Assembly (NCBI GenBank): GCA_001438205.1
Contig: LICG01000007.1
Location: 1 to 63,403 of the forward strand
From: Cryomorphaceae bacterium BACL7 MAG-120322-bin74
Lineage (GTDB): Bacteria; Bacteroidota; Bacteroidia; Flavobacteriales; Schleiferiaceae
DNA length: 63,403 nt
Reading direction: 5' to 3'
The position numbers and the translations under genes are program-made. A model generated the notes under the pieces. That model saw only the letters and a program-made list of their open reading frames with translations. It made no database searches and was not told where the DNA came from. Shown piece after piece: positions 1 through 63,403 of this stretch; position 1 is the first letter of the stretch, and every line of letters starts with the position of its first letter.

Positions 1-1055
1 CTGTTGCAGATTTGAATGCGCGCCGTGATTCTATTTCAAACTTGATTGAAACCCTTCGTGCTGATTTGGCACAGGTGGATGCGTCGCTTGCGCGCCTTGA
101 TTCAACGCGCAATTTTTCGAGTGTCACTACCCTTGAGGTGGTACAGGGTTCTTTTGCCCATGGTTTTCAAGTCTATGGTACCGTTGCTTCAGACCGTTCC
201 GTTACCCTCTACCCAGAGATGGCAGGAAGTATTTCAAAAGTAACCGTTCAAGGCGGAGAACGCGTTCGCAAAGGCGCCGTGTTGGTTGCCCTGGATGCCG
301 CCATGGCAAAGGCAAGTTTGGCCGAAGTCCAAACCCAATTGGGTTTGGCACAAACCGTCTTTGAAAAACAAGATCGATTGTGGAAGCAGCATATTGGCAG
401 TGAGGTTCAGTTCCTGCAGGCTAAGACGCAATTTGAATCTTTACAAAAACGTCTTGCTACCGTTCAACAGCAGATTGGCATGACGAATATCGTTGCGCCT
501 TTTGATGGCATCGTAGATGAGGTATTTGCAAAGGAGGGGGAATATGGCGCCCCAGGCATGCCTATGTTACGCATAGTCGGTTCAGGCGGCCTAAGTTTGG
601 ACATGCAGGTTCCTGAGCCCTATATCCAACGTATCAGCAAAGGCGATGTGGTTTCCATGAACTTTACTGCCATCGGCCTCGTAGAAAAAGGACGCGTCAG
701 TCAAGTAGGAGATTATATCAATCCAGGAAGCCGCACCTTCACGGTGTCTGTTGATCTTCCCAACAATGCAAGTCTCAAGGCCAACATGATGGCTTCTGTG
801 ACCATACAGGATTATCAAAAAGACGAAGCGTTATTGATCCCGAATCGCTTAATTCTTCAAGACACGAAGGGGCAGGATTATACCTATGTTTTCATACCCA
901 ATGGCGCTATCGGGACCATTGCACGTCGAGACCTCACTTTAGGCCTTGCCAATGATGAGATGACCGAAGTCCTCGCAGGCATTGCTGCTGGCGAAAAAGT
1001 AGTAGACCGCGGAATCCGCAGTGTACAGCCAGGTGAAATTGTAAAACTTTACTAA
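1..1055 (+). CDS. RND efflux periplasmic adaptor (membrane fusion protein), 5' truncated
   Basis: This is the periplasmic adaptor that links an inner-membrane RND pump to an outer-membrane channel. The reading frame is open from base 3 to the window edge, so the true start, with the expected signal peptide or lipobox, lies outside; the TTG at 12 is only an internal codon. Visible parts are an N-terminal helical stretch, a biotinyl-lipoyl-like half (GGERVRKGAVLVALD), a helical hairpin (AQTVFEKQDRLWKQ), the returning half (IVAPFDGIVDEVFAKEG) and beta-barrel and membrane-proximal domains. It ends three bases before the permease gene, so the two form one operon. The family call is firm; the exported substrate is unknown. 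Confidence 0.9.
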   Translation, partial: VADLNARRDSISNLIETLRADLAQVDASLARLDSTRNFSSVTTLEVVQGSFAHGFQVYGTVASDRSVTLYPEMAGSISKVTVQGGERVRKGAVLVALDAAMAKASLAEVQTQLGLAQTVFEKQDRLWKQHIGSEVQFLQAKTQFESLQKRLATVQQQIGMTNIVAPFDGIVDEVFAKEGEYGAPGMPMLRIVGSGGLSLDMQVPEPYIQRISKGDVVSMNFTAIGLVEKGRVSQVGDYINPGSRTFTVSVDLPNNASLKANMMASVTIQDYQKDEALLIPNRLILQDTKGQDYTYVFIPNGAIGTIARRDLTLGLANDEMTEVLAGIAAGEKVVDRGIRSVQPGEIVKLY

Positions 1056-1058
1056 GCC

Positions 1059-4000
1059 ATGTCCGAGCAAAACACACGTATGATGCGCCGGTTTGGTATA
1101 ACCGACTGGGCCGTCAATAACCGCGTCACAGTAGGCGTTCTTACCATCATTATTTTCATCGCAGGATTAATGGCCTACCGGGCCATGCCGGCAGAGAGTT
1201 TTCCTGAAATTGCCCAACCCACCATCTATGTGGGCACGGCATATCCTGGTAACTCTCCCATCGATATTGAGCGACTGATCACCCGTCCTCTTGAGAAGCA
1301 AATCAACAGCATTTCTGGTGTTGATGACATCACCTCTACTTCTATTCAAGGATTCTCTTCTATACAGGTCAAATTCAATTTTGACACAGAGGTTTCTGAG
1401 GCCCTTAGAAAGGTAAAGGACAAGGTAGACGCTGCGCGATCTTCCCCAGACTTTCCAAATGACTTGCCTGCTGACCCGAATATTTTTGACTTGAATATTA
1501 GTGAGCTTCTGCCCATTATGAATATCAACTTATCAGGTTCTTATACCAGCGAACAGTTGAAGAATTATGCGGAGTATCTCGAAAGCGAAATTGAGGATCT
1601 TCCCTCCATTACGGCGGTAGATATTCGCGGCATTGACGACAAAGAAGTCCGCATTATGGTGGATGTCCAGAAAATGGAATCCATGCGTATTTCTTTCCGT
1701 GACATTGCCGGCGCCATTCAGAATGAGAATATGTCCATTTCGGGTGGTGACCTTCTTGTGGATGGTTACCGTCGTAATGTTCGCGTTGTTGGAGAGTTTC
1801 AGGACTTAAATGACATCAAAAACATCATCGTCAAACAAGAAAAGGCAGACATCGTGTACTTACGCGACATAGCCACTGTGGCTTTTGATGAAGTTGACCG
1901 TGAGTCTTATGCACGTCAATACAGTGACCCTGTCGTCACCTTGGATATAAAAAAACGCTCTGGCGAGAATTTGATTCAAGCTTCTACCGACATCAATGCC
2001 CTTGTAGCGGCTGCGCAAAACGAATACTTCCCGAGCAATTTGATGATTTCTATCACCAATGACCAATCTACGCGAACCAAAAATCAGGTGGGCGACCTCG
2101 AAAACAACATCATTTTTGGTGTCTTGCTTGTGGTATTGGTCCTCACCTTCTTCTTGGGACTTCGCAATGCCTTGTTTGTCGGTATTGCCATTCCCCTCAG
2201 TATGTTGCTCAGCTTCTTTGTGCTGAACTCCATGGGTATCACGTTAAACTTTATGGTGCTTTTTGCGCTGGTTCTTGCCTTAGGTATGTTAGTAGACAAC
2301 GGGATTGTAATCGTTGAAAACGTATACCGATTTATGAGTAATGGCTATTCGCCCTCGCAGGCTGCAAAGTTGGGTGCTGCTGAGGTCGCTATGCCCATCA
2401 TCTCTTCAACGGCCACCACCTTGGCTGCCTTTGTGCCTCTGGCAATGTGGCCTGGCCTTATTGGGGAGTTTATGAAGTTTTTGCCCTATACCTTGATTGT
2501 GGTATTGTCTTCCTCCCTTTTTGTGGCATTGGTCATCAACCCAGCCTTGGCTGCGCGTTATATGAAAGTCACCGAAGACGAGGTAAATCGCCCTAAATGG
2601 ACCAAAATTGGGGCTGTATTAGCCCTTGTGGGATTTGGCGTTTATTCGACTATTTCATTCTCAAATGAGCATCCCACGGTCAATATGATTTTTGCTGCTA
2701 CCATGTTCAATTTGATTGGGTATGCGGGCGCCTTAATCCTATCCTATTTATACATTTTTGAGCCCGGAACGCGCCATTTCCAAAACAAGGTTTTGCCTCG
2801 TTTGGAAAACCGTTATTCTCGTTTGGTTACGTTTTCTCTTCGTGGGAAAAATGCCAAAAAATTCTTTTTGGGCACCATAGGGCTGCTCTTTGTTTCCTTT
2901 GTGCTTTTGGCCATTTTCCCCCCTAAGGTGTTGTTCTTCCCGGATAACCAACCCAACTTGGCCAACATCTATATTGAGTTGCCCGTTGGTACTGACATAG
3001 AGGAGACCAATGCCCTGACTTTGGATCTAGAAACCTCCATCTCTACCCTCATTGACCGTTATGCCTATGATGTTGATGGTGCCCCCTATAATTACATGGT
3101 GGAATCGCTGATTGCACAAGTAGGGAAGGGAACCAGTGATCCGCGTCAAGGACCTTCTAATGTGCCTACACCGAACAAAGCTAAAATTGTGGTGGCCTTT
3201 AGAGAAACTAAGTACCGTCTCGATGCATCGGGGAATGTTGTGAGCAGTTCTGACGTACTGAATCTCTTGCGTGACAATATTTCAGATGTCCCCGGTGCTG
3301 TGATCACGGTTGAAAAGGACCAAAATGGCCCGCCTCAAGGGGCCCCCATCAACATTGAATTAACGGGGACAGACTATGACGCATTATTGGCCTTTGCTGA
3401 GGACGTCCAAAAGGAAATCGAGTCTTCTCCTATCAAGGGCTATGACGAGCTCAAATTAGACGTTGAGTCTGGCAAGCCCGAAATGCCTATCACGGTTGAT
3501 CGTGCCAAGGCACGTTCACTAGGTGTGTCCACCGGTCAAATTGGGGATGCCTTGCGGACCGCCCTCTTTGGCAAGGAGATTAGCCGATTTAAGGATGATG
3601 AAGACGAGTACCCCATCAACCTCCGATTTGATGACGCTTATCGCTACAATTTGGAAAGCTTGATGAACCAAAAAATCACCTTCCGTGACCAAGGTTCGGG
3701 TCAGATAAAACAAGTGCCTATTTCTGCTGTCGCAACGGCAAGTAAGTCTTCTACTTTTTCTGCAGTAAAGCGCAGGGATCTCAAGCGGGTCATCACCTTG
3801 TATTCCGGTGTCCAAGAAGGAGCCAACGCCAATCAGATTGTAGGAAAAATGAAGGATTTGCTGACCACCTATGAGGTCCCGCGGGGGATGAGCCTTGCCT
3901 TTACAGGACAGCAAGAGGAACAATCCAAGGAGTTTAGCTTCTTATCCAAAGCCCTTTTAGGTGCCGTTTTCATGATCTTTCTGATCATCGTGGGGCAATT

Positions 4001-4556
4001 TAATTCAGCACGAATTCCCTTCTTGATTTTGACCACCGTCGTGCTGTCTTTGATCGGCGTACTCTTGGGTCTCGTGATGTTCCGCATGGACTTTGTCATC
4101 ATCATGACGATGATTGGCATCATTTCACTGGCGGGAGTCGTTGTGAACAATGCCATCGTTTTGGCAGACTATGCTGGACAGTTGATTGATCGTCGCAAGG
4201 CTGAATTGGATCTAGATGAAGATGCGCGTCTCCCCGTGGACGAGTTAGCCTTTACCCTCGCGGAAGCTGGCCGTACACGTCTTCGTCCCGTATTGCTAAC
4301 CGCCATCACCACTGTTTTAGGGTTGATTCCTTTAGCTACCGGTATGAACATTGACTTCTTCTCTTTGATTTCGGAGAACAATCCACATATTTACTTTGGC
4401 GGAGACAATGTGGCCTTCTGGGGGCCCATTGCTTGGACCGTCATCTTTGGTTTGACGTTTGCTACCTTCTTGACCTTGGTCATCATGCCCGTCATGTTGT
4501 ACCTCACTGAAGTCGTGCGCTCGCGTCGCTATTGGGAAAAGCAGGCAAAGGCCTAG
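1059..4556 (+). CDS. RND family efflux permease (AcrB/HAE1-like)
   Basis: This 1165-residue inner-membrane pump should export small molecules using the proton gradient. Two homologous halves are visible, each beginning with a membrane helix and a large periplasmic loop, followed by clustered helices. The fourth-helix motif reads GMLVDNGIVIVENV, so the paired Asp of AcrB (DD) is DN here, as in many RND relatives outside the AcrB subgroup. The second half carries GVVVNNAIVLADYAG. Length is slightly over the usual 1020-1050 residues; extra length sits in the linker near residues 505-560 and in the C-terminal part. It starts three bases after the adaptor stop and is followed by a terminator. Substrate cannot be told from sequence. 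Confidence 0.93.
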   Translation: MSEQNTRMMRRFGITDWAVNNRVTVGVLTIIIFIAGLMAYRAMPAESFPEIAQPTIYVGTAYPGNSPIDIERLITRPLEKQINSISGVDDITSTSIQGFSSIQVKFNFDTEVSEALRKVKDKVDAARSSPDFPNDLPADPNIFDLNISELLPIMNINLSGSYTSEQLKNYAEYLESEIEDLPSITAVDIRGIDDKEVRIMVDVQKMESMRISFRDIAGAIQNENMSISGGDLLVDGYRRNVRVVGEFQDLNDIKNIIVKQEKADIVYLRDIATVAFDEVDRESYARQYSDPVVTLDIKKRSGENLIQASTDINALVAAAQNEYFPSNLMISITNDQSTRTKNQVGDLENNIIFGVLLVVLVLTFFLGLRNALFVGIAIPLSMLLSFFVLNSMGITLNFMVLFALVLALGMLVDNGIVIVENVYRFMSNGYSPSQAAKLGAAEVAMPIISSTATTLAAFVPLAMWPGLIGEFMKFLPYTLIVVLSSSLFVALVINPALAARYMKVTEDEVNRPKWTKIGAVLALVGFGVYSTISFSNEHPTVNMIFAATMFNLIGYAGALILSYLYIFEPGTRHFQNKVLPRLENRYSRLVTFSLRGKNAKKFFLGTIGLLFVSFVLLAIFPPKVLFFPDNQPNLANIYIELPVGTDIEETNALTLDLETSISTLIDRYAYDVDGAPYNYMVESLIAQVGKGTSDPRQGPSNVPTPNKAKIVVAFRETKYRLDASGNVVSSSDVLNLLRDNISDVPGAVITVEKDQNGPPQGAPINIELTGTDYDALLAFAEDVQKEIESSPIKGYDELKLDVESGKPEMPITVDRAKARSLGVSTGQIGDALRTALFGKEISRFKDDEDEYPINLRFDDAYRYNLESLMNQKITFRDQGSGQIKQVPISAVATASKSSTFSAVKRRDLKRVITLYSGVQEGANANQIVGKMKDLLTTYEVPRGMSLAFTGQQEEQSKEFSFLSKALLGAVFMIFLIIVGQFNSARIPFLILTTVVLSLIGVLLGLVMFRMDFVIIMTMIGIISLAGVVVNNAIVLADYAGQLIDRRKAELDLDEDARLPVDELAFTLAEAGRTRLRPVLLTAITTVLGLIPLATGMNIDFFSLISENNPHIYFGGDNVAFWGPIAWTVIFGLTFATFLTLVIMPVMLYLTEVVRSRRYWEKQAKA

Positions 4557-4578
4557 GTTTTCTATCCTGGATATCTAG

Positions 4579-4611
4579 CGCCGCCTTCCGTTGGGAGGGC
4601 GGCGTTTTTTT
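4579..4611 (+). terminator. Intrinsic terminator of the RND operon
   Basis: A GC-rich inverted repeat (CGCCGCC at 4579-4585 with GGCGGCG at 4598-4604, extended inward by further pairs) is followed directly by seven T residues. It lies 22 bases after the permease stop. Confidence 0.9.
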
Positions 4612-4647
4612 ATGCGCGCAAAGCGCCACCTTGCCTTTGCATCGGTG

Positions 4648-4655
4648 TACTTTTG
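4648..4655 (+). promoter_or_regulatory. -7 promoter element (TACTTTTG) of the DXS-like gene
   Basis: An exact match to the Bacteroidota -7 consensus TAnnTTTG ends four bases before the ATG at 4660. No TTG is seen at the expected -33 distance. The spacing implies a leaderless or nearly leaderless transcript. Confidence 0.6.
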
Positions 4656-4659
4656 AAGT

Positions 4660-6267
4660 ATGTCCCATCCCCTTCCTTCCCTTGAAGAACTCCGTTCGAT
4701 GCCCCCTTCTGAACTGCAGCGCGTAGCGGAAGAAGCCAAAGCATTTGTGCGTGCCGCTACGAAGGAAAAGGCAGGACATCTTGCTTCGAGCTTAGGTGCT
4801 GCAGAGCTCACTGTAGCCCTGCATGCGCTCTTAAACACCCCCGAAGACTTATTAATTTGGGATGTAGGACATCAGGCCTATGTGCACAAAGTGCTCACGG
4901 ACCGCGCAGCCGTTTTTCATTTAAACCGAACCCCCGAAGGTCCAAGTGGTTTTCCAAAGCGCGACGAATCCCCTTTTGATCCTTTTGGTGTAGGGCATTC
5001 TAGCACTGCATTATCTGCCCTCTTAGGCTTTGCCCGCGCGGATGCCCATCTCGGAAGACAACGCAAGCGCGTGGCTGTCATAGGCGATGGTGCTTTTACT
5101 GGGGGTATGGTCTTTGAAGCCCTTAATGATGCTGGTGCACATGGCGATGATGTTCTGGTCATCTTGCACGACAATGGCCAAGCCATTGAAGAAAACGTTG
5201 GCGCCCTGCATCAAAATGGCCGTTATGCCGCATTTATGCAATCTTTGGGCTGGAACTGGATGGGGGGACCTGTCAACGGCCACGACATGCCCGAGCTGCA
5301 TTCCTCCCTAGAAAATGCCCTCCGCCAAACTGGCCCACGTGTTTTACATGTGCAAACCAAGCGACCCACTTTGGATTCTTTAGGCCTAGAAGAAAAGGCA
5401 TTGAGCCCAGACCATTTTCAAGAACATTTTGCTTCCGCCCTTATTGCCTTAGCCCAAGAGGATCCGCGCATTGTGGGACTAACCGCCGCCATGGCGCCAG
5501 GATGCAGTTTAGATGCTTTTCGAGCTGAATTTCCCCATCGCTTTTATGATGGTGGCATTGCCGAGCAACATGTTCTAACCCAAGCAGCCGGTATGGCCGC
5601 TGCCGGAATGCGCCCCGTCGTCAATCTATACAGCACCTTTTCTCAACGGGCCATCGATGCATGGATCCATGATGTGGCATTGCAGCATCTTCCCGTCATA
5701 CTCTGCCTAGACCGCGCAGGACTTGTTGGAGAAGATGGTGGCACGCATCATGGCGTATTTGATCTGGCGCTTTTCCGCGCTATTCCACATACCGCCATTT
5801 GGGCCCCGCGCAACGGGGCCGCTTTACATGAGGCGCTCCAAGAAGCGCTATCCTATGGCGGGCCCAGTATTATCCGATATCCTAAGGGCATCGAACCCTC
5901 GCTACCTGATGCACTTGAGCGACGTGGTCGGATGGATATTTTACAGTTAGGGACGGGGACGGTGCATTTCTGCCTTGGACCTGTTATCGCTGAAGCACTC
6001 CAAGAAGCGCGACCAACGGATAGTGTGGTAGACCTACGCATGGCAAAACCCATTGCGCCAGACATGTTAGCCATGTTTGCAAAAAACCACACGCAGTGGC
6101 ATGTTTGGGAGGATGCGCAGGCGATTGGAGGGGTTGGGGCAGCCTTGACCACATGGCTGGCTGAAAGTAATGTAGGCAGTGTGAAGATTGTGCGCCGCGG
6201 ATACCCAGATCAGTTTATTGGCCATGGAAAGACGAACGATCTTTCGACTACTTATCGCAGAAAATAA
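4660..6267 (+). CDS. dxs: 1-deoxy-D-xylulose-5-phosphate synthase-like thiamine diphosphate enzyme, short form
   Basis: DXS condenses pyruvate and glyceraldehyde 3-phosphate to start non-mevalonate isoprenoid synthesis. The 535-residue product keeps the family landmarks: WDVGHQAYVHK, GHSSTALSA, the ThDP motif GDGAFTGGM with the later HDN, NGHDMPEL, the catalytic Glu in GIAEQH, YSTFSQRAIDAWIHDVA and DRAGLVGEDGG. Typical DXS has about 600-620 residues. Here the stretch after ENVGAL is shortened by roughly 50 residues and the segment after the HVQTKR motif by another 30 or so. The core alignment is convincing, but a specialised DXS paralogue cannot be excluded. It follows a terminator and has its own promoter element, so it is monocistronic. 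Confidence 0.82.
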   Translation: MSHPLPSLEELRSMPPSELQRVAEEAKAFVRAATKEKAGHLASSLGAAELTVALHALLNTPEDLLIWDVGHQAYVHKVLTDRAAVFHLNRTPEGPSGFPKRDESPFDPFGVGHSSTALSALLGFARADAHLGRQRKRVAVIGDGAFTGGMVFEALNDAGAHGDDVLVILHDNGQAIEENVGALHQNGRYAAFMQSLGWNWMGGPVNGHDMPELHSSLENALRQTGPRVLHVQTKRPTLDSLGLEEKALSPDHFQEHFASALIALAQEDPRIVGLTAAMAPGCSLDAFRAEFPHRFYDGGIAEQHVLTQAAGMAAAGMRPVVNLYSTFSQRAIDAWIHDVALQHLPVILCLDRAGLVGEDGGTHHGVFDLALFRAIPHTAIWAPRNGAALHEALQEALSYGGPSIIRYPKGIEPSLPDALERRGRMDILQLGTGTVHFCLGPVIAEALQEARPTDSVVDLRMAKPIAPDMLAMFAKNHTQWHVWEDAQAIGGVGAALTTWLAESNVGSVKIVRRGYPDQFIGHGKTNDLSTTYRRK

Positions 6268-6281
6268 AAAGACATCACTTT

Positions 6282-7253
6282 TTAAAAGCCTAATGCAGCG
6301 CGGACTCGACCTAGGGTCGCTTGGGCAATCGGGCGTGCTTTTTCTGCCCCAAGAGCTAACGCTTGGTATACGGCTTGTGGATTCTCCACGTACGCATCAA
6401 ATCGCTTTCGCTCATCTTCAAATGCGGTAAGGAGAACTTCAAATAAGGCGGTTTTTGCGTGTCCATATCCATACCCTCCAGCACGATAGTGCGCTTCCAT
6501 TTCTACTACTTGGTCCGGATGCGCGACCAGGCGATACAGCTGGACAACATTGCAGGTGTTGGGATCTTTGGGATCTTCTAATGCCTTAGAATCTGTGACG
6601 ATCGACATGATTTGCTTCTTCAAGGCCTTTTCGGGCAAGAAAATATCAATCACATTGCCATAGGATTTGGACATCTTTTGCCCATCCGTCCCCGGAATGG
6701 TCATGACAGCTTCATCAATTCGCGCCTCGGGAATGACAAAGGTTTCGGTAGCGGTTTGACGGTTAAACGCCTCCGCTATATCGCGGGTCATTTCTACATG
6801 TTGGCGCTGATCTTTGCCAACAGGCACCACGTCTGCATCATACAGGAGGATATCGGATGCCATCAAGACAGGGTAATCAAAAAGCCCCGCATTGACATCC
6901 GCTAAGCGATCAGATTTGTCTTTAAAGCTGTGCGCATTGGCCAACATAGGAAACGGCGTATAGCAGTTGAGGTACCATGTAAGCTCCGTGCATTCTGGCA
7001 AATGGCTTTGGGCGTAAAAAACGGCTTTATCTGGGTCTAAGCCACAGGCCAGCCAAGCGGCTGCAGTGGCCAAAAGGTTTTCTTTTCGGGCTATAGGATC
7101 TTTGACAGAGGTCAGTGAATGGAGGTCAGCAATAAACAAATAGGCGTCATTGCTCGGGTCATTTGCCAATGCAATAGCGGGCTTGATTGCGCCTAAAATA
7201 TTCCCCAAGTGCTGACGGCCTGAACTCTGAATGCCGGTAAGGATACGTGCCAT
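6282..7253 (-). CDS. trpS: Tryptophan--tRNA ligase
   Basis: Class I aminoacyl-tRNA synthetase charging tRNA-Trp in the cytoplasm. The HIGH-equivalent SSGRQHLGN lies near residue 10 and the KMSKS loop is present as GQKMSKSYGN. The protein is 323 residues, normal for bacterial TrpRS. An upstream in-frame ATG at 7319 would add 22 unrelated residues and run into the preceding peptidase gene; the start at 7253 (MARILTGIQ) matches the family and sits four bases after a TACCTTTA element. It is convergent with the DXS-like gene, 14 bases apart. Confidence 0.97.
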   Translation of the reverse strand: MARILTGIQSSGRQHLGNILGAIKPAIALANDPSNDAYLFIADLHSLTSVKDPIARKENLLATAAAWLACGLDPDKAVFYAQSHLPECTELTWYLNCYTPFPMLANAHSFKDKSDRLADVNAGLFDYPVLMASDILLYDADVVPVGKDQRQHVEMTRDIAEAFNRQTATETFVIPEARIDEAVMTIPGTDGQKMSKSYGNVIDIFLPEKALKKQIMSIVTDSKALEDPKDPNTCNVVQLYRLVAHPDQVVEMEAHYRAGGYGYGHAKTALFEVLLTAFEDERKRFDAYVENPQAVYQALALGAEKARPIAQATLGRVRAALGF

Positions 7254-7257
7254 GAGG

Positions 7258-7265
7258 TAAAGGTA
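7258..7265 (-). promoter_or_regulatory. Possible -7 element (TACCTTTA) of trpS
   Basis: Seven of eight positions match TAnnTTTG, and the element ends four bases before the trpS ATG, the same spacing as at several perfect matches in this window. It may give trpS a promoter separate from the upstream peptidase gene. Confidence 0.35.
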
Positions 7266-7294
7266 GGAAGTAGATTTCGGTGTTGACGGGCAAA

Positions 7295-9205
7295 TTATGG
7301 GGTCTGGGTTCCCAACCAACGGGCGCGAATCATCGCCTGTTCTTCCGTTGGACTGGGAGACGCAAAGATGCGGTGTTTCAAAAGAACCTCCTTTCGCTCA
7401 GGTTCAAAGCGCAGGGTTTCGGTGACACCCTCCCGTAAGCGGAGGGCCTCAACTTCTTTACCCATCGGCAAGGGCCCTTCCCACCCTATCAGTTGTCGGG
7501 CGTCAAATTCTACCTGATCCTCATTCTGCAGGGCTAAGGGCAGTGGCCCTTTTACTTTTTTGACCGTGCGCCAACCGGCAAAAGGAATCCATTTCATTTT
7601 AATATTGGGACTTTTCAAAGGGTCCTGGGGCATTGAGCGCGTTTCAAGATGCACATAGTTCATGCCTGCATAGCCCAGATTTCGCGCAATAGGCAAGGGG
7701 TTACGACCACGAACATAGCCGTCAAAAAAGTCCATTACATCGGGGTGAACCTCCGCGACAAATACCTCAAAGAAGGTAGCCTCATCGAAAGAGCGCATGG
7801 CCCCATAGCGCGCATTTAGGACCCCCACTACATCGCGAAGCGTCTTTTTGCCCTGCGTGAGCCGCATGATTTCAAGGTCCAGCAATGCTGCCATGAGTGC
7901 CCCGCGTTGATACACTTGGCCGTACTGCTTTTTCCATGGGTTTTCCAAAACGTGGGTGCTCATCTCGGTAAAGGCCATCTTTTCTGTTGGGTAGCGACTG
8001 GCTGAGCGGATTTTGCCTTCTAGTAGTGTTTGTATGTAGGCTTCGGGGGTCATGACGCCCCCTTGCACTTGTGAAAGTCCCGCAAAATACTCCGTCACGC
8101 CTTCATAAAGCCAAAGGTGCTGAGACATAACAGGGTCCGCATAATTGAATTCCCCGATGCATTCGGAGTGAAGCCCCAGGGGGGTCAGTATGTGGAGGAA
8201 TTCGTGGATGCAGACATCTTTGATTTGATCCAACACCAAATCGTTGCCAAAGTCCGGCAAGAAATAGGTCGAAGAGTTGCCATGCTCCAACGCCCCAAAT
8301 CCCTGGCCTATGATCTGACGAAGCAACTTGATGGCTTTGCCAAGCTTTAGGTCCCCCTCCATCAGGCCTTTAAATTCAGTGTAATCCTTGATGTAGAATA
8401 AAAAAGCATAGTTGTCTACCGGTAGTTTTCCGCCTAAGAAGGCAGCGATGGCCTCCATGGACACCTTTACTTCCTCATATATCGCCGCACTTAAAGGGCG
8501 GCCGCTCTCGCTATATACGCTTAGGGTCACCTTGCAGTTGGCAACATAAAAGCTCGTGGTATCGGGCACCGTCACCATGATGGGGCAATCCATCAGATGA
8601 TGATAGTCACGCGCTTGAAAGGACTGAATTCGAGTTTCTCCAAGGAACATGAGCGGCCCCTCCTCCACCCGGCTTGGCAGGGCGCTCACGCCCAGCATAT
8701 TCCCTGGATAGTGCAACTGCACTTGCGCTGGCGCCAATTCATAGCCTGGGAAGTACCCAAAGAAGCCCGCGTTATTGAGTAAGAAATTCGCCCGCTCTTG
8801 GATATTTGTCCCTGCCGGCTCAAAGATGTGGTTCTTCCGAACACGGGCATCATAGGTGTCCTTTACTTGGTAGGTAATGCGGTCAGGCAGCGCGCTCAAA
8901 TAAAAGATGTTTTGTCCCTTTTTGCGCACCTTGATCTTGCTGCCATCCGTTTTAAACGCTTCCAAATGCTTGATGTACTTCCCATAGTCCTCGGTCGCAT
9001 AAGTGCCCGGTATGGTCTTGGGAAACTGCCAAGGAATGGGGGCCTCCTCAAGGTCATCCGGGAGGGCTTCCCAATGCACTTCTGCGGTGACTTGGACCTG
9101 GTCACCCTGAACGCGCAACAAGTCAGCATAATAGGTAATGAACGGGGCTTGCGCCCATCCCGCCGCGCTTAGCGCTAGGAAAAATGTGGTAAAAAGATTG
9201 CGCAT
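7295..9205 (-). CDS. M61 family (glycyl aminopeptidase-like) metallopeptidase, exported
   Basis: A 636-residue zinc peptidase with an N-terminal signal peptide (MRNLFTTFFLALSAAGWAQA), so it acts in the periplasm or at the outer membrane. The M61 hallmarks are GALEHGNSSTYF, the HEFLH zinc motif at residues 334-338 and the downstream Glu ligand in WLYEGVTEYF near residue 368. The N-terminal half is the beta-rich M61 domain, and the C-terminal part is poorly resolved and could hold the PDZ-like region of the family. It starts four bases after the PspC gene stop, so it is probably the last gene of the PadR-PspC-M61 unit. Substrate specificity is not predictable from the sequence. Confidence 0.88.
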   Translation of the reverse strand: MRNLFTTFFLALSAAGWAQAPFITYYADLLRVQGDQVQVTAEVHWEALPDDLEEAPIPWQFPKTIPGTYATEDYGKYIKHLEAFKTDGSKIKVRKKGQNIFYLSALPDRITYQVKDTYDARVRKNHIFEPAGTNIQERANFLLNNAGFFGYFPGYELAPAQVQLHYPGNMLGVSALPSRVEEGPLMFLGETRIQSFQARDYHHLMDCPIMVTVPDTTSFYVANCKVTLSVYSESGRPLSAAIYEEVKVSMEAIAAFLGGKLPVDNYAFLFYIKDYTEFKGLMEGDLKLGKAIKLLRQIIGQGFGALEHGNSSTYFLPDFGNDLVLDQIKDVCIHEFLHILTPLGLHSECIGEFNYADPVMSQHLWLYEGVTEYFAGLSQVQGGVMTPEAYIQTLLEGKIRSASRYPTEKMAFTEMSTHVLENPWKKQYGQVYQRGALMAALLDLEIMRLTQGKKTLRDVVGVLNARYGAMRSFDEATFFEVFVAEVHPDVMDFFDGYVRGRNPLPIARNLGYAGMNYVHLETRSMPQDPLKSPNIKMKWIPFAGWRTVKKVKGPLPLALQNEDQVEFDARQLIGWEGPLPMGKEVEALRLREGVTETLRFEPERKEVLLKHRIFASPSPTEEQAMIRARWLGTQTP

Positions 9206-9209
9206 AGTT

Positions 9210-10829
9210 TTAGCGTATTGACCCCTCCCATAGGCGTAGACCTCTTTCCGTCATTAGCCAATATTTTCCTACCATCTTGGGGCCATAGACATTTTGGAGA
9301 TTGTCGACATGATCTAAATAACCCAAGAGACTTTGATCCAAATATACCTTGTGACCAATAGGTAAATACAGCGTGAAGCGCACATTTTGACCGCGGAATC
9401 GATCTTCAAAAGGAAAGTGGATTACATCCCCCACCAATAGGCTGTCTTGGCGCACTTCGAGGGAGTATTCAACGCGACTTGCCTTCAATCTGGCTGTTCG
9501 TCGGTTCCCACTGTGTGCTTCTATAAGGACCTCCATACTGGGCACGTTTCGGAGGCTCTGCTTAATATCAAGGGCAATTCCTTCAAAGTAAATTTCATTT
9601 CCGTCGGTAGACCAAGTGCCTTCTTCTTCCGCATTGCCCATTTTCGCCTTCCCGTGCGTTTGCCATGGATTTCTCTCGTGTGGTAGGCGTTGTGAAGACA
9701 TGGCGAGGACAAAATGAGACTGGGGCTCTTTCAATTCTAGTGACCTCATATAGTAGGCCTCTTGGCGGAATTCTAAGCCTGTTCGTAGACCAATGAAGAC
9801 CCAAATAATGACCCCCACCATGGCGGATAGAATGGCTATGCCATGGATGAGCCGCCAAGCGTACGGTGTAATTTTAGCACGAAAGGTAAACCGCAATATG
9901 AGCGCAACTATTTCGATCAAGAGACCCAACACCAAGGTTCCTGTAGCAAGCCAAAAGATACTTGAGGCCATGTCACTCGGTAAAATTGTCAGAAAGAGGT
10001 CCATCACATTGCCTGATTCTGCTTCCCCATGCCATGAAAACCCAAAGGTCCCAATAACGGTGAGGGCGATGCCGGCAGCGCCTAAGCCAAGAAGGAATAT
10101 AAATCCGATTATGCGCAAGAGCGAAGACAAAGCACGCCCAAGCCCTTTCAAAATTTGGTGTGTAGCTTGGCCCATCCCTTGGGCCGCATGGCGTGCTGCG
10201 GGGGCCACCTCATGGATTCCTTCTTGGAATCGAGCTTTCATACGCTGGGCCTCTTCTTCCACCGACTTTTTGATGTTCTCAATATTGACTTCTTCGCCTC
10301 GCATGGCCAGTTTTTGCGCCGTTGATTTTGCTCCCGGGATAGCCACCCATAAAATGAAATAGGCAATCAGGCCAATGCCTTTCCCAAAAAAGAGCACCAA
10401 AAAGAGCACGCGGAAGATGATCGGATCTAGCTGAAAATAGGACCCAAGGCCGCCAGAAACCCCCCCAACAAAGCCGTTTTCCACATCGCGGAATAATCTT
10501 TTCATCGCTTTACCAGAAGAGACTGAGGCTTCTGTCGTATCCGCGATAGGTTCATTTTGATGGCTATTTTCACTAAAATCTTCGGGCCGACCCAGCGTTT
10601 CCATAGCTGAGGTTACCTCGTGGATGCTGATGACTTGCTTTCCTGGGTGGAGACTAGCAAAAAAAAGTTCCGCTAGACGTGACTCGATATCCCGTAACAT
10701 TTCATCATACCCTTCCTCGTTCTTTAAACGCTGTTTGACCGCCTCTAGATAGGCGAAAATGCGATCATACGCATCTTCATCAAGATGAAATAAAAGGCCG
10801 CCCAAATGAATATCTATGGTCTTTTTCAT
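9210..10829 (-). CDS. PspC domain membrane protein
   Basis: A 539-residue inner-membrane protein. The N-terminal 90 residues form a small helical cytoplasmic region, followed by a PspC domain (residues about 105-160: GFVGGVSGGLGSYF, then a hydrophobic segment). Several further membrane helices lie around residues 230-340, and the C-terminal 190 residues look beta-rich and extracytoplasmic. PspC proteins belong to envelope-stress responses, but this long Bacteroidota form has no settled role. Its start overlaps the padR stop by four bases (ATGA), the typical arrangement in which a PadR repressor controls its own membrane-protein partner. Confidence 0.85.
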   Translation of the reverse strand: MKKTIDIHLGGLLFHLDEDAYDRIFAYLEAVKQRLKNEEGYDEMLRDIESRLAELFFASLHPGKQVISIHEVTSAMETLGRPEDFSENSHQNEPIADTTEASVSSGKAMKRLFRDVENGFVGGVSGGLGSYFQLDPIIFRVLFLVLFFGKGIGLIAYFILWVAIPGAKSTAQKLAMRGEEVNIENIKKSVEEEAQRMKARFQEGIHEVAPAARHAAQGMGQATHQILKGLGRALSSLLRIIGFIFLLGLGAAGIALTVIGTFGFSWHGEAESGNVMDLFLTILPSDMASSIFWLATGTLVLGLLIEIVALILRFTFRAKITPYAWRLIHGIAILSAMVGVIIWVFIGLRTGLEFRQEAYYMRSLELKEPQSHFVLAMSSQRLPHERNPWQTHGKAKMGNAEEEGTWSTDGNEIYFEGIALDIKQSLRNVPSMEVLIEAHSGNRRTARLKASRVEYSLEVRQDSLLVGDVIHFPFEDRFRGQNVRFTLYLPIGHKVYLDQSLLGYLDHVDNLQNVYGPKMVGKYWLMTERGLRLWEGSIR

Positions 10830-11152
10830 GATTGTGAAAGTGCATTAACTGCGTTTACAAATTGATTCCATTCTTTGTCTAGCGTGGCAAGAAGCTCCTC
10901 GCCACTCGATGTGAGGGTATAATACTTCCGTGGAGGGCCCGCTTTTGATTCTTCCCATCGATACTCTAGCCAGCCAGCATTTTTGAGTCGTGTAAGCAGG
11001 GGGTATAAGGTCCCTTCCACCACAAGGATGTCGGCTTTCTTCAGCGCTTGGGACAAATCCGAGGTATATGCTTCTCCTTTTTGAACCACCCGCAGCACAC
11101 AAAGCTCTAACACCCCTTTGCGCATCTGTACCCTAGCGTTTTCCGTATTCAT
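10826..11152 (-). CDS. PadR family transcriptional repressor
   Basis: A 108-residue winged-helix regulator. The PadR signature is clear: an RKGVLELCVLRVV opening, the recognition region ending LVVEGTLYPLLTRLKNAGWL and the wing SKAGPPRKYYTLT. It belongs to the short subfamily 2, which lacks the long C-terminal dimerisation domain. It is the first gene of an operon with the PspC protein. A perfect 8-base inverted repeat overlaps its promoter, so autoregulation is very likely. The inducing signal is unknown; envelope stress or a membrane-active compound is an inference from the partner gene. Confidence 0.93.
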   Translation of the reverse strand: MNTENARVQMRKGVLELCVLRVVQKGEAYTSDLSQALKKADILVVEGTLYPLLTRLKNAGWLEYRWEESKAGPPRKYYTLTSSGEELLATLDKEWNQFVNAVNALSQS

Positions 11153-11156
11153 AAAG

Positions 11157-11188
11157 CAAAGATATAGTTTATATTAGGTACTATGCAA
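11157..11188 (-). promoter_or_regulatory. Complete Bacteroidota-type promoter of the padR operon
   Basis: On the minus strand, TTG (11186-11188) is followed after 21 bases by TATCTTTG (11157-11164), an exact TAnnTTTG match. The -7 element ends four bases before the ATG at 11152, so the mRNA is probably leaderless. Confidence 0.75.
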
Positions 11189-11198
11189 CACATAGTAC
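11178..11198. promoter_or_regulatory. Probable PadR operator, perfect inverted repeat
   Basis: GTACTATG (11178-11185) and CATAGTAC (11191-11198) form a perfect 8-base inverted repeat around a five-base centre. The centre contains the -33 TTG of the padR promoter, so a bound dimer would cover the promoter directly. Assignment to PadR is inferred from position and symmetry. Confidence 0.65.
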
Positions 11199-11267
11199 TT
11201 AAATTTATTCTAAGCAGTTCTTCCCATCGCCGTTCGCATAAATTTCGAGACACCTGAGAACAACGAG

Positions 11268-11277
11268 GGTTAACCCC
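11268..11277. promoter_or_regulatory. Palindrome GGGTTAACCC just upstream of the dioxygenase -7 element
   Basis: A perfect 10-base palindrome ends three bases before the -7 element of the 3-hydroxyanthranilate dioxygenase gene. It could be an operator, perhaps for the DtxR-like regulator in the same operon. A palindrome this short can also arise by chance. Confidence 0.3.
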
Positions 11278-11280
11278 GTT

Positions 11281-11288
11281 TAACTTTG
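11281..11288 (+). promoter_or_regulatory. -7 promoter element (TAACTTTG) of the dioxygenase operon
   Basis: An exact TAnnTTTG match ends five bases before the ATG at 11294. No TTG lies at the -33 distance. Confidence 0.6.
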
Positions 11289-11293
11289 TTTGT

Positions 11294-11821
11294 ATGCACA
11301 TACCCTTTAACTTCAATCATTGGTTGGACAAAAACCGCCATACGCTGGTCCCTCCTGTTGGAAACAAGAACCTTACACCTGACTCCGAGGATTATATCGT
11401 GATGGTGGTCGCTGGGCCCAACGCGCGAAAGGACTATCACTACAACGAGACCGAGGAATTTTTCTATCAACTTGAGGGCCGTATCACCGTGCGCACTCAG
11501 ATGGATGGGCAAATCGTAGACCATGTTTTAGAGGCTGGGGACATGTTCATTTGTCCAGCTAAAACCCCGCATTCTCCCATTCGTGAAGAAGGAAGCATGG
11601 GCCTCGTGGTGGAGCGCAAAAGAGCCGGAAAAGGCTTTACCGATGGCTTACTTTGGTTTTGTGACACCTGCAACGGCCCGTTGCATGCAGCCTATTTTGA
11701 ATTGCACAACATCGAAAAAGACTTTTTGCCACATTTTCACGCTTTTTATGGCGATGCATCCCTGCGCACCTGCAAAAATTGTGGCACCACAATGGACACA
11801 GATCCACGCTTTGTAAAATGA
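11294..11821 (+). CDS. nbaC: 3-hydroxyanthranilate 3,4-dioxygenase
   Basis: This iron(II) cupin enzyme opens the ring of 3-hydroxyanthranilate to 2-amino-3-carboxymuconate semialdehyde in tryptophan (kynurenine) catabolism or quinolinate synthesis. The 175-residue length is typical of the bacterial enzyme. Catalytic iron ligands fit the motif KDYHYNETEEFF (His, Glu) and the later TPHSP (His). The C-terminal rubredoxin-like metal site is intact as CDTCN and CKNCG. The stop overlaps the start of a DtxR-like regulator (ATGA), and the next pathway enzyme, ACMS decarboxylase, lies just downstream on the other strand. Confidence 0.96.
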   Translation: MHIPFNFNHWLDKNRHTLVPPVGNKNLTPDSEDYIVMVVAGPNARKDYHYNETEEFFYQLEGRITVRTQMDGQIVDHVLEAGDMFICPAKTPHSPIREEGSMGLVVERKRAGKGFTDGLLWFCDTCNGPLHAAYFELHNIEKDFLPHFHAFYGDASLRTCKNCGTTMDTDPRFVK

Positions 11822-12471
11822 ACCGGGCAACAAAAAGCGAGGAAGATTACCTCAAAATGCTCCTCCGGTTTAAGATGACAGGAGACGATATTGGCACCAA
11901 TCACCTAGCTGCCAAACTAGGCGTTGCCCCTCCCAGCGTAACCTCCATGCTGAAAAAATTAAAATCAAAAGGCCTCGTTAATTACAAAAAATATGGCCGC
12001 ATCAGCCTGACGCAACTAGGAGAGCGCATTGCTATTTCACTACTCAGACGCCACCGAATTTGGGAGGTCTTCCTCTACAAAACTTTAGGATTTACTTGGA
12101 CCGAAGTCCATGAAATTGCCGAGCAGCTTGAGCATGTTCGTAGCGAGAAGCTCATCAACAATCTTGAGGCCTTTTTGGAATTTCCCAAAGTGGATCCGCA
12201 CGGTGACCCCATTCCCACCATTGAACTTCTCATGCCTAATTATGAAGGGCACTCGCTTGAAGAGGCGCGCACAGGCCAGCATTGCAGTCTCATCTCCGTC
12301 ATAGATGACTCGAGGGAAATTTTAGGTCAATTGGATGTACTCGGCCTTTCCATCGGCTCTGAATTTGATGTGCTTGGACCAGGGGCACCCGAAGGGTCTT
12401 TTGTTATCCGCAAAGCAGGAAAAGTATCCCTCATTCGAGAGGAGTTAGCCCGGAAAATCTACGTCATTTGA
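11818..12471 (+). CDS. DtxR/MntR family metal-dependent transcriptional regulator
   Basis: A 217-residue metalloregulator. The N-terminal winged helix (SEEDYLKMLLRF, then LGVAPPSVTSMLKKLKSKGL) is followed by the metal-binding dimerisation domain (EVHEIAEQLEHVRS) and a C-terminal FeoA/SH3-like domain (residues about 150-217). In-frame codons upstream of 11818 lie inside the dioxygenase gene; the ATG at 11818 overlaps that gene's TGA, so translation is coupled. Family members repress manganese or iron uptake genes. Coupling to an iron-dependent dioxygenase is unusual and suggests metal-linked control, which is an inference. Its 3' end overlaps the opposing decarboxylase gene by 13 bases. Confidence 0.92.
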   Translation: MNRATKSEEDYLKMLLRFKMTGDDIGTNHLAAKLGVAPPSVTSMLKKLKSKGLVNYKKYGRISLTQLGERIAISLLRRHRIWEVFLYKTLGFTWTEVHEIAEQLEHVRSEKLINNLEAFLEFPKVDPHGDPIPTIELLMPNYEGHSLEEARTGQHCSLISVIDDSREILGQLDVLGLSIGSEFDVLGPGAPEGSFVIRKAGKVSLIREELARKIYVI

Positions 12472-13472
12472 GGTCCATTAAGCCACGCAAGGGCATTTAA
12501 ACCCAATGCTTTCGCTTTTTTCTCTGCGTTCCAGTCCATGGACGAAATCAATTTCCCTGGTGTCAATTCACCTAAAGGGAAAGGATAATCCGTACCCAAA
12601 GCCACCTTGTCTTCGCCCACAAGGTTGGTTAGAAAGTCTAATGCTAGCGGATCATGCACTAGGCTATCCACCCAAAATTTTCCCACATATTGGGTGGGCG
12701 CAACCGCATTGTCCACAGCACACAGGTCTGGTCTAACGTCAAAACCATGCTGGATTCGGCCTAAAGTAGCAGCAAAGGATCCTCCACCATGGGCTATGGC
12801 AACCCGAAGCCCAGGAAGTCTTTCTAGCACCCCGCCAAAGATCAATGAGCAGATTGCGCGGGAAGACTCGGCAGGCATACCCACCAGCCAGGGTAGCCAA
12901 TATTTAGGCATGGTCTGAGCGCCCATCATGTCCCACGGATGAACAAATACCGCCATACCCAAGCGTTCACAAGCTTCAAAAACTGAAAATAATTCTGGTG
13001 CATCTAGGTTCCAGTCATTGATATGGCTGCCAATCTGAATCCCTTTGAGGCCCATGGCCTTGCAGCGTTCCAATTCTGCTATAGAAAGCTCTGGGTCCTG
13101 CAGGGGGAGCGTTCCAAGGCCCTCAAATCGTCCAGGGTAACGAGCTACAATCTCCGCAATATGATCATTGAGAAAGCGTGCTACCTCTAGCGCATCTTTT
13201 GCCGGTGCCCAATAACTGAACATAACAGGAACCGTGGACAAGACTTGCATATGCACGCCGTGGTGTTGGCATTCGCCCATTCGGACCTGAGGATCCCAGC
13301 AATTGGCTTGAATTTCGCGAAAAAACTGATCGTCCTTCATCATGCGCGCACAGCCGGGGCAATGGTGATCAAGATGGATAAAACCCCCATATCCAAAGCG
13401 TTGGGCAAAAGGGGGAATATGTTCGGGAAGGATATGGGTGTGGATGTCAACCACGAGTGGAGATGTGTCCAT
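12459..13472 (-). CDS. nbaD: 2-amino-3-carboxymuconate-6-semialdehyde decarboxylase (ACMSD)
   Basis: This zinc amidohydrolase-fold enzyme decarboxylates the product of 3-hydroxyanthranilate dioxygenase and so diverts flow from quinolinate to full tryptophan degradation. The 337 residues begin with the metal motif DIHTHILP and continue with FVHPWDMMG, IAHGGGSFAATLGR and GTDYPFPLGE, all typical of ACMSD. It converges on the regulator gene (13-base overlap) and is divergent from purF. Its substrate is supplied by the enzyme encoded at 11294-11821, which supports the assignment. Confidence 0.95.
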   Translation of the reverse strand: MDTSPLVVDIHTHILPEHIPPFAQRFGYGGFIHLDHHCPGCARMMKDDQFFREIQANCWDPQVRMGECQHHGVHMQVLSTVPVMFSYWAPAKDALEVARFLNDHIAEIVARYPGRFEGLGTLPLQDPELSIAELERCKAMGLKGIQIGSHINDWNLDAPELFSVFEACERLGMAVFVHPWDMMGAQTMPKYWLPWLVGMPAESSRAICSLIFGGVLERLPGLRVAIAHGGGSFAATLGRIQHGFDVRPDLCAVDNAVAPTQYVGKFWVDSLVHDPLALDFLTNLVGEDKVALGTDYPFPLGELTPGKLISSMDWNAEKKAKALGLNALAWLNGPQMT

Positions 13473-13491
13473 TAATCAGGTTCATTGGGTC

Positions 13492-13521
13492 TTGAGCGAA
13501 GATAGGGAAGCGCTACCTTTG
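13492..13521 (+). promoter_or_regulatory. Complete promoter of purF (TTG, 19 bases, TACCTTTG)
   Basis: TTG at 13492-13494 and TACCTTTG at 13514-13521 are 19 bases apart, matching the Bacteroidota consensus. The -7 element ends 18 bases before the purF ATG at 13540, and it would lie inside the gene if the earlier ATG at 13438 were used. Confidence 0.75.
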
Positions 13522-13539
13522 AGCTTTGAAATCCATTCG

Positions 13540-15441
13540 ATGAGCGACGCCATCCACCACGAATGCGGAATTGCCCTGTTGCGCCTCCGCAAGCCCCTAG
13601 GACATTACCTGGAAAAACACGGGACGGCCTTGTATGGCCTGAATAAAATGGTGCTCATGATGGAAAAGCAGCACAACCGTGGCCAAGATGGTGCAGGGAT
13701 TGCGGGCGTCAAGTTGGACATGGCCCCAGGGCAGCGCTACATCAGTCGCTACCGCTCGGTGGAACCCAAGCCCATGCAGGACATCTTTCAGCGTATTCAA
13801 ACGCGCGTCAACGTCTTGGTAGATGGGAAGCCTGAACGGCTAAAGGATGTGCATTGGGTAAAGGAAAATCTAGCCTTCGCATGTGAGGTCTATTTGGGCC
13901 ATTTACGCTACGGAACCTTTGGCGGAAATTCGATAGAAGCTTGCCATCCTTTCTTACGCCAAAGTAACTGGATGAGTCGCAACCTCATTGTTGCGGGAAA
14001 TTTTAACATGACCAACGTCAAAGAGCTCGTAGACGAGCTTGTTTCTTTAGGTCAGCACCCAAAGGAGCGTGCCGACACGGTCACAGTTATGGAAAAAATT
14101 GGCCATTTCCTTGACAAGGAAAACGAGCGTCTCCACAAGGAGGCTAAAGATATTTTTGGCATGGCCAAGATGGAGCGAAGCGTCTATCAAATGAAGAATC
14201 TTCAACTGCCACGCGTTTTGCGAAAGGCTGCCGAAGCATGGGATGGGGGATACGCCATGGGCGGCATGGTCGGTCAAGGGGATGCCTTTCTCTTGCGCGA
14301 TCCAAATGGTATCCGTCCTGCCTACTATTATGTTGATGATGAAGTAGCGGTTGTGGCCTCTGAGCGACCCGTTATCCAAACTGCTTTTGGTGTGGATTTT
14401 GATGAGGTAAAAGAGGTTCCTCCGGGTCATATGATTTGGATTCGCCGCAATGGAGACGTCTCTATCGAAAAAGTTTTAGAGCCCCGTGAACGCCTTGCCT
14501 GTTCATTTGAGCGCATCTACTTCTCACGCGGAAACGACGGTGCCATCTATAAGGAACGACTTGAACTGGGTCGCCGCCTAGCCAACCGTGTTCTAGATGC
14601 TGCCGACAGAGATTTTGACCGCACCGTATTCAGTTTCATCCCTAATACGGCAGAAATCTCCTTCTACGGACTGGTAAAGGGCGTCGAAGACGCGTTGAAT
14701 GAACAAAAGATTCAAGAGGTAAAGGACTTGGCGGCCGACGCCCCAGATAGCGCATTGCGTGCCATACTCGAGCGTCGCTCACGGGTAGAAAAAATTGCCT
14801 GGAAAGATGTCAAGCTCAGGACTTTTATTGCGGAAGAGGCTGGCCGCGATGACATGGTCGCCCACGTTTACGACAGCACGTACAACGTCATTCAGCCCAA
14901 CGATACCTTGGTTGCTGTAGATGACAGCATTGTGCGCGGCACCACCTTGAAACAAAGCATCTTGCGCATGTTAGACCGTTTAGGTCCCAAGCGCATCATT
15001 ATTGTCAGTTCTGCGCCGCAGATCCGCTACCCTGATTGTTACGGCATTGATATGGCCAAGATTGGGGACTTTGCTGCCTTCCGCGCAGCCGTATCTTTGC
15101 TGAAGGAAAGGCATATGGAGAACGTTTTAACCGATGCCCTGGCCGATGCCCTTGCGCAACTCGCCCTTCCCATGGACCAGCAGCGCAACGCCGCACAAGC
15201 TGTGTACGCCCCCTTTTCGGACCAAGAGATTTCTGACCGCATCGCACAAATGCTCACGCCTCCTCAGGTAAAGGCTGAAGTGAAGGTGATTTATCAAACA
15301 GTAGAAGATTTACACGCTTCCTGTCCCGAAAACCTAGGGGACTGGTATTTTACGGGCAACTACCCCACCCCTGGCGGCACGCGCGTAGCCAACAGAGCCT
15401 TCGTGAACTATATGGAGGGAAGCAGCGTTCGGGCCTACTAA
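13540..15441 (+). CDS. purF: Amidophosphoribosyltransferase, long form
   Basis: PurF transfers glutamine amide nitrogen to PRPP, the first step of purine synthesis. The 633-residue protein is longer than the ~500-residue E. coli enzyme. After a short propeptide (MSDAIHHE) comes the N-terminal nucleophile Cys of the Ntn domain (CGIALLR), so self-processing is expected. The glutaminase domain has NRGQDGAG, and the PRPP loop reads VAVDDSIVRGTT near residue 480. An upstream in-frame ATG at 13438 would add 34 residues that overlap the opposite gene and contain the promoter. Long PurF paralogues occur in Bacteroidota; whether this is the only PurF of the genome cannot be told. Confidence 0.9.
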   Translation: MSDAIHHECGIALLRLRKPLGHYLEKHGTALYGLNKMVLMMEKQHNRGQDGAGIAGVKLDMAPGQRYISRYRSVEPKPMQDIFQRIQTRVNVLVDGKPERLKDVHWVKENLAFACEVYLGHLRYGTFGGNSIEACHPFLRQSNWMSRNLIVAGNFNMTNVKELVDELVSLGQHPKERADTVTVMEKIGHFLDKENERLHKEAKDIFGMAKMERSVYQMKNLQLPRVLRKAAEAWDGGYAMGGMVGQGDAFLLRDPNGIRPAYYYVDDEVAVVASERPVIQTAFGVDFDEVKEVPPGHMIWIRRNGDVSIEKVLEPRERLACSFERIYFSRGNDGAIYKERLELGRRLANRVLDAADRDFDRTVFSFIPNTAEISFYGLVKGVEDALNEQKIQEVKDLAADAPDSALRAILERRSRVEKIAWKDVKLRTFIAEEAGRDDMVAHVYDSTYNVIQPNDTLVAVDDSIVRGTTLKQSILRMLDRLGPKRIIIVSSAPQIRYPDCYGIDMAKIGDFAAFRAAVSLLKERHMENVLTDALADALAQLALPMDQQRNAAQAVYAPFSDQEISDRIAQMLTPPQVKAEVKVIYQTVEDLHASCPENLGDWYFTGNYPTPGGTRVANRAFVNYMEGSSVRAY

Positions 15442-15488
15442 AATTCCCTGGGAAGACCAACGCAGGAGGCACAGCGCGGGTTATTTTC

Positions 15489-16856
15489 CTAAGGGATTAC
15501 ATAAAAGGACCGTGTCACTGCGCCTATCCCTGCCTCTGCGTTCCAGCGATAATATCCTGCGGGCGCGGGCGAAATGTCTATCTGAAGCGTTCCATCGTGG
15601 GCACGATGTGTCCCACGCATCCAAATACGGCCCATCAAGTCGGTTACTTGCCATGTTCCATCCCAATCAACCCCGTCTACGACAAACCTACCGCGCGTGG
15701 GATTTGGGTAGAGGTCAAGCCCTGCTCCCGCGCCCTGCTCAAAGCCAATGGAGGAATATGTAATGGCATTGCTGGGAATCGTTACGTTGGTTGATCCTGC
15801 TCCTGGGCCCATAACAGGAAAATTATCCGTGGCCACTATTCCATAATACGTATCTCCAATCACATAGGGAAAGGCTGAATTCCGGTTAACATCGACCGTG
15901 GTATAGTAGGCATACGTTCCATTTGGAAATTCTGGCGTAACGGCAAAGCGCCCATTGTGCGCATCTAGATTGCCAAGGCCTGGTACATATTCAAAGTCTT
16001 CTTTGTACGACCCTAATACGACGGCAGAAGGAGAAGGGCCATATTGCCCCGCCGTGAGTACCGCGCCGCTGGGTAAGCTGCTTCGTTCGGTTATGTTTCG
16101 AATCTGATAGCTGCTCTGCATGCGCACAATCGACCCCTGACCCAAGGAGTCTACATGGGCATAGGCTCCATAAATGGGATAACCGTCAAAGGCAAAGCCA
16201 AGCAACGGAGAGTGCACCGTAGAATCCATGGTATAGAGGCCCAAAGAAGGGTAGGATGCGCAGGGATTTGACAAAGGCTGGGTTGCTGTTGTAAAAATGG
16301 CCGGACTTTGGTGGTGATGATAGGACCCCCCCACCAAGGTTGAGCCAGGCCCAGGAGGTCCATTGAAAACAGGCGACGGATGGCCTTTGGCGCAGTCAAA
16401 TCCGCTTTGTTCAAACACAACGGCATTTTGATGCCAGATATTTTGATTGTTATAGGACATGGCATCTGCATAATTGTACACAGGGACTCCATTAATCCAC
16501 ACGCCGATATGCCCCAAACCTGGGACAGAGGGCGTGCCCGTGTTCGGAACCGGGTTCTGGGGGATCCGAAAAATATAGTGACGGTTGCTGGGCAAGGCTG
16601 GGTTTCCGTCCAAAAAAGGGCCGACGGTATAGGAGGGAACCCCGCTGCAGCGGATATAGGTGTCTGTGGGCGTATATCCAATCCATTTCACGTCAGCTAG
16701 CGCCGTGTCTGTCGTTGGGTTGCTCTGGCCTTGCGCCCAATGCTGACCCGTTATGCCCGTACTGTTGTAGACCCAGGCAGCGAGGTAAGGGTTTTGTTGC
16801 GCCTGTAACGACCAAGAGGTGAGAAGCAATAAGAAAATCGAACGAAAATTTGCCAT
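15489..16856 (-). CDS. Secreted YHYH-family protein with type IX sorting domain
   Basis: A 455-residue exported protein. It begins with a signal peptide (MANFRSIFLLLLTSWSLQAQ). The central region has the layout of the YHYH domain: WINGVPVYNYADAMSYNN, a WHQNAVVFE motif, a GHPSP motif and the namesake tetrapeptide, which here reads YHHH followed by QSP. FAFDGYPIYG occurs further on. The last 75 residues form a type IX secretion C-terminal domain (LDLYPNPTRGRF, then LMGRIW and a final beta strand), so the protein should reach the cell surface or medium through T9SS. YHYH proteins have no agreed function. The promoter region carries a dyad at 16904-16920. Confidence 0.85.
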   Translation of the reverse strand: MANFRSIFLLLLTSWSLQAQQNPYLAAWVYNSTGITGQHWAQGQSNPTTDTALADVKWIGYTPTDTYIRCSGVPSYTVGPFLDGNPALPSNRHYIFRIPQNPVPNTGTPSVPGLGHIGVWINGVPVYNYADAMSYNNQNIWHQNAVVFEQSGFDCAKGHPSPVFNGPPGPGSTLVGGSYHHHQSPAIFTTATQPLSNPCASYPSLGLYTMDSTVHSPLLGFAFDGYPIYGAYAHVDSLGQGSIVRMQSSYQIRNITERSSLPSGAVLTAGQYGPSPSAVVLGSYKEDFEYVPGLGNLDAHNGRFAVTPEFPNGTYAYYTTVDVNRNSAFPYVIGDTYYGIVATDNFPVMGPGAGSTNVTIPSNAITYSSIGFEQGAGAGLDLYPNPTRGRFVVDGVDWDGTWQVTDLMGRIWMRGTHRAHDGTLQIDISPAPAGYYRWNAEAGIGAVTRSFYVIP

Positions 16857-16903
16857 GAGATAAAATTAAAGCAAAGGATAACCTGCTCTGGTGGATTTCT
16901 GTA

Positions 16904-16920
16904 TTTGTTTACCAAACAAA
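16904..16920. promoter_or_regulatory. Perfect inverted repeat between divergent genes
   Basis: TTTGTTT (16904-16910), ACC, AAACAAA (16914-16920) form a perfect 7-base inverted repeat in the 135-base region between the YHYH gene (-) and the cobalamin adenosyltransferase gene (+). It lies about 50 bases upstream of the YHYH start and is a possible operator. No terminator-like T-run follows. Confidence 0.35.
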
Positions 16921-16991
16921 CCATTGGACGCGAAGTTCGGTCCCGGGTTTAATCCTTTTTCATTTTCTGCAAGATGGGCTACTTTAGCCGG

Positions 16992-17552
16992 GTGAAGATT
17001 TACACAAAAACAGGCGATTCAGGCCAAACAGGGTTGTTTAGCGGGCAGCGAGTGTCAAAATTCGACTTGCGCTTGCACGCCTATGGAACCCTGGATGAGC
17101 TTAATGCGCATACCGGCCTCTTGCACGACTTGGCGCCTAGAGAGCTCCAAAAGGAGCTCCAAGTAATTCAGCGCCAGTTGTTCGCAATTGGATCCCACCT
17201 AGCAAATGATTCTTTGGAGATGGTAGAGCGGCTTCCCCCGCTTAACCCTGCCTGGACTGAAAATCTTGAAGCCGCCATTGACCGAATGGACGCGGTGCTT
17301 CCTCCGCTTCGGAATTTTGTGCTGCCGGGAGGACACCCTGCCGTTTCTCATGCGCACCTTGCGCGCACGGTTTGTCGTCGTGCCGAACGTTGGTGCGCTG
17401 AACTCCAATTGCAGTTGGCTTCGGGGCCGCTCCCTATGCCTGAAGCCGTACTTCCTTTTCTTAATCGACTCAGTGATTATTTCTTTACCTGCTCCCGCTG
17501 GTTAGCCCATGAATTAGGGGTTCAAGAAATTGCTTGGAAACCAGAGCCTTAA
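16992..17552 (+). CDS. pduO: Cob(I)alamin adenosyltransferase, PduO type
   Basis: This enzyme transfers the adenosyl group of ATP to cob(I)alamin to make coenzyme B12. The N-terminal ATP-binding stretch KIYTKTGDSGQTGL, the later RTVCRRAERW and the C-terminal NRLSDYFFTCSRW are the PduO signature. I start it at the GTG at 16992, giving 186 residues beginning (M)KIYTKTGD as in homologues. A TACTTTAG element at 16980-16987 ends four bases before that GTG and would lie within the coding region if the ATG at 16974 were used. It is followed by its own downstream promoter for DUF2795. Confidence 0.93.
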   Translation: MKIYTKTGDSGQTGLFSGQRVSKFDLRLHAYGTLDELNAHTGLLHDLAPRELQKELQVIQRQLFAIGSHLANDSLEMVERLPPLNPAWTENLEAAIDRMDAVLPPLRNFVLPGGHPAVSHAHLARTVCRRAERWCAELQLQLASGPLPMPEAVLPFLNRLSDYFFTCSRWLAHELGVQEIAWKPEP

Positions 17553-17560
17553 ATAGGTCT

Positions 17561-17589
17561 TGCATAGCCCGACAAAACGAATATATTTG
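17561..17589 (+). promoter_or_regulatory. Complete promoter upstream of the DUF2795 gene
   Basis: TTG at 17561-17563, an 18-base spacer and TATATTTG at 17582-17589 match the Bacteroidota promoter. The leader to the ATG at 17616 would be about 20 bases. Confidence 0.7.
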
Positions 17590-17615
17590 CGCAAAATATC
17601 TTTTGCACCTCTCCT

Positions 17616-17840
17616 ATGTACTGGACACTTGAATTGGCCTCCTACTTGAGCGACGCCCCTTGGCCCGCCACCAAAGACGAATTGATCGATTACGCCATCC
17701 GTACGGGGGCACCTTTGGAAGTGGTTGAAAACCTCCAAGCCGTAGAAGAAGAAGAGGCAGAGATCTACGAATCAATCGAAGAAATTTGGCCTGACTACCC
17801 TTCTGACGACGACTTTCTCTGGAATGAGGAAGAATACTGA
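17616..17840 (+). CDS. DUF2795 domain protein
   Basis: A 74-residue acidic protein, nearly all of it the DUF2795 domain (MYWTLELASYLSDAPWPATK, then LIDYAIRTGAP and VVENLQ). The C-terminal part is strongly acidic with repeated Glu and Asp and ends in WNEEEY. It is widely conserved in Flavobacteriia, and its function is unknown. It has its own consensus promoter and lies 58 bases upstream of secA, which also has a promoter element. Confidence 0.9.
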   Translation: MYWTLELASYLSDAPWPATKDELIDYAIRTGAPLEVVENLQAVEEEEAEIYESIEEIWPDYPSDDDFLWNEEEY

Positions 17841-17882
17841 GTCTGCCAAGGTTCCGTAAGTATTTAGGTGGCACAAGGATTG

Positions 17883-17890
17883 TACTTTTG
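17883..17890 (+). promoter_or_regulatory. -7 promoter element (TACTTTTG) of secA
   Basis: An exact TAnnTTTG match ends eight bases before the secA ATG at 17899, giving a very short or absent leader. No TTG is found at the -33 distance. Confidence 0.55.
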
Positions 17891-17898
17891 CCGCTACC

Positions 17899-20800
17899 AT
17901 GATTCAAAAGCTTCTTCAGAAAATCCTTGGCGATAAGTCGCAGAACGACCTCAAGGAGATTCAACCCTATATCGACAAGATTCACGCGGCAGAGCAGGCG
18001 CTAAGCGGCTTGAGTCCTGAAGCACTACGCGCTAAAACAGCAGAATTCAAAGCAAGAATTCAGGCGGCTTCTTTTGCACAAACCAAAGAAATTGAAGCGC
18101 TCAAAGCGCAAGCTTCCGTCGAAAAAGACATGGAGGCCAAAGAAAGGCACTACCATCAAATTGATGAACTGACAAAATCAGCCATTGTGTCAGAGGAAGC
18201 AGTCTTGGAAGAAATCCTCCCTGAAGCTTTTGCCGTCGTCCGTGAAACCGCTCGTCAATGGGCACAAGGCCCTCTATCCGTTACAGCCACAGAAATTGAC
18301 CGTAGCCTACATGGAAAGCTTGGCGCCATTCAGCTAGACGGGGATCAAGCTATCTGGAACAATACCTGGGATGCAGCCGGAACACAAGTCACTTGGAACA
18401 TGGTCCATTATGACGTACAACTTTTTGGTGGCACCGTCTTGCACAAGGGCCGTATTGCAGAAATGGCCACGGGGGAAGGAAAGACCTTGGTGGCTACGCT
18501 ACCCGTATACCTCAATGCCCTCAGCGGAAGAGGCGTGCACGTTGTGACGGTCAACGACTATCTATCTAAACGTGACGCAGAATGGATGGGGCCCTTGTAC
18601 CAATTCCATGGCTTACAGGTTGACTGCATTGATAAGCATCGACCCAACAGTGAGGGCCGTCGACAAGCCTATTTAGCGGACATCACATTTGGTACCAACA
18701 ACGAGTTTGGTTTTGACTACCTGCGGGACAACATGGCCCGTGATATGAGTGAATTGGTGCAACGCGGACACCATTATGCCATTGTGGATGAGGTAGACTC
18801 TGTCCTCATTGACGATGCGCGGACACCCTTGATCATTTCGGGGCCAACGCCCAATGGCGACCGTCATGAGTTTAACGAATTGAAGCCTTTTGTTATGGAG
18901 CTCCTCCAGCAACAAAAAGGCGTTTCACAAGATGCATTGGCACAGGCCAAGCGCCTGCTCGCAGAAGGAAACGCAAAAGACGCAGGATTTCAATTGCTCC
19001 GCGCGCACCGGGCCTTACCTAAAAACAAAGCCCTCATTAAGTTTTTGAGTGAAGAAGGCAATAAGGCGCTACTCCAAAAAACGGAAGGCGTTTACCTTCA
19101 GAACCAAGGAAAGGAGATGAAAATTGTGGACGAGGTTCTTTACTTCTCTATTGAAGAAAAGCAGAACCAAGTCAACCTTAGCGATCGCGGTATTCAATTA
19201 CTCAGTGACCAGACAAGTGCAGACTTCTTTGTCTTGCCCGACATGTCCACAGAGCTGGCAAGCATTGAAGGATCTGACAAAGACACCGCAACCAAGGCCC
19301 AAGAAAAAGATGTGTTGCTGCGTGACTACCGTCAGAAAAGTGAGCGCATTCATACGATGAACCAGCTCCTAAAGGCCTACACGCTTTTTGAAAAAGATGT
19401 GGAGTATGTCATCATGGACAGCAAGGTTAAAATTGTCGACGAACAGACCGGCCGAATCATGGATGGCCGACGCTATTCTGATGGGCTACACCAAGCCATT
19501 GAAGCCAAAGAAAATGTGACCATTGAAGCGGCCACACAGACGTATGCGACGGTAACCCTCCAGAATTACTTCCGGATGTACAACAAGCTTTCGGGTATGA
19601 CCGGTACCGCAGAAACAGAGGCGGGTGAATTCTGGGAGATTTATCGACTGGACGTAACGGTCATCCCAACCAATCGTCCCGTTGCCCGGGATGACCGGGA
19701 CGACTTGGTGTACAAAACAAAGCGTGAAAAGTACAATGCCGTCATTGACGAAATTATCACATTGCGCGAAGCGGGGCGACCCATCTTGGTCGGTACTACC
19801 TCAGTTGAAATCTCAGAGCTTTTGAGCAAAGCGCTCAATATGCGCAAGATTCCCCATCAGGTACTCAACGCAAAACTGCACCAAAAAGAAGCAGACATTG
19901 TCTCAGAGGCGGGCCGCCCAGGCACGGTGACCATTGCCACCAACATGGCGGGACGCGGAACAGATATCAAGCTTTCCGATGAAGCCAAAGCCTCAGGTGG
20001 TTTAGCCATCATTGGCACCGAGCGCCACGATTCTCGCCGGGTAGACCGTCAGCTCCGTGGACGCGCTGGACGTCAAGGCGATACCGGCTCCTCACAGTTC
20101 TTTGTCAGCTTAGAAGACAATTTGATGCGCCTTTTTGGGTCTGAACGCATTGCCAGTTTAATGGACCGAATGGGCCATGAGGAAGGGGAGGTTATTCAGC
20201 ATTCCATGGTCTCTAAGTCTATTGAGCGTGCCCAAAAGAAGGTTGAAGAAAACAACTATGGCATGCGTAAGCGCCTGCTCGAGTATGATGACGTCATGAA
20301 TGCACAACGCGAAGGCATCTATCGCCGCCGACGCAATGCCCTCTCCGGTGAGCGCCTTCAGGTAGATATTGCCAGTAGTGCCTATGATTTGGCCACCTCC
20401 ATTGTGCAAAACACAAAGCCAAGCCAGGCCTATGCATCGTTTGAATTGGATCTTTTCGAAACCTTTGGCATCACGCCCCCCGTTACGGCGGACGAATTTG
20501 ATCGCCTAAAGGCCGCTGAGATTATAGAGAAGACCTACCAAGCCGCCACAACCCAATATGCGGAGAAAGCACAACGGGTTGCGCAACAAGCCCTGCCTGT
20601 CTTACAAAACGTCCTCAAGGAACAAGGCGCAAATGTTGAGCGCATTCTTGTGCCCTTCACCGATGGCGCTAGGGCATTGCAGGTTTCAACAAATTTACAA
20701 GGGGCCGTTGATAGCCAAGGTGAAAGCCTGAGCCGCGATGTGGAAAAGAGCATCGTCTTGGCCATGATTGACGAAAATTGGAAAGAGCATCTGCGCAACA

Positions 20801-21261
20801 TGGATGACTTGCGCCAAAATGTTCAAGGGGCGGTCTATGAACAAAAAGATCCGCTGTTGATCTACAAGCATGAAAGCTTTAATCTGTTCCGCGAGATGCT
20901 CGGAGAGATGAACCAAAGTGTCATCTCTTTCCTGTTCCGGGCAAGTTTGCCTATCGCCGATCCAGCCACACAAGCACAGTCTGTCCGCCGTGCGCCTGCG
21001 CCTGCGCCCCGTAAGGAGCTTCTACAAACTAGTGGTCCAGGCGGTGAGGTGGGCACCCCTTCGGGTGGCGCTAAAGCACGCAGAGCCCAGGGCCCTTCTC
21101 CGACGCGTATTCAGCCTACGGCACCCATTGTTTCTGGTAAAAAATATGGCCGAAATGACATAGTGACCCTTGCGAATGTGGCAACCGGAGAGAAGAGAAG
21201 TGTGAAGTATAAGGTCGCTGAACCCCTACTTAGTCAGGGCTGGGCCTTGCTAGAGGGATAA
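17899..21261 (+). CDS. secA: Protein translocase ATPase SecA
   Basis: SecA drives preproteins through the SecYEG channel. The 1120-residue length is typical of Bacteroidota SecA, which is about 200 residues longer than E. coli SecA. Walker A is GEGKTLVAT near residue 196, and the DEAD box is IVDEVDSVLIDD. Motifs TNMAGRGTDIKL and QLRGRAGRQGD are present in the second RecA-like domain. The extra length includes a helical insertion around residues 330-420. The C-terminus ends in a small basic domain (GRNDIVTLANVATGEK) instead of the Cys-rich zinc tail that binds SecB, which fits the lack of that tail in this phylum. Confidence 0.97.
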   Translation: MIQKLLQKILGDKSQNDLKEIQPYIDKIHAAEQALSGLSPEALRAKTAEFKARIQAASFAQTKEIEALKAQASVEKDMEAKERHYHQIDELTKSAIVSEEAVLEEILPEAFAVVRETARQWAQGPLSVTATEIDRSLHGKLGAIQLDGDQAIWNNTWDAAGTQVTWNMVHYDVQLFGGTVLHKGRIAEMATGEGKTLVATLPVYLNALSGRGVHVVTVNDYLSKRDAEWMGPLYQFHGLQVDCIDKHRPNSEGRRQAYLADITFGTNNEFGFDYLRDNMARDMSELVQRGHHYAIVDEVDSVLIDDARTPLIISGPTPNGDRHEFNELKPFVMELLQQQKGVSQDALAQAKRLLAEGNAKDAGFQLLRAHRALPKNKALIKFLSEEGNKALLQKTEGVYLQNQGKEMKIVDEVLYFSIEEKQNQVNLSDRGIQLLSDQTSADFFVLPDMSTELASIEGSDKDTATKAQEKDVLLRDYRQKSERIHTMNQLLKAYTLFEKDVEYVIMDSKVKIVDEQTGRIMDGRRYSDGLHQAIEAKENVTIEAATQTYATVTLQNYFRMYNKLSGMTGTAETEAGEFWEIYRLDVTVIPTNRPVARDDRDDLVYKTKREKYNAVIDEIITLREAGRPILVGTTSVEISELLSKALNMRKIPHQVLNAKLHQKEADIVSEAGRPGTVTIATNMAGRGTDIKLSDEAKASGGLAIIGTERHDSRRVDRQLRGRAGRQGDTGSSQFFVSLEDNLMRLFGSERIASLMDRMGHEEGEVIQHSMVSKSIERAQKKVEENNYGMRKRLLEYDDVMNAQREGIYRRRRNALSGERLQVDIASSAYDLATSIVQNTKPSQAYASFELDLFETFGITPPVTADEFDRLKAAEIIEKTYQAATTQYAEKAQRVAQQALPVLQNVLKEQGANVERILVPFTDGARALQVSTNLQGAVDSQGESLSRDVEKSIVLAMIDENWKEHLRNMDDLRQNVQGAVYEQKDPLLIYKHESFNLFREMLGEMNQSVISFLFRASLPIADPATQAQSVRRAPAPAPRKELLQTSGPGGEVGTPSGGAKARRAQGPSPTRIQPTAPIVSGKKYGRNDIVTLANVATGEKRSVKYKVAEPLLSQGWALLEG

Positions 21262-21311
21262 GCCTTCCCCCTTTGTTTAGTGTTTTTAGCGCCTTTGATT
21301 TTCCCGTCGCC

Positions 21312-22577
21312 TTAGCGACCTAACCAAGGTTTTGGATCCTCATTGTTGGTGTCCTTCCACAACTCAAAGTGAAGGGTTGATTCACCCGTTTCGGGGTCGG
21401 AGGCTACACGCCCAATAACTTGTTTGGTGCTGACTTTGTCCCCCGTTTTGACGTTGACTTCGTCTAGATTGGAATACACCGTAAAGTAATTGCCATGGCG
21501 AATCAACACAACTCGATTGGCGCCTGGAATGCGTACCACAGTAGAAACTTCGCCTTCAAATACCGAACGAACTGCAGATTTACCTGGGGTTCCAATATCC
21601 ACCCCCGGATTTTTGATGGTGACCCCGTTGGTACCAGGCACGGGGTTTTCGCCATAGTTCTGTGTGATAATACCCCGCTCTACCGGCCAGGGCAATTTAC
21701 CTTTATTGGCGGCAAAATCCTTTGCTAAGGCTGCCCCCTCAGGCGTAAGCGCAAATGAAGTGCTGGAGGATTGGCTCCCCTCTGTGCTGCCCGGATTTTG
21801 CGCTTCGGCTTGTTTTCTTGCAACCTCACGCTGGCGACGCAGTTCATCTTGAATGATTTTCTGAATCTGCTTTTCTAGCTTCTGCAGTTCGCTCCGCTTC
21901 TTCCTAATATCGGTGACGATTTGGCCTTCCTTCTTTTTAAGCGCTGCCACTGCTTTTTCTTGCTCACTCTTCTCTGAGACCAAGGTTTGCTTTTGTGCCA
22001 CTTCCTGACCGAGCAGCTGGCGCTTTCTTCCTTGTTCTGCCTCTAATGTCAAAATGGTTTGGGCTTTTTGCACCTGAAGTGCCTTAATTTCTTCTACCTG
22101 CGTTTGACGAAAACCACTGTACTGCCGCAGAAAATACAAGCGCTTTAAGGCCTGCTGAATGTCCTCAGAGGCAAAGACAAAGGCTAACGCACTGCTCGGA
22201 GTTCCGCGTTTTTGCGCCTGACGTAGCATGCCGGCATATTTCTCTTTGAGCGTTTTGATCTCGCTATCCAAGCGAACCATGTCGTTTTTCAGACGGTTTA
22301 TTTCCCTTTCTGAGTTCCGAATTTGCAGTTGTACCGTTCGAATCAGCTCTTCCCGCGCACTCACTTTTTTGTCCAAAGCGCGCACTTGACTAAGCGTGAG
22401 CTCCTTATCCTTTTGCGTTTTTTTGAGGATGCCGTTGGCTACTTCAATTTCATCCTGAAGTTGCGTTTTACGTTGTTCGAGGGTTTCCTTTTGCGTCGGC
22501 TTTTGTGCCCACGCTGACAGCCCTACGAACAAGAGCAGAAGGATCCATAGTGCCTTTTTAAAGTTCCACACGCGCAT
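21312..22577 (-). CDS. EnvC-like murein hydrolase activator with degenerate LytM (M23) domain
   Basis: A 421-residue periplasmic protein: signal peptide (ending LSAWAQ), a long coiled coil (residues about 25-250) and a C-terminal LytM domain (about 295-421). The zinc motif HxGxD reads NPGVD here and the HxH motif reads TLHFE, so catalytic residues are lost although the fold is kept. This is the state of EnvC and related amidase activators, so an activator role in septal cell-wall splitting is more likely than direct hydrolysis. The start overlaps the DUF4292 gene by 20 bases, marking the last gene of the envelope block. Confidence 0.88.
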   Translation of the reverse strand: MRVWNFKKALWILLLLFVGLSAWAQKPTQKETLEQRKTQLQDEIEVANGILKKTQKDKELTLSQVRALDKKVSAREELIRTVQLQIRNSEREINRLKNDMVRLDSEIKTLKEKYAGMLRQAQKRGTPSSALAFVFASEDIQQALKRLYFLRQYSGFRQTQVEEIKALQVQKAQTILTLEAEQGRKRQLLGQEVAQKQTLVSEKSEQEKAVAALKKKEGQIVTDIRKKRSELQKLEKQIQKIIQDELRRQREVARKQAEAQNPGSTEGSQSSSTSFALTPEGAALAKDFAANKGKLPWPVERGIITQNYGENPVPGTNGVTIKNPGVDIGTPGKSAVRSVFEGEVSTVVRIPGANRVVLIRHGNYFTVYSNLDEVNVKTGDKVSTKQVIGRVASDPETGESTLHFELWKDTNNEDPKPWLGR

Positions 22578-23370
22578 AGCCCGAAGGTAAACTAAAGGGG
22601 AAACTCAACGATGCTGCCTGCCAGCCTGCAGAATTAGGTTCAAATTGCATTCCGCCCTGATACTCTGGGCTGTCAAAAACAGCCGTCCACGCCCCTCCCG
22701 TCCTGTATTCTACGGTTGCTTTAGCGTGTAAGGCTTCCACCGAAAGCGATTGAGTCAAGAGGTGGTGAGGCGCCTGCTGTGTGACCGTCAAGGACAAGGT
22801 GCCCATATGTTCACCGCGTTGCACAGGATAGCGAAGGTCCCAAACGGGGACTCCCTCTACCATGGTTGCTGTCAATTCCATCCCTATAATACTAGTAGGA
22901 ATGGCCATCGGTTCTCCCGTTAATAAATGGACCAGGTCCATGGTGCTGACGGGGATTCCCGCATTTTCTAGCCGGGCAATGGGTTCATTGACCACCTTAT
23001 TGATGATGTGGGCATAGCCTTGCGCCGTGTCCGCATCGATGTTGACGCGTGCCAACTTGAGGCCTACAAACGGATCTGCAATGTCTAGCCAAACTTGAGG
23101 TGCGATGGGGTCTGCATGAATACGCATCTCTAACCTTGCCTTTTGCTCCGTCGAAGCCGATTGCACCCGTATAGACCCCTTTGCCCGATAGAACAGCGTG
23201 TCCATCCGAGCAGTCCCAAACTGAGCCTGTAGCGCCTCCATGGCAATCAAAGTAGTAGGGCGCGGGGGGGGTGTCTCCATGGTGATGTCTTTGGGTCCAC
23301 GCTGCATGAGGCCGCAGCTAGATAGAAGGATAGAGGCCACGTAGGGCCAAATCAAAGCACGCCTCTTCAT
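22558..23370 (-). CDS. DUF4292 lipoprotein
   Basis: A 270-residue predicted lipoprotein with lipobox-like SILLSSCG near residue 15. The rest is beta-rich (RAKGSIRVQ, DIADPFVGLKLARVNIDAD) in the style of LolA/LolB-type lipid-binding folds, so lipoprotein or lipid handling in the envelope is a reasonable inference only. The in-frame ATG at 23589 would create a long unrelated N-terminus inside the TPR gene; the ATG at 23370 overlaps the TPR stop (ATGA). The gene order TPR-DUF4292-M23 fits a conserved Flavobacteriia envelope block. Confidence 0.85.
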   Translation of the reverse strand: MKRRALIWPYVASILLSSCGLMQRGPKDITMETPPPRPTTLIAMEALQAQFGTARMDTLFYRAKGSIRVQSASTEQKARLEMRIHADPIAPQVWLDIADPFVGLKLARVNIDADTAQGYAHIINKVVNEPIARLENAGIPVSTMDLVHLLTGEPMAIPTSIIGMELTATMVEGVPVWDLRYPVQRGEHMGTLSLTVTQQAPHHLLTQSLSVEALHAKATVEYRTGGAWTAVFDSPEYQGGMQFEPNSAGWQAASLSFPFSLPSGYARVEL

Positions 23371-25079
23371 CGTTGTATAGGTTGAGTGGCCTGCCAAATA
23401 AATTGGCGGTCCGCAGCTTGGAGCATTTCTTCTGTAGCCCCTAATTGGGCAGCTTGCGTAAGATGTTCTTCTTTCTCTGCTGAAAGCTTTAATTGATGGG
23501 CGATGTGGGCAGCGCGAAGACAGGATTCGAGTAACTGATCTCCTCCATGCATAAGGCAGTCCGCCATGACGGTATGGGCCTTTTCCCATTTGCCCTCTTG
23601 CATAAAAATAAAGGCTTTTGTATCTAAATAATTCGGATTCGTGGGTTCTGCGATGACCGCTTGTTCAGCCATTTTTTTTGCTTCTTCCAATCGGATGCCA
23701 AAGCATCCAAGGTAATAGGCGTAATTGTTCTTTGCTTGCGGATGGTCTGGGAAAACCAAAAGGAGTTTATCCATGGCTGCTGCCATGTTTTCCAAATCCC
23801 CCACATAAAAATGGGCCGTCCCCAAACGGAAATAAAATTCTGGGGCGAGCGGGCTATTGCCCATGTGCACGTTTTGCGACTTTGCCAGACCCAGCTGCAA
23901 CAACTTCACCGCTGCCTGGGGTTGGTTGTTCAGGTATAAGGCCGTCCCCAAGAGCAAGGCGATGCGCTCATTCTCTGGAAAAGCTTCCGATGCGGCTAAA
24001 GCATCTTGTAAGTAGGCCGGGAGATCGCCCGTCCTTTGATCTAGCATGCAGAGCAGTTCCCAAGATTCATACTGCATTCCATTAGGGAGGGTAAGGCTTT
24101 CTCTCACATAACGTTGGGCTGACATGGCCTCTCCACGAGCATCGGCGATTTCACCAACAAGGCGGGCCATCTCTGCGGATGTCGGATTGACTTCATATGC
24201 CATGAGCGCCATTTCCCACAAGCGTGTCCATTCTGCTGATTGCCGCGGCACTTCTGCTAACTGTTGCAGGGATTCCATCAGGATTTGTGCCTTCGCTGCC
24301 ATTTGAATATCAGGATCCGTAAAGAGGGCGGTAAAGGCTTCTTGACTTTCCCTCTCTCTGCCTGTGGTGAAAAGCATCTTTGCATGCGCTAAGCGAACCA
24401 TAAAGTGCTCTGGATAATTCCGCATGGCTTGCTTAAAGACCATATACGCTTCTTGCTCACTCCCCACGTCCAAAAGAGTTTGAGCGTATAGAAGAGTCGC
24501 TTCGATGGCAATCTCTGATTCTTGCATTAGGGCAGATACCGCCGCTAGGGCTGAATCTAACTCGCCCATTTGCAGATAAATGAGTCGAAGACCATCTGCC
24601 CGTTCAAGGGTAAGGCCCAGCTGCGATTGTCCTTGCTTCAAAAAGTACGTGGCATCATGAAGCCTTCCTATTCGATACGCAACATTGGCACATTGTTGGA
24701 CCATTTCGTCATCCATCCCGCCAGTCCAGCAACGCAACCGGCCCAGTTTAAGCAAGGATTCGGGCGTACCCCCCAATTGCAGGCTGGCTTCAATGCTATA
24801 CAGGACTCTAAGGTCCCCTTCACTGAGAATTCCCGCCTTTAACCGTTTATCAATGCGTTTTTTAGACTTGGAAAAAGCCTTACGGCCCCTTTTATCGTCA
24901 CCTTCATTAAATGATTGTACTCCCTTAAAGTAGAGGCTCAAGGCGTCAAAATCCGGTTGAGACAAAGTGGTTGAGCGGCCCTCTGGGCTCCGTATGGCAG
25001 CAGAGGGTTCCGTCTGTGCACTAAGCGGCAAACACATCAAGAGGGCTATCCAAAGCCCGAATAGTCCTCTCCTATACAT
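23367..25079 (-). CDS. Exported tetratricopeptide repeat protein
   Basis: A 570-residue protein with a signal peptide (MYRRGLFGLWIALLMCLPLS) and helical repeats throughout. Clear TPR units include EFYFRLGTAHFYVGDLENM, NNYAYYLGCFG and LDTKAFIFMQEGKWEKA. Start at 25079 places the hydrophobic segment at the N-terminus, and the ATG at 25106 would overlap the upstream gene. It lies one base from the nucleotidyltransferase stop and overlaps the DUF4292 start. TPR proteins in this position are probably periplasmic scaffolds; partner unknown. Confidence 0.88.
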   Translation of the reverse strand: MYRRGLFGLWIALLMCLPLSAQTEPSAAIRSPEGRSTTLSQPDFDALSLYFKGVQSFNEGDDKRGRKAFSKSKKRIDKRLKAGILSEGDLRVLYSIEASLQLGGTPESLLKLGRLRCWTGGMDDEMVQQCANVAYRIGRLHDATYFLKQGQSQLGLTLERADGLRLIYLQMGELDSALAAVSALMQESEIAIEATLLYAQTLLDVGSEQEAYMVFKQAMRNYPEHFMVRLAHAKMLFTTGRERESQEAFTALFTDPDIQMAAKAQILMESLQQLAEVPRQSAEWTRLWEMALMAYEVNPTSAEMARLVGEIADARGEAMSAQRYVRESLTLPNGMQYESWELLCMLDQRTGDLPAYLQDALAASEAFPENERIALLLGTALYLNNQPQAAVKLLQLGLAKSQNVHMGNSPLAPEFYFRLGTAHFYVGDLENMAAAMDKLLLVFPDHPQAKNNYAYYLGCFGIRLEEAKKMAEQAVIAEPTNPNYLDTKAFIFMQEGKWEKAHTVMADCLMHGGDQLLESCLRAAHIAHQLKLSAEKEEHLTQAAQLGATEEMLQAADRQFIWQATQPIQR

Positions 25080-25080
25080 A

Positions 25081-26088
25081 TTATCCTTCCAGTCGGCTGT
25101 AATCACCCAGGCTCAACGATTGGAATGCGCCATTAATATGCGCATGTTGGCCAATCATCGAATTCTTGAGCGTGATATGCATGATTTCTGTGTTCTCCCC
25201 GATGATGCAATCCGTTAGCGTACTGTTTGTCACGGTACTGCCGGCGCCGATGCTTACATAAGGGCCTACCGTGGATCCAACAATTTTTGCGCCAGAACCG
25301 ATAAAGCAGGGTTCAATGATGGTCGCATTTTCTAGCACCGCATCTGCGGAAACCAGGGTCTCCTCATTTTTAACAAAATCAAGGATGCGTCCATTGGTTT
25401 CGACCGTGACGTCCTTATTGCCGCAGTCCATCCATGCATCTACCTGCCCGGGGACCATACGCAAGCCATCATTTTTCATGTTTTCAAGCGCGTGGGTCAA
25501 TTGGTATTCCCCTCCACCCTTGATATCGTTATCTATCAGGTGCTGGAGCTCCTTCTTGAGCCTTGCGCCATCTTTAAAGTAGTAAATCCCAATGATGGCT
25601 AAATCACTGATAAACGTTTGAGGTTTCTCCACAAAATCGGTTATGTCCCCATCATCACTCAGTTTTACCACGCCAAAAGGGCGCGGATCCTCTACTTGGT
25701 TGACCCAAATCACGGCGTCTGCCGAGGCATCCAATTGAAACTTAGCACGAAAAAGTGTATCCGCAAAAGCCACCACACAAGGACCGTCCAGGACCTCTTC
25801 AGCGCAGAGTACAGCGTGCGCTGTTCCAAGAGGCTTCTCCTGATAATGAATACTTCCTTTGGCCCCTAATCCAGTAGCCACGTCGACCAACATATTTTCT
25901 ACTTCCGAACCAAAGTCCCCCACAACATAGGCGATTCGGTCTAGGTCACTACCTACAATTCCGGCAATGTCTTCAACAAGGCGCTGAACAATTGGCTTGC
26001 CTGCAATGGGAAGTAAGGGTTTAGCCGTTGTGAGCGTATGCGGACGAAGGCGCGAGCCTCTGCCTGCCATGGGAATAATGATGTTCAT
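25081..26088 (-). CDS. Sugar-phosphate nucleotidyltransferase with left-handed beta-helix tail
   Basis: A 335-residue enzyme that should join a nucleoside triphosphate to a sugar 1-phosphate for polysaccharide synthesis. The nucleotide-binding signature is MAGRGSRLRPHTLTTAKPLL at the N-terminus, with GKPIVQRLVEDI after it. VVAFADTLFRAKF holds the metal-binding Asp, and MDCGNKDVTVETN lies further on. The last 90 residues are hexapeptide repeats (IIEPCFIGSGAKIVGSTVGP). Close relatives include glucose-1-phosphate thymidylyltransferase-like proteins; the exact sugar is uncertain. It heads the TPR-DUF4292-EnvC chain and has its own -7 element upstream. Confidence 0.87.
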   Translation of the reverse strand: MNIIIPMAGRGSRLRPHTLTTAKPLLPIAGKPIVQRLVEDIAGIVGSDLDRIAYVVGDFGSEVENMLVDVATGLGAKGSIHYQEKPLGTAHAVLCAEEVLDGPCVVAFADTLFRAKFQLDASADAVIWVNQVEDPRPFGVVKLSDDGDITDFVEKPQTFISDLAIIGIYYFKDGARLKKELQHLIDNDIKGGGEYQLTHALENMKNDGLRMVPGQVDAWMDCGNKDVTVETNGRILDFVKNEETLVSADAVLENATIIEPCFIGSGAKIVGSTVGPYVSIGAGSTVTNSTLTDCIIGENTEIMHITLKNSMIGQHAHINGAFQSLSLGDYSRLEG

Positions 26089-26116
26089 GATGCTTCGTTC
26101 AATTCGTTTGGCACAT

Positions 26117-26124
26117 CAAAGGTA
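26117..26124 (-). promoter_or_regulatory. -7 promoter element (TACCTTTG) of the nucleotidyltransferase operon
   Basis: An exact TAnnTTTG match on the minus strand ends 28 bases before the ATG at 26088. It lies in the 86-base gap after dut. Confidence 0.5.
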
Positions 26125-26174
26125 CAACCCTTCATAAGCCTGTTTTTGGCCAAAGTATGTGCAGACCACGCCAC

Positions 26175-26609
26175 TTACTTTTGGCCACTGTGTCCAAAAC
26201 CCCCCGTCCCGCGGATCGTGCTGTCCAAACGTTCAACTGGGGTCCAAATAAACCGTTCATAACGCGCTACCACCAACTGCGCAATCCTGTCCCCGGGGGC
26301 AACATCAAAGGGTAGGTCGCCGTGGTTGATCAGAATGACCCCCACATCGCCGCGATAATCTGCATCAATCGTCCCTGGACTATTTAATACGGTAATGCCA
26401 TTCTTATAGGCAAGGCCCGAGCGAGGACGCACCTGTGCTTCTAGTCCTTGAGGAAGCGCGATATGTAATCCCGTGGGGATTAATTTCCGGTCCCCGGGGG
26501 CCAGGGTGACGGTTTCCGTCAGGTGGGCCCGAAGATCCATTCCTGCACTGTCCATGGTGGCAAATTCAGGTAAGGGATTGGCAGAATGGTTGACTATCTG
26601 AATATCCAT
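26175..26609 (-). CDS. dut: dUTP diphosphatase
   Basis: dUTPase hydrolyses dUTP to dUMP, keeping uracil out of DNA and feeding dTMP synthesis. The 144-residue protein shows all five trimeric dUTPase motifs: [42 protein letters not shown] and the C-terminal arm [11 protein letters not shown]. It lies three bases after the flippase stop, so the two are co-transcribed. Confidence 0.97.
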
Positions 26610-26612
26610 AGG

Positions 26613-28040
26613 TTAGCGCGCGTTTTTATGGCCAAAGAGGACTTTGCGTTCCGCATAGAGTACCAGTCCGAGCATGGCACATGCGGCCAAAACAGAAGGC
26701 CAAAGCGTGGTTAAACTAAAATACAGGGCCATGTGGCCAAGGATTGCCGCTGCGCCGACATATAAGGCTAGGCGACCAAAGGCATAGGGTACCGGAAAAT
26801 AATATTGACCCAACACAATGCTGAGTGCCGTCATGGTGATGTAACTGCCCAGGGTGGTCCATGCTGCCCCTTCAATGCCAAGGTGGGGGATTAAAGCAAG
26901 GTTGCCCACAACCGTCACGACAAACCCTGTGAGGGTAATGTAGACGCCCATTCGGGTCTGATCCGAAAGTTTGTACCACATCGAAATCTGGGTGTTCATC
27001 GATAGAAAGACATTGGCCAATAGTAAAGCATAAAGAATGTGTAGACTGTCCCAATACTTAGGGTCAATGAAGTACTTAATTCCCCCAAGGGCGGCCAATA
27101 CCCAGACCATGCCGATACACAGGATCCCGGTGAATAACCGCAACACATCCGCCAATTGTTGACGTGTTTGGGCAGATTCTTTGAAGAAGAACGGCTCTGC
27201 CGCAAAGCGAAAGGCCTGATTGAAGAGGATGATGAAGATGGAAAGCTTATAAATGGCCGAATACGTGCCTACCGCTTCCTTCGCCGTGGCTGCCGGCATC
27301 AGATATTCAATAAAGAAACGATCGGCCATTTCATTTGCCACCCCAGGCAAACCCGCCAATAACAAGGGGAAACCAAAGGCCAGCATCGTTTTCCAAATAC
27401 CGGTGTCAAAGCGACGCTGAATGGCAAAAAACTCAGGAAGTAGCATGAAGAGCATCGCTGCACTGGCCGCCAAATTGGCCAACAATACCCACCCCACTTG
27501 CCAGTCCGGCAACCAAATACCTGCTTTGGGAAGGATCAAGAAGAAGCCATAGCACAAGATGAAGTTGACAGCAATTTGGGTGATTTTGATGGCGACAAAT
27601 CTTTTGGCTCTGTTCTGCGCACGTAAACGGGCAAAGGGGACCGCGGCAATGACATCCATCGCCACAATCCAGGCCATCCATAAAACTAAATAGGGCCTGT
27701 CATCCATGCGCAAGAGGGATGCCGCTTGTGGGTATACAAACGCCATGGCCGCCAAAAAGAGCGCGGTACTGCCGAGTAGGCTCCACATAGCCGTAGAATA
27801 AACGGCATCCTCATCGGCGCCTTTTTTCTGGCTTACGCGGAAATAGGCCGTTTCAAAGCCATACGTGAGAATCACCATCAAAAAGGCAATGCTGACATAG
27901 AGCAAGGAATTGACCCCGTACTCCGACTTGCTCAGCACCACGGTCAATAGGGGCGTCAAAGCAAAGTTTAACACGCGCGCAAGGATGCTGCTGAGACCGT
28001 AGAGGGCGGTGTCCCCCATGAGCTTTTTCATGCCCGACAT
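26613..28040 (-). CDS. Oligosaccharide flippase family (MOP superfamily, Wzx-like) membrane protein
   Basis: A 475-residue polytopic membrane protein with about 12-14 hydrophobic segments, of the type that flips lipid-linked saccharides across the inner membrane. The N-terminus MSGMKKLMGDTALYGLSSIL and the following SKSEYGVNSLLY are typical of Bacteroidota polysaccharide exporters. I chose the ATG at 28040 because a perfect TACCTTTG element at 28045-28052 ends four bases before it; the ATG at 28112 would cross the promoter of the divergent dehydratase gene. The ATG at 28031 is a minor alternative. Substrate unknown. Confidence 0.85.
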   Translation of the reverse strand: MSGMKKLMGDTALYGLSSILARVLNFALTPLLTVVLSKSEYGVNSLLYVSIAFLMVILTYGFETAYFRVSQKKGADEDAVYSTAMWSLLGSTALFLAAMAFVYPQAASLLRMDDRPYLVLWMAWIVAMDVIAAVPFARLRAQNRAKRFVAIKITQIAVNFILCYGFFLILPKAGIWLPDWQVGWVLLANLAASAAMLFMLLPEFFAIQRRFDTGIWKTMLAFGFPLLLAGLPGVANEMADRFFIEYLMPAATAKEAVGTYSAIYKLSIFIILFNQAFRFAAEPFFFKESAQTRQQLADVLRLFTGILCIGMVWVLAALGGIKYFIDPKYWDSLHILYALLLANVFLSMNTQISMWYKLSDQTRMGVYITLTGFVVTVVGNLALIPHLGIEGAAWTTLGSYITMTALSIVLGQYYFPVPYAFGRLALYVGAAAILGHMALYFSLTTLWPSVLAACAMLGLVLYAERKVLFGHKNAR

Positions 28041-28044
28041 ATTC

Positions 28045-28089
28045 CAAAGGTACGCGAAGAAGAAGGTCTGCATTGGGCACCTACCTTTG
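28045..28089. promoter_or_regulatory. Divergent -7 elements for the flippase (-) and dehydratase (+) genes
   Basis: TACCTTTG on the minus strand (28045-28052) ends four bases before the flippase ATG. TACCTTTG on the plus strand (28082-28089) ends five bases before the dehydratase GTG. The two start codons are only 54 bases apart, so the -33 region of each promoter must overlap that of the other. Confidence 0.6.
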
Positions 28090-28094
28090 TCATT

Positions 28095-29099
28095 GTGGAT
28101 GCCTATTTTCAACCCTTTTTAGACCCGGCGCGTTTGAAGGAACGCTATGTCAGGCTAGGCGAATCTTTGCACCGTACACCGATCATGACCTCCCAGAGCC
28201 TAAATCAGGCCGCCGGATGCTCCCTCCATTTTAAGTGTGAAAACTTTCAACGTTCTGGCGCATTCAAAATGCGCGGTGTCAACAATGCCCTGCTTGAATT
28301 GTCTGCTTCTGGGTTGCCAGAAGCGGGGGTCGTCACGCATTCCAGTGGCAACCACGGACAAGCATTGGGTTGGGCGTGCAAAGAGCTCCATCTTCCCTGC
28401 ACGGTCATTATGCCTTCTAATGCCCCCGACTTTAAGAAGCGCGCTGTTGCGCTTACCGGTGCACACGTGATTCAATGCACCCCAACGCTAGAGGCACGCA
28501 TTGAAGCTGTGCAGGCCCACCAGGCCACACATGGCTCTGTAGAAATTCACCCATCCAACCAACCCCCCGTCATTTTGGGCCAAGGCTCTGCTGCATGGGA
28601 ATTGCTAGAAACCTGCCTTGAGGAAGGGACTACATTGGATTGGGTGGGCGTTCCTGTTGGCGGCGGTGGCCTTTTGGCGGGGACTGGATTTGCCGTGCTT
28701 GTGTGGAATCTATTACATGGCACCTCGGTCAAAGTCTTCGCGGGGGAGCCTACAGGGGCAGACGATGCCTTCCGAAGCCTAGCTTCAGGAAAAATTGAAC
28801 ACAATGAAAATCCGCAAACCGTTGCAGACGGTATGAGAACAGAACTGGGGACATTCAATTTCCCTGTGATTCAGAAAACCGTCACGGCCATCCATTGTGT
28901 CACTGACCCAGAGATTCTTGCCAGTCAATTGCTCGTTGCAGAGCGGTTAAAAATTATAGTGGAGACCAATTGCGCGCCCCCTCTTGCCGCTGTATTAAAG
29001 CACATAGATATTTTTGCTGGCCAACAGGTAGGCATTGTTTTATCAGGAGGCAATCTTGATCTACAAGTGCACCGCTGGGGTGCGGACGGCCTTCTATAA
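28095..29099 (+). CDS. PLP-dependent threonine/serine dehydratase (or serine racemase)
   Basis: A 334-residue fold-type II PLP enzyme that should deaminate threonine or serine to the 2-oxo acid. The PLP lysine is in RSGAFKMRG, substrate binding in THSSGNHGQALGWA, and the phosphate loop is VGGGGLLAG. There is no C-terminal ACT-like regulatory domain, so it resembles catabolic TdcB or serine racemase and not the long biosynthetic IlvA. The start is a GTG at 28095, five bases after a perfect -7 element; the ATG at 28099 is out of frame. Confidence 0.88.
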   Translation: MDAYFQPFLDPARLKERYVRLGESLHRTPIMTSQSLNQAAGCSLHFKCENFQRSGAFKMRGVNNALLELSASGLPEAGVVTHSSGNHGQALGWACKELHLPCTVIMPSNAPDFKKRAVALTGAHVIQCTPTLEARIEAVQAHQATHGSVEIHPSNQPPVILGQGSAAWELLETCLEEGTTLDWVGVPVGGGGLLAGTGFAVLVWNLLHGTSVKVFAGEPTGADDAFRSLASGKIEHNENPQTVADGMRTELGTFNFPVIQKTVTAIHCVTDPEILASQLLVAERLKIIVETNCAPPLAAVLKHIDIFAGQQVGIVLSGGNLDLQVHRWGADGLL

Positions 29100-29120
29100 T
29101 CCAAATCCACCTTTTTTTGC

Positions 29121-29145
29121 AAAAAAAACCCGGCTTTCACCGGGT
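29121..29145 (-). terminator. Intrinsic terminator on the minus strand
   Basis: On the minus strand, ACCCGG, loop TGAAAG, CCGGGT is followed by a run of eight T (counting the last stem base the run is longer). On the plus strand the same hairpin has only GTTT after it, so it is oriented mainly for a minus-strand transcript, but it may also end the dehydratase mRNA. Confidence 0.65.
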
Positions 29146-29186
29146 GTTTCATCTGGCCTGCGCCATCCGCCGCAAGCCTCTCATCA

Positions 29187-29236
29187 GCTATGGCGTTGAA
29201 AAGGCTCAGAATTCTGACCATAGCACCCCTAGGGGT
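29187..29236. repeat. Cluster of short perfect palindromes
   Basis: Three symmetric elements lie in 50 bases: GCTATGG (29187-29193) with CCATAGC (29218-29224), TCAGAATTCTGA at 29206-29217 inside that loop, and ACCCCTAGGGGT at 29225-29236. Shortly after comes CTGCTTGCAG at 29245-29254. They may be RNA stems or protein-binding sites. Confidence 0.5.
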
Positions 29237-29248
29237 TGATACAACTGC

Positions 29249-29276
29249 TTGCAGCTCAAAGATAAAAATACTTTTG
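29249..29276 (+). promoter_or_regulatory. Complete plus-strand promoter without a known gene
   Basis: TTG at 29249-29251, a 17-base spacer and TACTTTTG at 29269-29276 match the Bacteroidota promoter. It overlaps the opposing minus-strand -7 element at 29257-29264. The nearest annotated start downstream is 233 bases away and has its own -7 element. Confidence 0.6.
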
Positions 29277-29282
29277 GTGTTT

Positions 29283-29385
29283 TATACTTTAAGTTAAAAT
29301 TTGTCTTATGTTTGTTTTGAATCTTTTGGAAACGAATGGATTCATCAAGGGTTGTAAAACGTCGCTGAAAGGCGGCGTTTTCTAT
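29283..29385 (+). ncRNA. Candidate small RNA of about 100 bases, plus strand
   Basis: A consensus promoter (29249-29276) would start transcription near 29283, and a 10-base-pair hairpin followed by T-rich sequence would end it near 29385. The transcript is AT-rich apart from the terminal hairpin. A 32-codon frame (ATG 29308 to TGA 29406) runs through the terminator and is probably not the product. I recognise no family. Confidence 0.35.
29356..29381 (+). terminator. Intrinsic terminator, plus strand
   Basis: AAAACGTCGC (29356-29365) pairs with GCGGCGTTTT (29372-29381) over ten positions with one G-T wobble, loop TGAAAG, followed by CTATTT. The loop is the same hexamer as in the minus-strand terminator at 29121-29145. 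Confidence 0.65.
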
Positions 29386-29493
29386 TTACAAGACTTTTCT
29401 CTTTGAGCGCACGACGGCGTTTCTTTCGCTGACCTAAAGCGCGCATCCGCCTAGGGCAGGGCTCAGAACAACCTGCATTCCCATCAAATGGGG

Positions 29494-29501
29494 TACTTTT
29501 G
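29494..29501 (+). promoter_or_regulatory. -7 promoter element (TACTTTTG) of the RidA-family gene
   Basis: An exact TAnnTTTG match ends seven bases before the ATG at 29509. It excludes the earlier in-frame ATG at 29488, which lies upstream of it. Confidence 0.55.
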
Positions 29502-29508
29502 TGCTCGT

Positions 29509-29946
29509 ATGCAAACACCATCGCCCACTCCTGAATCAAATGCCCCACTTCCCGTAGGCGCCTATCCCATGACACGTCGTGTGGGCGACCTCCTTTTTTT
29601 ATCGGGTGTTGGGCCAAGAAAGCCCAAAAGTGATACCGCGGCAGCTTCCGTCCCTGGCCTTGTTTTGAACGAAAAAGGAGCCGTAATGGACTATGATTTT
29701 GAGCTGCAAGTTCATTCGGTCATGGCCAATGTGAAAACCATTTTAGAAGAAGCTGGAGCCCGCTGGGATCAGTTGGTCGACATCACCGTCTACCTCACCG
29801 ATATGGAGCGAGATTTTGGGACGTTTAACCGTCTGTATGCCGCTTACATGGAAGGTGTAGAGCCAAAGCCTTGTCGGACGACCCTCGAAGTACTCTCCCT
29901 GCCCACGCCTATTGCGATTGAATTGAAGTGCATTGCCGCGCTATGA
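29509..29946 (+). CDS. RidA family deaminase, 2-aminomuconate deaminase-like
   Basis: A 145-residue RidA/YjgF-fold protein. LPVGAYPMTRRVGDLLFLSG and the C-terminal CRTTLEVLSLPTPIAIELK resemble 2-aminomuconate deaminase more than the short housekeeping RidA, and the conserved Arg that binds the carboxylate is present in CRTTLEV. If so, it acts two steps after ACMS decarboxylase in the kynurenine pathway, whose genes lie 16 kb upstream. A general imine deaminase role is the alternative. The stop overlaps the ileS start (ATGA). Confidence 0.8.
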   Translation: MQTPSPTPESNAPLPVGAYPMTRRVGDLLFLSGVGPRKPKSDTAAASVPGLVLNEKGAVMDYDFELQVHSVMANVKTILEEAGARWDQLVDITVYLTDMERDFGTFNRLYAAYMEGVEPKPCRTTLEVLSLPTPIAIELKCIAAL

Positions 29947-32900
29947 GCCACCTATTTCCTGAACGCGGTTCACTGAACCTGCCACAAACCCAACGTGACA
30001 TCCTACAGTATTGGGAAGATCACGACGTTTTTGCCAAGTCCATCCACGCGCAAGGACCTGCGTTTGTTTTTTATGAAGGACCTCCTTCTGCCAATGGACT
30101 CCCCGGCATCCACCACGTAATGGCTAGAGCGCTCAAGGATGTATTCTGTCGCTATAAGACCCAGAAAGGCTTCAAAGTAGACCGCCGTGCAGGCTGGGAT
30201 ACGCATGGCCTGCCTGTAGAGCTTGGCGTCGAAAAGGAATTGGGCATTACCAAAGAAGACATTGGCAAAAAGCTTTCTGTCGCCGAATACAATGCGGCGT
30301 GTCAAGAAGCGGTCATGCGCTACACGGACGTTTGGAACAACCTTACACGTCAAATGGGTTATTGGGTGGACATGGAGAACCCCTATGTCACCTACACGTC
30401 AAAGTATATGGAGACCGTTTGGTGGCTCCTTGCGCAAATAAACCAGAAGGGCTTCCTGTATAAGGGCTATAGCATTCAGCCCTACTCCCCCAAAGCGGGT
30501 ACGGGATTGAGTTCCCACGAGCTAAACCAACCCGGTTGCTATCGAGATGTGATGGATGTCTCAGCGACCGCCTTGTTTGCCATTCAGGCATCCCCTCAGG
30601 CTACGAACCTTTTTGGGGATGAACCTGTCCATTTTATGGCTTGGACGACGACCCCTTGGACTTTGCCCTCCAATACGGCTCTAACAGTGGGTCCTAAGAT
30701 CCCATACACCCTGGTCGATACCTTCAATCCATACACGCACGAAAAGCAACGTGTCGTCTTGGCGGAGGCGTTGATTTCTAAGCATTTCAGAGACGAAGAC
30801 CAGGGAGCAGAGGGCAAGCCAGAAGGAAAAATACTGCCCTGGAAAGTGCGCAAGACCTTTCGGGGAAAAGACCTCCTTGGCTTGCGCTACGCGCAATTGC
30901 TGCCCTATGCGCTTCCATATGAACATGCAGAAAACGCCTTCCAAGTGATTCCTGGTGACTTTGTCACCACGGAAGATGGCACTGGCATTGTCCACACCGC
31001 CCCCACTTTTGGCGCAGATGACGCACGGGTAGCCGCCGCTGCCGGCATCCCTCCTTTGTTGGTCTTAGATGCACAAGGAACCCCCGTGCCTTTGGTTGAC
31101 TTACAGGGTCGTTTTGTGCCGCAAATGGGCGATCTCGCAGGACAGTATGTCAAAATTGAGTACTATGCTGAAGAAGAAAAGCCAGAGCGCAGTGTAGACG
31201 AGCAGATTGCCATTCGCCTAAAGCAAGAGGGCAAAGCCTTCCGCGTACAGAAATATGCGCACAGCTATCCGCATTGCTGGCGCACGGACAAGCCTGTTTT
31301 GTACTATCCTTTGGACAGTTGGTTTATCAAAACCACGGCGGTAAAAGAGCGTCTACAAGCTCTCAACCAAGAAATCCAATGGAAACCGGCAAGCACGGGA
31401 ACCGGACGCTTTGGCAATTGGCTCGAAAACCTCAACGACTGGAACCTCAGCCGCAGTCGCTACTGGGGCATCCCCTTGCCTATTTGGCGTACCGAAGATG
31501 GCAGTGAGACCGTCGTGATCGATTCGATTGAAACCCTAAGAAACGCTTTAGAAAAATCCGTAGCCGCAGGGCATATGACGCAAAACCCCTTGGAGGGCTT
31601 TGTGCCGGGAGATTATTCTGAAGACAACTATGCGCAAGTTGACTTGCACCGTCCGCATGTGGACCAATGGATTCTGACCTCAAGCACTGGTGCGCCCATG
31701 ATGCGCGAAACGGACCTCATTGACGTGTGGTTTGATTCTGGTTCCATGCCCTACGCCCAGGTGCACTATCCGTTTGAAAACAAAGAGGCCATTGACCAAA
31801 ACAAGGCCTTCCCGGCTGACTTTATTGCAGAAGGGGTGGACCAAACGCGTGGCTGGTTCTTCACTTTGCATGCTATTGCCGGACTCGTTTTTGACAGTGT
31901 CGCCTATAAAGCGGTCATTTCTAATGGCTTGGTACTGGACAAAAACGGCCAAAAAATGTCCAAACGATTGGGCAACGCGGTAGACCCCTTTAAGGCCATG
32001 GACACCTATGGTTCGGATGCACTGCGCTGGTATATGCTTACAAATGCCCAGCCATGGGACAATCTGAAGTTTGACTTTGCTGGCGTTCAAGAGGTTCAGC
32101 GAAAATTCTTTGGCACGCTGCACAACACCTACAGCTTCCTCGCCCTCTATGCCCAGGTCGATGGCTTTGATCCAAAGCAACCTCAAGTGCCTCTTGCGGA
32201 GCGGCCAGAAATTGACCGTTGGATTTTATCCAAGCTCAATACGCTGATCTTGGATGTCACCGCCGCATTGGATGACTTTGAACCTACCCGTGGGTTCCGG
32301 CCTATCAGTGACTTTGTGCAGGATGAGCTGTCCAATTGGTATGTCCGTTTGTGCCGTCGTCGTTTTTGGAAGGGCCAAATGGGCCCAGATAAGTTGGCGG
32401 CCTATCAAACATTGTATACCTGCTTAGATACCGTAGCGCGATTGATTGCGCCCGTTGCCCCTTTTTATGCTGATCAGCTCTACCGCGACCTTCATCCTGA
32501 AGCGCTTTCGGTTCACACCAGTGTCTTCCCTATCGTTAATCAAGGACAGATTGACGCGGATTTAGAGCGCAGAATGGACCTAGCGCAGCGATTGAGCTCC
32601 CTTGTTCTGTCTGTGCGCAAAAAAGAAAAAATCCGTGTTCGTCAGCCCATTGCGCGCGTCTTGGTCCCCGTCCTCAACGAGGTTCAGTATGCTGATGTTG
32701 GGGCTATTGAAGACCTTGTTTTAGCCGAAGTCAATGCAAAAGCGCTTGAACGGGTAGACGCATCTTCTGGCGTATTTGTAAAGCGGGCCAAGGCCAACTT
32801 TAAAACCCTCGGACCTAAGGCGGGGTCAAAGATGAAAGAAGTTGCCGCAGCCATTGCGGGCCTTGGACCCGATGCCATTGACACGCTTGAGCAGCACAAC

Positions 32901-33305
32901 ACTTTTGAACTTTCCCTTCCTAGCGGCGCATTTACTTTGGCGCTAGAGGATGTGGAGGTACAAACAGATGACATTCCCGGAATGGCGGTCGCCAGCGAGC
33001 GAGGCACCACCCTAGCGGTGGATTTAGTGCTCACGCCTGCCCTTCTGCAAGAAGGGCTTGCCCGTGAAGTGGTAAACCGCATCCAGGGCTTACGAAAAGA
33101 CAGTGGATTGGAGATCACAGACCGTATCCAAGTCTGGGTTTCGGGCGCAACAGAAACCCTTGCGGCAATTGCTGCTTACACGGAGTATATCAAGGCCGAA
33201 GTCCTTGCAGACAGGCTATCTACAGACGTACCCCCCTCCCATATTTTTACCCTTGAAACTGAGCTTGAAGGCCATTTGGCGACCTTTGCCATGCAACGGG
33301 CGTGA
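29943..33305 (+). CDS. ileS: Isoleucine--tRNA ligase
   Basis: Class I synthetase that charges tRNA-Ile and edits valine. The 1120-residue length, the HIGH-equivalent NGLPGIHHVMAR and the KMSKR loop GQKMSKRLGNAVDP are those of the eukaryote-like type 2 IleRS found in Bacteroidota, a form often naturally tolerant of mupirocin. GWDTHGLPVELGVEKELG and the editing-domain motif AWTTTPWTLPSNTAL are clear. The start at 29943 overlaps the RidA stop, so the two are translationally coupled. Confidence 0.97.
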   Translation: MSHLFPERGSLNLPQTQRDILQYWEDHDVFAKSIHAQGPAFVFYEGPPSANGLPGIHHVMARALKDVFCRYKTQKGFKVDRRAGWDTHGLPVELGVEKELGITKEDIGKKLSVAEYNAACQEAVMRYTDVWNNLTRQMGYWVDMENPYVTYTSKYMETVWWLLAQINQKGFLYKGYSIQPYSPKAGTGLSSHELNQPGCYRDVMDVSATALFAIQASPQATNLFGDEPVHFMAWTTTPWTLPSNTALTVGPKIPYTLVDTFNPYTHEKQRVVLAEALISKHFRDEDQGAEGKPEGKILPWKVRKTFRGKDLLGLRYAQLLPYALPYEHAENAFQVIPGDFVTTEDGTGIVHTAPTFGADDARVAAAAGIPPLLVLDAQGTPVPLVDLQGRFVPQMGDLAGQYVKIEYYAEEEKPERSVDEQIAIRLKQEGKAFRVQKYAHSYPHCWRTDKPVLYYPLDSWFIKTTAVKERLQALNQEIQWKPASTGTGRFGNWLENLNDWNLSRSRYWGIPLPIWRTEDGSETVVIDSIETLRNALEKSVAAGHMTQNPLEGFVPGDYSEDNYAQVDLHRPHVDQWILTSSTGAPMMRETDLIDVWFDSGSMPYAQVHYPFENKEAIDQNKAFPADFIAEGVDQTRGWFFTLHAIAGLVFDSVAYKAVISNGLVLDKNGQKMSKRLGNAVDPFKAMDTYGSDALRWYMLTNAQPWDNLKFDFAGVQEVQRKFFGTLHNTYSFLALYAQVDGFDPKQPQVPLAERPEIDRWILSKLNTLILDVTAALDDFEPTRGFRPISDFVQDELSNWYVRLCRRRFWKGQMGPDKLAAYQTLYTCLDTVARLIAPVAPFYADQLYRDLHPEALSVHTSVFPIVNQGQIDADLERRMDLAQRLSSLVLSVRKKEKIRVRQPIARVLVPVLNEVQYADVGAIEDLVLAEVNAKALERVDASSGVFVKRAKANFKTLGPKAGSKMKEVAAAIAGLGPDAIDTLEQHNTFELSLPSGAFTLALEDVEVQTDDIPGMAVASERGTTLAVDLVLTPALLQEGLAREVVNRIQGLRKDSGLEITDRIQVWVSGATETLAAIAAYTEYIKAEVLADRLSTDVPPSHIFTLETELEGHLATFAMQRA

Positions 33306-33317
33306 TATTTTAGCAAG

Positions 33318-33353
33318 GCGATCCGCACTAAAACTTCGGATTGCGTATATTCG
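33318..33353 (+). promoter_or_regulatory. Hairpin and possible -7 element upstream of the DksA-like gene
   Basis: GCGATCCG (33318-33325) pairs with CGGATTGC (33337-33344) over eight positions with one wobble; no T-run follows, so termination is doubtful. TATATTCG at 33346-33353 matches seven of eight -7 positions and ends 20 bases before the ATG at 33374. Confidence 0.35.
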
Positions 33354-33373
33354 GCCCTGTTTAACCCTGAAGA

Positions 33374-33757
33374 ATGATGGAAAATAATACCGACCGCTAC
33401 AGCGATGCCGAGCTCGAGGAGTTCCGAATTTTGATTCAAGGAAAAATTGAAAAGGCGGAAGAGGACCTTCGCATTCTCCGTGAGCAGTTTACCAACAACA
33501 TGGACAACGGCACCGAGGATACCTCGCCTAGTTTTAAAAGTTTTGAAGAGGGATCCGAAACCATGAGCAAGGAGGCAAATGCCCAACTTGCTTCACGTCA
33601 AGAGAAATTCTTACGCGATCTGCATGCGGCTATTATCCGTATCCAGAACAAAACCTTTGGCATGTGTCGTGTTACAGGTCAACGCATCGAAAAAGAGCGT
33701 TTAAAACTGGTTCCGCACGCCACCATGAGCATGGAGGCGAAGCTAAAGCAAAAGTGA
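33374..33757 (+). CDS. TraR/DksA family protein with reduced zinc finger
   Basis: A 127-residue protein with a long coiled-coil hairpin (residues about 10-95) and a C-terminal remnant of the DksA zinc finger (GMCRVTGQRIEKERLKLVPH). DksA-type proteins insert into the RNA polymerase secondary channel. Only one Cys occurs in the whole protein, so the four-Cys zinc site is absent, as in Bacteroidota relatives and C-less DksA2 forms. Two adjacent ATG codons (33374, 33377) are possible starts. The stop overlaps the lspA GTG. Confidence 0.87.
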   Translation: MMENNTDRYSDAELEEFRILIQGKIEKAEEDLRILREQFTNNMDNGTEDTSPSFKSFEEGSETMSKEANAQLASRQEKFLRDLHAAIIRIQNKTFGMCRVTGQRIEKERLKLVPHATMSMEAKLKQK

Positions 33758-34395
33758 ACGCATCCCTTAAGTGGCCGCTGCTTCTTGCGGCAATCTTGGT
33801 CTTCCTTGACCAAACCCTTAAACTCTGGATTAAAACCCATTTTGCCCTGGGGGAGCATGTTCAACTCACTTCTTGGTTTCAGCTCCATTTTACAGAAAAC
33901 CCAGGGATGGCCTTTGGCATGGAGTGGGGTGGAATAGCAGGAAAATATGTCTTAAGTAGCTTCCGGATGCTTGCTATTGGCGGCATTCTCTGGTACATGA
34001 ACCGACTCGCACACGGAGGTGCGGCGCGCTTTGTTCTGTTTGGCTTTGGCGTGGTGCTGGCCGGCGCTTTAGGCAATGTGATAGATAGCGTTTTTTACGG
34101 TCTCTTCTTTGATCGGGGATTAACTTTTTCAGCAGAGTATGGAGATTGGTTGTTGTACTCTGGCGTTGCACAATGGGGACACGGATATGCACCTATGCTC
34201 TTGGGTAATGTGGTTGACATGCTGTACTTTCCCCTATGGGAAGGCATTTTACCCGAATGGATTCCTTTTTGGGGAGGGGATTACTTTATCTTTTTCCGCC
34301 CCATCTTTAACTTGGCAGATGCTTGCGTAACCACGGGGGTCGTCCTTCTTTATGCAAGCTCTCGCCATCCCAAAAATTGGGGAACGCAACGTTGA
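33754..34395 (+). CDS. lspA: Lipoprotein signal peptidase
   Basis: LspA cuts signal peptides from prolipoproteins in the inner membrane; this window encodes several candidate substrates (GldH, DUF4292, DUF4837). The 213-residue protein has four hydrophobic segments and the catalytic Asp motifs GNVIDS and FNLADA. It is longer than E. coli LspA because of an insertion between the two catalytic regions, usual in Bacteroidota. I start it at the GTG at 33754, which overlaps the dksA-like stop as GTGA; the ATG at 33664 would add 30 residues read from within that gene. Confidence 0.93.
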   Translation: MNASLKWPLLLAAILVFLDQTLKLWIKTHFALGEHVQLTSWFQLHFTENPGMAFGMEWGGIAGKYVLSSFRMLAIGGILWYMNRLAHGGAARFVLFGFGVVLAGALGNVIDSVFYGLFFDRGLTFSAEYGDWLLYSGVAQWGHGYAPMLLGNVVDMLYFPLWEGILPEWIPFWGGDYFIFFRPIFNLADACVTTGVVLLYASSRHPKNWGTQR

Positions 34396-34400
34396 CACCT

Positions 34401-35819
34401 ATGAAACGGACCTTATTCCTTTTTGCACTTGTTGCATGGACAGGACTTCTCGCACAAACCATCAAATGTGGAAGCTTAGAGGGTGATGCCCATGAGCACC
34501 TCAAGCGCGATATGGAATTCCTCGCCTCTGATGATTTAGAAGGAAGGCTCCCTGGAACGGAGGGGGCCAATATGGCGGTCAGCTATATCATCCGAAATTT
34601 TCAAGAAGCGAATCTTGCCCCTTTTTTTGCTGGTGGCTACACACAACAGTTTAATGCCCCGCGCCCATCAGAACTTCCCAAAAGCGGGAACTGGCTTGTA
34701 CTGAAAAACGATACGCTCTTTGTCGAAGAAGGGTTTGTCATTACGCCTTATAGCCAGAGCATTCGTATGGAGGGCAGTACCCGCTACTTGGGTGCCGGGA
34801 TATCCGGAATACATTATCAACCCAGTGACCTGTTGGGACAGATTGTAGCCATGGACTGGGCGCTCACGGACAAAGATCAAAAGCGCTATAGCAAAGCCGG
34901 AATGCCCGAAATAGGCACTTTGTTTGACCGCATTGAAGCGGCCAAGAATGCAGGAGCGAAGGCGATATTGCTTTTAGACCGTAAAAACAAGAAGCCGGTT
35001 CCCCAAATGATGTTGCGCCGAATGCGCGACCTAGGTATTCCTGTTGCGATTATAAGCGGAAAGAAGTGGGTCCGTAAAATGCGCCACGACCAAAAAACCA
35101 TTTCCTTTAAAATGACCCTTTTAGAGCGTGGTGCTGAGGCCTACAATGTGGCGGGATATTTGGATAATGGACAGCCCACCACCATGATTATTGGAGCGCA
35201 TTATGACCATGTGGGACTGGGTAAGTGGGGGTCGCGTGATCCCACTGCCAATGGCCAAATCCATAATGGCGCGGATGACAATGCCAGCGGAACAGCCGTT
35301 TTACTTGAACTGGTACGACAGTTTTCAAAACGCCCAGAAGTACAAGGACGAAATGTCTTGTTTATTGCTTTTTCTGCAGAAGAAGATGGTCTTTTAGGTT
35401 CTACATTCTTTGTAGAAAACAGCCCTATTCCCATCCATGATTTTGCCTACATGCTAAACATTGACATGGTGGGCCGGCTCAACCGTGCCGATAGTCTGAT
35501 GGTTTATGCTACAAGCTCTGCGCAAGAGTGGAATACGATTCTTCGGGATATGCCCTGCGACGCTTATGGCATTGAGAATATCCCGGCGCTCTTCCCGCGG
35601 TCTGACCACGCATCCTTTGTGCGTGCTGGGATCCCTGCTATTATGCTACACACCGGACTCCACGAAGATTACCATGGTCCCACGGATGATTTGAATAAAA
35701 TTGATATGGATGGCCTCGTCAAAGTCACGGAAGCAACCCTAGAAATTGCTCGGCGCGCTCAAGCCCACCCTCGTCTCACCTTTGTAGATATAGCCCAACG
35801 TAGTCCGCGCGTTCAATAA
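34401..35819 (+). CDS. M28 family zinc aminopeptidase with PA-type insertion, exported
   Basis: A 472-residue peptidase starting with a signal peptide (MKRTLFLFALVAWTGLLAQ). Metal ligands are visible in GAHYDHVGLG (His, Asp), GADDNASG (Asp), FSAEEDGLLGS (catalytic and binding Glu), NIDMVGR (Asp) and RSDHASFVRAG (His), the full M28 set. Residues about 110-245 resemble a protease-associated domain inserted before the catalytic domain. The ATG at 34401 lies five bases after the lspA stop; the earlier ATG at 34323 is inside lspA. Its stop shares one base with the gpsA start. Confidence 0.92.
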   Translation: MKRTLFLFALVAWTGLLAQTIKCGSLEGDAHEHLKRDMEFLASDDLEGRLPGTEGANMAVSYIIRNFQEANLAPFFAGGYTQQFNAPRPSELPKSGNWLVLKNDTLFVEEGFVITPYSQSIRMEGSTRYLGAGISGIHYQPSDLLGQIVAMDWALTDKDQKRYSKAGMPEIGTLFDRIEAAKNAGAKAILLLDRKNKKPVPQMMLRRMRDLGIPVAIISGKKWVRKMRHDQKTISFKMTLLERGAEAYNVAGYLDNGQPTTMIIGAHYDHVGLGKWGSRDPTANGQIHNGADDNASGTAVLLELVRQFSKRPEVQGRNVLFIAFSAEEDGLLGSTFFVENSPIPIHDFAYMLNIDMVGRLNRADSLMVYATSSAQEWNTILRDMPCDAYGIENIPALFPRSDHASFVRAGIPAIMLHTGLHEDYHGPTDDLNKIDMDGLVKVTEATLEIARRAQAHPRLTFVDIAQRSPRVQ

Positions 35820-36814
35820 TGGAAAAAAATCCAAGCATTGCCGTCATAGGGAGTGGCTCTTGGGCTACTGCGCTAGTCAAAATCCTCAGCCAAAACACAG
35901 ACCGCATTGGGTGGTGGGTGCGCAGCGATGAGTCCATTTTACATGTGCAAATTCACCACCACAACCCCCGTTACCTTTCTGAGGTAGAATTGGATGTTGA
36001 AAAGCTTGAACTGGACAGTGATATCCGCGCTGTTGCCCTAGAAGCAGACATCCTGGTACTTGCCGTCCCTTCGGCTTTTCTTGCTGAGGCCATTGAGCCT
36101 ATTCGGGATTTAATACCAAAAAAGCATGTGTTTTCAGCCATAAAGGGCATTGTGCCGCAAACCCATCAAATTGTGGGAGAATATTTGCATGACAGCTTTG
36201 GTCTAGATTACAGTCGGTTTGGTGTCATTCTCGGACCATGTCACGCAGAAGAAGTAGCCCTTGAACGATTGTCCTATTTGACCATTGCGTCACAAAATGA
36301 TGACCTTTCAAGGATCATGTCAAAGAAATTGCGTGGTCCCGCCATTCAAACCAATTGCAGTGATGACATCTATGGGACCGAATATGCTTCGGTGCTAAAG
36401 AACATTTATGCCATTGCCGCAGGCATTTGCCATGGCCTTGGATATGGGGACAATTTTCAGGCTGTTCTTGTCAGTAATGCTCTGCGCGAAATGCGCCGTT
36501 TTATTAAGGTCGTTGACCCCATGAAGCGTGACATTTCAGATACTGCCTACTCGGGCGATCTCTTTGTGACTATGTATTCCCCTTTTTCGCGTAACCGAAC
36601 TTTGGGCAACTTGATTGGAAAAGGCTATACGGTCCGAAGTGCCATGTTAGAAATGAGCATGGTCGCGGAAGGATATTATGCTGCCAAGTTGATACGCGAC
36701 GTTAAAAAATCCAAAGAAGTCCGCATGCCCATTGCCTCTGCCGTCTATAAAATTCTCTATGAGGGCAAGTCTGCAAAAAAAGTAGTGCGCGAGTTAGCCG
36801 AAAAACTCAAATAG
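35819..36814 (+). CDS. gpsA: NAD(P)H-dependent glycerol-3-phosphate dehydrogenase
   Basis: GpsA reduces dihydroxyacetone phosphate to glycerol 3-phosphate for phospholipid synthesis. The 331-residue protein opens with the Rossmann motif [15 protein letters not shown] and has the catalytic region [20 protein letters not shown] with the conserved Lys. The ATG begins on the last base of the peptidase stop (TAATG). Confidence 0.94.
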
Positions 36815-36857
36815 CCAAGCAGGGCTTTGTACTTTTACCCACACTAATGAAAATAAC

Positions 36858-37043
36858 ATGGCATTGAGCATCTTTTTGGGCATGGTTGGCCCTTGGCAGA
36901 TTGTTTTGGTCGTTGGACTGGTTCTCTTGTTATTTGGCGGTCGCAAAATTCCTGAGCTCATGAAAGGCTTAGGAGGTGGCGTCAAGGAATTCAAGAAGGC
37001 CATGAAGGAGGACGAAGACGATAGCGCCAAGGACAAAGAGTGA
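36858..37043 (+). CDS. tatA: Twin-arginine translocation protein TatA/E
   Basis: A 61-residue membrane protein: one N-terminal helix ([14 protein letters not shown]), the [14 protein letters not shown] hinge and an amphipathic helix followed by a charged tail. It forms the pore component of the Tat system, which exports folded proteins. A TACTTTTA element at 36830-36837 (seven of eight positions) lies 20 bases before the ATG. Its stop overlaps the gatA GTG by four bases. Confidence 0.94.
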
Positions 37044-38458
37044 CCTACGCATCGATTGAATTACTTCACCGGGCTTTACGTTCCGGTGAAACGACCTGTG
37101 CCACGCTGGTAGAGGCTGCACTCGAACGCGCTGCAGAAAAAGCCGAACTGAATATTTTCATAGAATTGTTTCCTGACTCGGCTAGGGCACAGGCCTTTGC
37201 CGTAGATGCTAAGTTAAAAAACGGAAGTGCTGGCCCTCTTGCCGGCGTCATTATGGCCATCAAGGATAACCTTTGTTATCAGGACCATGTTGTGAGTGCA
37301 GGGTCTAACATGCTACGAGGATTTACTTCACAGTTTTCTGCAACGGTCGTTAAAAAATTGCTCGCGGCTGATGCTATTATTTTAGGCCGAACGGGCTGTG
37401 ATGAGTTTGCTATGGGCTCCTCCAGTGAGACCTCCGCCTATGGTCCCGTTAAAAACCCCGTGAACCCAGCCTTAACGCCGGGCGGTTCTTCAGGCGGTTC
37501 TGCGGCAGCTGTTGCGGCAGGCATTTGCCATGCATCCCTGGGTTCTGATACGGGCGGATCTATTCGTCAGCCAGCCGCTTTTACCGGCATTTATGGCGTA
37601 AAACCAACCTATGGAAGGGTTTCACGCCATGGCGTAATTGCCTATGCCTCGTCCTTTGACCAAGTAGGTCCCTTTGCAAAAACGTTAGAAGACTTAGCGC
37701 AGATCACGGAGGTTATTTCGGGTGATGACGCCTTTGATACTACTTGTTCTGAGCGTCCAGTTCCCTCTATGGCCCCCACAAAGGCGGAAAAGCCCATGAC
37801 CTTCGGATATTACAACGAGGTGTTAGAAAATCCAGCCCTTGACCCAGAGATTCGTCAATATTTTCACACGAAGATTGCGGTACTCAAAGCCCAAGGGCAC
37901 ACGGTAAAGGCTTTAGACTTCCCTTATTTGGATGTTCTCGTTCCTATTTACTACATCCTTACTACCGCTGAAGCAAGTTCAAACTTGGCGCGTTATGACG
38001 GAGTCCATATTGGACATCGTAGCGAGGGCTTTTCAGATCTTGAGTCTTTGTACAAAACTTCTCGGTCCGAAGGTTTTGGTCAAGAAGTGCAACGACGCAT
38101 CTTGCTCGGCACCTTTGTTTTGAGTGCGGGTTATTTTGATGCCTTTTATGGTCAGGCACAAAAAGCGCGTCGCGTTGTACGTGATGCCACGCTATCGGCC
38201 TTGGAGGAGGTGGATGCCTTAATCGGGCCGACAACGCCTCACACCGCCTTTCCTTTAGGTCAAGAGTATACAGACCCCACCGTACTTTACCTTGAGGATA
38301 TCTTCACTGTTCAGGCTCCAATTGCGGGCATTCCTGCCGTGAGCATTCCTGCAGGCCCGCATTCTAATGGCCTACCTTTTGGCATGCAAATTATGGTGGG
38401 GCCATTTGATGAGCCCAAGCTATTCCAAGCTGCGCATATTTTAGATCAACGCTCTTGA
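37040..38458 (+). CDS. gatA: Glutamyl-tRNA(Gln) amidotransferase subunit A
   Basis: GatA supplies ammonia from glutamine to convert Glu-tRNA(Gln) to Gln-tRNA(Gln). The 472-residue amidase has the Ser-cisSer-Lys triad in [21 protein letters not shown] and [12 protein letters not shown]. The start is a GTG at 37040 that overlaps the tatA stop (GTGA). The partner subunits gatB and gatC are not in the window. Confidence 0.95.
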
Positions 38459-39702
38459 TGACGCGGTATCTTTTCCTTTTGGCTCTTGCCCTATGGCAGC
38501 CCGTATTTGGACAAGGGGCAGACAGTCTCGTGCCGCGTTATCCATTGGCCTCAAAGGCGGACTCTTTATATGCCGTTTGGCTAAACAGTCGCGCGGAGCA
38601 AACCTTTGTTCATCACGCCATTAAAAGCGTGGATACCTCTGCTGCGGATATTCTTGGGGTTTCGGACGCAGTCATTGCTCAGCGTTTAGCCACGTTGGAC
38701 CAGCGCTCTCCGATGGATTTGCGGTTTACGCCCGATGTCAAAAATTCTATTCAGTTTTACTTGGGCCGACGAAAAAGCTTTTTAAGCCGTGTCATTGGGC
38801 GTTCAAGCTACTATTTTCCCATTTTTGAAGCGGCCCTGGATCGGTACAATATGCCGATGGAACTAAAGTACTTACCCATCATTGAGAGCGCCATGAATCC
38901 TGCCGCAACCAGCCCTGTTGGGGCCAAAGGCCTTTGGCAGTTTATGTATGCTACGGGAAAGCTCCAAGGCTTAGAAATCAGCTCCTACGTAGATGAGCGG
39001 ATGGACCCCGTAAAGTCGACCGATGCAGCGTGCCGCTATCTCAAGAAAATGTATGACCTCTATGGCAGTTGGGAGATGGCCCTTGCTGCATATAATGCTG
39101 GACCGGGCAATGTCTCCAAGGCGATTCGCTATTCAGGTGGGCGCACCACGTATTGGGAAATTCGCCCCTATCTGCCCCGAGAAACGCGGAACTATGTCCC
39201 CGCTTTTATCGCTGCCGTTTATGCCATGAATTATGCAGGGCTACATGGTGTTAAGGCTGAATTGCCTCCCACCACTTTCTTTGACGTTGACACCGTCCAT
39301 GCCACTGCCCCCGTCGGATTGTATGATGTAGCGCACGTCTTGTCCATCGACAGCACCCTGATGACCGTATTAAACCCACAATACAAACTGCACCATGTGC
39401 CCGGACCCAAAGAAGGGAAAACGTACAGTTTTGTCCTACCACGTTCTGCCGTGCCTGCCTATATTGCCTTTTCGGACACCTTGTATGCCACGACTGCAGC
39501 ACGATTAAAGAAAACCCCGTTGCCCCCGGCCGCTCAAGTTGCCAGTAGTGGATCTAGTTCAAAAACGCACACGGTCCGATCTGGGGACACCTTGGGTGCC
39601 ATTGCAAAGAACTATGGGGTGCGTGTTTCGGATATTCAACGGTGGAATGGCCTGCGCGGAACGACTATCCGTATCGGGCAAAAACTCAAAGTAAAAGGAT
39701 GA
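38458..39702 (+). CDS. Lytic transglycosylase with LysM domain (MltD-like)
   Basis: A 414-residue periplasmic enzyme that cleaves peptidoglycan glycan strands. It has a signal peptide ([20 protein letters not shown]), an SLT domain with catalytic Glu in LPIIESAMNP and SPVGAKGLWQFM, AYNAGPGNVSKA, and one C-terminal LysM (THTVRSGDTLGAIAKNYGV). The ATG at 38458 shares its first base with the gatA stop. Its own stop overlaps the next gene's ATG. Confidence 0.93.
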   Translation: MTRYLFLLALALWQPVFGQGADSLVPRYPLASKADSLYAVWLNSRAEQTFVHHAIKSVDTSAADILGVSDAVIAQRLATLDQRSPMDLRFTPDVKNSIQFYLGRRKSFLSRVIGRSSYYFPIFEAALDRYNMPMELKYLPIIESAMNPAATSPVGAKGLWQFMYATGKLQGLEISSYVDERMDPVKSTDAACRYLKKMYDLYGSWEMALAAYNAGPGNVSKAIRYSGGRTTYWEIRPYLPRETRNYVPAFIAAVYAMNYAGLHGVKAELPPTTFFDVDTVHATAPVGLYDVAHVLSIDSTLMTVLNPQYKLHHVPGPKEGKTYSFVLPRSAVPAYIAFSDTLYATTAARLKKTPLPPAAQVASSGSSSKTHTVRSGDTLGAIAKNYGVRVSDIQRWNGLRGTTIRIGQKLKVKG

Positions 39703-40703
39703 GGGGCGTTGCCTTTATCAGCCTCATTTCTTTGATGGTCCTTGTAGGTTGTCAAAGCGAATCACAAAGCCCTGAAGCCCGCGCTATTGAACGCAAAAGC
39801 AACCTGCCTAGCAGCAACGGGACACACAATGAATTGACCCTGTTTTGTGATCGGAGCCTATGGGAGGATGGATTGGGCATCTCCCTGTTGGAATCCCTAG
39901 CAAAGCCTATGGAAGGTCTTCCTATGGCAGAGCCCCATTTTGACCTATCCCGCGTGGACCAAAAAGCGGTCTCATCTTTAACAAAACGGTCAAAAAGCAT
40001 CCTCTCACTTGCGGTCATTCCTGACTCTTCTGCCACGTTGGTCATACGTGATTTATGGGCAGAGCCTCAGCTTGTTATTCTCATTATTGCCCCAAGCGCC
40101 GAACAGCTCAAGGTCAACTTACAGCAGGTTCTCCCTGGTGTGATAGAAAAATTTGATGACCATGATGCCCGTGTATTAATCCAGCGCATTAAGGGGTCTC
40201 AAAAGCATGTTGTCCCTGCTTCATTGCGTGATTTTGGGGTTTCGGCCATGTCGATGGCCAAGGGGTTCAAAACGACTTTTTCAGAAGCGCATTGCGCCAT
40301 CCTTCGTGAAGACACCCGAAACAGCATTCAGTATTTACTGGGGTGGGACCAGCCTTGGGATGGAGAAAGTGATCCAAGTCAAGCCATTCTTGATGTTCAA
40401 AACACGTACTTGAATTCCCACTTTGAGGGGGTCCAAGAGGGGAGTTATCTGGCCATCGAGCCGCGCATCCCTGTGGTGCAGGCGTACCGCGAAATCAATA
40501 GACGTTTTACGTACATATCGAGGGGACAATTCCGGACCGAAGGCGGCTTTGGCGGAGGTCCTTTTGTCACCTATTCCTATATAGATGAGACGCAGGAGCG
40601 TATTGTATCCCTGTGCTATCTCCTCTATGGGCCAAGCATGAAAAAACGCAAAGTGATGATGGAATTCGAGAGTTCTCTTCAGTCTGTCAAATGGGCAAAA
40701 TAA
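39699..40703 (+). CDS. DUF4837 lipoprotein
   Basis: A 334-residue predicted lipoprotein with lipobox LMVLVGC, Cys near residue 18. The remaining sequence (GTHNELTLFCDRSLWEDGLG near the start, EGSYLAIEPRIPVV later) fits the Bacteroidota DUF4837 family, whose function is unknown. The start at 39699 overlaps the lytic transglycosylase stop (ATGA), so it may work with cell-wall remodelling. It ends the plus-strand chain and converges on recO after 14 bases. Confidence 0.85.
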   Translation: MRGVAFISLISLMVLVGCQSESQSPEARAIERKSNLPSSNGTHNELTLFCDRSLWEDGLGISLLESLAKPMEGLPMAEPHFDLSRVDQKAVSSLTKRSKSILSLAVIPDSSATLVIRDLWAEPQLVILIIAPSAEQLKVNLQQVLPGVIEKFDDHDARVLIQRIKGSQKHVVPASLRDFGVSAMSMAKGFKTTFSEAHCAILREDTRNSIQYLLGWDQPWDGESDPSQAILDVQNTYLNSHFEGVQEGSYLAIEPRIPVVQAYREINRRFTYISRGQFRTEGGFGGGPFVTYSYIDETQERIVSLCYLLYGPSMKKRKVMMEFESSLQSVKWAK

Positions 40704-40717
40704 GGGCCCTGGTGGCG

Positions 40718-41428
40718 CTATAGTCCGCGCAGTATGTCGAGGCTATAGATTTGGCCCATGCTAGAATGCTGCCATCGTAGGCCCATCAGTAATCCATCTA
40801 CTAACGCTTGACGTAAGGGTTTAGCTGGGGTGTGTGTCACATCTTTAAACCACGCCATCCATGCTGCCGAACATTCTGCACTCAAGAAGGCGTCGTGGTG
40901 CAGTGCTTGCGCGGTAAACTGCCCCTCCTTAAAGTCATAGACAGCTCCTTCTTTATAGGTTTCAGGCTCTGCTGCAAACCCCAGATGATGCGCAACAAGG
41001 GTCAGTAATTCTACCGTGGCCATCGCTAAAGATTGCCCAGGCTGATCCCAGCGTTCGAGCATCTCCATCACATCATCAAAGAATGCACTTGTGCTATCTC
41101 CATCCCGCAGGGTTTTGAGCAACAACTCTGCGCTAAACAGGCAAAGAGCCTGCCCCATTGGATCTGAGCTCAGCCGCGTCCAAAGATGTGCCACCCGTAC
41201 TTCAGGCATTTTTTCCAACTGGCCTTTGTTGCGGTGTGTCACCAACGCTTCCAAGGACGTCATGGGCAATAGGAGCGCTGGGCGCATCCCACTCTTCCCG
41301 CTTCGAATACTGTGCACCATATAGGATTGAATACCATAGGGCCGCGTCCATAGCTTGACGATCATGGCTTTTTCACCATACGGGACTTTTCCTAAAACAA
41401 GGGCTTGTACGGGATATGTCGAACTCAT
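40718..41428 (-). CDS. recO: DNA repair protein RecO
   Basis: RecO helps load RecA at gaps together with RecR. The 236-residue protein has the N-terminal OB-fold (VQALVLGKVPYGEKAMIVKL) and the helical C-terminal part; the four-Cys zinc site of some RecO proteins is not seen. The in-frame ATG at 41545 would extend into porZ; the ATG at 41428 overlaps the porZ stop (ATGA). Confidence 0.9.
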   Translation of the reverse strand: MSSTYPVQALVLGKVPYGEKAMIVKLWTRPYGIQSYMVHSIRSGKSGMRPALLLPMTSLEALVTHRNKGQLEKMPEVRVAHLWTRLSSDPMGQALCLFSAELLLKTLRDGDSTSAFFDDVMEMLERWDQPGQSLAMATVELLTLVAHHLGFAAEPETYKEGAVYDFKEGQFTAQALHHDAFLSAECSAAWMAWFKDVTHTPAKPLRQALVDGLLMGLRWQHSSMGQIYSLDILRGL

Positions 41429-43713
41429 TGTCCCCGCACAATAACGCACTGGGCCATGATTGTTTGGCTTCCTAATGGATCTGTTATCCAGAAGAGGTAG
41501 ATACCTGAGGGAACACGCTCGCCATACAGACTGTAGGTGTCCCACGTGAATTGACCCCCAGTTGCCGGCCCCTCAAACACAAGGCGTCCGTTCGGATCTG
41601 TTACCTTGACATAGCTTTCGGGCACCAGTCCGCGCACTGAAATGGGGCCAAAGTCTTCTGGCTTCAGGGGGTTCGGAAAGACCTCTACTTGCTGAAAAGT
41701 CAAAGCGGTTTGGGTAGCGGTACTTCGGAAAGATAAAAGTCCCCGATTGGTGCCAAAAAAAACTTCCCCACTCGTGGGGTCCACATAAATTGCCTGCACA
41801 CGGTTACTGAGCAACGGGCTTTGCTCTTTTGTAAAATGATGGATGGTTTCTAGGCCGTCAGGGCTTAATAAAAACACCCCCGCATCCGCGGTGCCAATCC
41901 ACTTTCGGTTGCCTCCGTCTAGGGCCATCGACAGGATATTTTGACCCGCCAAAACCTTCTGGTTGATCCCGTTCTCCGCCACCAAAAGCGCTTGTGCGTC
42001 AATGCTTTTGCCATTGAAGGCGTTATAGGGCGAAAAGCAGACCATCAAACCGTCACTGGTCCCCAACCATAGCTCGCCATCCGCATCAAAGAGCGCTGCC
42101 GGGACGTTGGAGCTAGGTAAGTTTCCACTCCCCGTGCCTCGGGTTAATCTGCGTGTCTGGGTGGATGCGCCGGTGACTTCTATGGCCATCCAGCCTTCTG
42201 TTCTGGATTGCATCCAAAAAACCCCCTCTTCATCTTGTAGCAATGTTTTGACTGACTCTCCATTGAAGCTGCCCGCCGAAAACCCTTGCCAAACACCCGT
42301 CGTTGGGTCATAACGATGGAGCGGTAATCCAGACAATGCATTGCTTACCCATAGTGCCCCGTCCTGTCCCCAGCACAAGCCGCCCGTTCGGATATCTGTG
42401 GGCGATGAACCCATGGCTGACTGCAGGCTGCTATTGGACGAATTCCAGGTATGAAGCAGCTGATTATTTTGGAATTCTAACAAGCCTTTTCCCCAGCTTG
42501 CGGCAAACCAATGGTCTTGATCCGCTGGGTCATGTATGACCGCCAAAATGTCTTTTGCTCCGCCCAATGCGGCGCCTTGCTGCGCTGTCCAATTCACCCC
42601 ATCAAAGGTTAATATCCCCTCATTGGTATAGGAGGCTGTCCAGGTAGCATCTACTGCCCCTGTTAATACATGCACTCCATTAGGGGCTTTGTTCATGGCA
42701 TAGGCCTCCGAAGAGGCAGGATCCTCTACCGCGCGATGCTGCGCGTAGGATGGGTTGTCAAAGAAAGTAAGGCCTCTGCCTCGATTTGCCGTCCACAAGA
42801 CGCCCCCATTATCCAGCTGCGCATCAAAGGGGCGAAACCCCTCATTATTGCCAAATCCTGTTGAAAACGTTGCGCCAACGCCCCCAGATAGGTCCACTTT
42901 GGTGACACCATAACTTCGTACAACCAGAAACCCGGTGTCAAATGACCTCAAGCGCATGACTAGGGGCGCATTTGCCGTATCTAGGGGCAACGTCATCCAT
43001 GAGACTCCCTGTGTACACCATACCGTGGGTTGGCCTTCAGGGTGAACCAGCCGTGCGCTGCCCACTACGGAGAGATGCGCTATAGCCGTATCCTTCCAGC
43101 GTCCATGCTGTTGCCAGGTGCTCGGCAAATACAGCGGATCCGAAAGGTGCGCTGACCATATACCTGTGGCCGTGGCCGCAAACACGCTATCCCCTGCAAC
43201 ACAGAGGTCAAAGGCAGGGGTCGTACCGCCGTCGTCCCGCAGTAGGTAGGTGCCCTGCACTACCCCATAGGGTATGTTTACTTCGACAATGCCAAAACCT
43301 GTTGCCGCAAAGGCACGTTGGTTGCTGGCAAACGCAAGGGCACGAATATCCGATTGTCCCGGATATGCACCACTGTTGGGAATATCCCCAATGCGTCGAA
43401 CGTCCTGAGGCGACCAAATATCCATCCCGCCATCTGCGTAGCCTAGGAGCGCCAAATGTCCATTTGGAGCGCCCTCCATGCAGGTCATATCGACATCGCT
43501 CAAGCCTTCCACCACCGTACTTGCTGTGATGACCTTATCCGCAGGATCATAGTGCAATAAACCAAAGGGACTGGCGATCAAAATCTCTTCGGAAAGTACC
43601 GCAACACTATGCGTTTGGCGAAGGGGGAAATGGGCCCGCCATTGGCCTACGGCAGGGCCTTGTGCAGCCACAGAGAGGGTGGTCACACAAAGCACTAAGA
43701 GGGGCAGGAGCAT
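41425..43713 (-). CDS. porZ: PorZ-like beta-propeller protein of the type IX secretion system
   Basis: A 762-residue exported protein: signal peptide (MLLPLLVLCVTTLSVAAQ), two beta-propeller regions with repeats of the two-component-regulator propeller type (IASPFGLLHYD, GTNRGLLSFRS, LWLGTSDGLMVCF) and a C-terminal domain of T9SS type (VEVFPNPLKPEDFGPISV). This is the layout of PorZ, which sits on the surface and delivers lipopolysaccharide to the T9SS attachment complex. Coupling to recO is the usual Bacteroidota order. I use the ATG at 43713; the one at 43737 would place the promoter-like CATCTTTG inside the gene. Confidence 0.85.
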   Translation of the reverse strand: MLLPLLVLCVTTLSVAAQGPAVGQWRAHFPLRQTHSVAVLSEEILIASPFGLLHYDPADKVITASTVVEGLSDVDMTCMEGAPNGHLALLGYADGGMDIWSPQDVRRIGDIPNSGAYPGQSDIRALAFASNQRAFAATGFGIVEVNIPYGVVQGTYLLRDDGGTTPAFDLCVAGDSVFAATATGIWSAHLSDPLYLPSTWQQHGRWKDTAIAHLSVVGSARLVHPEGQPTVWCTQGVSWMTLPLDTANAPLVMRLRSFDTGFLVVRSYGVTKVDLSGGVGATFSTGFGNNEGFRPFDAQLDNGGVLWTANRGRGLTFFDNPSYAQHRAVEDPASSEAYAMNKAPNGVHVLTGAVDATWTASYTNEGILTFDGVNWTAQQGAALGGAKDILAVIHDPADQDHWFAASWGKGLLEFQNNQLLHTWNSSNSSLQSAMGSSPTDIRTGGLCWGQDGALWVSNALSGLPLHRYDPTTGVWQGFSAGSFNGESVKTLLQDEEGVFWMQSRTEGWMAIEVTGASTQTRRLTRGTGSGNLPSSNVPAALFDADGELWLGTSDGLMVCFSPYNAFNGKSIDAQALLVAENGINQKVLAGQNILSMALDGGNRKWIGTADAGVFLLSPDGLETIHHFTKEQSPLLSNRVQAIYVDPTSGEVFFGTNRGLLSFRSTATQTALTFQQVEVFPNPLKPEDFGPISVRGLVPESYVKVTDPNGRLVFEGPATGGQFTWDTYSLYGERVPSGIYLFWITDPLGSQTIMAQCVIVRGQ

Positions 43714-43726
43714 CCGCTTCACGGGA

Positions 43727-43745
43727 CAAAGATGCACTATCTTCG
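43727..43745. promoter_or_regulatory. Divergent near-consensus -7 elements for porZ (-) and the PSP1 gene (+)
   Basis: CATCTTTG on the minus strand (43727-43734) and TATCTTCG on the plus strand (43738-43745) each match seven of eight positions. The plus element ends four bases before the ATG at 43750. The two start codons are 36 bases apart. Confidence 0.4.
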
Positions 43746-43749
43746 CCCT

Positions 43750-44961
43750 ATGGCCTGCAGCTCATGTTCAACAGATGGTGGTGTCCCCAAAGGGTGCAAG
43801 AGCAATGGCTCGTGTGGTACAGGGGGCTGTAATACGTACAATGTATTTGATTGGCTATCCAATATGTCCTTGCCCGCTGGAGAGCAAGCTTTTCCTTGGG
43901 CCGAAATCCGATTTAAGAATGGCCGAAAGGATTTTTACTTTAATCAAGAAAATCTTTCACTCCATGCAGGTGAAGCCGTAACGGTAAGCACCCCCCATGG
44001 AGGCCATGATATCGGTACCGTTTCTGTGACCGGTGAGCTGGTCCGCATTCAAATGCGCAAGGCAGAAGCCGATCCCGCACAAGAAAACCCATTCGTCATC
44101 TATCGCAAAGCCTCTCAGCGAGATCTTGACCGTTGGAAAGAAGCGCGTGATAGAGAACAAGATTTGATGTTGCGCTCGCGCAGCATGGCTAAGCAGCACG
44201 GTCTTGAAATGAAGATTTCAGACGTAGAATGCCAAGGGGATGGCGCGCGGGCAACCTTTTATTACACAGCCGACGCCCGCGTTGATTTCCGGGCATTGAT
44301 CCGCGAACTCTCTAGCGTCTTTGGCCTACGGGTTGAAATGCGTCAGGTTGGCGCACGTCAAGAGGCGGGTCGTCTTGGTGGTATCGGCAGTTGTGGCCGA
44401 GAGCTTTGCTGCAGCACATGGCTCAAGGATTATCGCTCGGTATCTACGAGTGCCGCCCGTTATCAACATCTGAGCCTCAACCCTACAAAGTTGGCAGGCA
44501 ATTGTGGCAAGCTAAAGTGCTGCCTGAACTATGAGCTTGATCAATATGCCGAGGCCCTAAAAGCTTTTCCAAAATCGCAACGCGTCAAAACCAAAAAAGG
44601 CCGTGCTGATGTTCAAAAGATGGACATTTTGACCGGCATGGTGTGGTTGGCCTATAAAGAAGAACCCGGTCGATGGGTGGCCATGAAGGCGGAAGACTTT
44701 TCTGAAATGGTGGCCATGAACCAACGAGGTGAAGAGCCCACCTCTCTAGAGGAAAAAGAAATTCAATTGGTGGTTCAAAGCACCGAGCCTGCCCTCATTC
44801 AACCTGAGGAAGGCAGTCTTACCCGATTCGATCGACCCAAAGGAGAACTTGGAGGAAAGAACCGCAAAAGCGGTGGGCGCAACCGTTCACGTTCCGGAAA
44901 TCAAAATAACCGTCAACGGCCTGCCCAAAATTCCTCCAACACTCATGGATCGGCTTCTTAA
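43750..44961 (+). CDS. PSP1 domain protein, RicT/YaaT-like, with Cys-rich N-terminus
   Basis: A 403-residue cytoplasmic protein. The PSP1 core is clear from GSCGRELCCSTWL and NCGKLKCCLNYEL. The first 27 residues hold five Cys (positions 3, 6, 16, 22 and 27), a likely metal or iron-sulfur site. In Bacillus, RicT joins RicA and RicF to guide RNase Y and carries Fe-S clusters; the role in Bacteroidota is not settled. The C-terminal 50 residues are basic and low-complexity (GGRNRSRSGNQNNRQR), suggesting RNA contact. It overlaps gldH by 17 bases. The order PSP1-gldH-PBP1A is a known Flavobacteriia arrangement. Confidence 0.9.
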   Translation: MACSSCSTDGGVPKGCKSNGSCGTGGCNTYNVFDWLSNMSLPAGEQAFPWAEIRFKNGRKDFYFNQENLSLHAGEAVTVSTPHGGHDIGTVSVTGELVRIQMRKAEADPAQENPFVIYRKASQRDLDRWKEARDREQDLMLRSRSMAKQHGLEMKISDVECQGDGARATFYYTADARVDFRALIRELSSVFGLRVEMRQVGARQEAGRLGGIGSCGRELCCSTWLKDYRSVSTSAARYQHLSLNPTKLAGNCGKLKCCLNYELDQYAEALKAFPKSQRVKTKKGRADVQKMDILTGMVWLAYKEEPGRWVAMKAEDFSEMVAMNQRGEEPTSLEEKEIQLVVQSTEPALIQPEEGSLTRFDRPKGELGGKNRKSGGRNRSRSGNQNNRQRPAQNSSNTHGSAS

Positions 44962-45424
44962 ATTCATTGTTTTTGCTGTTCTCTTGACCTTTGGGTGGTC
45001 TTGTCAAAAAGCGCCCCTTGTTCAGCACGTGACCACCTTTGCGCACGATGCTTGGTGGCCTGACTCTGTCATTACCGTCGATGTGCATGTGACCGATACG
45101 CTTGCCGTCTATCGTGTTGCTTTTCAAATTCGTCATAGCGAAGACTATCCTTACAGCAATTTGTACCTCTTCCGCGAAATACGCTCCGAAACCCAAACGG
45201 AATATCAGGATACGGTTGAGGTGCGTTTGTCTAATGCGCAAGGCGCTTGGTACGGTCAGGGCGTTGGCGCGCTAAAAACCTTGGAATTGCCCTTTAAACA
45301 AGCGGGTTTAAGGTTTCCTAAAGTAGGGAATTACCGTTTTCGTTTTCAGCACGGTATGCGCGACACCCCATTACACGGTATGCGAGATTTTGCGCTTACC
45401 ATTGAAGAAGAGCCCACCGAATAG
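44945..45424 (+). CDS. gldH: Gliding motility lipoprotein GldH
   Basis: A 159-residue lipoprotein with a hydrophobic N-terminus and lipobox LTFGWSC (Cys near residue 20). HDAWWPDSVITVDV, NLYLFREIRSE and AQGAWYGQGVGALKTLELPF fit GldH, needed for gliding in Flavobacterium johnsoniae. The ATG at 44945 puts the lipobox in place; the earlier ATG at 44849 reads through the PSP1 gene. It lies three bases upstream of the PBP1A gene. Gliding itself cannot be concluded, as GldH also occurs in non-gliders. Confidence 0.87.
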   Translation: MDRLLKFIVFAVLLTFGWSCQKAPLVQHVTTFAHDAWWPDSVITVDVHVTDTLAVYRVAFQIRHSEDYPYSNLYLFREIRSETQTEYQDTVEVRLSNAQGAWYGQGVGALKTLELPFKQAGLRFPKVGNYRFRFQHGMRDTPLHGMRDFALTIEEEPTE

Positions 45425-45427
45425 ACT

Positions 45428-47722
45428 ATGGCAAAATCCTCTCCATCCCAAGACTTTAGAACCTACGTTAAGTACTTCTGGATTTTTGTTTTTGGTGCCC
45501 CCCTGGGGTTGGTTCTGGCGCTCCTCCTCACCTGGGCCGGCCTTTTTGGCGCGCTCCCTTCGACCGAAGAAATTGCCAATCCCAAAAGCTTTCTAGCCAC
45601 CGAAATCTTATCGGCAGATGGCAAGCAGATTGGCACCTTTTTTATGGAAAACCGGGTGCATGCCGATTATAGTGAACTGCCTCCTCATTTGGTCAACGCG
45701 TTGATTGCCACAGAAGATGAGCGCTACCTCCGTCATGCCGGCATTGACTTCAGGAGCCTCGCCAGAGCGGTTGTCACCCTTGGCGGTGGTGGCGGCGGCT
45801 CAACCGTTACCCAACAGTTAGCCAAACAGATGTTCCATGGTGAGGGGTCCAGCCATATCGTCTCCCGCGTTCTGCAAAAATTAAAAGAGTGGGTGATCTC
45901 TCTTCAGCTGGAAAGCCGCTATTCTAAGGAGGAGATTATCGCGATGTATTTCAACCAGTTTGATTTCTTATACCAAGGCGTAGGCGTATACAATGCTGCC
46001 AATGTGTATTTTGGTAAACGGCCCGAAGAGCTCACAATCGAAGAGTCTGCTATGTTGGTGGGTATGTTCAAAAATCCCTGGGCCTATAACCCAGCAAAAC
46101 AAGGCAGAGAGCAAATTGCCTTAGACCGTCGCAACACCGTTTTGCGTCAAATGCAGCGCAACGATTTTATCACGGAAGAGGAAGCTGATCGTCTCATCGC
46201 CCTTCCCGTTGTACTCAACTTCCAACGTCAAGGGCATGATCAAGGCCTTGCCCCGTATTTGAGAGAGAACATTCGGGCCTATATGAAGGACTGGATTGCA
46301 GACCACCCTAAAGCGGATGGGAGCACCTATAACCTCTATACGGATGGGCTCAAGATTTATACGACCATTGACAGCCGAATGCAGCGCATGGCAGAAAAAG
46401 CGATGGAACGCCATTTGACCAATTTGCAAAGCCTCTTCTTCCAACAAATTGCCAAGCGGAAAGCGGGGCCCTTCTATTTTCAAGGAGGTGATTCGTATGC
46501 TGAAGGGCAAAAAATCATCGCGCGCGCTATGCGCCAGGCAACGCGCTACAGGCATTACCAGGATTCTGGATGGTCGGAGGAACGCATTGTCAAAGAATTC
46601 AAAACGCCTCGGGATATGAAGATCTTTTCTTGGGGTGGTGACCTAGATACTGTTTTAAGCCCTTGGGACTCTATACAGTACTATAAGAGTGTGTATCAAG
46701 CGGGGCTATTGAGCGTAGAACCGCAAACCGGATTCATTAAGGCCTGGGTAGGGGGCATTGATTTTCGCCACTTCAAATATGACGCAGTGAAGCAGGGGCG
46801 CCGTCAAGTAGGCTCAACCTTCAAGCCCTTTGTCTACGCTGCCGCCATTGCCGATAAAAAGTACTCACCCTGTATGCAGGTGCCCAACATTCAAACCTGT
46901 ATTGAGGCGGGCCAGTTTGGCCTTCTTGAACCTTGGTGTCCGTCAAATTCTGATGACAAGTATGGCGGTGTCCTAACCCTCAAACAGGCCATTGCCGGCT
47001 CTGTAAACACCGTGACTACGTATCTGATGAAGCAAATTGGCCCTCGTCCCGTCATACAGATGGCGCGCGCACTGGGCGTGACCTCCAACATTCCAGAAGT
47101 ACCTTCCATTGCGCTGGGAACCGTTGACCTCTCCATTTATGAGCTGGTGGGCGCTTATACCGCCTTTGGCAACCAAGGGCTCTACACGGAGCCCATCGTG
47201 ATGCTGCGTATTGAGGACAAAAATGGGGTGGTCTTAGATGAATTTGCGCCCGAAACCCGTGAGGTATTCTCCCCTGAAATCGCCTATACCATGGTAAACC
47301 TTTTACAGGGGGTAACCCAAAGCGGAACCGGGGTTCGCCTGCGTCACACGGGGGCTGGCTATGGTAGTTACGTCACCGGGTATCCCTATGGATTTGACAA
47401 TCCCATTGCAGGAAAAACAGGAACTACCCAAAACAATTCCGACGGCTGGTTTGTCGGAATGGTGCCCAACCTTGTCACCGCCGTATGGACGGGTTGTCAA
47501 GATCGCTCTGCACATTTTGGTTCAACAACCTATGGACAGGGGGCTACCACCGCATTGCCCATCTGGGCTTTGTACATGAAGTCTGTCTATAGCCAGCCAG
47601 AGCTCGGTATTCGGCGTGATGCTTTTGACCGACCCAATGGACCCATTACCATTCCATTAGATTGCAATACCTTCTTATCCGAAAGTGCAGAAATGCGTGA
47701 AGAACGCTCTGAATACAACTAA
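45428..47722 (+). CDS. Penicillin-binding protein 1A (bifunctional peptidoglycan synthase)
   Basis: A 764-residue class A PBP that polymerises and cross-links peptidoglycan. After one membrane helix (residues about 12-38), the GT51 domain shows [14 protein letters not shown] and [13 protein letters not shown]. The transpeptidase has SxxK as [11 protein letters not shown], SxN as SVNTV and KTG as GKTGTTQNN. It follows gldH by three bases and precedes the CoA-transferase genes by two, so all five genes from 43750 probably share a transcript. Confidence 0.95.
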
Positions 47723-47724
47723 GC

Positions 47725-48426
47725 ATGATTCAAAAAGTAGTCCCCAATGCGGAAGCCGCTGTGGAAGGAATCGCCGATGATATGACCATGATGTTTGGCG
47801 GTTTTGGCCTTTGTGGCATTCCCGAAAATGCCATTGCCGCCGTGCGCGCCAAAGGGGTAAAAGGATTAACCTGTATCTCGAACAATGCGGGCGTGGATGG
47901 TTTTGGTCTGGGGTTGCTCTTGGAGACGCGCCAGGTAAAAAAAATGATCAGCTCCTATGTCGGCGAAAACGACGAGTTTGAACGTCAAATGCTTTCCGGT
48001 GAGTTAGAGGTGGAGTTGATCCCTCAGGGTACATTAGCCGAGCGGTGTCGCGCCGCTGGCGCCGGCATTCCCGCTTTTTTCACTCCGGCTGGTTTTGGAA
48101 CAGAGGTAGCAGAAGGCAAGGAGGTGCGCCATTTTAATGGAAAACCCCATATTCTTGAGCACGCTTTTGATGCAGACTTTGCCTTTGTAAAGGCCTGGAA
48201 AGGGGACGAGGCAGGCAACCTCATATTTAAAGGAACGGCCCGCAACTTTAACCCCATGATGGCGATGGCGGGCAAAATCACCGTCGCGGAAGTAGAAGAG
48301 CTGGTCCCTGCGGGTCAATTAGACCCCAACGCCATTCATGTCCCGGGCATTTTTGTCCACCGCATCTTCGAGGGCGCCCATTTTGAGAAACGCATTGAAC
48401 AACGTACGGTCCGACCGCGCGCTTAA
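47725..48426 (+). CDS. scoA: 3-oxoacid CoA-transferase subunit A
   Basis: The alpha subunit of a succinyl-CoA:3-ketoacid CoA-transferase, which activates acetoacetate using succinyl-CoA. The 233-residue protein has the CoA-binding stretch [16 protein letters not shown] and the later [20 protein letters not shown]. Subunit B follows after ten bases. The acetoacetyl-CoA formed could enter the thiolase step used by the phenylacetate genes 13 kb downstream. Confidence 0.94.
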
Positions 48427-48436
48427 TTCCTTCCCC

Positions 48437-49096
48437 ATGGCATTAGACAAAAACGGCATCGCACAACGTATTGCACAAGAATTACAAGATCGCTGGTATG
48501 TAAATCTGGGTATTGGCATTCCCACCTTGGTCGCCAACTATATCCCCGAAGGCATTGACATTGAGTTCCAATCTGAAAATGGCATTCTTGGCATGGGTCC
48601 ATTCCCGTGGGAGGGGGAAGAAAATGCAGATCTAATCAACGCCGGTAAGCAAACCATCACGGCACTGCCTGGCGCCAGCTTTTTTGACAGCGCCACGTCC
48701 TTTGGAATGATCCGAGCACAGAAAGTTCAACTCACTGTGCTCGGCGCCATGGAGGTTTCTGAAACTGGTGACATCGCAAACTGGAAAATCCCTGGAAAGA
48801 TGGTCAAAGGCATGGGGGGCGCGATGGATTTAGTGGCGAGCGCAGAAAATATCATTGTCGCGATGCAGCACACCAACCGCGCAGGCGAATCTAAACTTTT
48901 ACCGGCTTGTTCTCTTCCGCTTACCGGTGTAGGGTGCGTCAAGAAAGTGGTCACGGATCTAGCTGTTTTGGCTATTGATCCCCTACGTGGCTTTGTATTA
49001 TTGGAACGCGCGCCCGGTGTTTCTGTAGAAGACATTGTAGCCAAGACCGCTGGTCGTTTAGTTGTGGAGGGGGATATCCCCGAAATGAAGCTCTAG
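48437..49096 (+). CDS. scoB: 3-oxoacid CoA-transferase subunit B
   Basis: The beta subunit, 219 residues, carrying the catalytic Glu in FQSENGILGMGPFP. YVNLGIGIPTLVANY is the glycine-rich start of the domain. I use the ATG at 48437 (MALDKNGIAQRIAQ); the ATG at 48338 would begin within scoA. It ends the plus-strand chain and converges on the ABC gene with 39 bases between, where I see no clear terminator. Confidence 0.94.
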   Translation: MALDKNGIAQRIAQELQDRWYVNLGIGIPTLVANYIPEGIDIEFQSENGILGMGPFPWEGEENADLINAGKQTITALPGASFFDSATSFGMIRAQKVQLTVLGAMEVSETGDIANWKIPGKMVKGMGGAMDLVASAENIIVAMQHTNRAGESKLLPACSLPLTGVGCVKKVVTDLAVLAIDPLRGFVLLERAPGVSVEDIVAKTAGRLVVEGDIPEMKL

Positions 49097-49135
49097 TGCC
49101 CCTTTTTGGCGCCTACGGCCTTCAGGGGTGTTCCA

Positions 49136-50617
49136 TTACGGATGTGACGTCTTTGGTTGAACGGTGAGTTCCATCGTCCGGTCGCTCATATACTGAACAA
49201 CCCGCGCATCATGCGATATAAAGAGGTAGCTGAATTCAAACGCATCTTTTAGGTCATTCAACAGATTCAGCACCTGGGCCTGGACGCTCACGTCTAAGGC
49301 AGCCACCGACTCATCGCAAATCACCAAGTGTGGCTGTACTGCAAGCGTGCGCGCTATCCCTATACGTTGCCGCTGCCCCCCGCTAAATGCATGAGGATAT
49401 TTGTCATAGGCCTCTTGTGGCATCCCTACCGCTTGTAATAACTCGAGCACTTTTTCTTTTTGTTCCTCTGGGCTTCCCTGTAGTCCATGCACCCTCATGG
49501 GTTCTCGTATCGCCTCCCCAACCGTCATCCTTGGGGACAAGCTTGAAAAGGGGTCTTGAAAGATGTACTGAATTTCGCGCGCCATGGCTTGACGACCCGC
49601 CCGGCTCAATCCATCAATGCGCTTTCCGCGGTAAAAAATTTCTCCCCCGTCAGGCTGAACCAAATTGACAAGGCATTTGGCTATGGTCGATTTTCCACTT
49701 CCGCTTGCGCCAATCAAGCCAAGGGTTTCCCCTTCATGCACAATCAAATCAAGATCTGCAAAGACGGTGATGCCCTTGTATTGCTTTGCTAGCTGTTTTA
49801 CTTCCAATAAAGGGGTTTTTCCGGCAAAGACAGGGCGCTCTGCGCTGCTCGGTGGGGTGCCCTCCAAAAAGTCTTGCACTGTCGGTAGGCGCAAGGGCTT
49901 TCTGCCCACGGGCGGTCTTGATGCCAAGAGCCCTTGTGTGTAAGGGTGTTTGGGCGATTCCAGTACATCGTTTGCAGATTCTGCTTCTACCACGATTCCA
50001 TTGCGCATAACCAAAATATGGTCTGCCACCGCGGCCACGGCATCAAAGTCATGGGAAATAAACAACATCGTCATCCCCGTTTCTTGTTGCAGCTGGCGTA
50101 GTAATGTGAGAATATCGTGCGCTACCGCATGGTCGAGTGCCGTGGTGGGCTCATCCGCGATGAGCAGGACTGGGTCTTGTACCATGGCCATCGCGATCAT
50201 GATGCGCTGGCGTTGGCCGCCACTAAGCTGGTGTGGGTATTTTCGGAAGGACGCCTGTGGCTCAGGAATCTGCACCCGCTCCATCCACCGAATTGCCTTG
50301 GCCTTTGCCTCGGTTGGTTCTGCTCCCCTTGCGATGGCCGCTTCCACAATTTGCGCCCCTACGCGCATGGTGGGATTTAGCGCAGTCATAGGCTCTTGAA
50401 ACACCATGGCGCGGCGCAGCGTCCTAACCGAGTCCAGCCCCTCTCCTTCTGCCTCCAAGTTGGGGGGTAGTAAGTCCATCAAGGCTAAGGCTGTAAGAGA
50501 CTTTCCAGACCCAGACTCCCCAACCAATGCAGTGCAGGTCCCCGCGGCCAAAGGGACAGAAATACCCTGTACCAACAGCGCGTTGGGGGAAGAAATTACA
50601 AGGTTGTCAACGCGCAT
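49136..50617 (-). CDS. Tandem ABC transporter ATPase (peptide/nickel type, DppD-DppF fusion)
   Basis: A 493-residue protein with two complete ABC domains. Domain 1 has GESGSGKS, LSGGQRQRIMIAMAM and LLIADEPTTALD; domain 2 has GASGSGKS, FSGGQRQRIGIA and LVICDESVAALD. This is the architecture of YejF and GsiA, which power uptake of peptides. No permease or binding protein gene is adjacent, so the membrane partner is encoded elsewhere. The ATG at 50617 (MRVDNLVI) is preferred over 50680, which overlaps the upstream gene. It follows the serine hydrolase gene by seven bases. Confidence 0.93.
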   Translation of the reverse strand: MRVDNLVISSPNALLVQGISVPLAAGTCTALVGESGSGKSLTALALMDLLPPNLEAEGEGLDSVRTLRRAMVFQEPMTALNPTMRVGAQIVEAAIARGAEPTEAKAKAIRWMERVQIPEPQASFRKYPHQLSGGQRQRIMIAMAMVQDPVLLIADEPTTALDHAVAHDILTLLRQLQQETGMTMLFISHDFDAVAAVADHILVMRNGIVVEAESANDVLESPKHPYTQGLLASRPPVGRKPLRLPTVQDFLEGTPPSSAERPVFAGKTPLLEVKQLAKQYKGITVFADLDLIVHEGETLGLIGASGSGKSTIAKCLVNLVQPDGGEIFYRGKRIDGLSRAGRQAMAREIQYIFQDPFSSLSPRMTVGEAIREPMRVHGLQGSPEEQKEKVLELLQAVGMPQEAYDKYPHAFSGGQRQRIGIARTLAVQPHLVICDESVAALDVSVQAQVLNLLNDLKDAFEFSYLFISHDARVVQYMSDRTMELTVQPKTSHP

Positions 50618-50624
50618 GAATGGA

Positions 50625-51887
50625 CTATCGGCCCGCCTCAACGGGTAAGGCATCCGACTCACCCATAGCGTGGGCCTCACGTGGTTCGATTACCTCTTGG
50701 GGTGACCCCAAAGCGTCCTTGGGTTTCTGCACGGGAGACGTAAAATCTCGTTGAACGTATTCCGTTACCGTCTGCATAAAGGAAGAGGGCAGTCCATTTT
50801 CTCGGTCCCCTCCCCCCTCTTGATGGCCAATTCTGACAAGGACCATATTGCGCTCGGGTATTGCGACAATCCACTGCCCTAGATGCCCACGAAGCGCAAC
50901 AAAGGGAACCTCTGATTCCCATAATTCTCCTTCTGGCGCGGGCACGGAGCCCACCCAAAAACTATATCCATAAAATGCCTCTAACCCTGGGGTGCTCGCG
51001 GTATATAAAAAGGTACTATCGACCAAGACTTCGCCGTTCCATCGTCCATGTTGAAGAAGAAGCTTGCCCAGTCTTCCATAATCGCGCGCGGTCGCATTAA
51101 AACAGCAATAGGTAAGCGCATTTCCGCTATCATCAAGGTGCCAAAATGCATCCGACGTGGCCCCCATGGGAGCCCAAAGCTTAGCGGAGGCATATTCATA
51201 TACCTTCATTCCTGTGGCTTCCTCCAGGCAAAAGCCCAACAACGCCGTGGCGCCCGATTGGTATTCATACTGCTGGCCGACATTTTCACCGATGGCACAC
51301 CCTGTGACCGTGGCGCGAAGATCCTTTCCATAATAGGCCTTTGCAGTAATGCCAAAGGGATTGTAATAATCCTCTTGCCAGTCCATGTCTGCCGTCATGG
51401 CGCTCAAGTTGCCCAAGGTGAGTACAGAAGCTCCCGCACCATGCAGTTCAGGAAGGTAGTCGGTGGCTTTCGCGTCCCAGCTGGGGATTTTCCCTTCTTG
51501 AATAGCTACTTGCACTAACATCGTCACGATGGACTTTGCCATAGAAAAGCTATTCGTCCTTGCATCAGGACTCACTTTGTTGTCATAATCTTCATAGCGC
51601 AATGTGTCGCGCGTAAACACTAAAAAAGCGCCTGTTTCAATATCACTGAACATGGTCTGAAGGGCATCGCTAGGGGCGTAGGCCATGTCCAACTTTGTTG
51701 GCCAGGGTTGCGGATTGGGTGCCAAGACATTCCCCGCTTCAAAGGCAGTGCCATCAAAAATATTGCTGGTCACATGTCCTTGCAGATAGGTAGCATAGAC
51801 CCCTTTGAACAAATAACTGAACCAAGAGGCTTGGATAAGAAGGAGAACAATCGCCACAGCGATCAAGGTTTGGACCACGCGTTTCAT
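50625..51887 (-). CDS. Serine hydrolase of the beta-lactamase class C / S12 family
   Basis: A 420-residue protein anchored or exported by an N-terminal hydrophobic segment (VVQTLIAVAIVLLLIQASWF). The S12 catalytic SxxK is in NSFSMAKSIV; the second motif reads YQS (YEYQSGATALLG) and the third HLG (GHLGQWIV). Members cleave or transfer D-amino-acid peptides or esters; true beta-lactamase activity is not implied. The start at 51887 lies four bases after a TACCTTTT element. Confidence 0.88.
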   Translation of the reverse strand: MKRVVQTLIAVAIVLLLIQASWFSYLFKGVYATYLQGHVTSNIFDGTAFEAGNVLAPNPQPWPTKLDMAYAPSDALQTMFSDIETGAFLVFTRDTLRYEDYDNKVSPDARTNSFSMAKSIVTMLVQVAIQEGKIPSWDAKATDYLPELHGAGASVLTLGNLSAMTADMDWQEDYYNPFGITAKAYYGKDLRATVTGCAIGENVGQQYEYQSGATALLGFCLEEATGMKVYEYASAKLWAPMGATSDAFWHLDDSGNALTYCCFNATARDYGRLGKLLLQHGRWNGEVLVDSTFLYTASTPGLEAFYGYSFWVGSVPAPEGELWESEVPFVALRGHLGQWIVAIPERNMVLVRIGHQEGGGDRENGLPSSFMQTVTEYVQRDFTSPVQKPKDALGSPQEVIEPREAHAMGESDALPVEAGR

Positions 51888-51891
51888 CGTC

Positions 51892-51899
51892 AAAAGGTA
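51892..51899 (-). promoter_or_regulatory. Possible -7 element (TACCTTTT) of the serine hydrolase operon
   Basis: Seven of eight positions match TAnnTTTG; it ends four bases before the ATG at 51887. Confidence 0.35.
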
Positions 51900-51929
51900 C
51901 TGCTTTGATTGAATAAATGGTAGCCTTCG

Positions 51930-52691
51930 CTATTCGGCCTTGGGCAGAAGCGTTGTGGCGGATACCTGCCCTATTTCTACCTGAAAATGGCGTGCAAAAT
52001 GGCCCAATACTTTGGCCTTAACCTCTACCTCATCAACGGGCCTTTCCAGCTCTAAATGCAGACTTGTGACGGCTTTGTCGGTGATGCCACACGGGACAAT
52101 ATGCTGAAAATACGTAAGGTCCGTATTTACATTGAACGCCCACCCATGCATGGTTACCCATCGGCTCGCCCGAACACCCATGGCGCAAATCTTTCGGGCA
52201 AAAGGCGTCCCAACATCCAGCCAAACCCCCGTTTCTCCTGGGCTTCGGTCTCCTTTCAATCCGTATTCCGCCAACGTGTCAATGATGACATCCTCAAGCG
52301 TTCGCAGATACCGATGAATGTCCGTAAAATGGTGATCCAAGTCCAAAATAGGATAGCCAACCAACTGGCCCGGACCGTGGTAGGTAATGTCTCCCCCGCG
52401 GTTGATCTTATAAAAGGCAATCCCGAGGGCTTTAAGCTCTGTCTCGTTAGCGAGCAAATTGGCCATATCACCACTTTTGCCCAAGGTATAAACATGATTA
52501 TGCTCCACAAACAACAAATGGTCTTCGGTAGGTGTCTGTGCTTCCTCGGGTTGGTTTCGGTTAGATGACTTACGGGCCAATATGCCCGAAAAAACAGCCT
52601 CCTGTATGTCCCATGCTTCTTGGTAGTCCATCACGCCCAGGTCCGCAAAACGAACAGACCGCAATGGCTTTGAATGGTTAGTAGAGGACAT
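51930..52691 (-). CDS. lipB: Lipoyl(octanoyl) transferase
   Basis: LipB moves octanoate from acyl carrier protein to lipoyl domains of 2-oxoacid dehydrogenases. The 253-residue protein has RGGDITYHGPGQLVGYPIL, the catalytic Lys in ARKICAMGV and the catalytic Cys in QHIVPCGI. It has an insertion near residue 35-55 (rich in Asn, Glu, Gln), usual in Bacteroidota forms. Its start is 51 bases from the divergent acetyltransferase gene. Confidence 0.95.
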   Translation of the reverse strand: MSSTNHSKPLRSVRFADLGVMDYQEAWDIQEAVFSGILARKSSNRNQPEEAQTPTEDHLLFVEHNHVYTLGKSGDMANLLANETELKALGIAFYKINRGGDITYHGPGQLVGYPILDLDHHFTDIHRYLRTLEDVIIDTLAEYGLKGDRSPGETGVWLDVGTPFARKICAMGVRASRWVTMHGWAFNVNTDLTYFQHIVPCGITDKAVTSLHLELERPVDEVEVKAKVLGHFARHFQVEIGQVSATTLLPKAE

Positions 52692-52742
52692 AGCGTTTGG
52701 GTTCTTGAAGAGTGGCGTAAAAATACGACATTGGTACCCCGT

Positions 52743-53192
52743 ATGATAGAACCACGTCTTGCCCCCTTTTCTGAATTAAGCCTACACGCGCTTTATGCGA
52801 TTCTCGCTTTGCGCTCTGAAGTCTTTGTCGTGGAGCAAGACTGCCCTTATCAGGACCATGATGGGAAAGATGCTGAAAGCCTTCATTTATGGTATGCCTC
52901 AGCCCAAGGGGACCTCCTTGCGTATGCGCGCTTACTGCCTCCTGGGCTATCCTATCCCGAGGCGGGCATTGGCCGTGTGGTCACCGCACCAAGTGTCCGG
53001 CGCACCGGACTAGGGAAGGAGTTGATGCGGGTTGCAATTGAAAAAACGCGCAACCATTGGCCCGGAGAAGACATTGTCATCATGGCGCAATGTTATTTAC
53101 TTGATTTCTATAGCCGGTTGGGATTTGTGACGGAGCGTGAAGAATTCTTAGAGGACGGAATTCCACATCGTTGGATGCGGCTGCGCCCCTAA
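52743..53192 (+). CDS. GNAT family N-acetyltransferase, ElaA-like
   Basis: A 149-residue protein with the ElaA signature ALRSEVFVVEQDCPYQDHD and the acetyl-CoA loop APSVRRTGLGKELM. The acceptor is unknown. The ATG at 52743 is preferred to one at 52674 that lies inside lipB. It is convergent with paaE, six bases apart. Confidence 0.88.
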   Translation: MIEPRLAPFSELSLHALYAILALRSEVFVVEQDCPYQDHDGKDAESLHLWYASAQGDLLAYARLLPPGLSYPEAGIGRVVTAPSVRRTGLGKELMRVAIEKTRNHWPGEDIVIMAQCYLLDFYSRLGFVTEREEFLEDGIPHRWMRLRP

Positions 53193-53198
53193 TGGGGC

Positions 53199-54332
53199 TT
53201 ATTCATCATAACTGATGCGAACCCGCTCAGAACGTGGCATTGATTGACACGTCAACACATAGCCTTCTTCCAGTTCTTCGTCCGTCAAAGAATAGTTCAT
53301 GGCCATTTCGACCTCTCCCTCCAGCACTTTTGCCCGGCAGGTGCAGCAAACGGCTCCCTTGCAGGCATAAGGAACATCCGCCCCAGCGTCAAGCGCTGCG
53401 TCCAATACAAATTCTTTGGCCCCTTGATGAAAGTGGGTTTCTTCCCCGTCAAGAACAACGGTAACATAGGCCTGCCCTTTCTCAGCATCCTTTGATTGTG
53501 TGGGGGCGGCTGCCGGAGTGGCTGCGGTAAAAAGTTCAAAGTGAATCGCCTTTTTATCGACACCCGAAGCCTCTAAGGCCGCCGTAACGGCGTGAATCAT
53601 CTCCTCGGGGCCACATAAAAAATGGCCTGCTGCCTCTTTGGTACCGGGAATCATATCAATCAGCGCTCTTGCGCGTGCTTGGTCTATTCGGCCAAATAAA
53701 GCATCACTGCCCTGGTCCTCGCGGCTCAACACATGGTGCACTTCTATGCGTCCCATATAGGTGTCCTTTAAGTCCTCTAATTCGGATTTAAATAGAATGG
53801 AGTTGGATTTTCGGTTACCATAAAAGAGGATAAACTTTGCCTCTGGTGCACGCTCCAAAAGGGTCTTCAAAATGGACATAACAGGCGTAATGCCTGATCC
53901 CGCGGCAAAGCCCACAAAAGTTTGCTTCTCGTTTGGTTCAACTTCTAATAAAAATTGGCCCATGGGGGGCATAATCTCTAAGGTTTGTCCTGCTGCAAGC
54001 TGGGTATTCGCCCATGTGGAAAAGACTCCGCCCTCGACCTGCTTAATGGCGACGCGCAACTCGCCCGAAAGGGGACTGCTGCACAATGAATAGGAACGAC
54101 GCACCTCTTCGCCATGGATATTGGCCTTGATTGTAAGGTATTGCCCCGGAACGAAGGAAAAAACCTTTTGGTCTGGAATGTCAAAAGACACGCTGACGGA
54201 TTCGGCTGTTTCCCGGCGCACGTCCAGCACTTTTGCCTGGTAAAATGTAAGCTTCACCCCTTTCTGCGCGGCCTTAGACGTAAGAAGGGCAGGAAGTGAT
54301 GCGGTGGTAGCTTTTTTGAAAAATCCCAACAT
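53199..54332 (-). CDS. paaE: Phenylacetyl-CoA epoxidase reductase subunit PaaE
   Basis: PaaE passes electrons from NADPH to the PaaAC di-iron epoxidase. The 377-residue protein has an FAD domain (RSYSLCSSP), an NAD(P) domain (GSGITPVMSIL) and a C-terminal plant-type [2Fe-2S] domain whose ligands are in CKGAVCCTCRAK and LTCQS. I use the ATG at 54332 (MLGFFKK); the one at 54407 lies upstream of the -7 element. Unlike E. coli, where it follows paaD, paaE here is divergent from paaABCD. Confidence 0.94.
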   Translation of the reverse strand: MLGFFKKATTASLPALLTSKAAQKGVKLTFYQAKVLDVRRETAESVSVSFDIPDQKVFSFVPGQYLTIKANIHGEEVRRSYSLCSSPLSGELRVAIKQVEGGVFSTWANTQLAAGQTLEIMPPMGQFLLEVEPNEKQTFVGFAAGSGITPVMSILKTLLERAPEAKFILFYGNRKSNSILFKSELEDLKDTYMGRIEVHHVLSREDQGSDALFGRIDQARARALIDMIPGTKEAAGHFLCGPEEMIHAVTAALEASGVDKKAIHFELFTAATPAAAPTQSKDAEKGQAYVTVVLDGEETHFHQGAKEFVLDAALDAGADVPYACKGAVCCTCRAKVLEGEVEMAMNYSLTDEELEEGYVLTCQSMPRSERVRISYDE

Positions 54333-54362
54333 AGCAAGGCGTATAAGCGTAGAATGAATGAA

Positions 54363-54370
54363 CAAAAGTA
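54363..54370 (-). promoter_or_regulatory. -7 promoter element (TACTTTTG) of paaE
   Basis: An exact TAnnTTTG match on the minus strand ends 30 bases before the paaE ATG. It lies in the 120-base paaE/paaA divergent region. For paaA only a weak TAAATTGG (54426-54433) is seen, and no dyad like that at 57060-57092 is present here. Confidence 0.5.
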
Positions 54371-54452
54371 GGCCTCGAAGGCGTGTAGAAGAACGTTTAT
54401 CAACCAACCATAGTTCATGCGGCCGTAAATTGGCTTTAAATTCTCACAAACC

Positions 54453-55424
54453 ATGGGAGAAACGCATTCCATCGAAGACCGTTTTCAAGCCTTTGTTGCC
54501 GCTGAAAACAAAGTAGAACCCAAACACTGGATGCCTGACGGCTACCGGAAAACCTTGGTGCGCCAGATTTCACAGCATGCCCACTCTGAAGTGGTAGGTA
54601 TGTTGCCTGAAGCTAATTGGATTACGCGCGCACCTAGCTTGCGTGCTAAATTGATTCTTTTGGCCAAAGTTCAAGATGAGGCAGGCCATGGTCTGTACCT
54701 CTATTCGGCGGCAGAAACGCTAGGAACCTCGCGCGAGCAGATGATCAGTGACTTGCTCTGTGGCAAGGCAAAATACTCCTCCATTTTCAATTACCCAACC
54801 CTCACCTGGGCCGACATGGGCGCGGTGGGCTGGTTGGTTGATGGCGCCGCCATTGCCAATCAAGTCATGCTATGCAGAACCTCCTATGGCCCGTATAGTC
54901 GGGCTATGGTGCGCATCTGTAAAGAAGAAAGCTTTCATCAGCGTCAAGGGTTTGAAATCATGATGACCTTAGCAAAAGGCACCCCAGAACAGAAAGAAAT
55001 GGCACAAGATGCCTTAAACCGTTGGTGGTGGCCTTCTATCATGATGTTTGGCCCTTCGGACGACAACAGCCCCAACAGCGCACAGAGCATGAAATGGCGC
55101 ATCAAACGAAAGAGCAACGATGAATTGCGTCAAGAATATATTGACAAAACCGTTCCACAAGCTGAGTTCTTAGGGTTAACGCTGCCCGATCCTGATTTAA
55201 AATGGAATGCGACCACCTGTCATTACGACTTTGGTGAAATTGATTGGACCGAATTTTTTGAGGTCGTTGCGGGCAATGGGCCCTGCAATGCCGAACGACT
55301 CATCGCTCGCCAGAAAGCACATGATGATGGTGCTTGGGTTCGCGAAGCGGCAACGGCCTATGCTGCAAAACAAGCGAAGCGCAACACAGCGCATACATCC
55401 ACCACACAAACCTCTGCCGCATGA
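54453..55424 (+). CDS. paaA: Phenylacetyl-CoA epoxidase catalytic subunit PaaA
   Basis: The di-iron subunit that inserts oxygen into the aromatic ring of phenylacetyl-CoA. The 323-residue protein has the iron-binding motif [18 protein letters not shown] and the second site [15 protein letters not shown]. It overlaps paaB by four bases (ATGA). It starts the paaABCD chain, which runs with overlaps to a terminator at 56946. Confidence 0.96.
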
Positions 55425-55714
55425 GCACGCCCCCTGACCACTGGCCTCTTTGGGAGGTTTTTGTTCGAAGTAAGAATGGTCTAGCCCACAAACATTCCGG
55501 CAGCTTACACGCACCAGATGCAGAAATGGCTTTAAAGAATGCCCGTGATGTCTACACACGCCGCAGTGAAGGCGTTTCCATTTGGGTTGTCCCTTCTTCG
55601 GCTATTGTGTCTACGTCGCCCGACGAAAAGGACCCCCTCTTTGCCCCATCTGATGACAAAGTCTATCGCCACCCCACCTTTTATGATATTCCGGATGAAG
55701 TGGGACACATGTGA
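55421..55714 (+). CDS. paaB: Phenylacetyl-CoA epoxidase subunit PaaB
   Basis: A 97-residue structural subunit bridging PaaAC units. [20 protein letters not shown] at the N-terminus and [20 protein letters not shown] are the family signature. The ATG at 55421 overlaps the paaA stop. The C-terminus overlaps the paaC start by 20 bases. Confidence 0.95.
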
Positions 55715-56459
55715 TCCAAAGACAGCCTATTTGCTGCACCTAGGAGATGATGCGCTGATTTTGGGGCAGCGCTTGGCCGCCTGGTGTGGGCACGGACCCA
55801 TTCTTGAGCAGGATATTGCCTTAACCAATATTTCCCTTGACCTTATTGGGCTTGCGCGTCAGTATTATCAATATGCTGCATTGGAATTTGGCCCCGACTG
55901 CACCGAAGATGATTTGGCGTACTTCCGAGAGAGCCGATCTTTCATGAATCACTTACTCACCGAACAGCCTAACGGACATTGGGGGGATACGCTCGCACGT
56001 CAATTTTACTTTGATACATTTCATTTTTTTCAACTCGAAGCGCTGAGTCAAAGCGCGGATGAGCGCCTGCGTCATATTGCCGCTAAGGCCTTAAAAGAAA
56101 CCTCTTATCATGCGCAATTCAGCGCAGAGTGGATTGTACGTCTTGGAGATGGAACCAAGGAGAGTCATGATAAAATTCAAGCAAGCTTAACGCACTTGGC
56201 CCCTTTTGCCCTCGAATTTTTTGTCCCTAGTGCCGTTGACCAAGCTGCCTATAATGCAGGAATTGCGCCGGATGTAGCCTCACTTCAGGAAACATGGATA
56301 AACAAGGTGAACAGCATCTTTTCGTTAGCCACATTAGACCCATTTACCCTTTCCTTTCCAAAAAAAGGGGGCAAATCTGGCATTCACTCCGAGCACCACG
56401 GGTATGTCCTTGCTGAAATGCAATCCCTCGCGCGCACCTATCCAGATGCCAAATGGTAA
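55695..56459 (+). CDS. paaC: Phenylacetyl-CoA epoxidase subunit PaaC
   Basis: The structural partner of PaaA, 254 residues, with LHLGDDALILGQRLAAWCGH and TNISLDLIGLARQYYQYA. The ATG at 55695 ([14 protein letters not shown]) is the only in-frame ATG near the conserved N-terminus; earlier ATGs lie deep in paaB and give unrelated sequence. It overlaps paaB by 20 bases and paaD by seven. Confidence 0.92.
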   Translation: MKWDTCDPKTAYLLHLGDDALILGQRLAAWCGHGPILEQDIALTNISLDLIGLARQYYQYAALEFGPDCTEDDLAYFRESRSFMNHLLTEQPNGHWGDTLARQFYFDTFHFFQLEALSQSADERLRHIAAKALKETSYHAQFSAEWIVRLGDGTKESHDKIQASLTHLAPFALEFFVPSAVDQAAYNAGIAPDVASLQETWINKVNSIFSLATLDPFTLSFPKKGGKSGIHSEHHGYVLAEMQSLARTYPDAKW

Positions 56460-56932
56460 AGACACAGGAGCTGTGGGACGCCCTAGCTTCCGTGATGGAC
56501 CCGGAGGTGCCCGTACTCTCTGTTTTAGATCTTGGTGTTATTCGTGCTATCCGACATGAATCTAACCGCATCGAAGTAGACATCTCGCCAACGTATACTG
56601 GATGTCCCGCTATGGATGTGATTTCAAGTCAAGTGCGTGAGGCCCTTCTTTCTTTTGGCGATGTGAACATTGTTACGGTCCTTGACCCACCTTGGACGAC
56701 CGACTGGATTAGCGCTGAGGGAAGAAATAAGCTTGAAGCCTATGGAATAGCGCCACCTGTCGGCCGGGCACATGACAAGCGTTCCTTGTGGGCGCCCGTC
56801 CCTTCCGTTCGGTGTCCGCGTTGCAAAAGTGCATCCACTAAATTGATTTCACACTTTGGCTCAACAGCCTGCAAGGCCCTTTATCAGTGTCTGGACTGCC
56901 AGGAGCCCTTTGATTATTTCAAGTGCCTTTGA
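56453..56932 (+). CDS. paaD: PaaD, maturation factor of the phenylacetyl-CoA epoxidase
   Basis: A 159-residue protein of the MIP18/DUF59 family thought to help iron-sulfur assembly, probably on PaaE. The N-terminal half has MDPEVPVLSVLDLGVIR and PTYTGCPAMDVI; the C-terminal zinc-ribbon-like part has CPRCKSAST and CLDCQEPFDYFKC. It is the last gene before the terminator. Confidence 0.94.
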   Translation: MVKTQELWDALASVMDPEVPVLSVLDLGVIRAIRHESNRIEVDISPTYTGCPAMDVISSQVREALLSFGDVNIVTVLDPPWTTDWISAEGRNKLEAYGIAPPVGRAHDKRSLWAPVPSVRCPRCKSASTKLISHFGSTACKALYQCLDCQEPFDYFKCL

Positions 56933-56945
56933 GGCGTTAAAAAAA

Positions 56946-56973
56946 AAGACCTCCCATTCGGGCGGTCTTCTTT
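56946..56973. terminator. Terminator after paaABCD
   Basis: AAGACC and GGTCTT flank an inner CCC/GGG stem with loop ATTC. It is followed on + by CTTTATT and preceded by a run of A, so it works best on the minus strand but can act on both. It separates paaD from the regulator gene and lies in the 172-base gap 56933-57104. Confidence 0.75.
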
Positions 56974-57059
56974 ATTGATTGGTTTGGCTTAGTGTAAGGC
57001 CTTTCGGCAGAGCAAATATTGTCAAAACACTTCACATGAAGCAATAATTTGTGAGAAAT

Positions 57060-57092
57060 TGTGAAACTCAACATGTGTAACATGTTTTCACA
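57060..57092. promoter_or_regulatory. Nested dyads (probable operator) upstream of the membrane regulator gene
   Basis: AACATG (57070-57075), TGTAA, CATGTT (57081-57086) form a perfect 6-base inverted repeat. Outside it, TGTGAA (57060-57065) pairs with TTCACA (57087-57092). Further half-sites TCACA at 57032-57036 and TGTGA at 57050-57054 lie upstream. The dyad touches the -7 element at 57093, a position suited to repression or close activation. Confidence 0.6.
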
Positions 57093-57100
57093 TACATTTG
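57093..57100 (+). promoter_or_regulatory. -7 promoter element (TACATTTG) of the regulator/paaG operon
   Basis: An exact TAnnTTTG match ends four bases before the GTG at 57105. No TTG lies at the -33 distance, as would fit an activator-dependent promoter. Confidence 0.6.
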
Positions 57101-57104
57101 TCCC

Positions 57105-58493
57105 GTGCCTATTCGACCTGTTTTTAAGCTTATTGCGTTACTGCTTCTGCCGTTCGCCACCTATGCTACCAACTCATCTTGGTATAGCAGCAGGGACGGC
57201 CTTGCTTTTTTTAACAAGCAACATCACCTCTATAAATTAGACTTTTTAACGGGCATACGCGCTGAACTAATCGCTTCACAATGGGTCACACTCGATAGCT
57301 TTCCTATCCTCGCTAATTCTGAAAGTCTTTACCGTTACAGCAGGCCCGCGCTTACCTCTGAGGACGGGCGCAACTTATTAAACTTTGTCGGTTCAGGCCT
57401 CGTATATTCCCTTGATTCCGTTGGCCGACCATCGCGTATTGATCAAACATACTTTTCGGGCTATAATTACGAATCCTTTTGCGCACAGAGCGGCGGGAAA
57501 CTTTTCGCATTTGGAGGAACTGGGTTCTGGCAACGCCATGCTCTATGTGTTTTCTATGACGGAGACCTGAAAGAATGGGAGCTCCTGTCCCCGGTATACA
57601 GCGCACCTAAAGATTATACCCATTTATTATCAGGCTTGGCGGGTGAAGGTGTTTTTATCCTCGTTGGATCCCCTGGACTTGAAGCGGAGAGAAGCTTTTT
57701 TGATTATCCTGTGTATAAAGTTGATATAGCGCGTCGCTCCTGGGCTAGGCTGGGGGTGTTTAGCCTTGAAGAAGGAGAAAGGGGGCACGAATTTCAAAGA
57801 ATTGGTCATATTGATGAATACGCCTTTTTTCAAATGGACCATCAATTATATGTTGCAGATGTCGTGAATAACCGACTCTATCGTTGGAACGATCTTTTAA
57901 CTGGGACGAAATCCTTTGATGGGTATGAAGGTGTGTTTATTCAAGCAGACCAGGTGATTCTTGTGTATTCTTCCAGCACAGTATCCAACCCAAGCATGCG
58001 GATTCTGCGCATTCGCAAGGAAGATATATTGTCCAATTGTGAGCCCTTGAACATGCCCGTTTATCGTTCGTCTGCCATAAATTTTTTACTCATAAATAAA
58101 TGGACATCCCTCGTTGTATTTCTTTGCGTATTGTTCTTAATCGTATTTGTTGTCCGCTATACCCTTCGGCAACCTAAGCTAGAGGACTCTTTTGTTGCCT
58201 CATTGTCTGGGCATGAACAAGGTGTCCTGCGCCATTTGCTTTTGCTTCCAGCGGATCGGTTCGCCACCATTGGCGACATTGATTTATTACTGGATTTATC
58301 TAAAAAAACATGGGAAAACCAAAGAAAAATCCGTAGTACATCTTTGACCCATATAAACTCCGCCGCCGAAAAACAGCTTGGCTTGGTGGGGCTTATTCAG
58401 CGCGTAGCAAACCCAGAAGACAAGCGTGAACGTCTTTACCGAATTTCCCCAGAGTATATTAGATCAATTCCTGCCTTGCTGAGAAATTTATAA
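57105..58493 (+). CDS. Putative transmembrane one-component regulator: exported beta-propeller, one helix, cytoplasmic winged helix
   Basis: A 462-residue protein I cannot place in a named family. It starts (GTG) with a signal-like segment (FKLIALLLLPFATYATN). Residues about 25-325 are beta-rich with kelch-like blades (KLFAFGGTGFWQRHALCVFY, YKVDIARRSWARLGVF, NNRLYRWNDLLTG). A single strong membrane helix lies at about 335-350 (SLVVFLCVLFLIVFVV), followed by basic residues, so the last 112 residues are cytoplasmic. That tail (HEQGVLRHLLLLPADRFATI, then NPEDKRERLYRIS) resembles a winged helix with a wing like that of MarR-type proteins. It sits between paaABCD and paaG, with paaG starting nine bases after it, and its promoter carries a dyad. 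Sensing and control of phenylacetate genes is inferred. Confidence 0.6.
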   Translation: MPIRPVFKLIALLLLPFATYATNSSWYSSRDGLAFFNKQHHLYKLDFLTGIRAELIASQWVTLDSFPILANSESLYRYSRPALTSEDGRNLLNFVGSGLVYSLDSVGRPSRIDQTYFSGYNYESFCAQSGGKLFAFGGTGFWQRHALCVFYDGDLKEWELLSPVYSAPKDYTHLLSGLAGEGVFILVGSPGLEAERSFFDYPVYKVDIARRSWARLGVFSLEEGERGHEFQRIGHIDEYAFFQMDHQLYVADVVNNRLYRWNDLLTGTKSFDGYEGVFIQADQVILVYSSSTVSNPSMRILRIRKEDILSNCEPLNMPVYRSSAINFLLINKWTSLVVFLCVLFLIVFVVRYTLRQPKLEDSFVASLSGHEQGVLRHLLLLPADRFATIGDIDLLLDLSKKTWENQRKIRSTSLTHINSAAEKQLGLVGLIQRVANPEDKRERLYRISPEYIRSIPALLRNL

Positions 58494-58502
58494 TTCGACC
58501 AA

Positions 58503-59279
58503 ATGAAGACGCTACAAGTCCAACACGCCAAGGGCGTAGAAATTTTGACTCTTTTCCGCCCCGAGCGCTTCAATGCATTTAATCGTGAAATGGCCCTTGC
58601 TTTGCAAAATGCCTTATTGGCGGCGGATAAAAATCCGGAGGTGCGCGTCATCCTATTAACCGGCGAGGGCAAGGCTTTTTCTAGCGGTCAAGATCTCAGC
58701 GAAGCGATAGATCCAAATGGCCCCGGCTTAGACAGGATTCTAAAAGAACATTATAATCCATTAGCTCTAGGTATGCGCAGTGTAATGAAGCCCATTGTGG
58801 TGGCAGTAAATGGCGTTGCCGCTGGGGCTGGGGCTAATCTTGCCCTCTTGGGTGACATTGTCGTCGCGGCAGAGGGTGCGCGTTTTATTCAGGCTTTTTC
58901 AAAGATTGGGCTTATCCCAGACACCGGGGGAACGCTTACGCTGCCAAGGCTAGTGGGGCCTGGCCGTGCGGCAGCATGGATGATGTTAGGGGATTCCATC
59001 TCTGCCCAGGAGGCAAAATCAGCAGGCATGATTTACGAAGTGTACCCAGCAGAAACTTTCTTACATGATGCATTGCGCCTCGCCCAGCGATTGGCTGATG
59101 CGCCCACAAAAGCACTTGCCTTAACCAAACAAGCGCTCAACGCTTCCACTTTTGCGGGCTTAGAGGCCCATCTCGAAACAGAATGGAGGCTACAGATTGA
59201 GGCTAGTCAATCGCATGACTTTCAGGAGGGCGTGACCGCGTTCTTAGAAAAACGATCTCCCCAGTTTTTAGGACGCTAG
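58503..59279 (+). CDS. paaG: Ring-1,2-epoxyphenylacetyl-CoA isomerase PaaG (crotonase family)
   Basis: A 258-residue crotonase-fold enzyme that should convert the epoxide made by PaaABCE to the seven-membered oxepin-CoA. The oxyanion-hole motif is FSSGQDLSEA and the catalytic Asp region is GLIPDTGGTLTLPRLVG, a PaaG pattern as opposed to the Glu-Glu pair of true enoyl-CoA hydratases. Only one crotonase gene is in the cluster, so PaaF must be elsewhere or this enzyme covers both steps. Confidence 0.88.
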   Translation: MKTLQVQHAKGVEILTLFRPERFNAFNREMALALQNALLAADKNPEVRVILLTGEGKAFSSGQDLSEAIDPNGPGLDRILKEHYNPLALGMRSVMKPIVVAVNGVAAGAGANLALLGDIVVAAEGARFIQAFSKIGLIPDTGGTLTLPRLVGPGRAAAWMMLGDSISAQEAKSAGMIYEVYPAETFLHDALRLAQRLADAPTKALALTKQALNASTFAGLEAHLETEWRLQIEASQSHDFQEGVTAFLEKRSPQFLGR

Positions 59280-59331
59280 ACATTTGGTTCCATAAGTCTG
59301 ACCTTTGCTCCCTCTTTAATACAGCCCTTCT

Positions 59332-60507
59332 ATGCCGACTACCCCCCTCCCTTTTGAACGCGCGACCGTAGTAGGCGCTGGCGCTATGGGCATCGGAATT
59401 GCCCAGGTTCTGGCACAGGCTGGTCTTCATGTTTGCCTCTATGACACCAAAGAGGAAGCGCTCAAGCGCGCTTTAGGAAAGCTACATAGTACCCTTGGGC
59501 GCTTGGTAGAAAAGGGGCGCATGACGCAAGAAGAGGTCGGTGCCTTGCTCGCCCGCATTCAGCCTATTCTTTCATTGCGCGAGGCCGCAGACTCGGACAT
59601 CGTCATTGAGGCCATCTACGAAAACATCGAAGCCAAGCGCTCCGTTTTTACCAGCCTAGATGATGTGGTTGCCGACCATTGCGTTCTTGCAACCAACACC
59701 TCTTCCTTAAGTATCGCTTCCCTCACGTCAGGTGTAAAGCGTCCAGATCGGATGATTGGCCTACATTTTTTCAACCCTGCCCCCTTGATGCCCCTGGTAG
59801 AAATCGTGCCCAGCTTGGCTACGGATCCAGCGGTAGTGGCCCGCTGTATTGCGGCGGTCAAGGCGTGGGGGAAAGTAGGAGTGGTCGTCAAAGACACCCC
59901 AGGCTTTATCGTCAACCGTGTTGCGCGCCCCTATTATGCCGAGGCTATGAACATGGTAGAAGAGGGGTTGGCTGACGTTGCCACCATTGATTGGGCCATG
60001 ACCCACATTGGGGGCTTCCGAATGGGGCCCTTTGCCTTGATGGACTTAATCGGACATGATATTAACTATACCGTAACCGAAACCGTTTGGAAGCAGTTTT
60101 ACTATGACCCTCGTTTTCGCCCAAACCTGCTGCAAAAGCGATTGGTTGAGGCGGGGTGGCTAGGAAGAAAAACGGGGCGTGGATTCTATGATTACCCTTC
60201 CAAAGCATCAAGCCCCGCGCCAAAAGAAGATCCGGCCCTGGGTCAGGTGATCCTGGAGCGCATTCTTGCGCTTTTAGTCAATGAAGCTGCCGATGCACAT
60301 TATAAGAACATTGCCTCGATGGAGGATATAGAGACCGCCATGACAACAGGCGTAAACTACCCACAGGGATTGGTTTCATGGGGTGCTGCTATTGGATTTG
60401 GTAGGCTCCTTTCCATACTTGAATCCCTTCAACAATTAACGGGAGACCCTCGTTATCGACCCTGCCCTCGTTTAAGGGAGTGGGCGCAATCGTCTCCCCT
60501 ACAATAA
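59332..60507 (+). CDS. paaH: 3-hydroxyadipyl-CoA dehydrogenase PaaH (3-hydroxyacyl-CoA dehydrogenase)
   Basis: A 391-residue NAD-dependent dehydrogenase. It has the Rossmann motif VVGAGAMGIGIAQVLAQAG, the catalytic region GLHFFNPAPLMPLVEIV and DTPGFIVNRVARPYYAEAM, and two C-terminal helical 3HCDH domains. It is shorter than E. coli PaaH (475 residues). It oxidises the 3-hydroxyacyl-CoA intermediate before thiolysis by PaaJ. A 52-base gap follows paaG, with a weak GACCTTTG (59299-59306). Confidence 0.9.
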   Translation: MPTTPLPFERATVVGAGAMGIGIAQVLAQAGLHVCLYDTKEEALKRALGKLHSTLGRLVEKGRMTQEEVGALLARIQPILSLREAADSDIVIEAIYENIEAKRSVFTSLDDVVADHCVLATNTSSLSIASLTSGVKRPDRMIGLHFFNPAPLMPLVEIVPSLATDPAVVARCIAAVKAWGKVGVVVKDTPGFIVNRVARPYYAEAMNMVEEGLADVATIDWAMTHIGGFRMGPFALMDLIGHDINYTVTETVWKQFYYDPRFRPNLLQKRLVEAGWLGRKTGRGFYDYPSKASSPAPKEDPALGQVILERILALLVNEAADAHYKNIASMEDIETAMTTGVNYPQGLVSWGAAIGFGRLLSILESLQQLTGDPRYRPCPRLREWAQSSPLQ

Positions 60508-60516
60508 TCCCCTTTT

Positions 60517-61014
60517 ATGGCTGCTGCCCCTACATTTGAACATGCCGTACACCGCGTCCGAACTTGGACAAACGAAGAGTATGGACAAAATTTATCTGCC
60601 TTCATGGATGAGCAGCCCGCTTTATTTGGGTTTTTGCTCAATCTTTCTGAGGAGTTTGAAGACGATGAACATGAGCAACTTGTGCGCTCAGCGCTTCTGT
60701 TGCGCGAGGGCTTTCGCCTTGCGGCCATTGCTGTTAAACCGGTCGACAACTTGATTATTGAAGATGTCACAACGGGGGTTGTCGAGGCCTTTGAGCAATT
60801 AGAATCCATAGAGGCCCTCGATCCTGAAGCGGTCGTCTCGTTGTCCAGAAGCCCTTTCGTTTTTACAGAAGTGCGTAATTTTTTACATCAAGAACTCCGA
60901 AGAGGTTTGCCCGATGAATACCTTCAGCAACACAACTTGATGATTGTCATTGACATTTTAATCGGTTGCTTTGAAGAAGCGCTTGATATCCCCGAAGCTC
61001 CTAGAGCTTCGTAA
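60517..61014 (+). CDS. Hypothetical all-helical protein in the phenylacetate operon
   Basis: A 165-residue soluble, acidic protein that I do not recognise. It looks wholly alpha-helical, with no signal peptide and no obvious cofactor motif. Features are FGFLLNLSEEFEDDEHEQLV near residue 40, LLLREGFRLAAIAVKP near 70 and a C-terminal RRGLPDEYLQQHNLMIVIDI. It lies nine bases after paaH and nine before paaI, so it is part of the operon. A structural or regulatory role in the pathway is possible but not shown. Confidence 0.75.
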   Translation: MAAAPTFEHAVHRVRTWTNEEYGQNLSAFMDEQPALFGFLLNLSEEFEDDEHEQLVRSALLLREGFRLAAIAVKPVDNLIIEDVTTGVVEAFEQLESIEALDPEAVVSLSRSPFVFTEVRNFLHQELRRGLPDEYLQQHNLMIVIDILIGCFEEALDIPEAPRAS

Positions 61015-61023
61015 CTTCCCCAC

Positions 61024-61437
61024 ATGAGCAGCCCCAGCCCCACCCATATTGTCGACCAGATGATGGCCCATGATGCTTTTAGCCAATGGTTAGGTATTGA
61101 GGTACTCGAGGTCGCCCCGGGAGGATGTGTTTTGCGTATGACCGTGCGTCCCGATATGGTCAATGGCTTTGGCGTCGCACATGGTGGAATATCCTTCAGC
61201 TTTGCGGACAGTGCTCTGGCTTTTGCAAGCAATAGCCACGGAAAGCATGCACTAAGTATTGAAACCTCCATTTCGCATGTTGCCCCCATCCAGCCAGGAG
61301 ACGTACTCATTGCCACGGCGATAGAACTACAAAATGGTACGCGTCTTGCCCGCTATTCGGTAAGTGTGACACATGATCAACAGACCGTGGCCCTATTTCA
61401 TGGCACCGTCTTCAAAAAAGATACCTCATGGACCTAA
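61024..61437 (+). CDS. paaI: Acyl-CoA thioesterase PaaI (hotdog fold)
   Basis: A 137-residue hotdog-fold thioesterase that frees CoA from dead-end phenylacetyl-CoA intermediates. NGFGVAHGGISFSFADSALA carries the catalytic Asp, and VLRMTVRPDM precedes it. It overlaps paaJ by ten bases. Confidence 0.94.
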   Translation: MSSPSPTHIVDQMMAHDAFSQWLGIEVLEVAPGGCVLRMTVRPDMVNGFGVAHGGISFSFADSALAFASNSHGKHALSIETSISHVAPIQPGDVLIATAIELQNGTRLARYSVSVTHDQQTVALFHGTVFKKDTSWT

Positions 61438-62636
61438 GTGCCTATATCATTGACGGGGTAAGAAGCCCCATCGGCGCATTTGGCGGCGCCCTTAGAGAAG
61501 TACGTGCAGACGACTTGGCCGCTCATGCGATTCGATCACTCTTGTTGCGGCATCCATCACTTGATCCTTCAAGTATTGCGGATGTTCTCCTTGGCTGCGC
61601 CAACCAAGCGGGAGAAGATAACCGCAATGTTGCGCGCATGGCAAGCTTGTTGGCGGGTCTTCCCTCCTCTGTTCCGGCAGAAACGATTAACCGACTTTGT
61701 GCGTCTGGCTTAAGTGCTGTGCAGCATGTGGCGCGCGCCATGGCGAATGGAGACGGGGATGTTTTCATTGCAGGCGGAGTAGAGCATATGACACGCGCAC
61801 CCTATGTGATGAGTAAGTCCTCGAAGCCTTTTGGTACGGATAGCAAACTCTATGATTCATCTTTTGGATGGCGCTTTGTGAATCCGCAGATGGCATCACA
61901 ATATGGCGTGGATGCGATGGGTGAAACTGCCGAAAACTTGGTGGATCAATACGGCATTTCCCGCGAAGACCAGGATGCCTTTGCCTTGTGGAGCCAGCAA
62001 AAGACCGCGGCAGCTCAATCGGCTGGGCGCTTGTCAGAAGAAATTGCTGCGGTACGGATTCCACAGCGGAAGGGAGATGCGCTAGTGGTTTCATACGATG
62101 AGTTTCCAAAGCCATCCAGTAGCCTAGGAGGGCTTTCTGCCCTGCGGCCTGCATTTAGAAAAGACGGGAGCGTGACTGCAGGTAATGCAAGTGGCTTAAA
62201 TGATGGGGCTGCTGCCCTTCTCATGGCGACAGGTCAAGGGGTGAAATCCCATGGACTAACCCCTATAGCACGTATTGTTGCGGGAGGTGTCGCAGGCGTT
62301 GAGCCTAGGACCATGGGCATTGGCCCTGTGCCCGCCACAGAAATAGCCCTGAAAAAGGCGGGGCTCACCCTTGCAGATATGGATGTAATCGAGTTAAATG
62401 AAGCCTTTGCTGCGCAAGCTTTGGCTTGTACCCGCGCCATGGGACTTGATGATCGTGATGCCCGAATCAACCCAAATGGTGGCGCCATTGCCTTGGGTCA
62501 CCCTTTAGGTATGACCGGCGCGCGTATTGCGTTAAGTGCATCTAGACAATTGCACCGCCAGAATGGCCGCTATGCCCTCGTAACGATGTGCATCGGAGTG
62601 GGTCAAGGTTATGCCCTCATATTAGAACGCGCTTAG
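61428..62636 (+). CDS. paaJ: 3-oxoadipyl-CoA/acetyl-CoA thiolase PaaJ
   Basis: A 402-residue thiolase that cleaves 3-oxo-dehydrosuberyl-CoA and 3-oxoadipyl-CoA to succinyl-CoA and acetyl-CoA. The nucleophile Cys is in NRLCASGLSAVQH, the His in GGAIALGHPLGMTGAR and the second Cys in MCIGVGQG. It is followed immediately by paaY, whose ATG begins one base after the stop. Confidence 0.93.
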   Translation: MDLSAYIIDGVRSPIGAFGGALREVRADDLAAHAIRSLLLRHPSLDPSSIADVLLGCANQAGEDNRNVARMASLLAGLPSSVPAETINRLCASGLSAVQHVARAMANGDGDVFIAGGVEHMTRAPYVMSKSSKPFGTDSKLYDSSFGWRFVNPQMASQYGVDAMGETAENLVDQYGISREDQDAFALWSQQKTAAAQSAGRLSEEIAAVRIPQRKGDALVVSYDEFPKPSSSLGGLSALRPAFRKDGSVTAGNASGLNDGAAALLMATGQGVKSHGLTPIARIVAGGVAGVEPRTMGIGPVPATEIALKKAGLTLADMDVIELNEAFAAQALACTRAMGLDDRDARINPNGGAIALGHPLGMTGARIALSASRQLHRQNGRYALVTMCIGVGQGYALILERA

Positions 62637-63215
62637 ATGTTTTTTGAATTCAACGGGCTAAGACCCATCGTCCACCCAAGTGCCTTCGTTCACCCGCAAG
62701 CCAATGTCACGGGCGATGTGTGGATTGGGGAAGATGTGTATATAGGTCCTGGCGCTGTTTTGCGTGGGGATTGGGGCCGGATCACGGTGGGCAATGGCGC
62801 CAACATTCAAGAAAACTGTATTGTTCATGTTTTTCCCGGAAAAGATGTTATTCTAGAATCTAGTGCGCACATAGGGCACGGTGCAATCATTCACGGGGCT
62901 CATGTTGGAGAAAATTGCCTCATTGGCATGAACGCCGTCCTCATGGACGATTCCGTCATTGGGCCCAATTCGATTGTGGGGGCGCTCGCTTTTGTCCCGC
63001 AGGGCATGATCGTGCCCGAGCGCTCCATCGTGGTTGGCAACCCCGCAAAGGTGGTCAAAGAGGCCACGGACGAGCAAATAGCGTGGAAGTCAGAAGGGAC
63101 GTCTTGGTATCAGCGTTTACCAAAAGAATGTCAAAAAACTTTGCGAGAGTGTCTCCCGCTAGCTTCCCCGGAGCCAGATCGTCCTCGATCAAAGGGAGGA
63201 TTTCTTCCTCGCTAA
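62637..63215 (+). CDS. paaY: PaaY, hexapeptide-repeat thioesterase of the gamma-carbonic anhydrase fold
   Basis: A 192-residue trimeric left-handed beta-helix protein. NGLRPIVHPSAFVHPQANV, VLRGDWGRITVGNGANIQ and HIGHGAIIHGAHVG give the metal-binding His pattern, and the extended C-terminus (WYQRLPKECQKTLRECLPL, then arginine-rich) matches PaaY more than generic carbonic anhydrases. PaaY clears toxic CoA esters formed when ring opening fails. It ends the cluster. Confidence 0.9.
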   Translation: MFFEFNGLRPIVHPSAFVHPQANVTGDVWIGEDVYIGPGAVLRGDWGRITVGNGANIQENCIVHVFPGKDVILESSAHIGHGAIIHGAHVGENCLIGMNAVLMDDSVIGPNSIVGALAFVPQGMIVPERSIVVGNPAKVVKEATDEQIAWKSEGTSWYQRLPKECQKTLRECLPLASPEPDRPRSKGGFLPR

Positions 63216-63330
63216 TCCTTTCTCTTACTGACTTTACGCTTAACATTTAAATCCATGTGGGTTGTTATTGTTAGTTAAGTCTAACTATAAGGAACACGCA
63301 CCTTGCGTGTCGCCGTTCAGCGATAAATCA

Positions 63331-63364
63331 AAAAGAGCCGGGATTTTCGAATCCCGGCTTCTTT
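63331..63364. terminator. Bidirectional terminator after the phenylacetate cluster
   Basis: AGCCGGGATT (63336-63345), tetraloop TTCG and AATCCCGGCT (63350-63359) form a perfect ten-pair stem, followed by TCTTT on + and flanked by a run of five A that gives TTTTT on the minus strand. Upstream, 63216-63330 shows a TAGTTA/TAACTA repeat but no gene. Confidence 0.9.
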
Positions 63365-63403
63365 AAAATGTTGGCATTTATGTGATTATGAGAATTTTTA
63401 AGT

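Follow-up and report, generated by a model that had tools for sequence, protein, structure and literature searches.

What regulates the phenylacetate (paa) genes of Cryomorphaceae bacterium BACL7 MAG-120322-bin74, in which a gene for a predicted membrane-spanning protein stands among the paa genes, and could that protein itself be the regulator? The locus lies on contig LICG01000007.1, of which the whole analysed stretch (63,403 nucleotides) is hereafter called the window. The profile matches of paaA, paaC and paaD exceed their cut-offs, and the gene in question is followed after only 9 bp (stop codon to paaG start) by paaG, and then by paaH, an unnamed gene, paaI, paaJ and paaY (Table 1), so that its placement at the head of a phenylacetate operon in an earlier note on this DNA is borne out. 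The hairpin behind paaD is a possible terminator dividing paaABCD from the operon of the putative regulator, although a simple terminator scan scored none at this position. The unnamed gene between paaH and paaI is itself conserved: proteins from this position share 60-83% identity within the window's genus, and the counterparts in another genus, g9, are about 30-32% identical.

Table 1. Features of the paa locus in the window, with the parts of the encoded regulator given by residue
Feature	Positions	Strand	Basis
Presumed paaE-like oxidoreductase, divergent from paaA	53199..54407	-	ORF
paaA	54453..55424	+	TIGR02156
paaC (ORF as called; profile match from residue 68)	55539..56459	+	TIGR02158
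paaD	56453..56932	+	TIGR02159
Hairpin AAGACC..GGTCTT behind paaD	56946..56969	+	sequence; hairpin-like sequence at same place in aligned relatives
Candidate operator GTGA-N6-GTGA-N13-TAAC-N6-TCAC	57051..57091	.	upstream alignment, pattern scans
Transmembrane regulator gene (462 aa), predicted	57105..58493	+	ORF, homologues, AlphaFold
Likely signal peptide (residues 1-21)	57105..57167	+	hydrophobic stretch ending TYA; model with low-confidence 15-19
Exported kelch-type beta-propeller, predicted (~residues 22-315)	57168..58049	+	model, fold matches, alignment
Membrane helix, predicted (residues 332-354)	58098..58166	+	AlphaFold; sequence
Cytoplasmic winged-helix domain, predicted (residues 358-462)	58176..58490	+	models, alignment, structure matches
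Long third helix (residues 403-425), candidate DNA-recognition helix, role inferred	58311..58379	+	models
paaG-like, first enzyme gene after regulator	58503..59279	+	TIGR02280 best, below cut-off
paaH-like 3-hydroxyacyl-CoA dehydrogenase	59332..60507	+	NF006124 over cut-off; TIGR02279 below
Unnamed 165-aa protein, same operon	60517..61014	+	no NCBIfam match at 1e-10
Presumed paaI-like thioesterase	61024..61437	+	ORF
paaJ / pcaF-type thiolase	61428..62636	+	NCBIfam profile
paaY-like	62637..63215	+	TIGR02287 best, below cut-off

The gene, which begins with a GTG codon, is real and conserved: homologues across its full length were found in 15 other genomes, with 23-45% identity to the window protein. 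An AlphaFold model computed from 22 natural sequences (the window and the fetched loci) reached a mean pLDDT of 86.4 and places strands across residues 23-322 as a propeller, with invariant GG.G.W and EW motifs. Both Foldseek and VIA-align match this region to kelch propellers (best Z 12.7, rmsd 4.4, 250 aligned), in agreement with the exported, kelch-like, beta-rich domain described earlier; the membrane helix at about residues 335-350 and the 112-residue tail given there were likewise correct within a few residues. The segment RYTLRQPK on the C-terminal side of the helix is the more positive flank, and that side is thus predicted to lie inside the cell. Sequence-based assignments are fainter: Kelch_6 falls below its Pfam cut-off (E 0.011, 16.1 bits vs 25.3), no Pfam cut-off is passed by either half of the protein, and a full-protein sequence search of solved structures gave a best E of 0.25. 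The Pfam profiles also matched no kinase or receiver domain in it. The window protein appears, from its modeled architecture, to combine a sensor and a DNA-binding-type domain in one chain across a single membrane helix.

The C-terminal domain is modeled with helices at residues 358-366, 369-380, 389-395, 403-425, and 449-461 and a wing formed by strands 431-435 and 443-447, and it retains a pLDDT of 82 when folded alone. Its most conserved stretch, K.W.NQRKIR, marks the start of the long third helix, and a conserved D.R...Y motif is located in the wing. Among the VIA matches listed for this domain, MepR of the MarR family ranks first (Z 8.9, rmsd 4.4, 90 aligned), followed by MarR, OmpR/PhoB-type (AdeR, Z 8.3), and ToxR winged helices; the best Foldseek match has an E of 5e-3. 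These agree with the winged-helix tail that had been claimed, at middling scores, and they are interspersed with winged helices of non-regulators such as ORC2 (Z 8.2), for which reason we regard the support of these models for a winged-helix fold as fair and that for DNA binding as indirect. The search against HTH profiles, proposed earlier as a check, yielded a weak match to the MarR-type profile HTH_27 (E 0.13, 13.0 bits vs the Pfam cut-off of 22.2), and a profile of the domain run against the sequences of solved structures returned a kinase as its best match (E 0.095), with MarR wings at E of at least 0.29.

The distribution of relatives indicates how firmly this protein is tied to the paa genes. 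A search with the window protein alone finds matches in 23 of 60 related genomes; the 18 matches with E 5.3e-25 or better all lie among paa genes, and the five at E 1.3e-12 or weaker have no paa neighbours in the stretches read. A profile built from 16 sequences finds matches in 42 of the 88 genomes of the same GTDB family and in 17 of 246 genomes drawn from the order, all 17 within this family (the records of these relatives are mostly named Schleiferiaceae, Cryomorphaceae, or Flavobacteriales; Phaeocystidibacter luteus, L139, stands under Phaeocystidibacteraceae in NCBI). The paa link is present in 22 of the 42, viz., those with the closest relatives (16 from the window's genus, three from genus g12, and three from g9), and the remaining 20 comprise 16 genomes of genus g6, three with divergent versions in the window's genus, and one of g8. 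The paaG gene lies directly behind on the same strand in 19 of the 22 paa-linked genomes, separated by 9-14 bases in seven and overlapping in frame position in 12 (by 8 bases in eight genomes, by 4 in two, by 16 in one, and by 83 in one, the last figure resting on a crude start call); in G004 unread bases interrupt the regulator gene, and the gap to paaG is 12. In the three g9 genomes the regulator is found behind paaD, with paaG on the other strand. The cultured carrier Phaeocystidibacter luteus (L139) has its copy behind paaD rather than ahead of paaG. A tree built on 44 chosen rows shows strong clustering of the paa-linked ones, and the link needs two changes vs 14.8 in shuffles; the deepest forks are weak (42/50), and 26% of the bootstrap trees need a single change, as a single origin of the link would give. 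The association is not obligatory from the side of the pathway: three genomes of the window's genus (G013, G015, and G018) have paaA and neither a paa-linked regulator nor the four-part site described below, from which it follows that the pathway can do without the regulator. In the two of these whose clusters were followed as far as paaG (G013 and G015), the neighbour of paaG among the called genes is paaD or paaC.

More distant members occupy other neighborhoods. In genus g6, 13 of 16 relatives adjoin a gene for 3-hydroxyanthranilate dioxygenase or the gene behind it, which codes for an amidohydrolase-like protein that we take to act as a ring decarboxylase; they are convergent with the nearest kynurenine-cluster genes and hence do not form one operon with them. 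Two of the other three lie on contigs of 9.4 and 4.6 kb, and the third, a weak match in G098, is found elsewhere. At L043:6005-11959, as in the other g6 genomes of this arrangement (13 of 16), the paralogue is accompanied by a small gene with a weak match to outer-membrane barrels beside the kynurenine / 2-aminomuconate cluster. The kynurenine-linked relatives have a different conserved motif at the regulator start in 11 of 15 loci scanned, which is perhaps partly coding and is absent elsewhere within the fetched g6 loci. Divergent paralogues (L044:7904-9295, L045:3655-5058, and L046:2576-3952) also occur in three genomes of the window's genus from which the paa-linked regulator is missing, the first of them beside polysaccharide genes (nucleotide-sugar, glycosyltransferase). 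A scan of named genomes recovered five still more distant relatives, in Mucilaginibacter, Daejeonella, a member of the Sphingobacteriaceae, Lutibacter, and an uncultured Bacteroidetes, none of the five with paa neighbours. At the level of the phylum, a wider profile found matches in 35 of 395 genomes, a count that includes the window's own genome and several matches close to the E limit; none of 19 loci fetched from the others has a paa neighbour within about 1.5 kb on each side. A similar C-terminal end is seen in relatives across the Bacteroidota outside the family (L147, L150, L153, and others), with two such proteins encoded in a row in L153; we know of no family name for these. The question raised earlier, whether homologues always sit next to paa genes, thus receives a divided answer: the close relatives do (22 genomes), and the distant ones sit by kynurenine genes, polysaccharide genes, or neither. 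Homologues scattered with no paa link, named in the earlier note as a ground for refutation, are what the wider family shows and the close relatives do not.

The alignment of upstream regions reveals a candidate operator. In the relatives, a block of the form GTGA-N6-GTGA-N13-TCAC-N6-TCAC ends shortly before the regulator start codon; in the window the third half-site is TAAC, one letter off. Allowing up to two mismatches, the window holds this pattern at a single place on both strands, with 0.02 expected. Across 1.24 Mb of fetched loci (duplicates included, some genomes being present twice), sites with at least 15 of the 16 half-site letters occur solely in front of the regulator gene. Whole-genome scans of the window's genus recover exactly one site, before the regulator gene, in 14 of 16 carriers and none in the six non-carriers, a joint absence of site and gene that is expected for neighbouring DNA as the two adjoin; the reversed pattern gives no match in any of the 22 genomes. 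The two carriers without a match are G019, with an extra base in the first spacer (L126), and G004, where the stretch is unread. The half-sites carry 1.95 bits of conservation vs 0.96 in the spacers of 14 sites, a difference that is partly by construction because the pattern was derived from, and the sites chosen in, the same sequences. The end of the site is 3 bases from the start codon in nine of the 14 sites, and 13 in the window.

Genus g12 presents a variant, GKGA-N6-GKGA-N3-TCCC-N6-TCAC, once in each of its three genomes. Its middle gap is 3 instead of 13, i.e., shorter by 10 bp or one helical turn; the left pair reads GGGA twice in G032 and G063 and GTGA twice in G062, and TCCC is found in all three, a pattern that is suggestive of a matched change of half-sites in two of the three. 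The paired half-sites, together with a length change that keeps the phase, argue for protein multimers, and the site looks like one that paired dimers might bind on one face of the helix. No clear four-part site was recognised in the three g9 genomes, and none was seen ahead of paaA in 13 loci, of which one was partly unread and two have doubtful starts. Three other candidates were set aside: a general CRP-like TGTGA motif (the element joins a direct-repeat pair to an inverted pair opposite it and occurs in single copy); the palindrome AACATGT-N3-ACATGTT of the window, whose core has five matches with up to two mismatches vs 1.8 expected, one of them exact, and which is not conserved in relatives; and a TTGTGA-N4-TTGTGA pair, whose 8 matches in the window at up to two mismatches do not stand out against the 5.55 expected.

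Could the conserved sequence instead be bound by a different factor or belong to a promoter, with the winged helix serving some other role? The part TATTTTCAC of the block before the start could also serve a promoter, and the non-regulators among the winged-helix matches would be compatible with another role for this domain. Against this, the single site per genome speaks against a global factor, and the paired half-sites with their phase-keeping change favour protein multimers; we hold this explanation to be quite improbable. A second conserved block at 56980-57030 (TTTGGTGTGA.GCC ... CAAATGTG in relatives) lies between the hairpin and the four-part site, and might perhaps be a promoter or contain further half-sites. 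Bacteroidota promoters differ from the sigma-70 pattern; a sigma-70 rule found two matches vs 0.6 expected, which were for this reason left out of account, and a promoter-like -33/-7 spacing is inconsistent between genomes.

We propose as the probable reading that the window protein is an autoregulating transmembrane one-component regulator of the paaG-paaY operon that acts via the four-part site. The kelch-type propeller outside the inner membrane would receive a signal, either a small molecule or a partner protein, and the single membrane helix would carry the change inward, where the MarR-like winged helices, probably paired as dimers, would bind the four half-sites before their own start codon. 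The predicted anatomy, the place in the operon, and the one conserved site per genome are what the analysis shows; we infer the binding of that site by this protein, the sign of the control, and the signal. As paaG to paaY share the operon with the regulator, its autoregulation would also govern the lower part of phenylacetyl-CoA breakdown. The short distance between the site and the start codon moderately favours repression that the signal relieves over activation. The earlier proposal that the protein controls the paa genes would apply to the operon from the regulator through paaG to paaY, which has the candidate site in front; with none upstream of paaA in the loci read, it is restricted to this lower operon, and the upper one is left unexplained by the proposed regulator. 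The single-membrane-helix layout would also accommodate a different step, namely proteolysis that frees the winged helix from the membrane before it binds DNA; nothing specific speaks for this beyond that layout, and nothing specific against it, and we give it a very low probability.

A further alternative is that this is a lone autoregulating sensor that came to lie in the paa cluster by chance, controlling its own level and some other process while paaG to paaY ride on its promoter. Several observations could be read in this way: the scans of the window's genus and of g12 place the site at the regulator's own gene only, the g6 paralogues are not in one operon with the kynurenine genes beside them and have a start motif of their own (11 of 15 loci), and in g9 the regulator is not in one operon with paaG. 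However, paaG lies behind it in 19 of the 22 carriers, with 12 overlaps, and in the other three the gene is still behind paaD, such that we consider chance placement unlikely.

What signal might the proposed regulator of the paaG-paaY operon read, and does any other regulator compete for the role? The PaaX profile has no match in the 22 genomes of the genus, including the window protein, and the sole TetR_N match in the window's genome lies apart from the paa genes, on contig C50, in line with the earlier statement that PaaX and PaaR are missing from the window; PaaX or a local TetR protein as the actual regulator was therefore rejected. PaaA is matched in 19 of these 22 genomes and the phenylacetate-CoA ligase PaaK (TIGR02155) in none, in a search that was positive in 10 of 14 control genomes; hence, phenylacetyl-CoA must come by another route or ligase. 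The indolepyruvate oxidoreductase alpha family, a different supplier of phenylacetyl-CoA, yielded a single weak and partial hit that stayed under the cut-off. With no PaaK match, external phenylacetate is, judged from gene content, a poor candidate for the signal. This bears on the version in the earlier note, in which phenylacetate or another aromatic compound binds from outside and all the paa genes are controlled: it can draw on the position in the paa cluster and on the relatives that, in 13 of 16 g6 genomes, adjoin a second pathway of aromatic ring cleavage, but PaaK was found in none of 22 genomes and no site lies upstream of paaA in the loci read, making it rather unlikely in that form. 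The interpretation given there as a whole is partly supported.

The conserved four-part site in front of the regulator start codon is new here. In the portions cited, a 2022 review presents the GntR-type and TetR-type regulators as the two existing phenylacetate control systems (PMC9493321), and a survey from 2026 covers PaaX, PaaR, and PaaY where they lie no more than 20 genes from a gene for phenylacetate-CoA ligase, its main text making no mention of Bacteroidota or Bacteroidetes (PMC13186573). A cluster lacking PaaK would presumably not enter a survey anchored on that ligase. A literature search, in which few subscription journals were covered, found no paper on a propeller-membrane-winged-helix family. 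The wider reading, for which we see about even chances, is that phenylacetyl-CoA catabolism has here a regulator of a third kind, in which a membrane-bound kelch propeller reads the outside and a lone four-part operator is the target, in genomes with no recognisable PaaK, and whose paralogues constitute a broad, apparently undescribed Bacteroidota family deployed on different pathways. If true, some Bacteroidota would couple a central route of aromatic breakdown to a signal from outside; with one protein and one 41-bp site per genome, the idea of regulation is directly testable.

The window protein shares traits with several known systems. Members of the MarR family are soluble and dimeric and have no sensor in the membrane; the window protein resembles the family (MepR) in its winged-helix fold and the D.R...Y wing motif, with HTH_27 being weak, and differs in its predicted membrane sensor and in not reaching the Pfam cut-off. 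ToxR and CadC have one membrane helix, a winged helix inside, and a sensor outside; the C-terminal domain of the window protein matches the ToxR winged helix (8b4b_Y, Z 7.7, rmsd 2.8, 80 aligned), but the DNA-binding domain of ToxR and CadC is N-terminal, whereas that predicted here is C-terminal, behind the propeller. PaaX and PaaR are soluble, unlike the window protein, which is predicted to span the membrane and has no PaaX profile match. According to the cited part of the review, PaaX (GntR type) represses its own paaXY promoter, and both PaaX and PaaR (TetR type) respond to phenylacetyl-CoA (PMC9493321); as far as that account goes, the window protein is like them a candidate regulator of phenylacetate catabolism encoded with paa genes. 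A similar layout is that of SusR of Bacteroides, which according to the cited sections sits in the membrane with its sensor in the periplasm and its DNA-binding domain at the C-terminus and is encoded near the genes under its control, with DNA motifs made up of paired sites (PMC3878776). The C-terminal position of the DNA-binding domain, claimed earlier as a difference from SusR, is therefore a shared trait, and the two agree, by prediction for the window protein, in combining such a domain with a periplasmic sensor. Compared by layout and not by sequence, and within what those sections describe, the window protein is set apart by its kelch-type propeller, its MarR-like winged helix, and its paa operon. 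SusR binds maltose, and the motifs predicted for its relatives of the SusR-like type consist of direct repeats at a distance of 67 or 77 bp (PMC3878776); the candidate site of the window comprises four half-sites within 41 bp.
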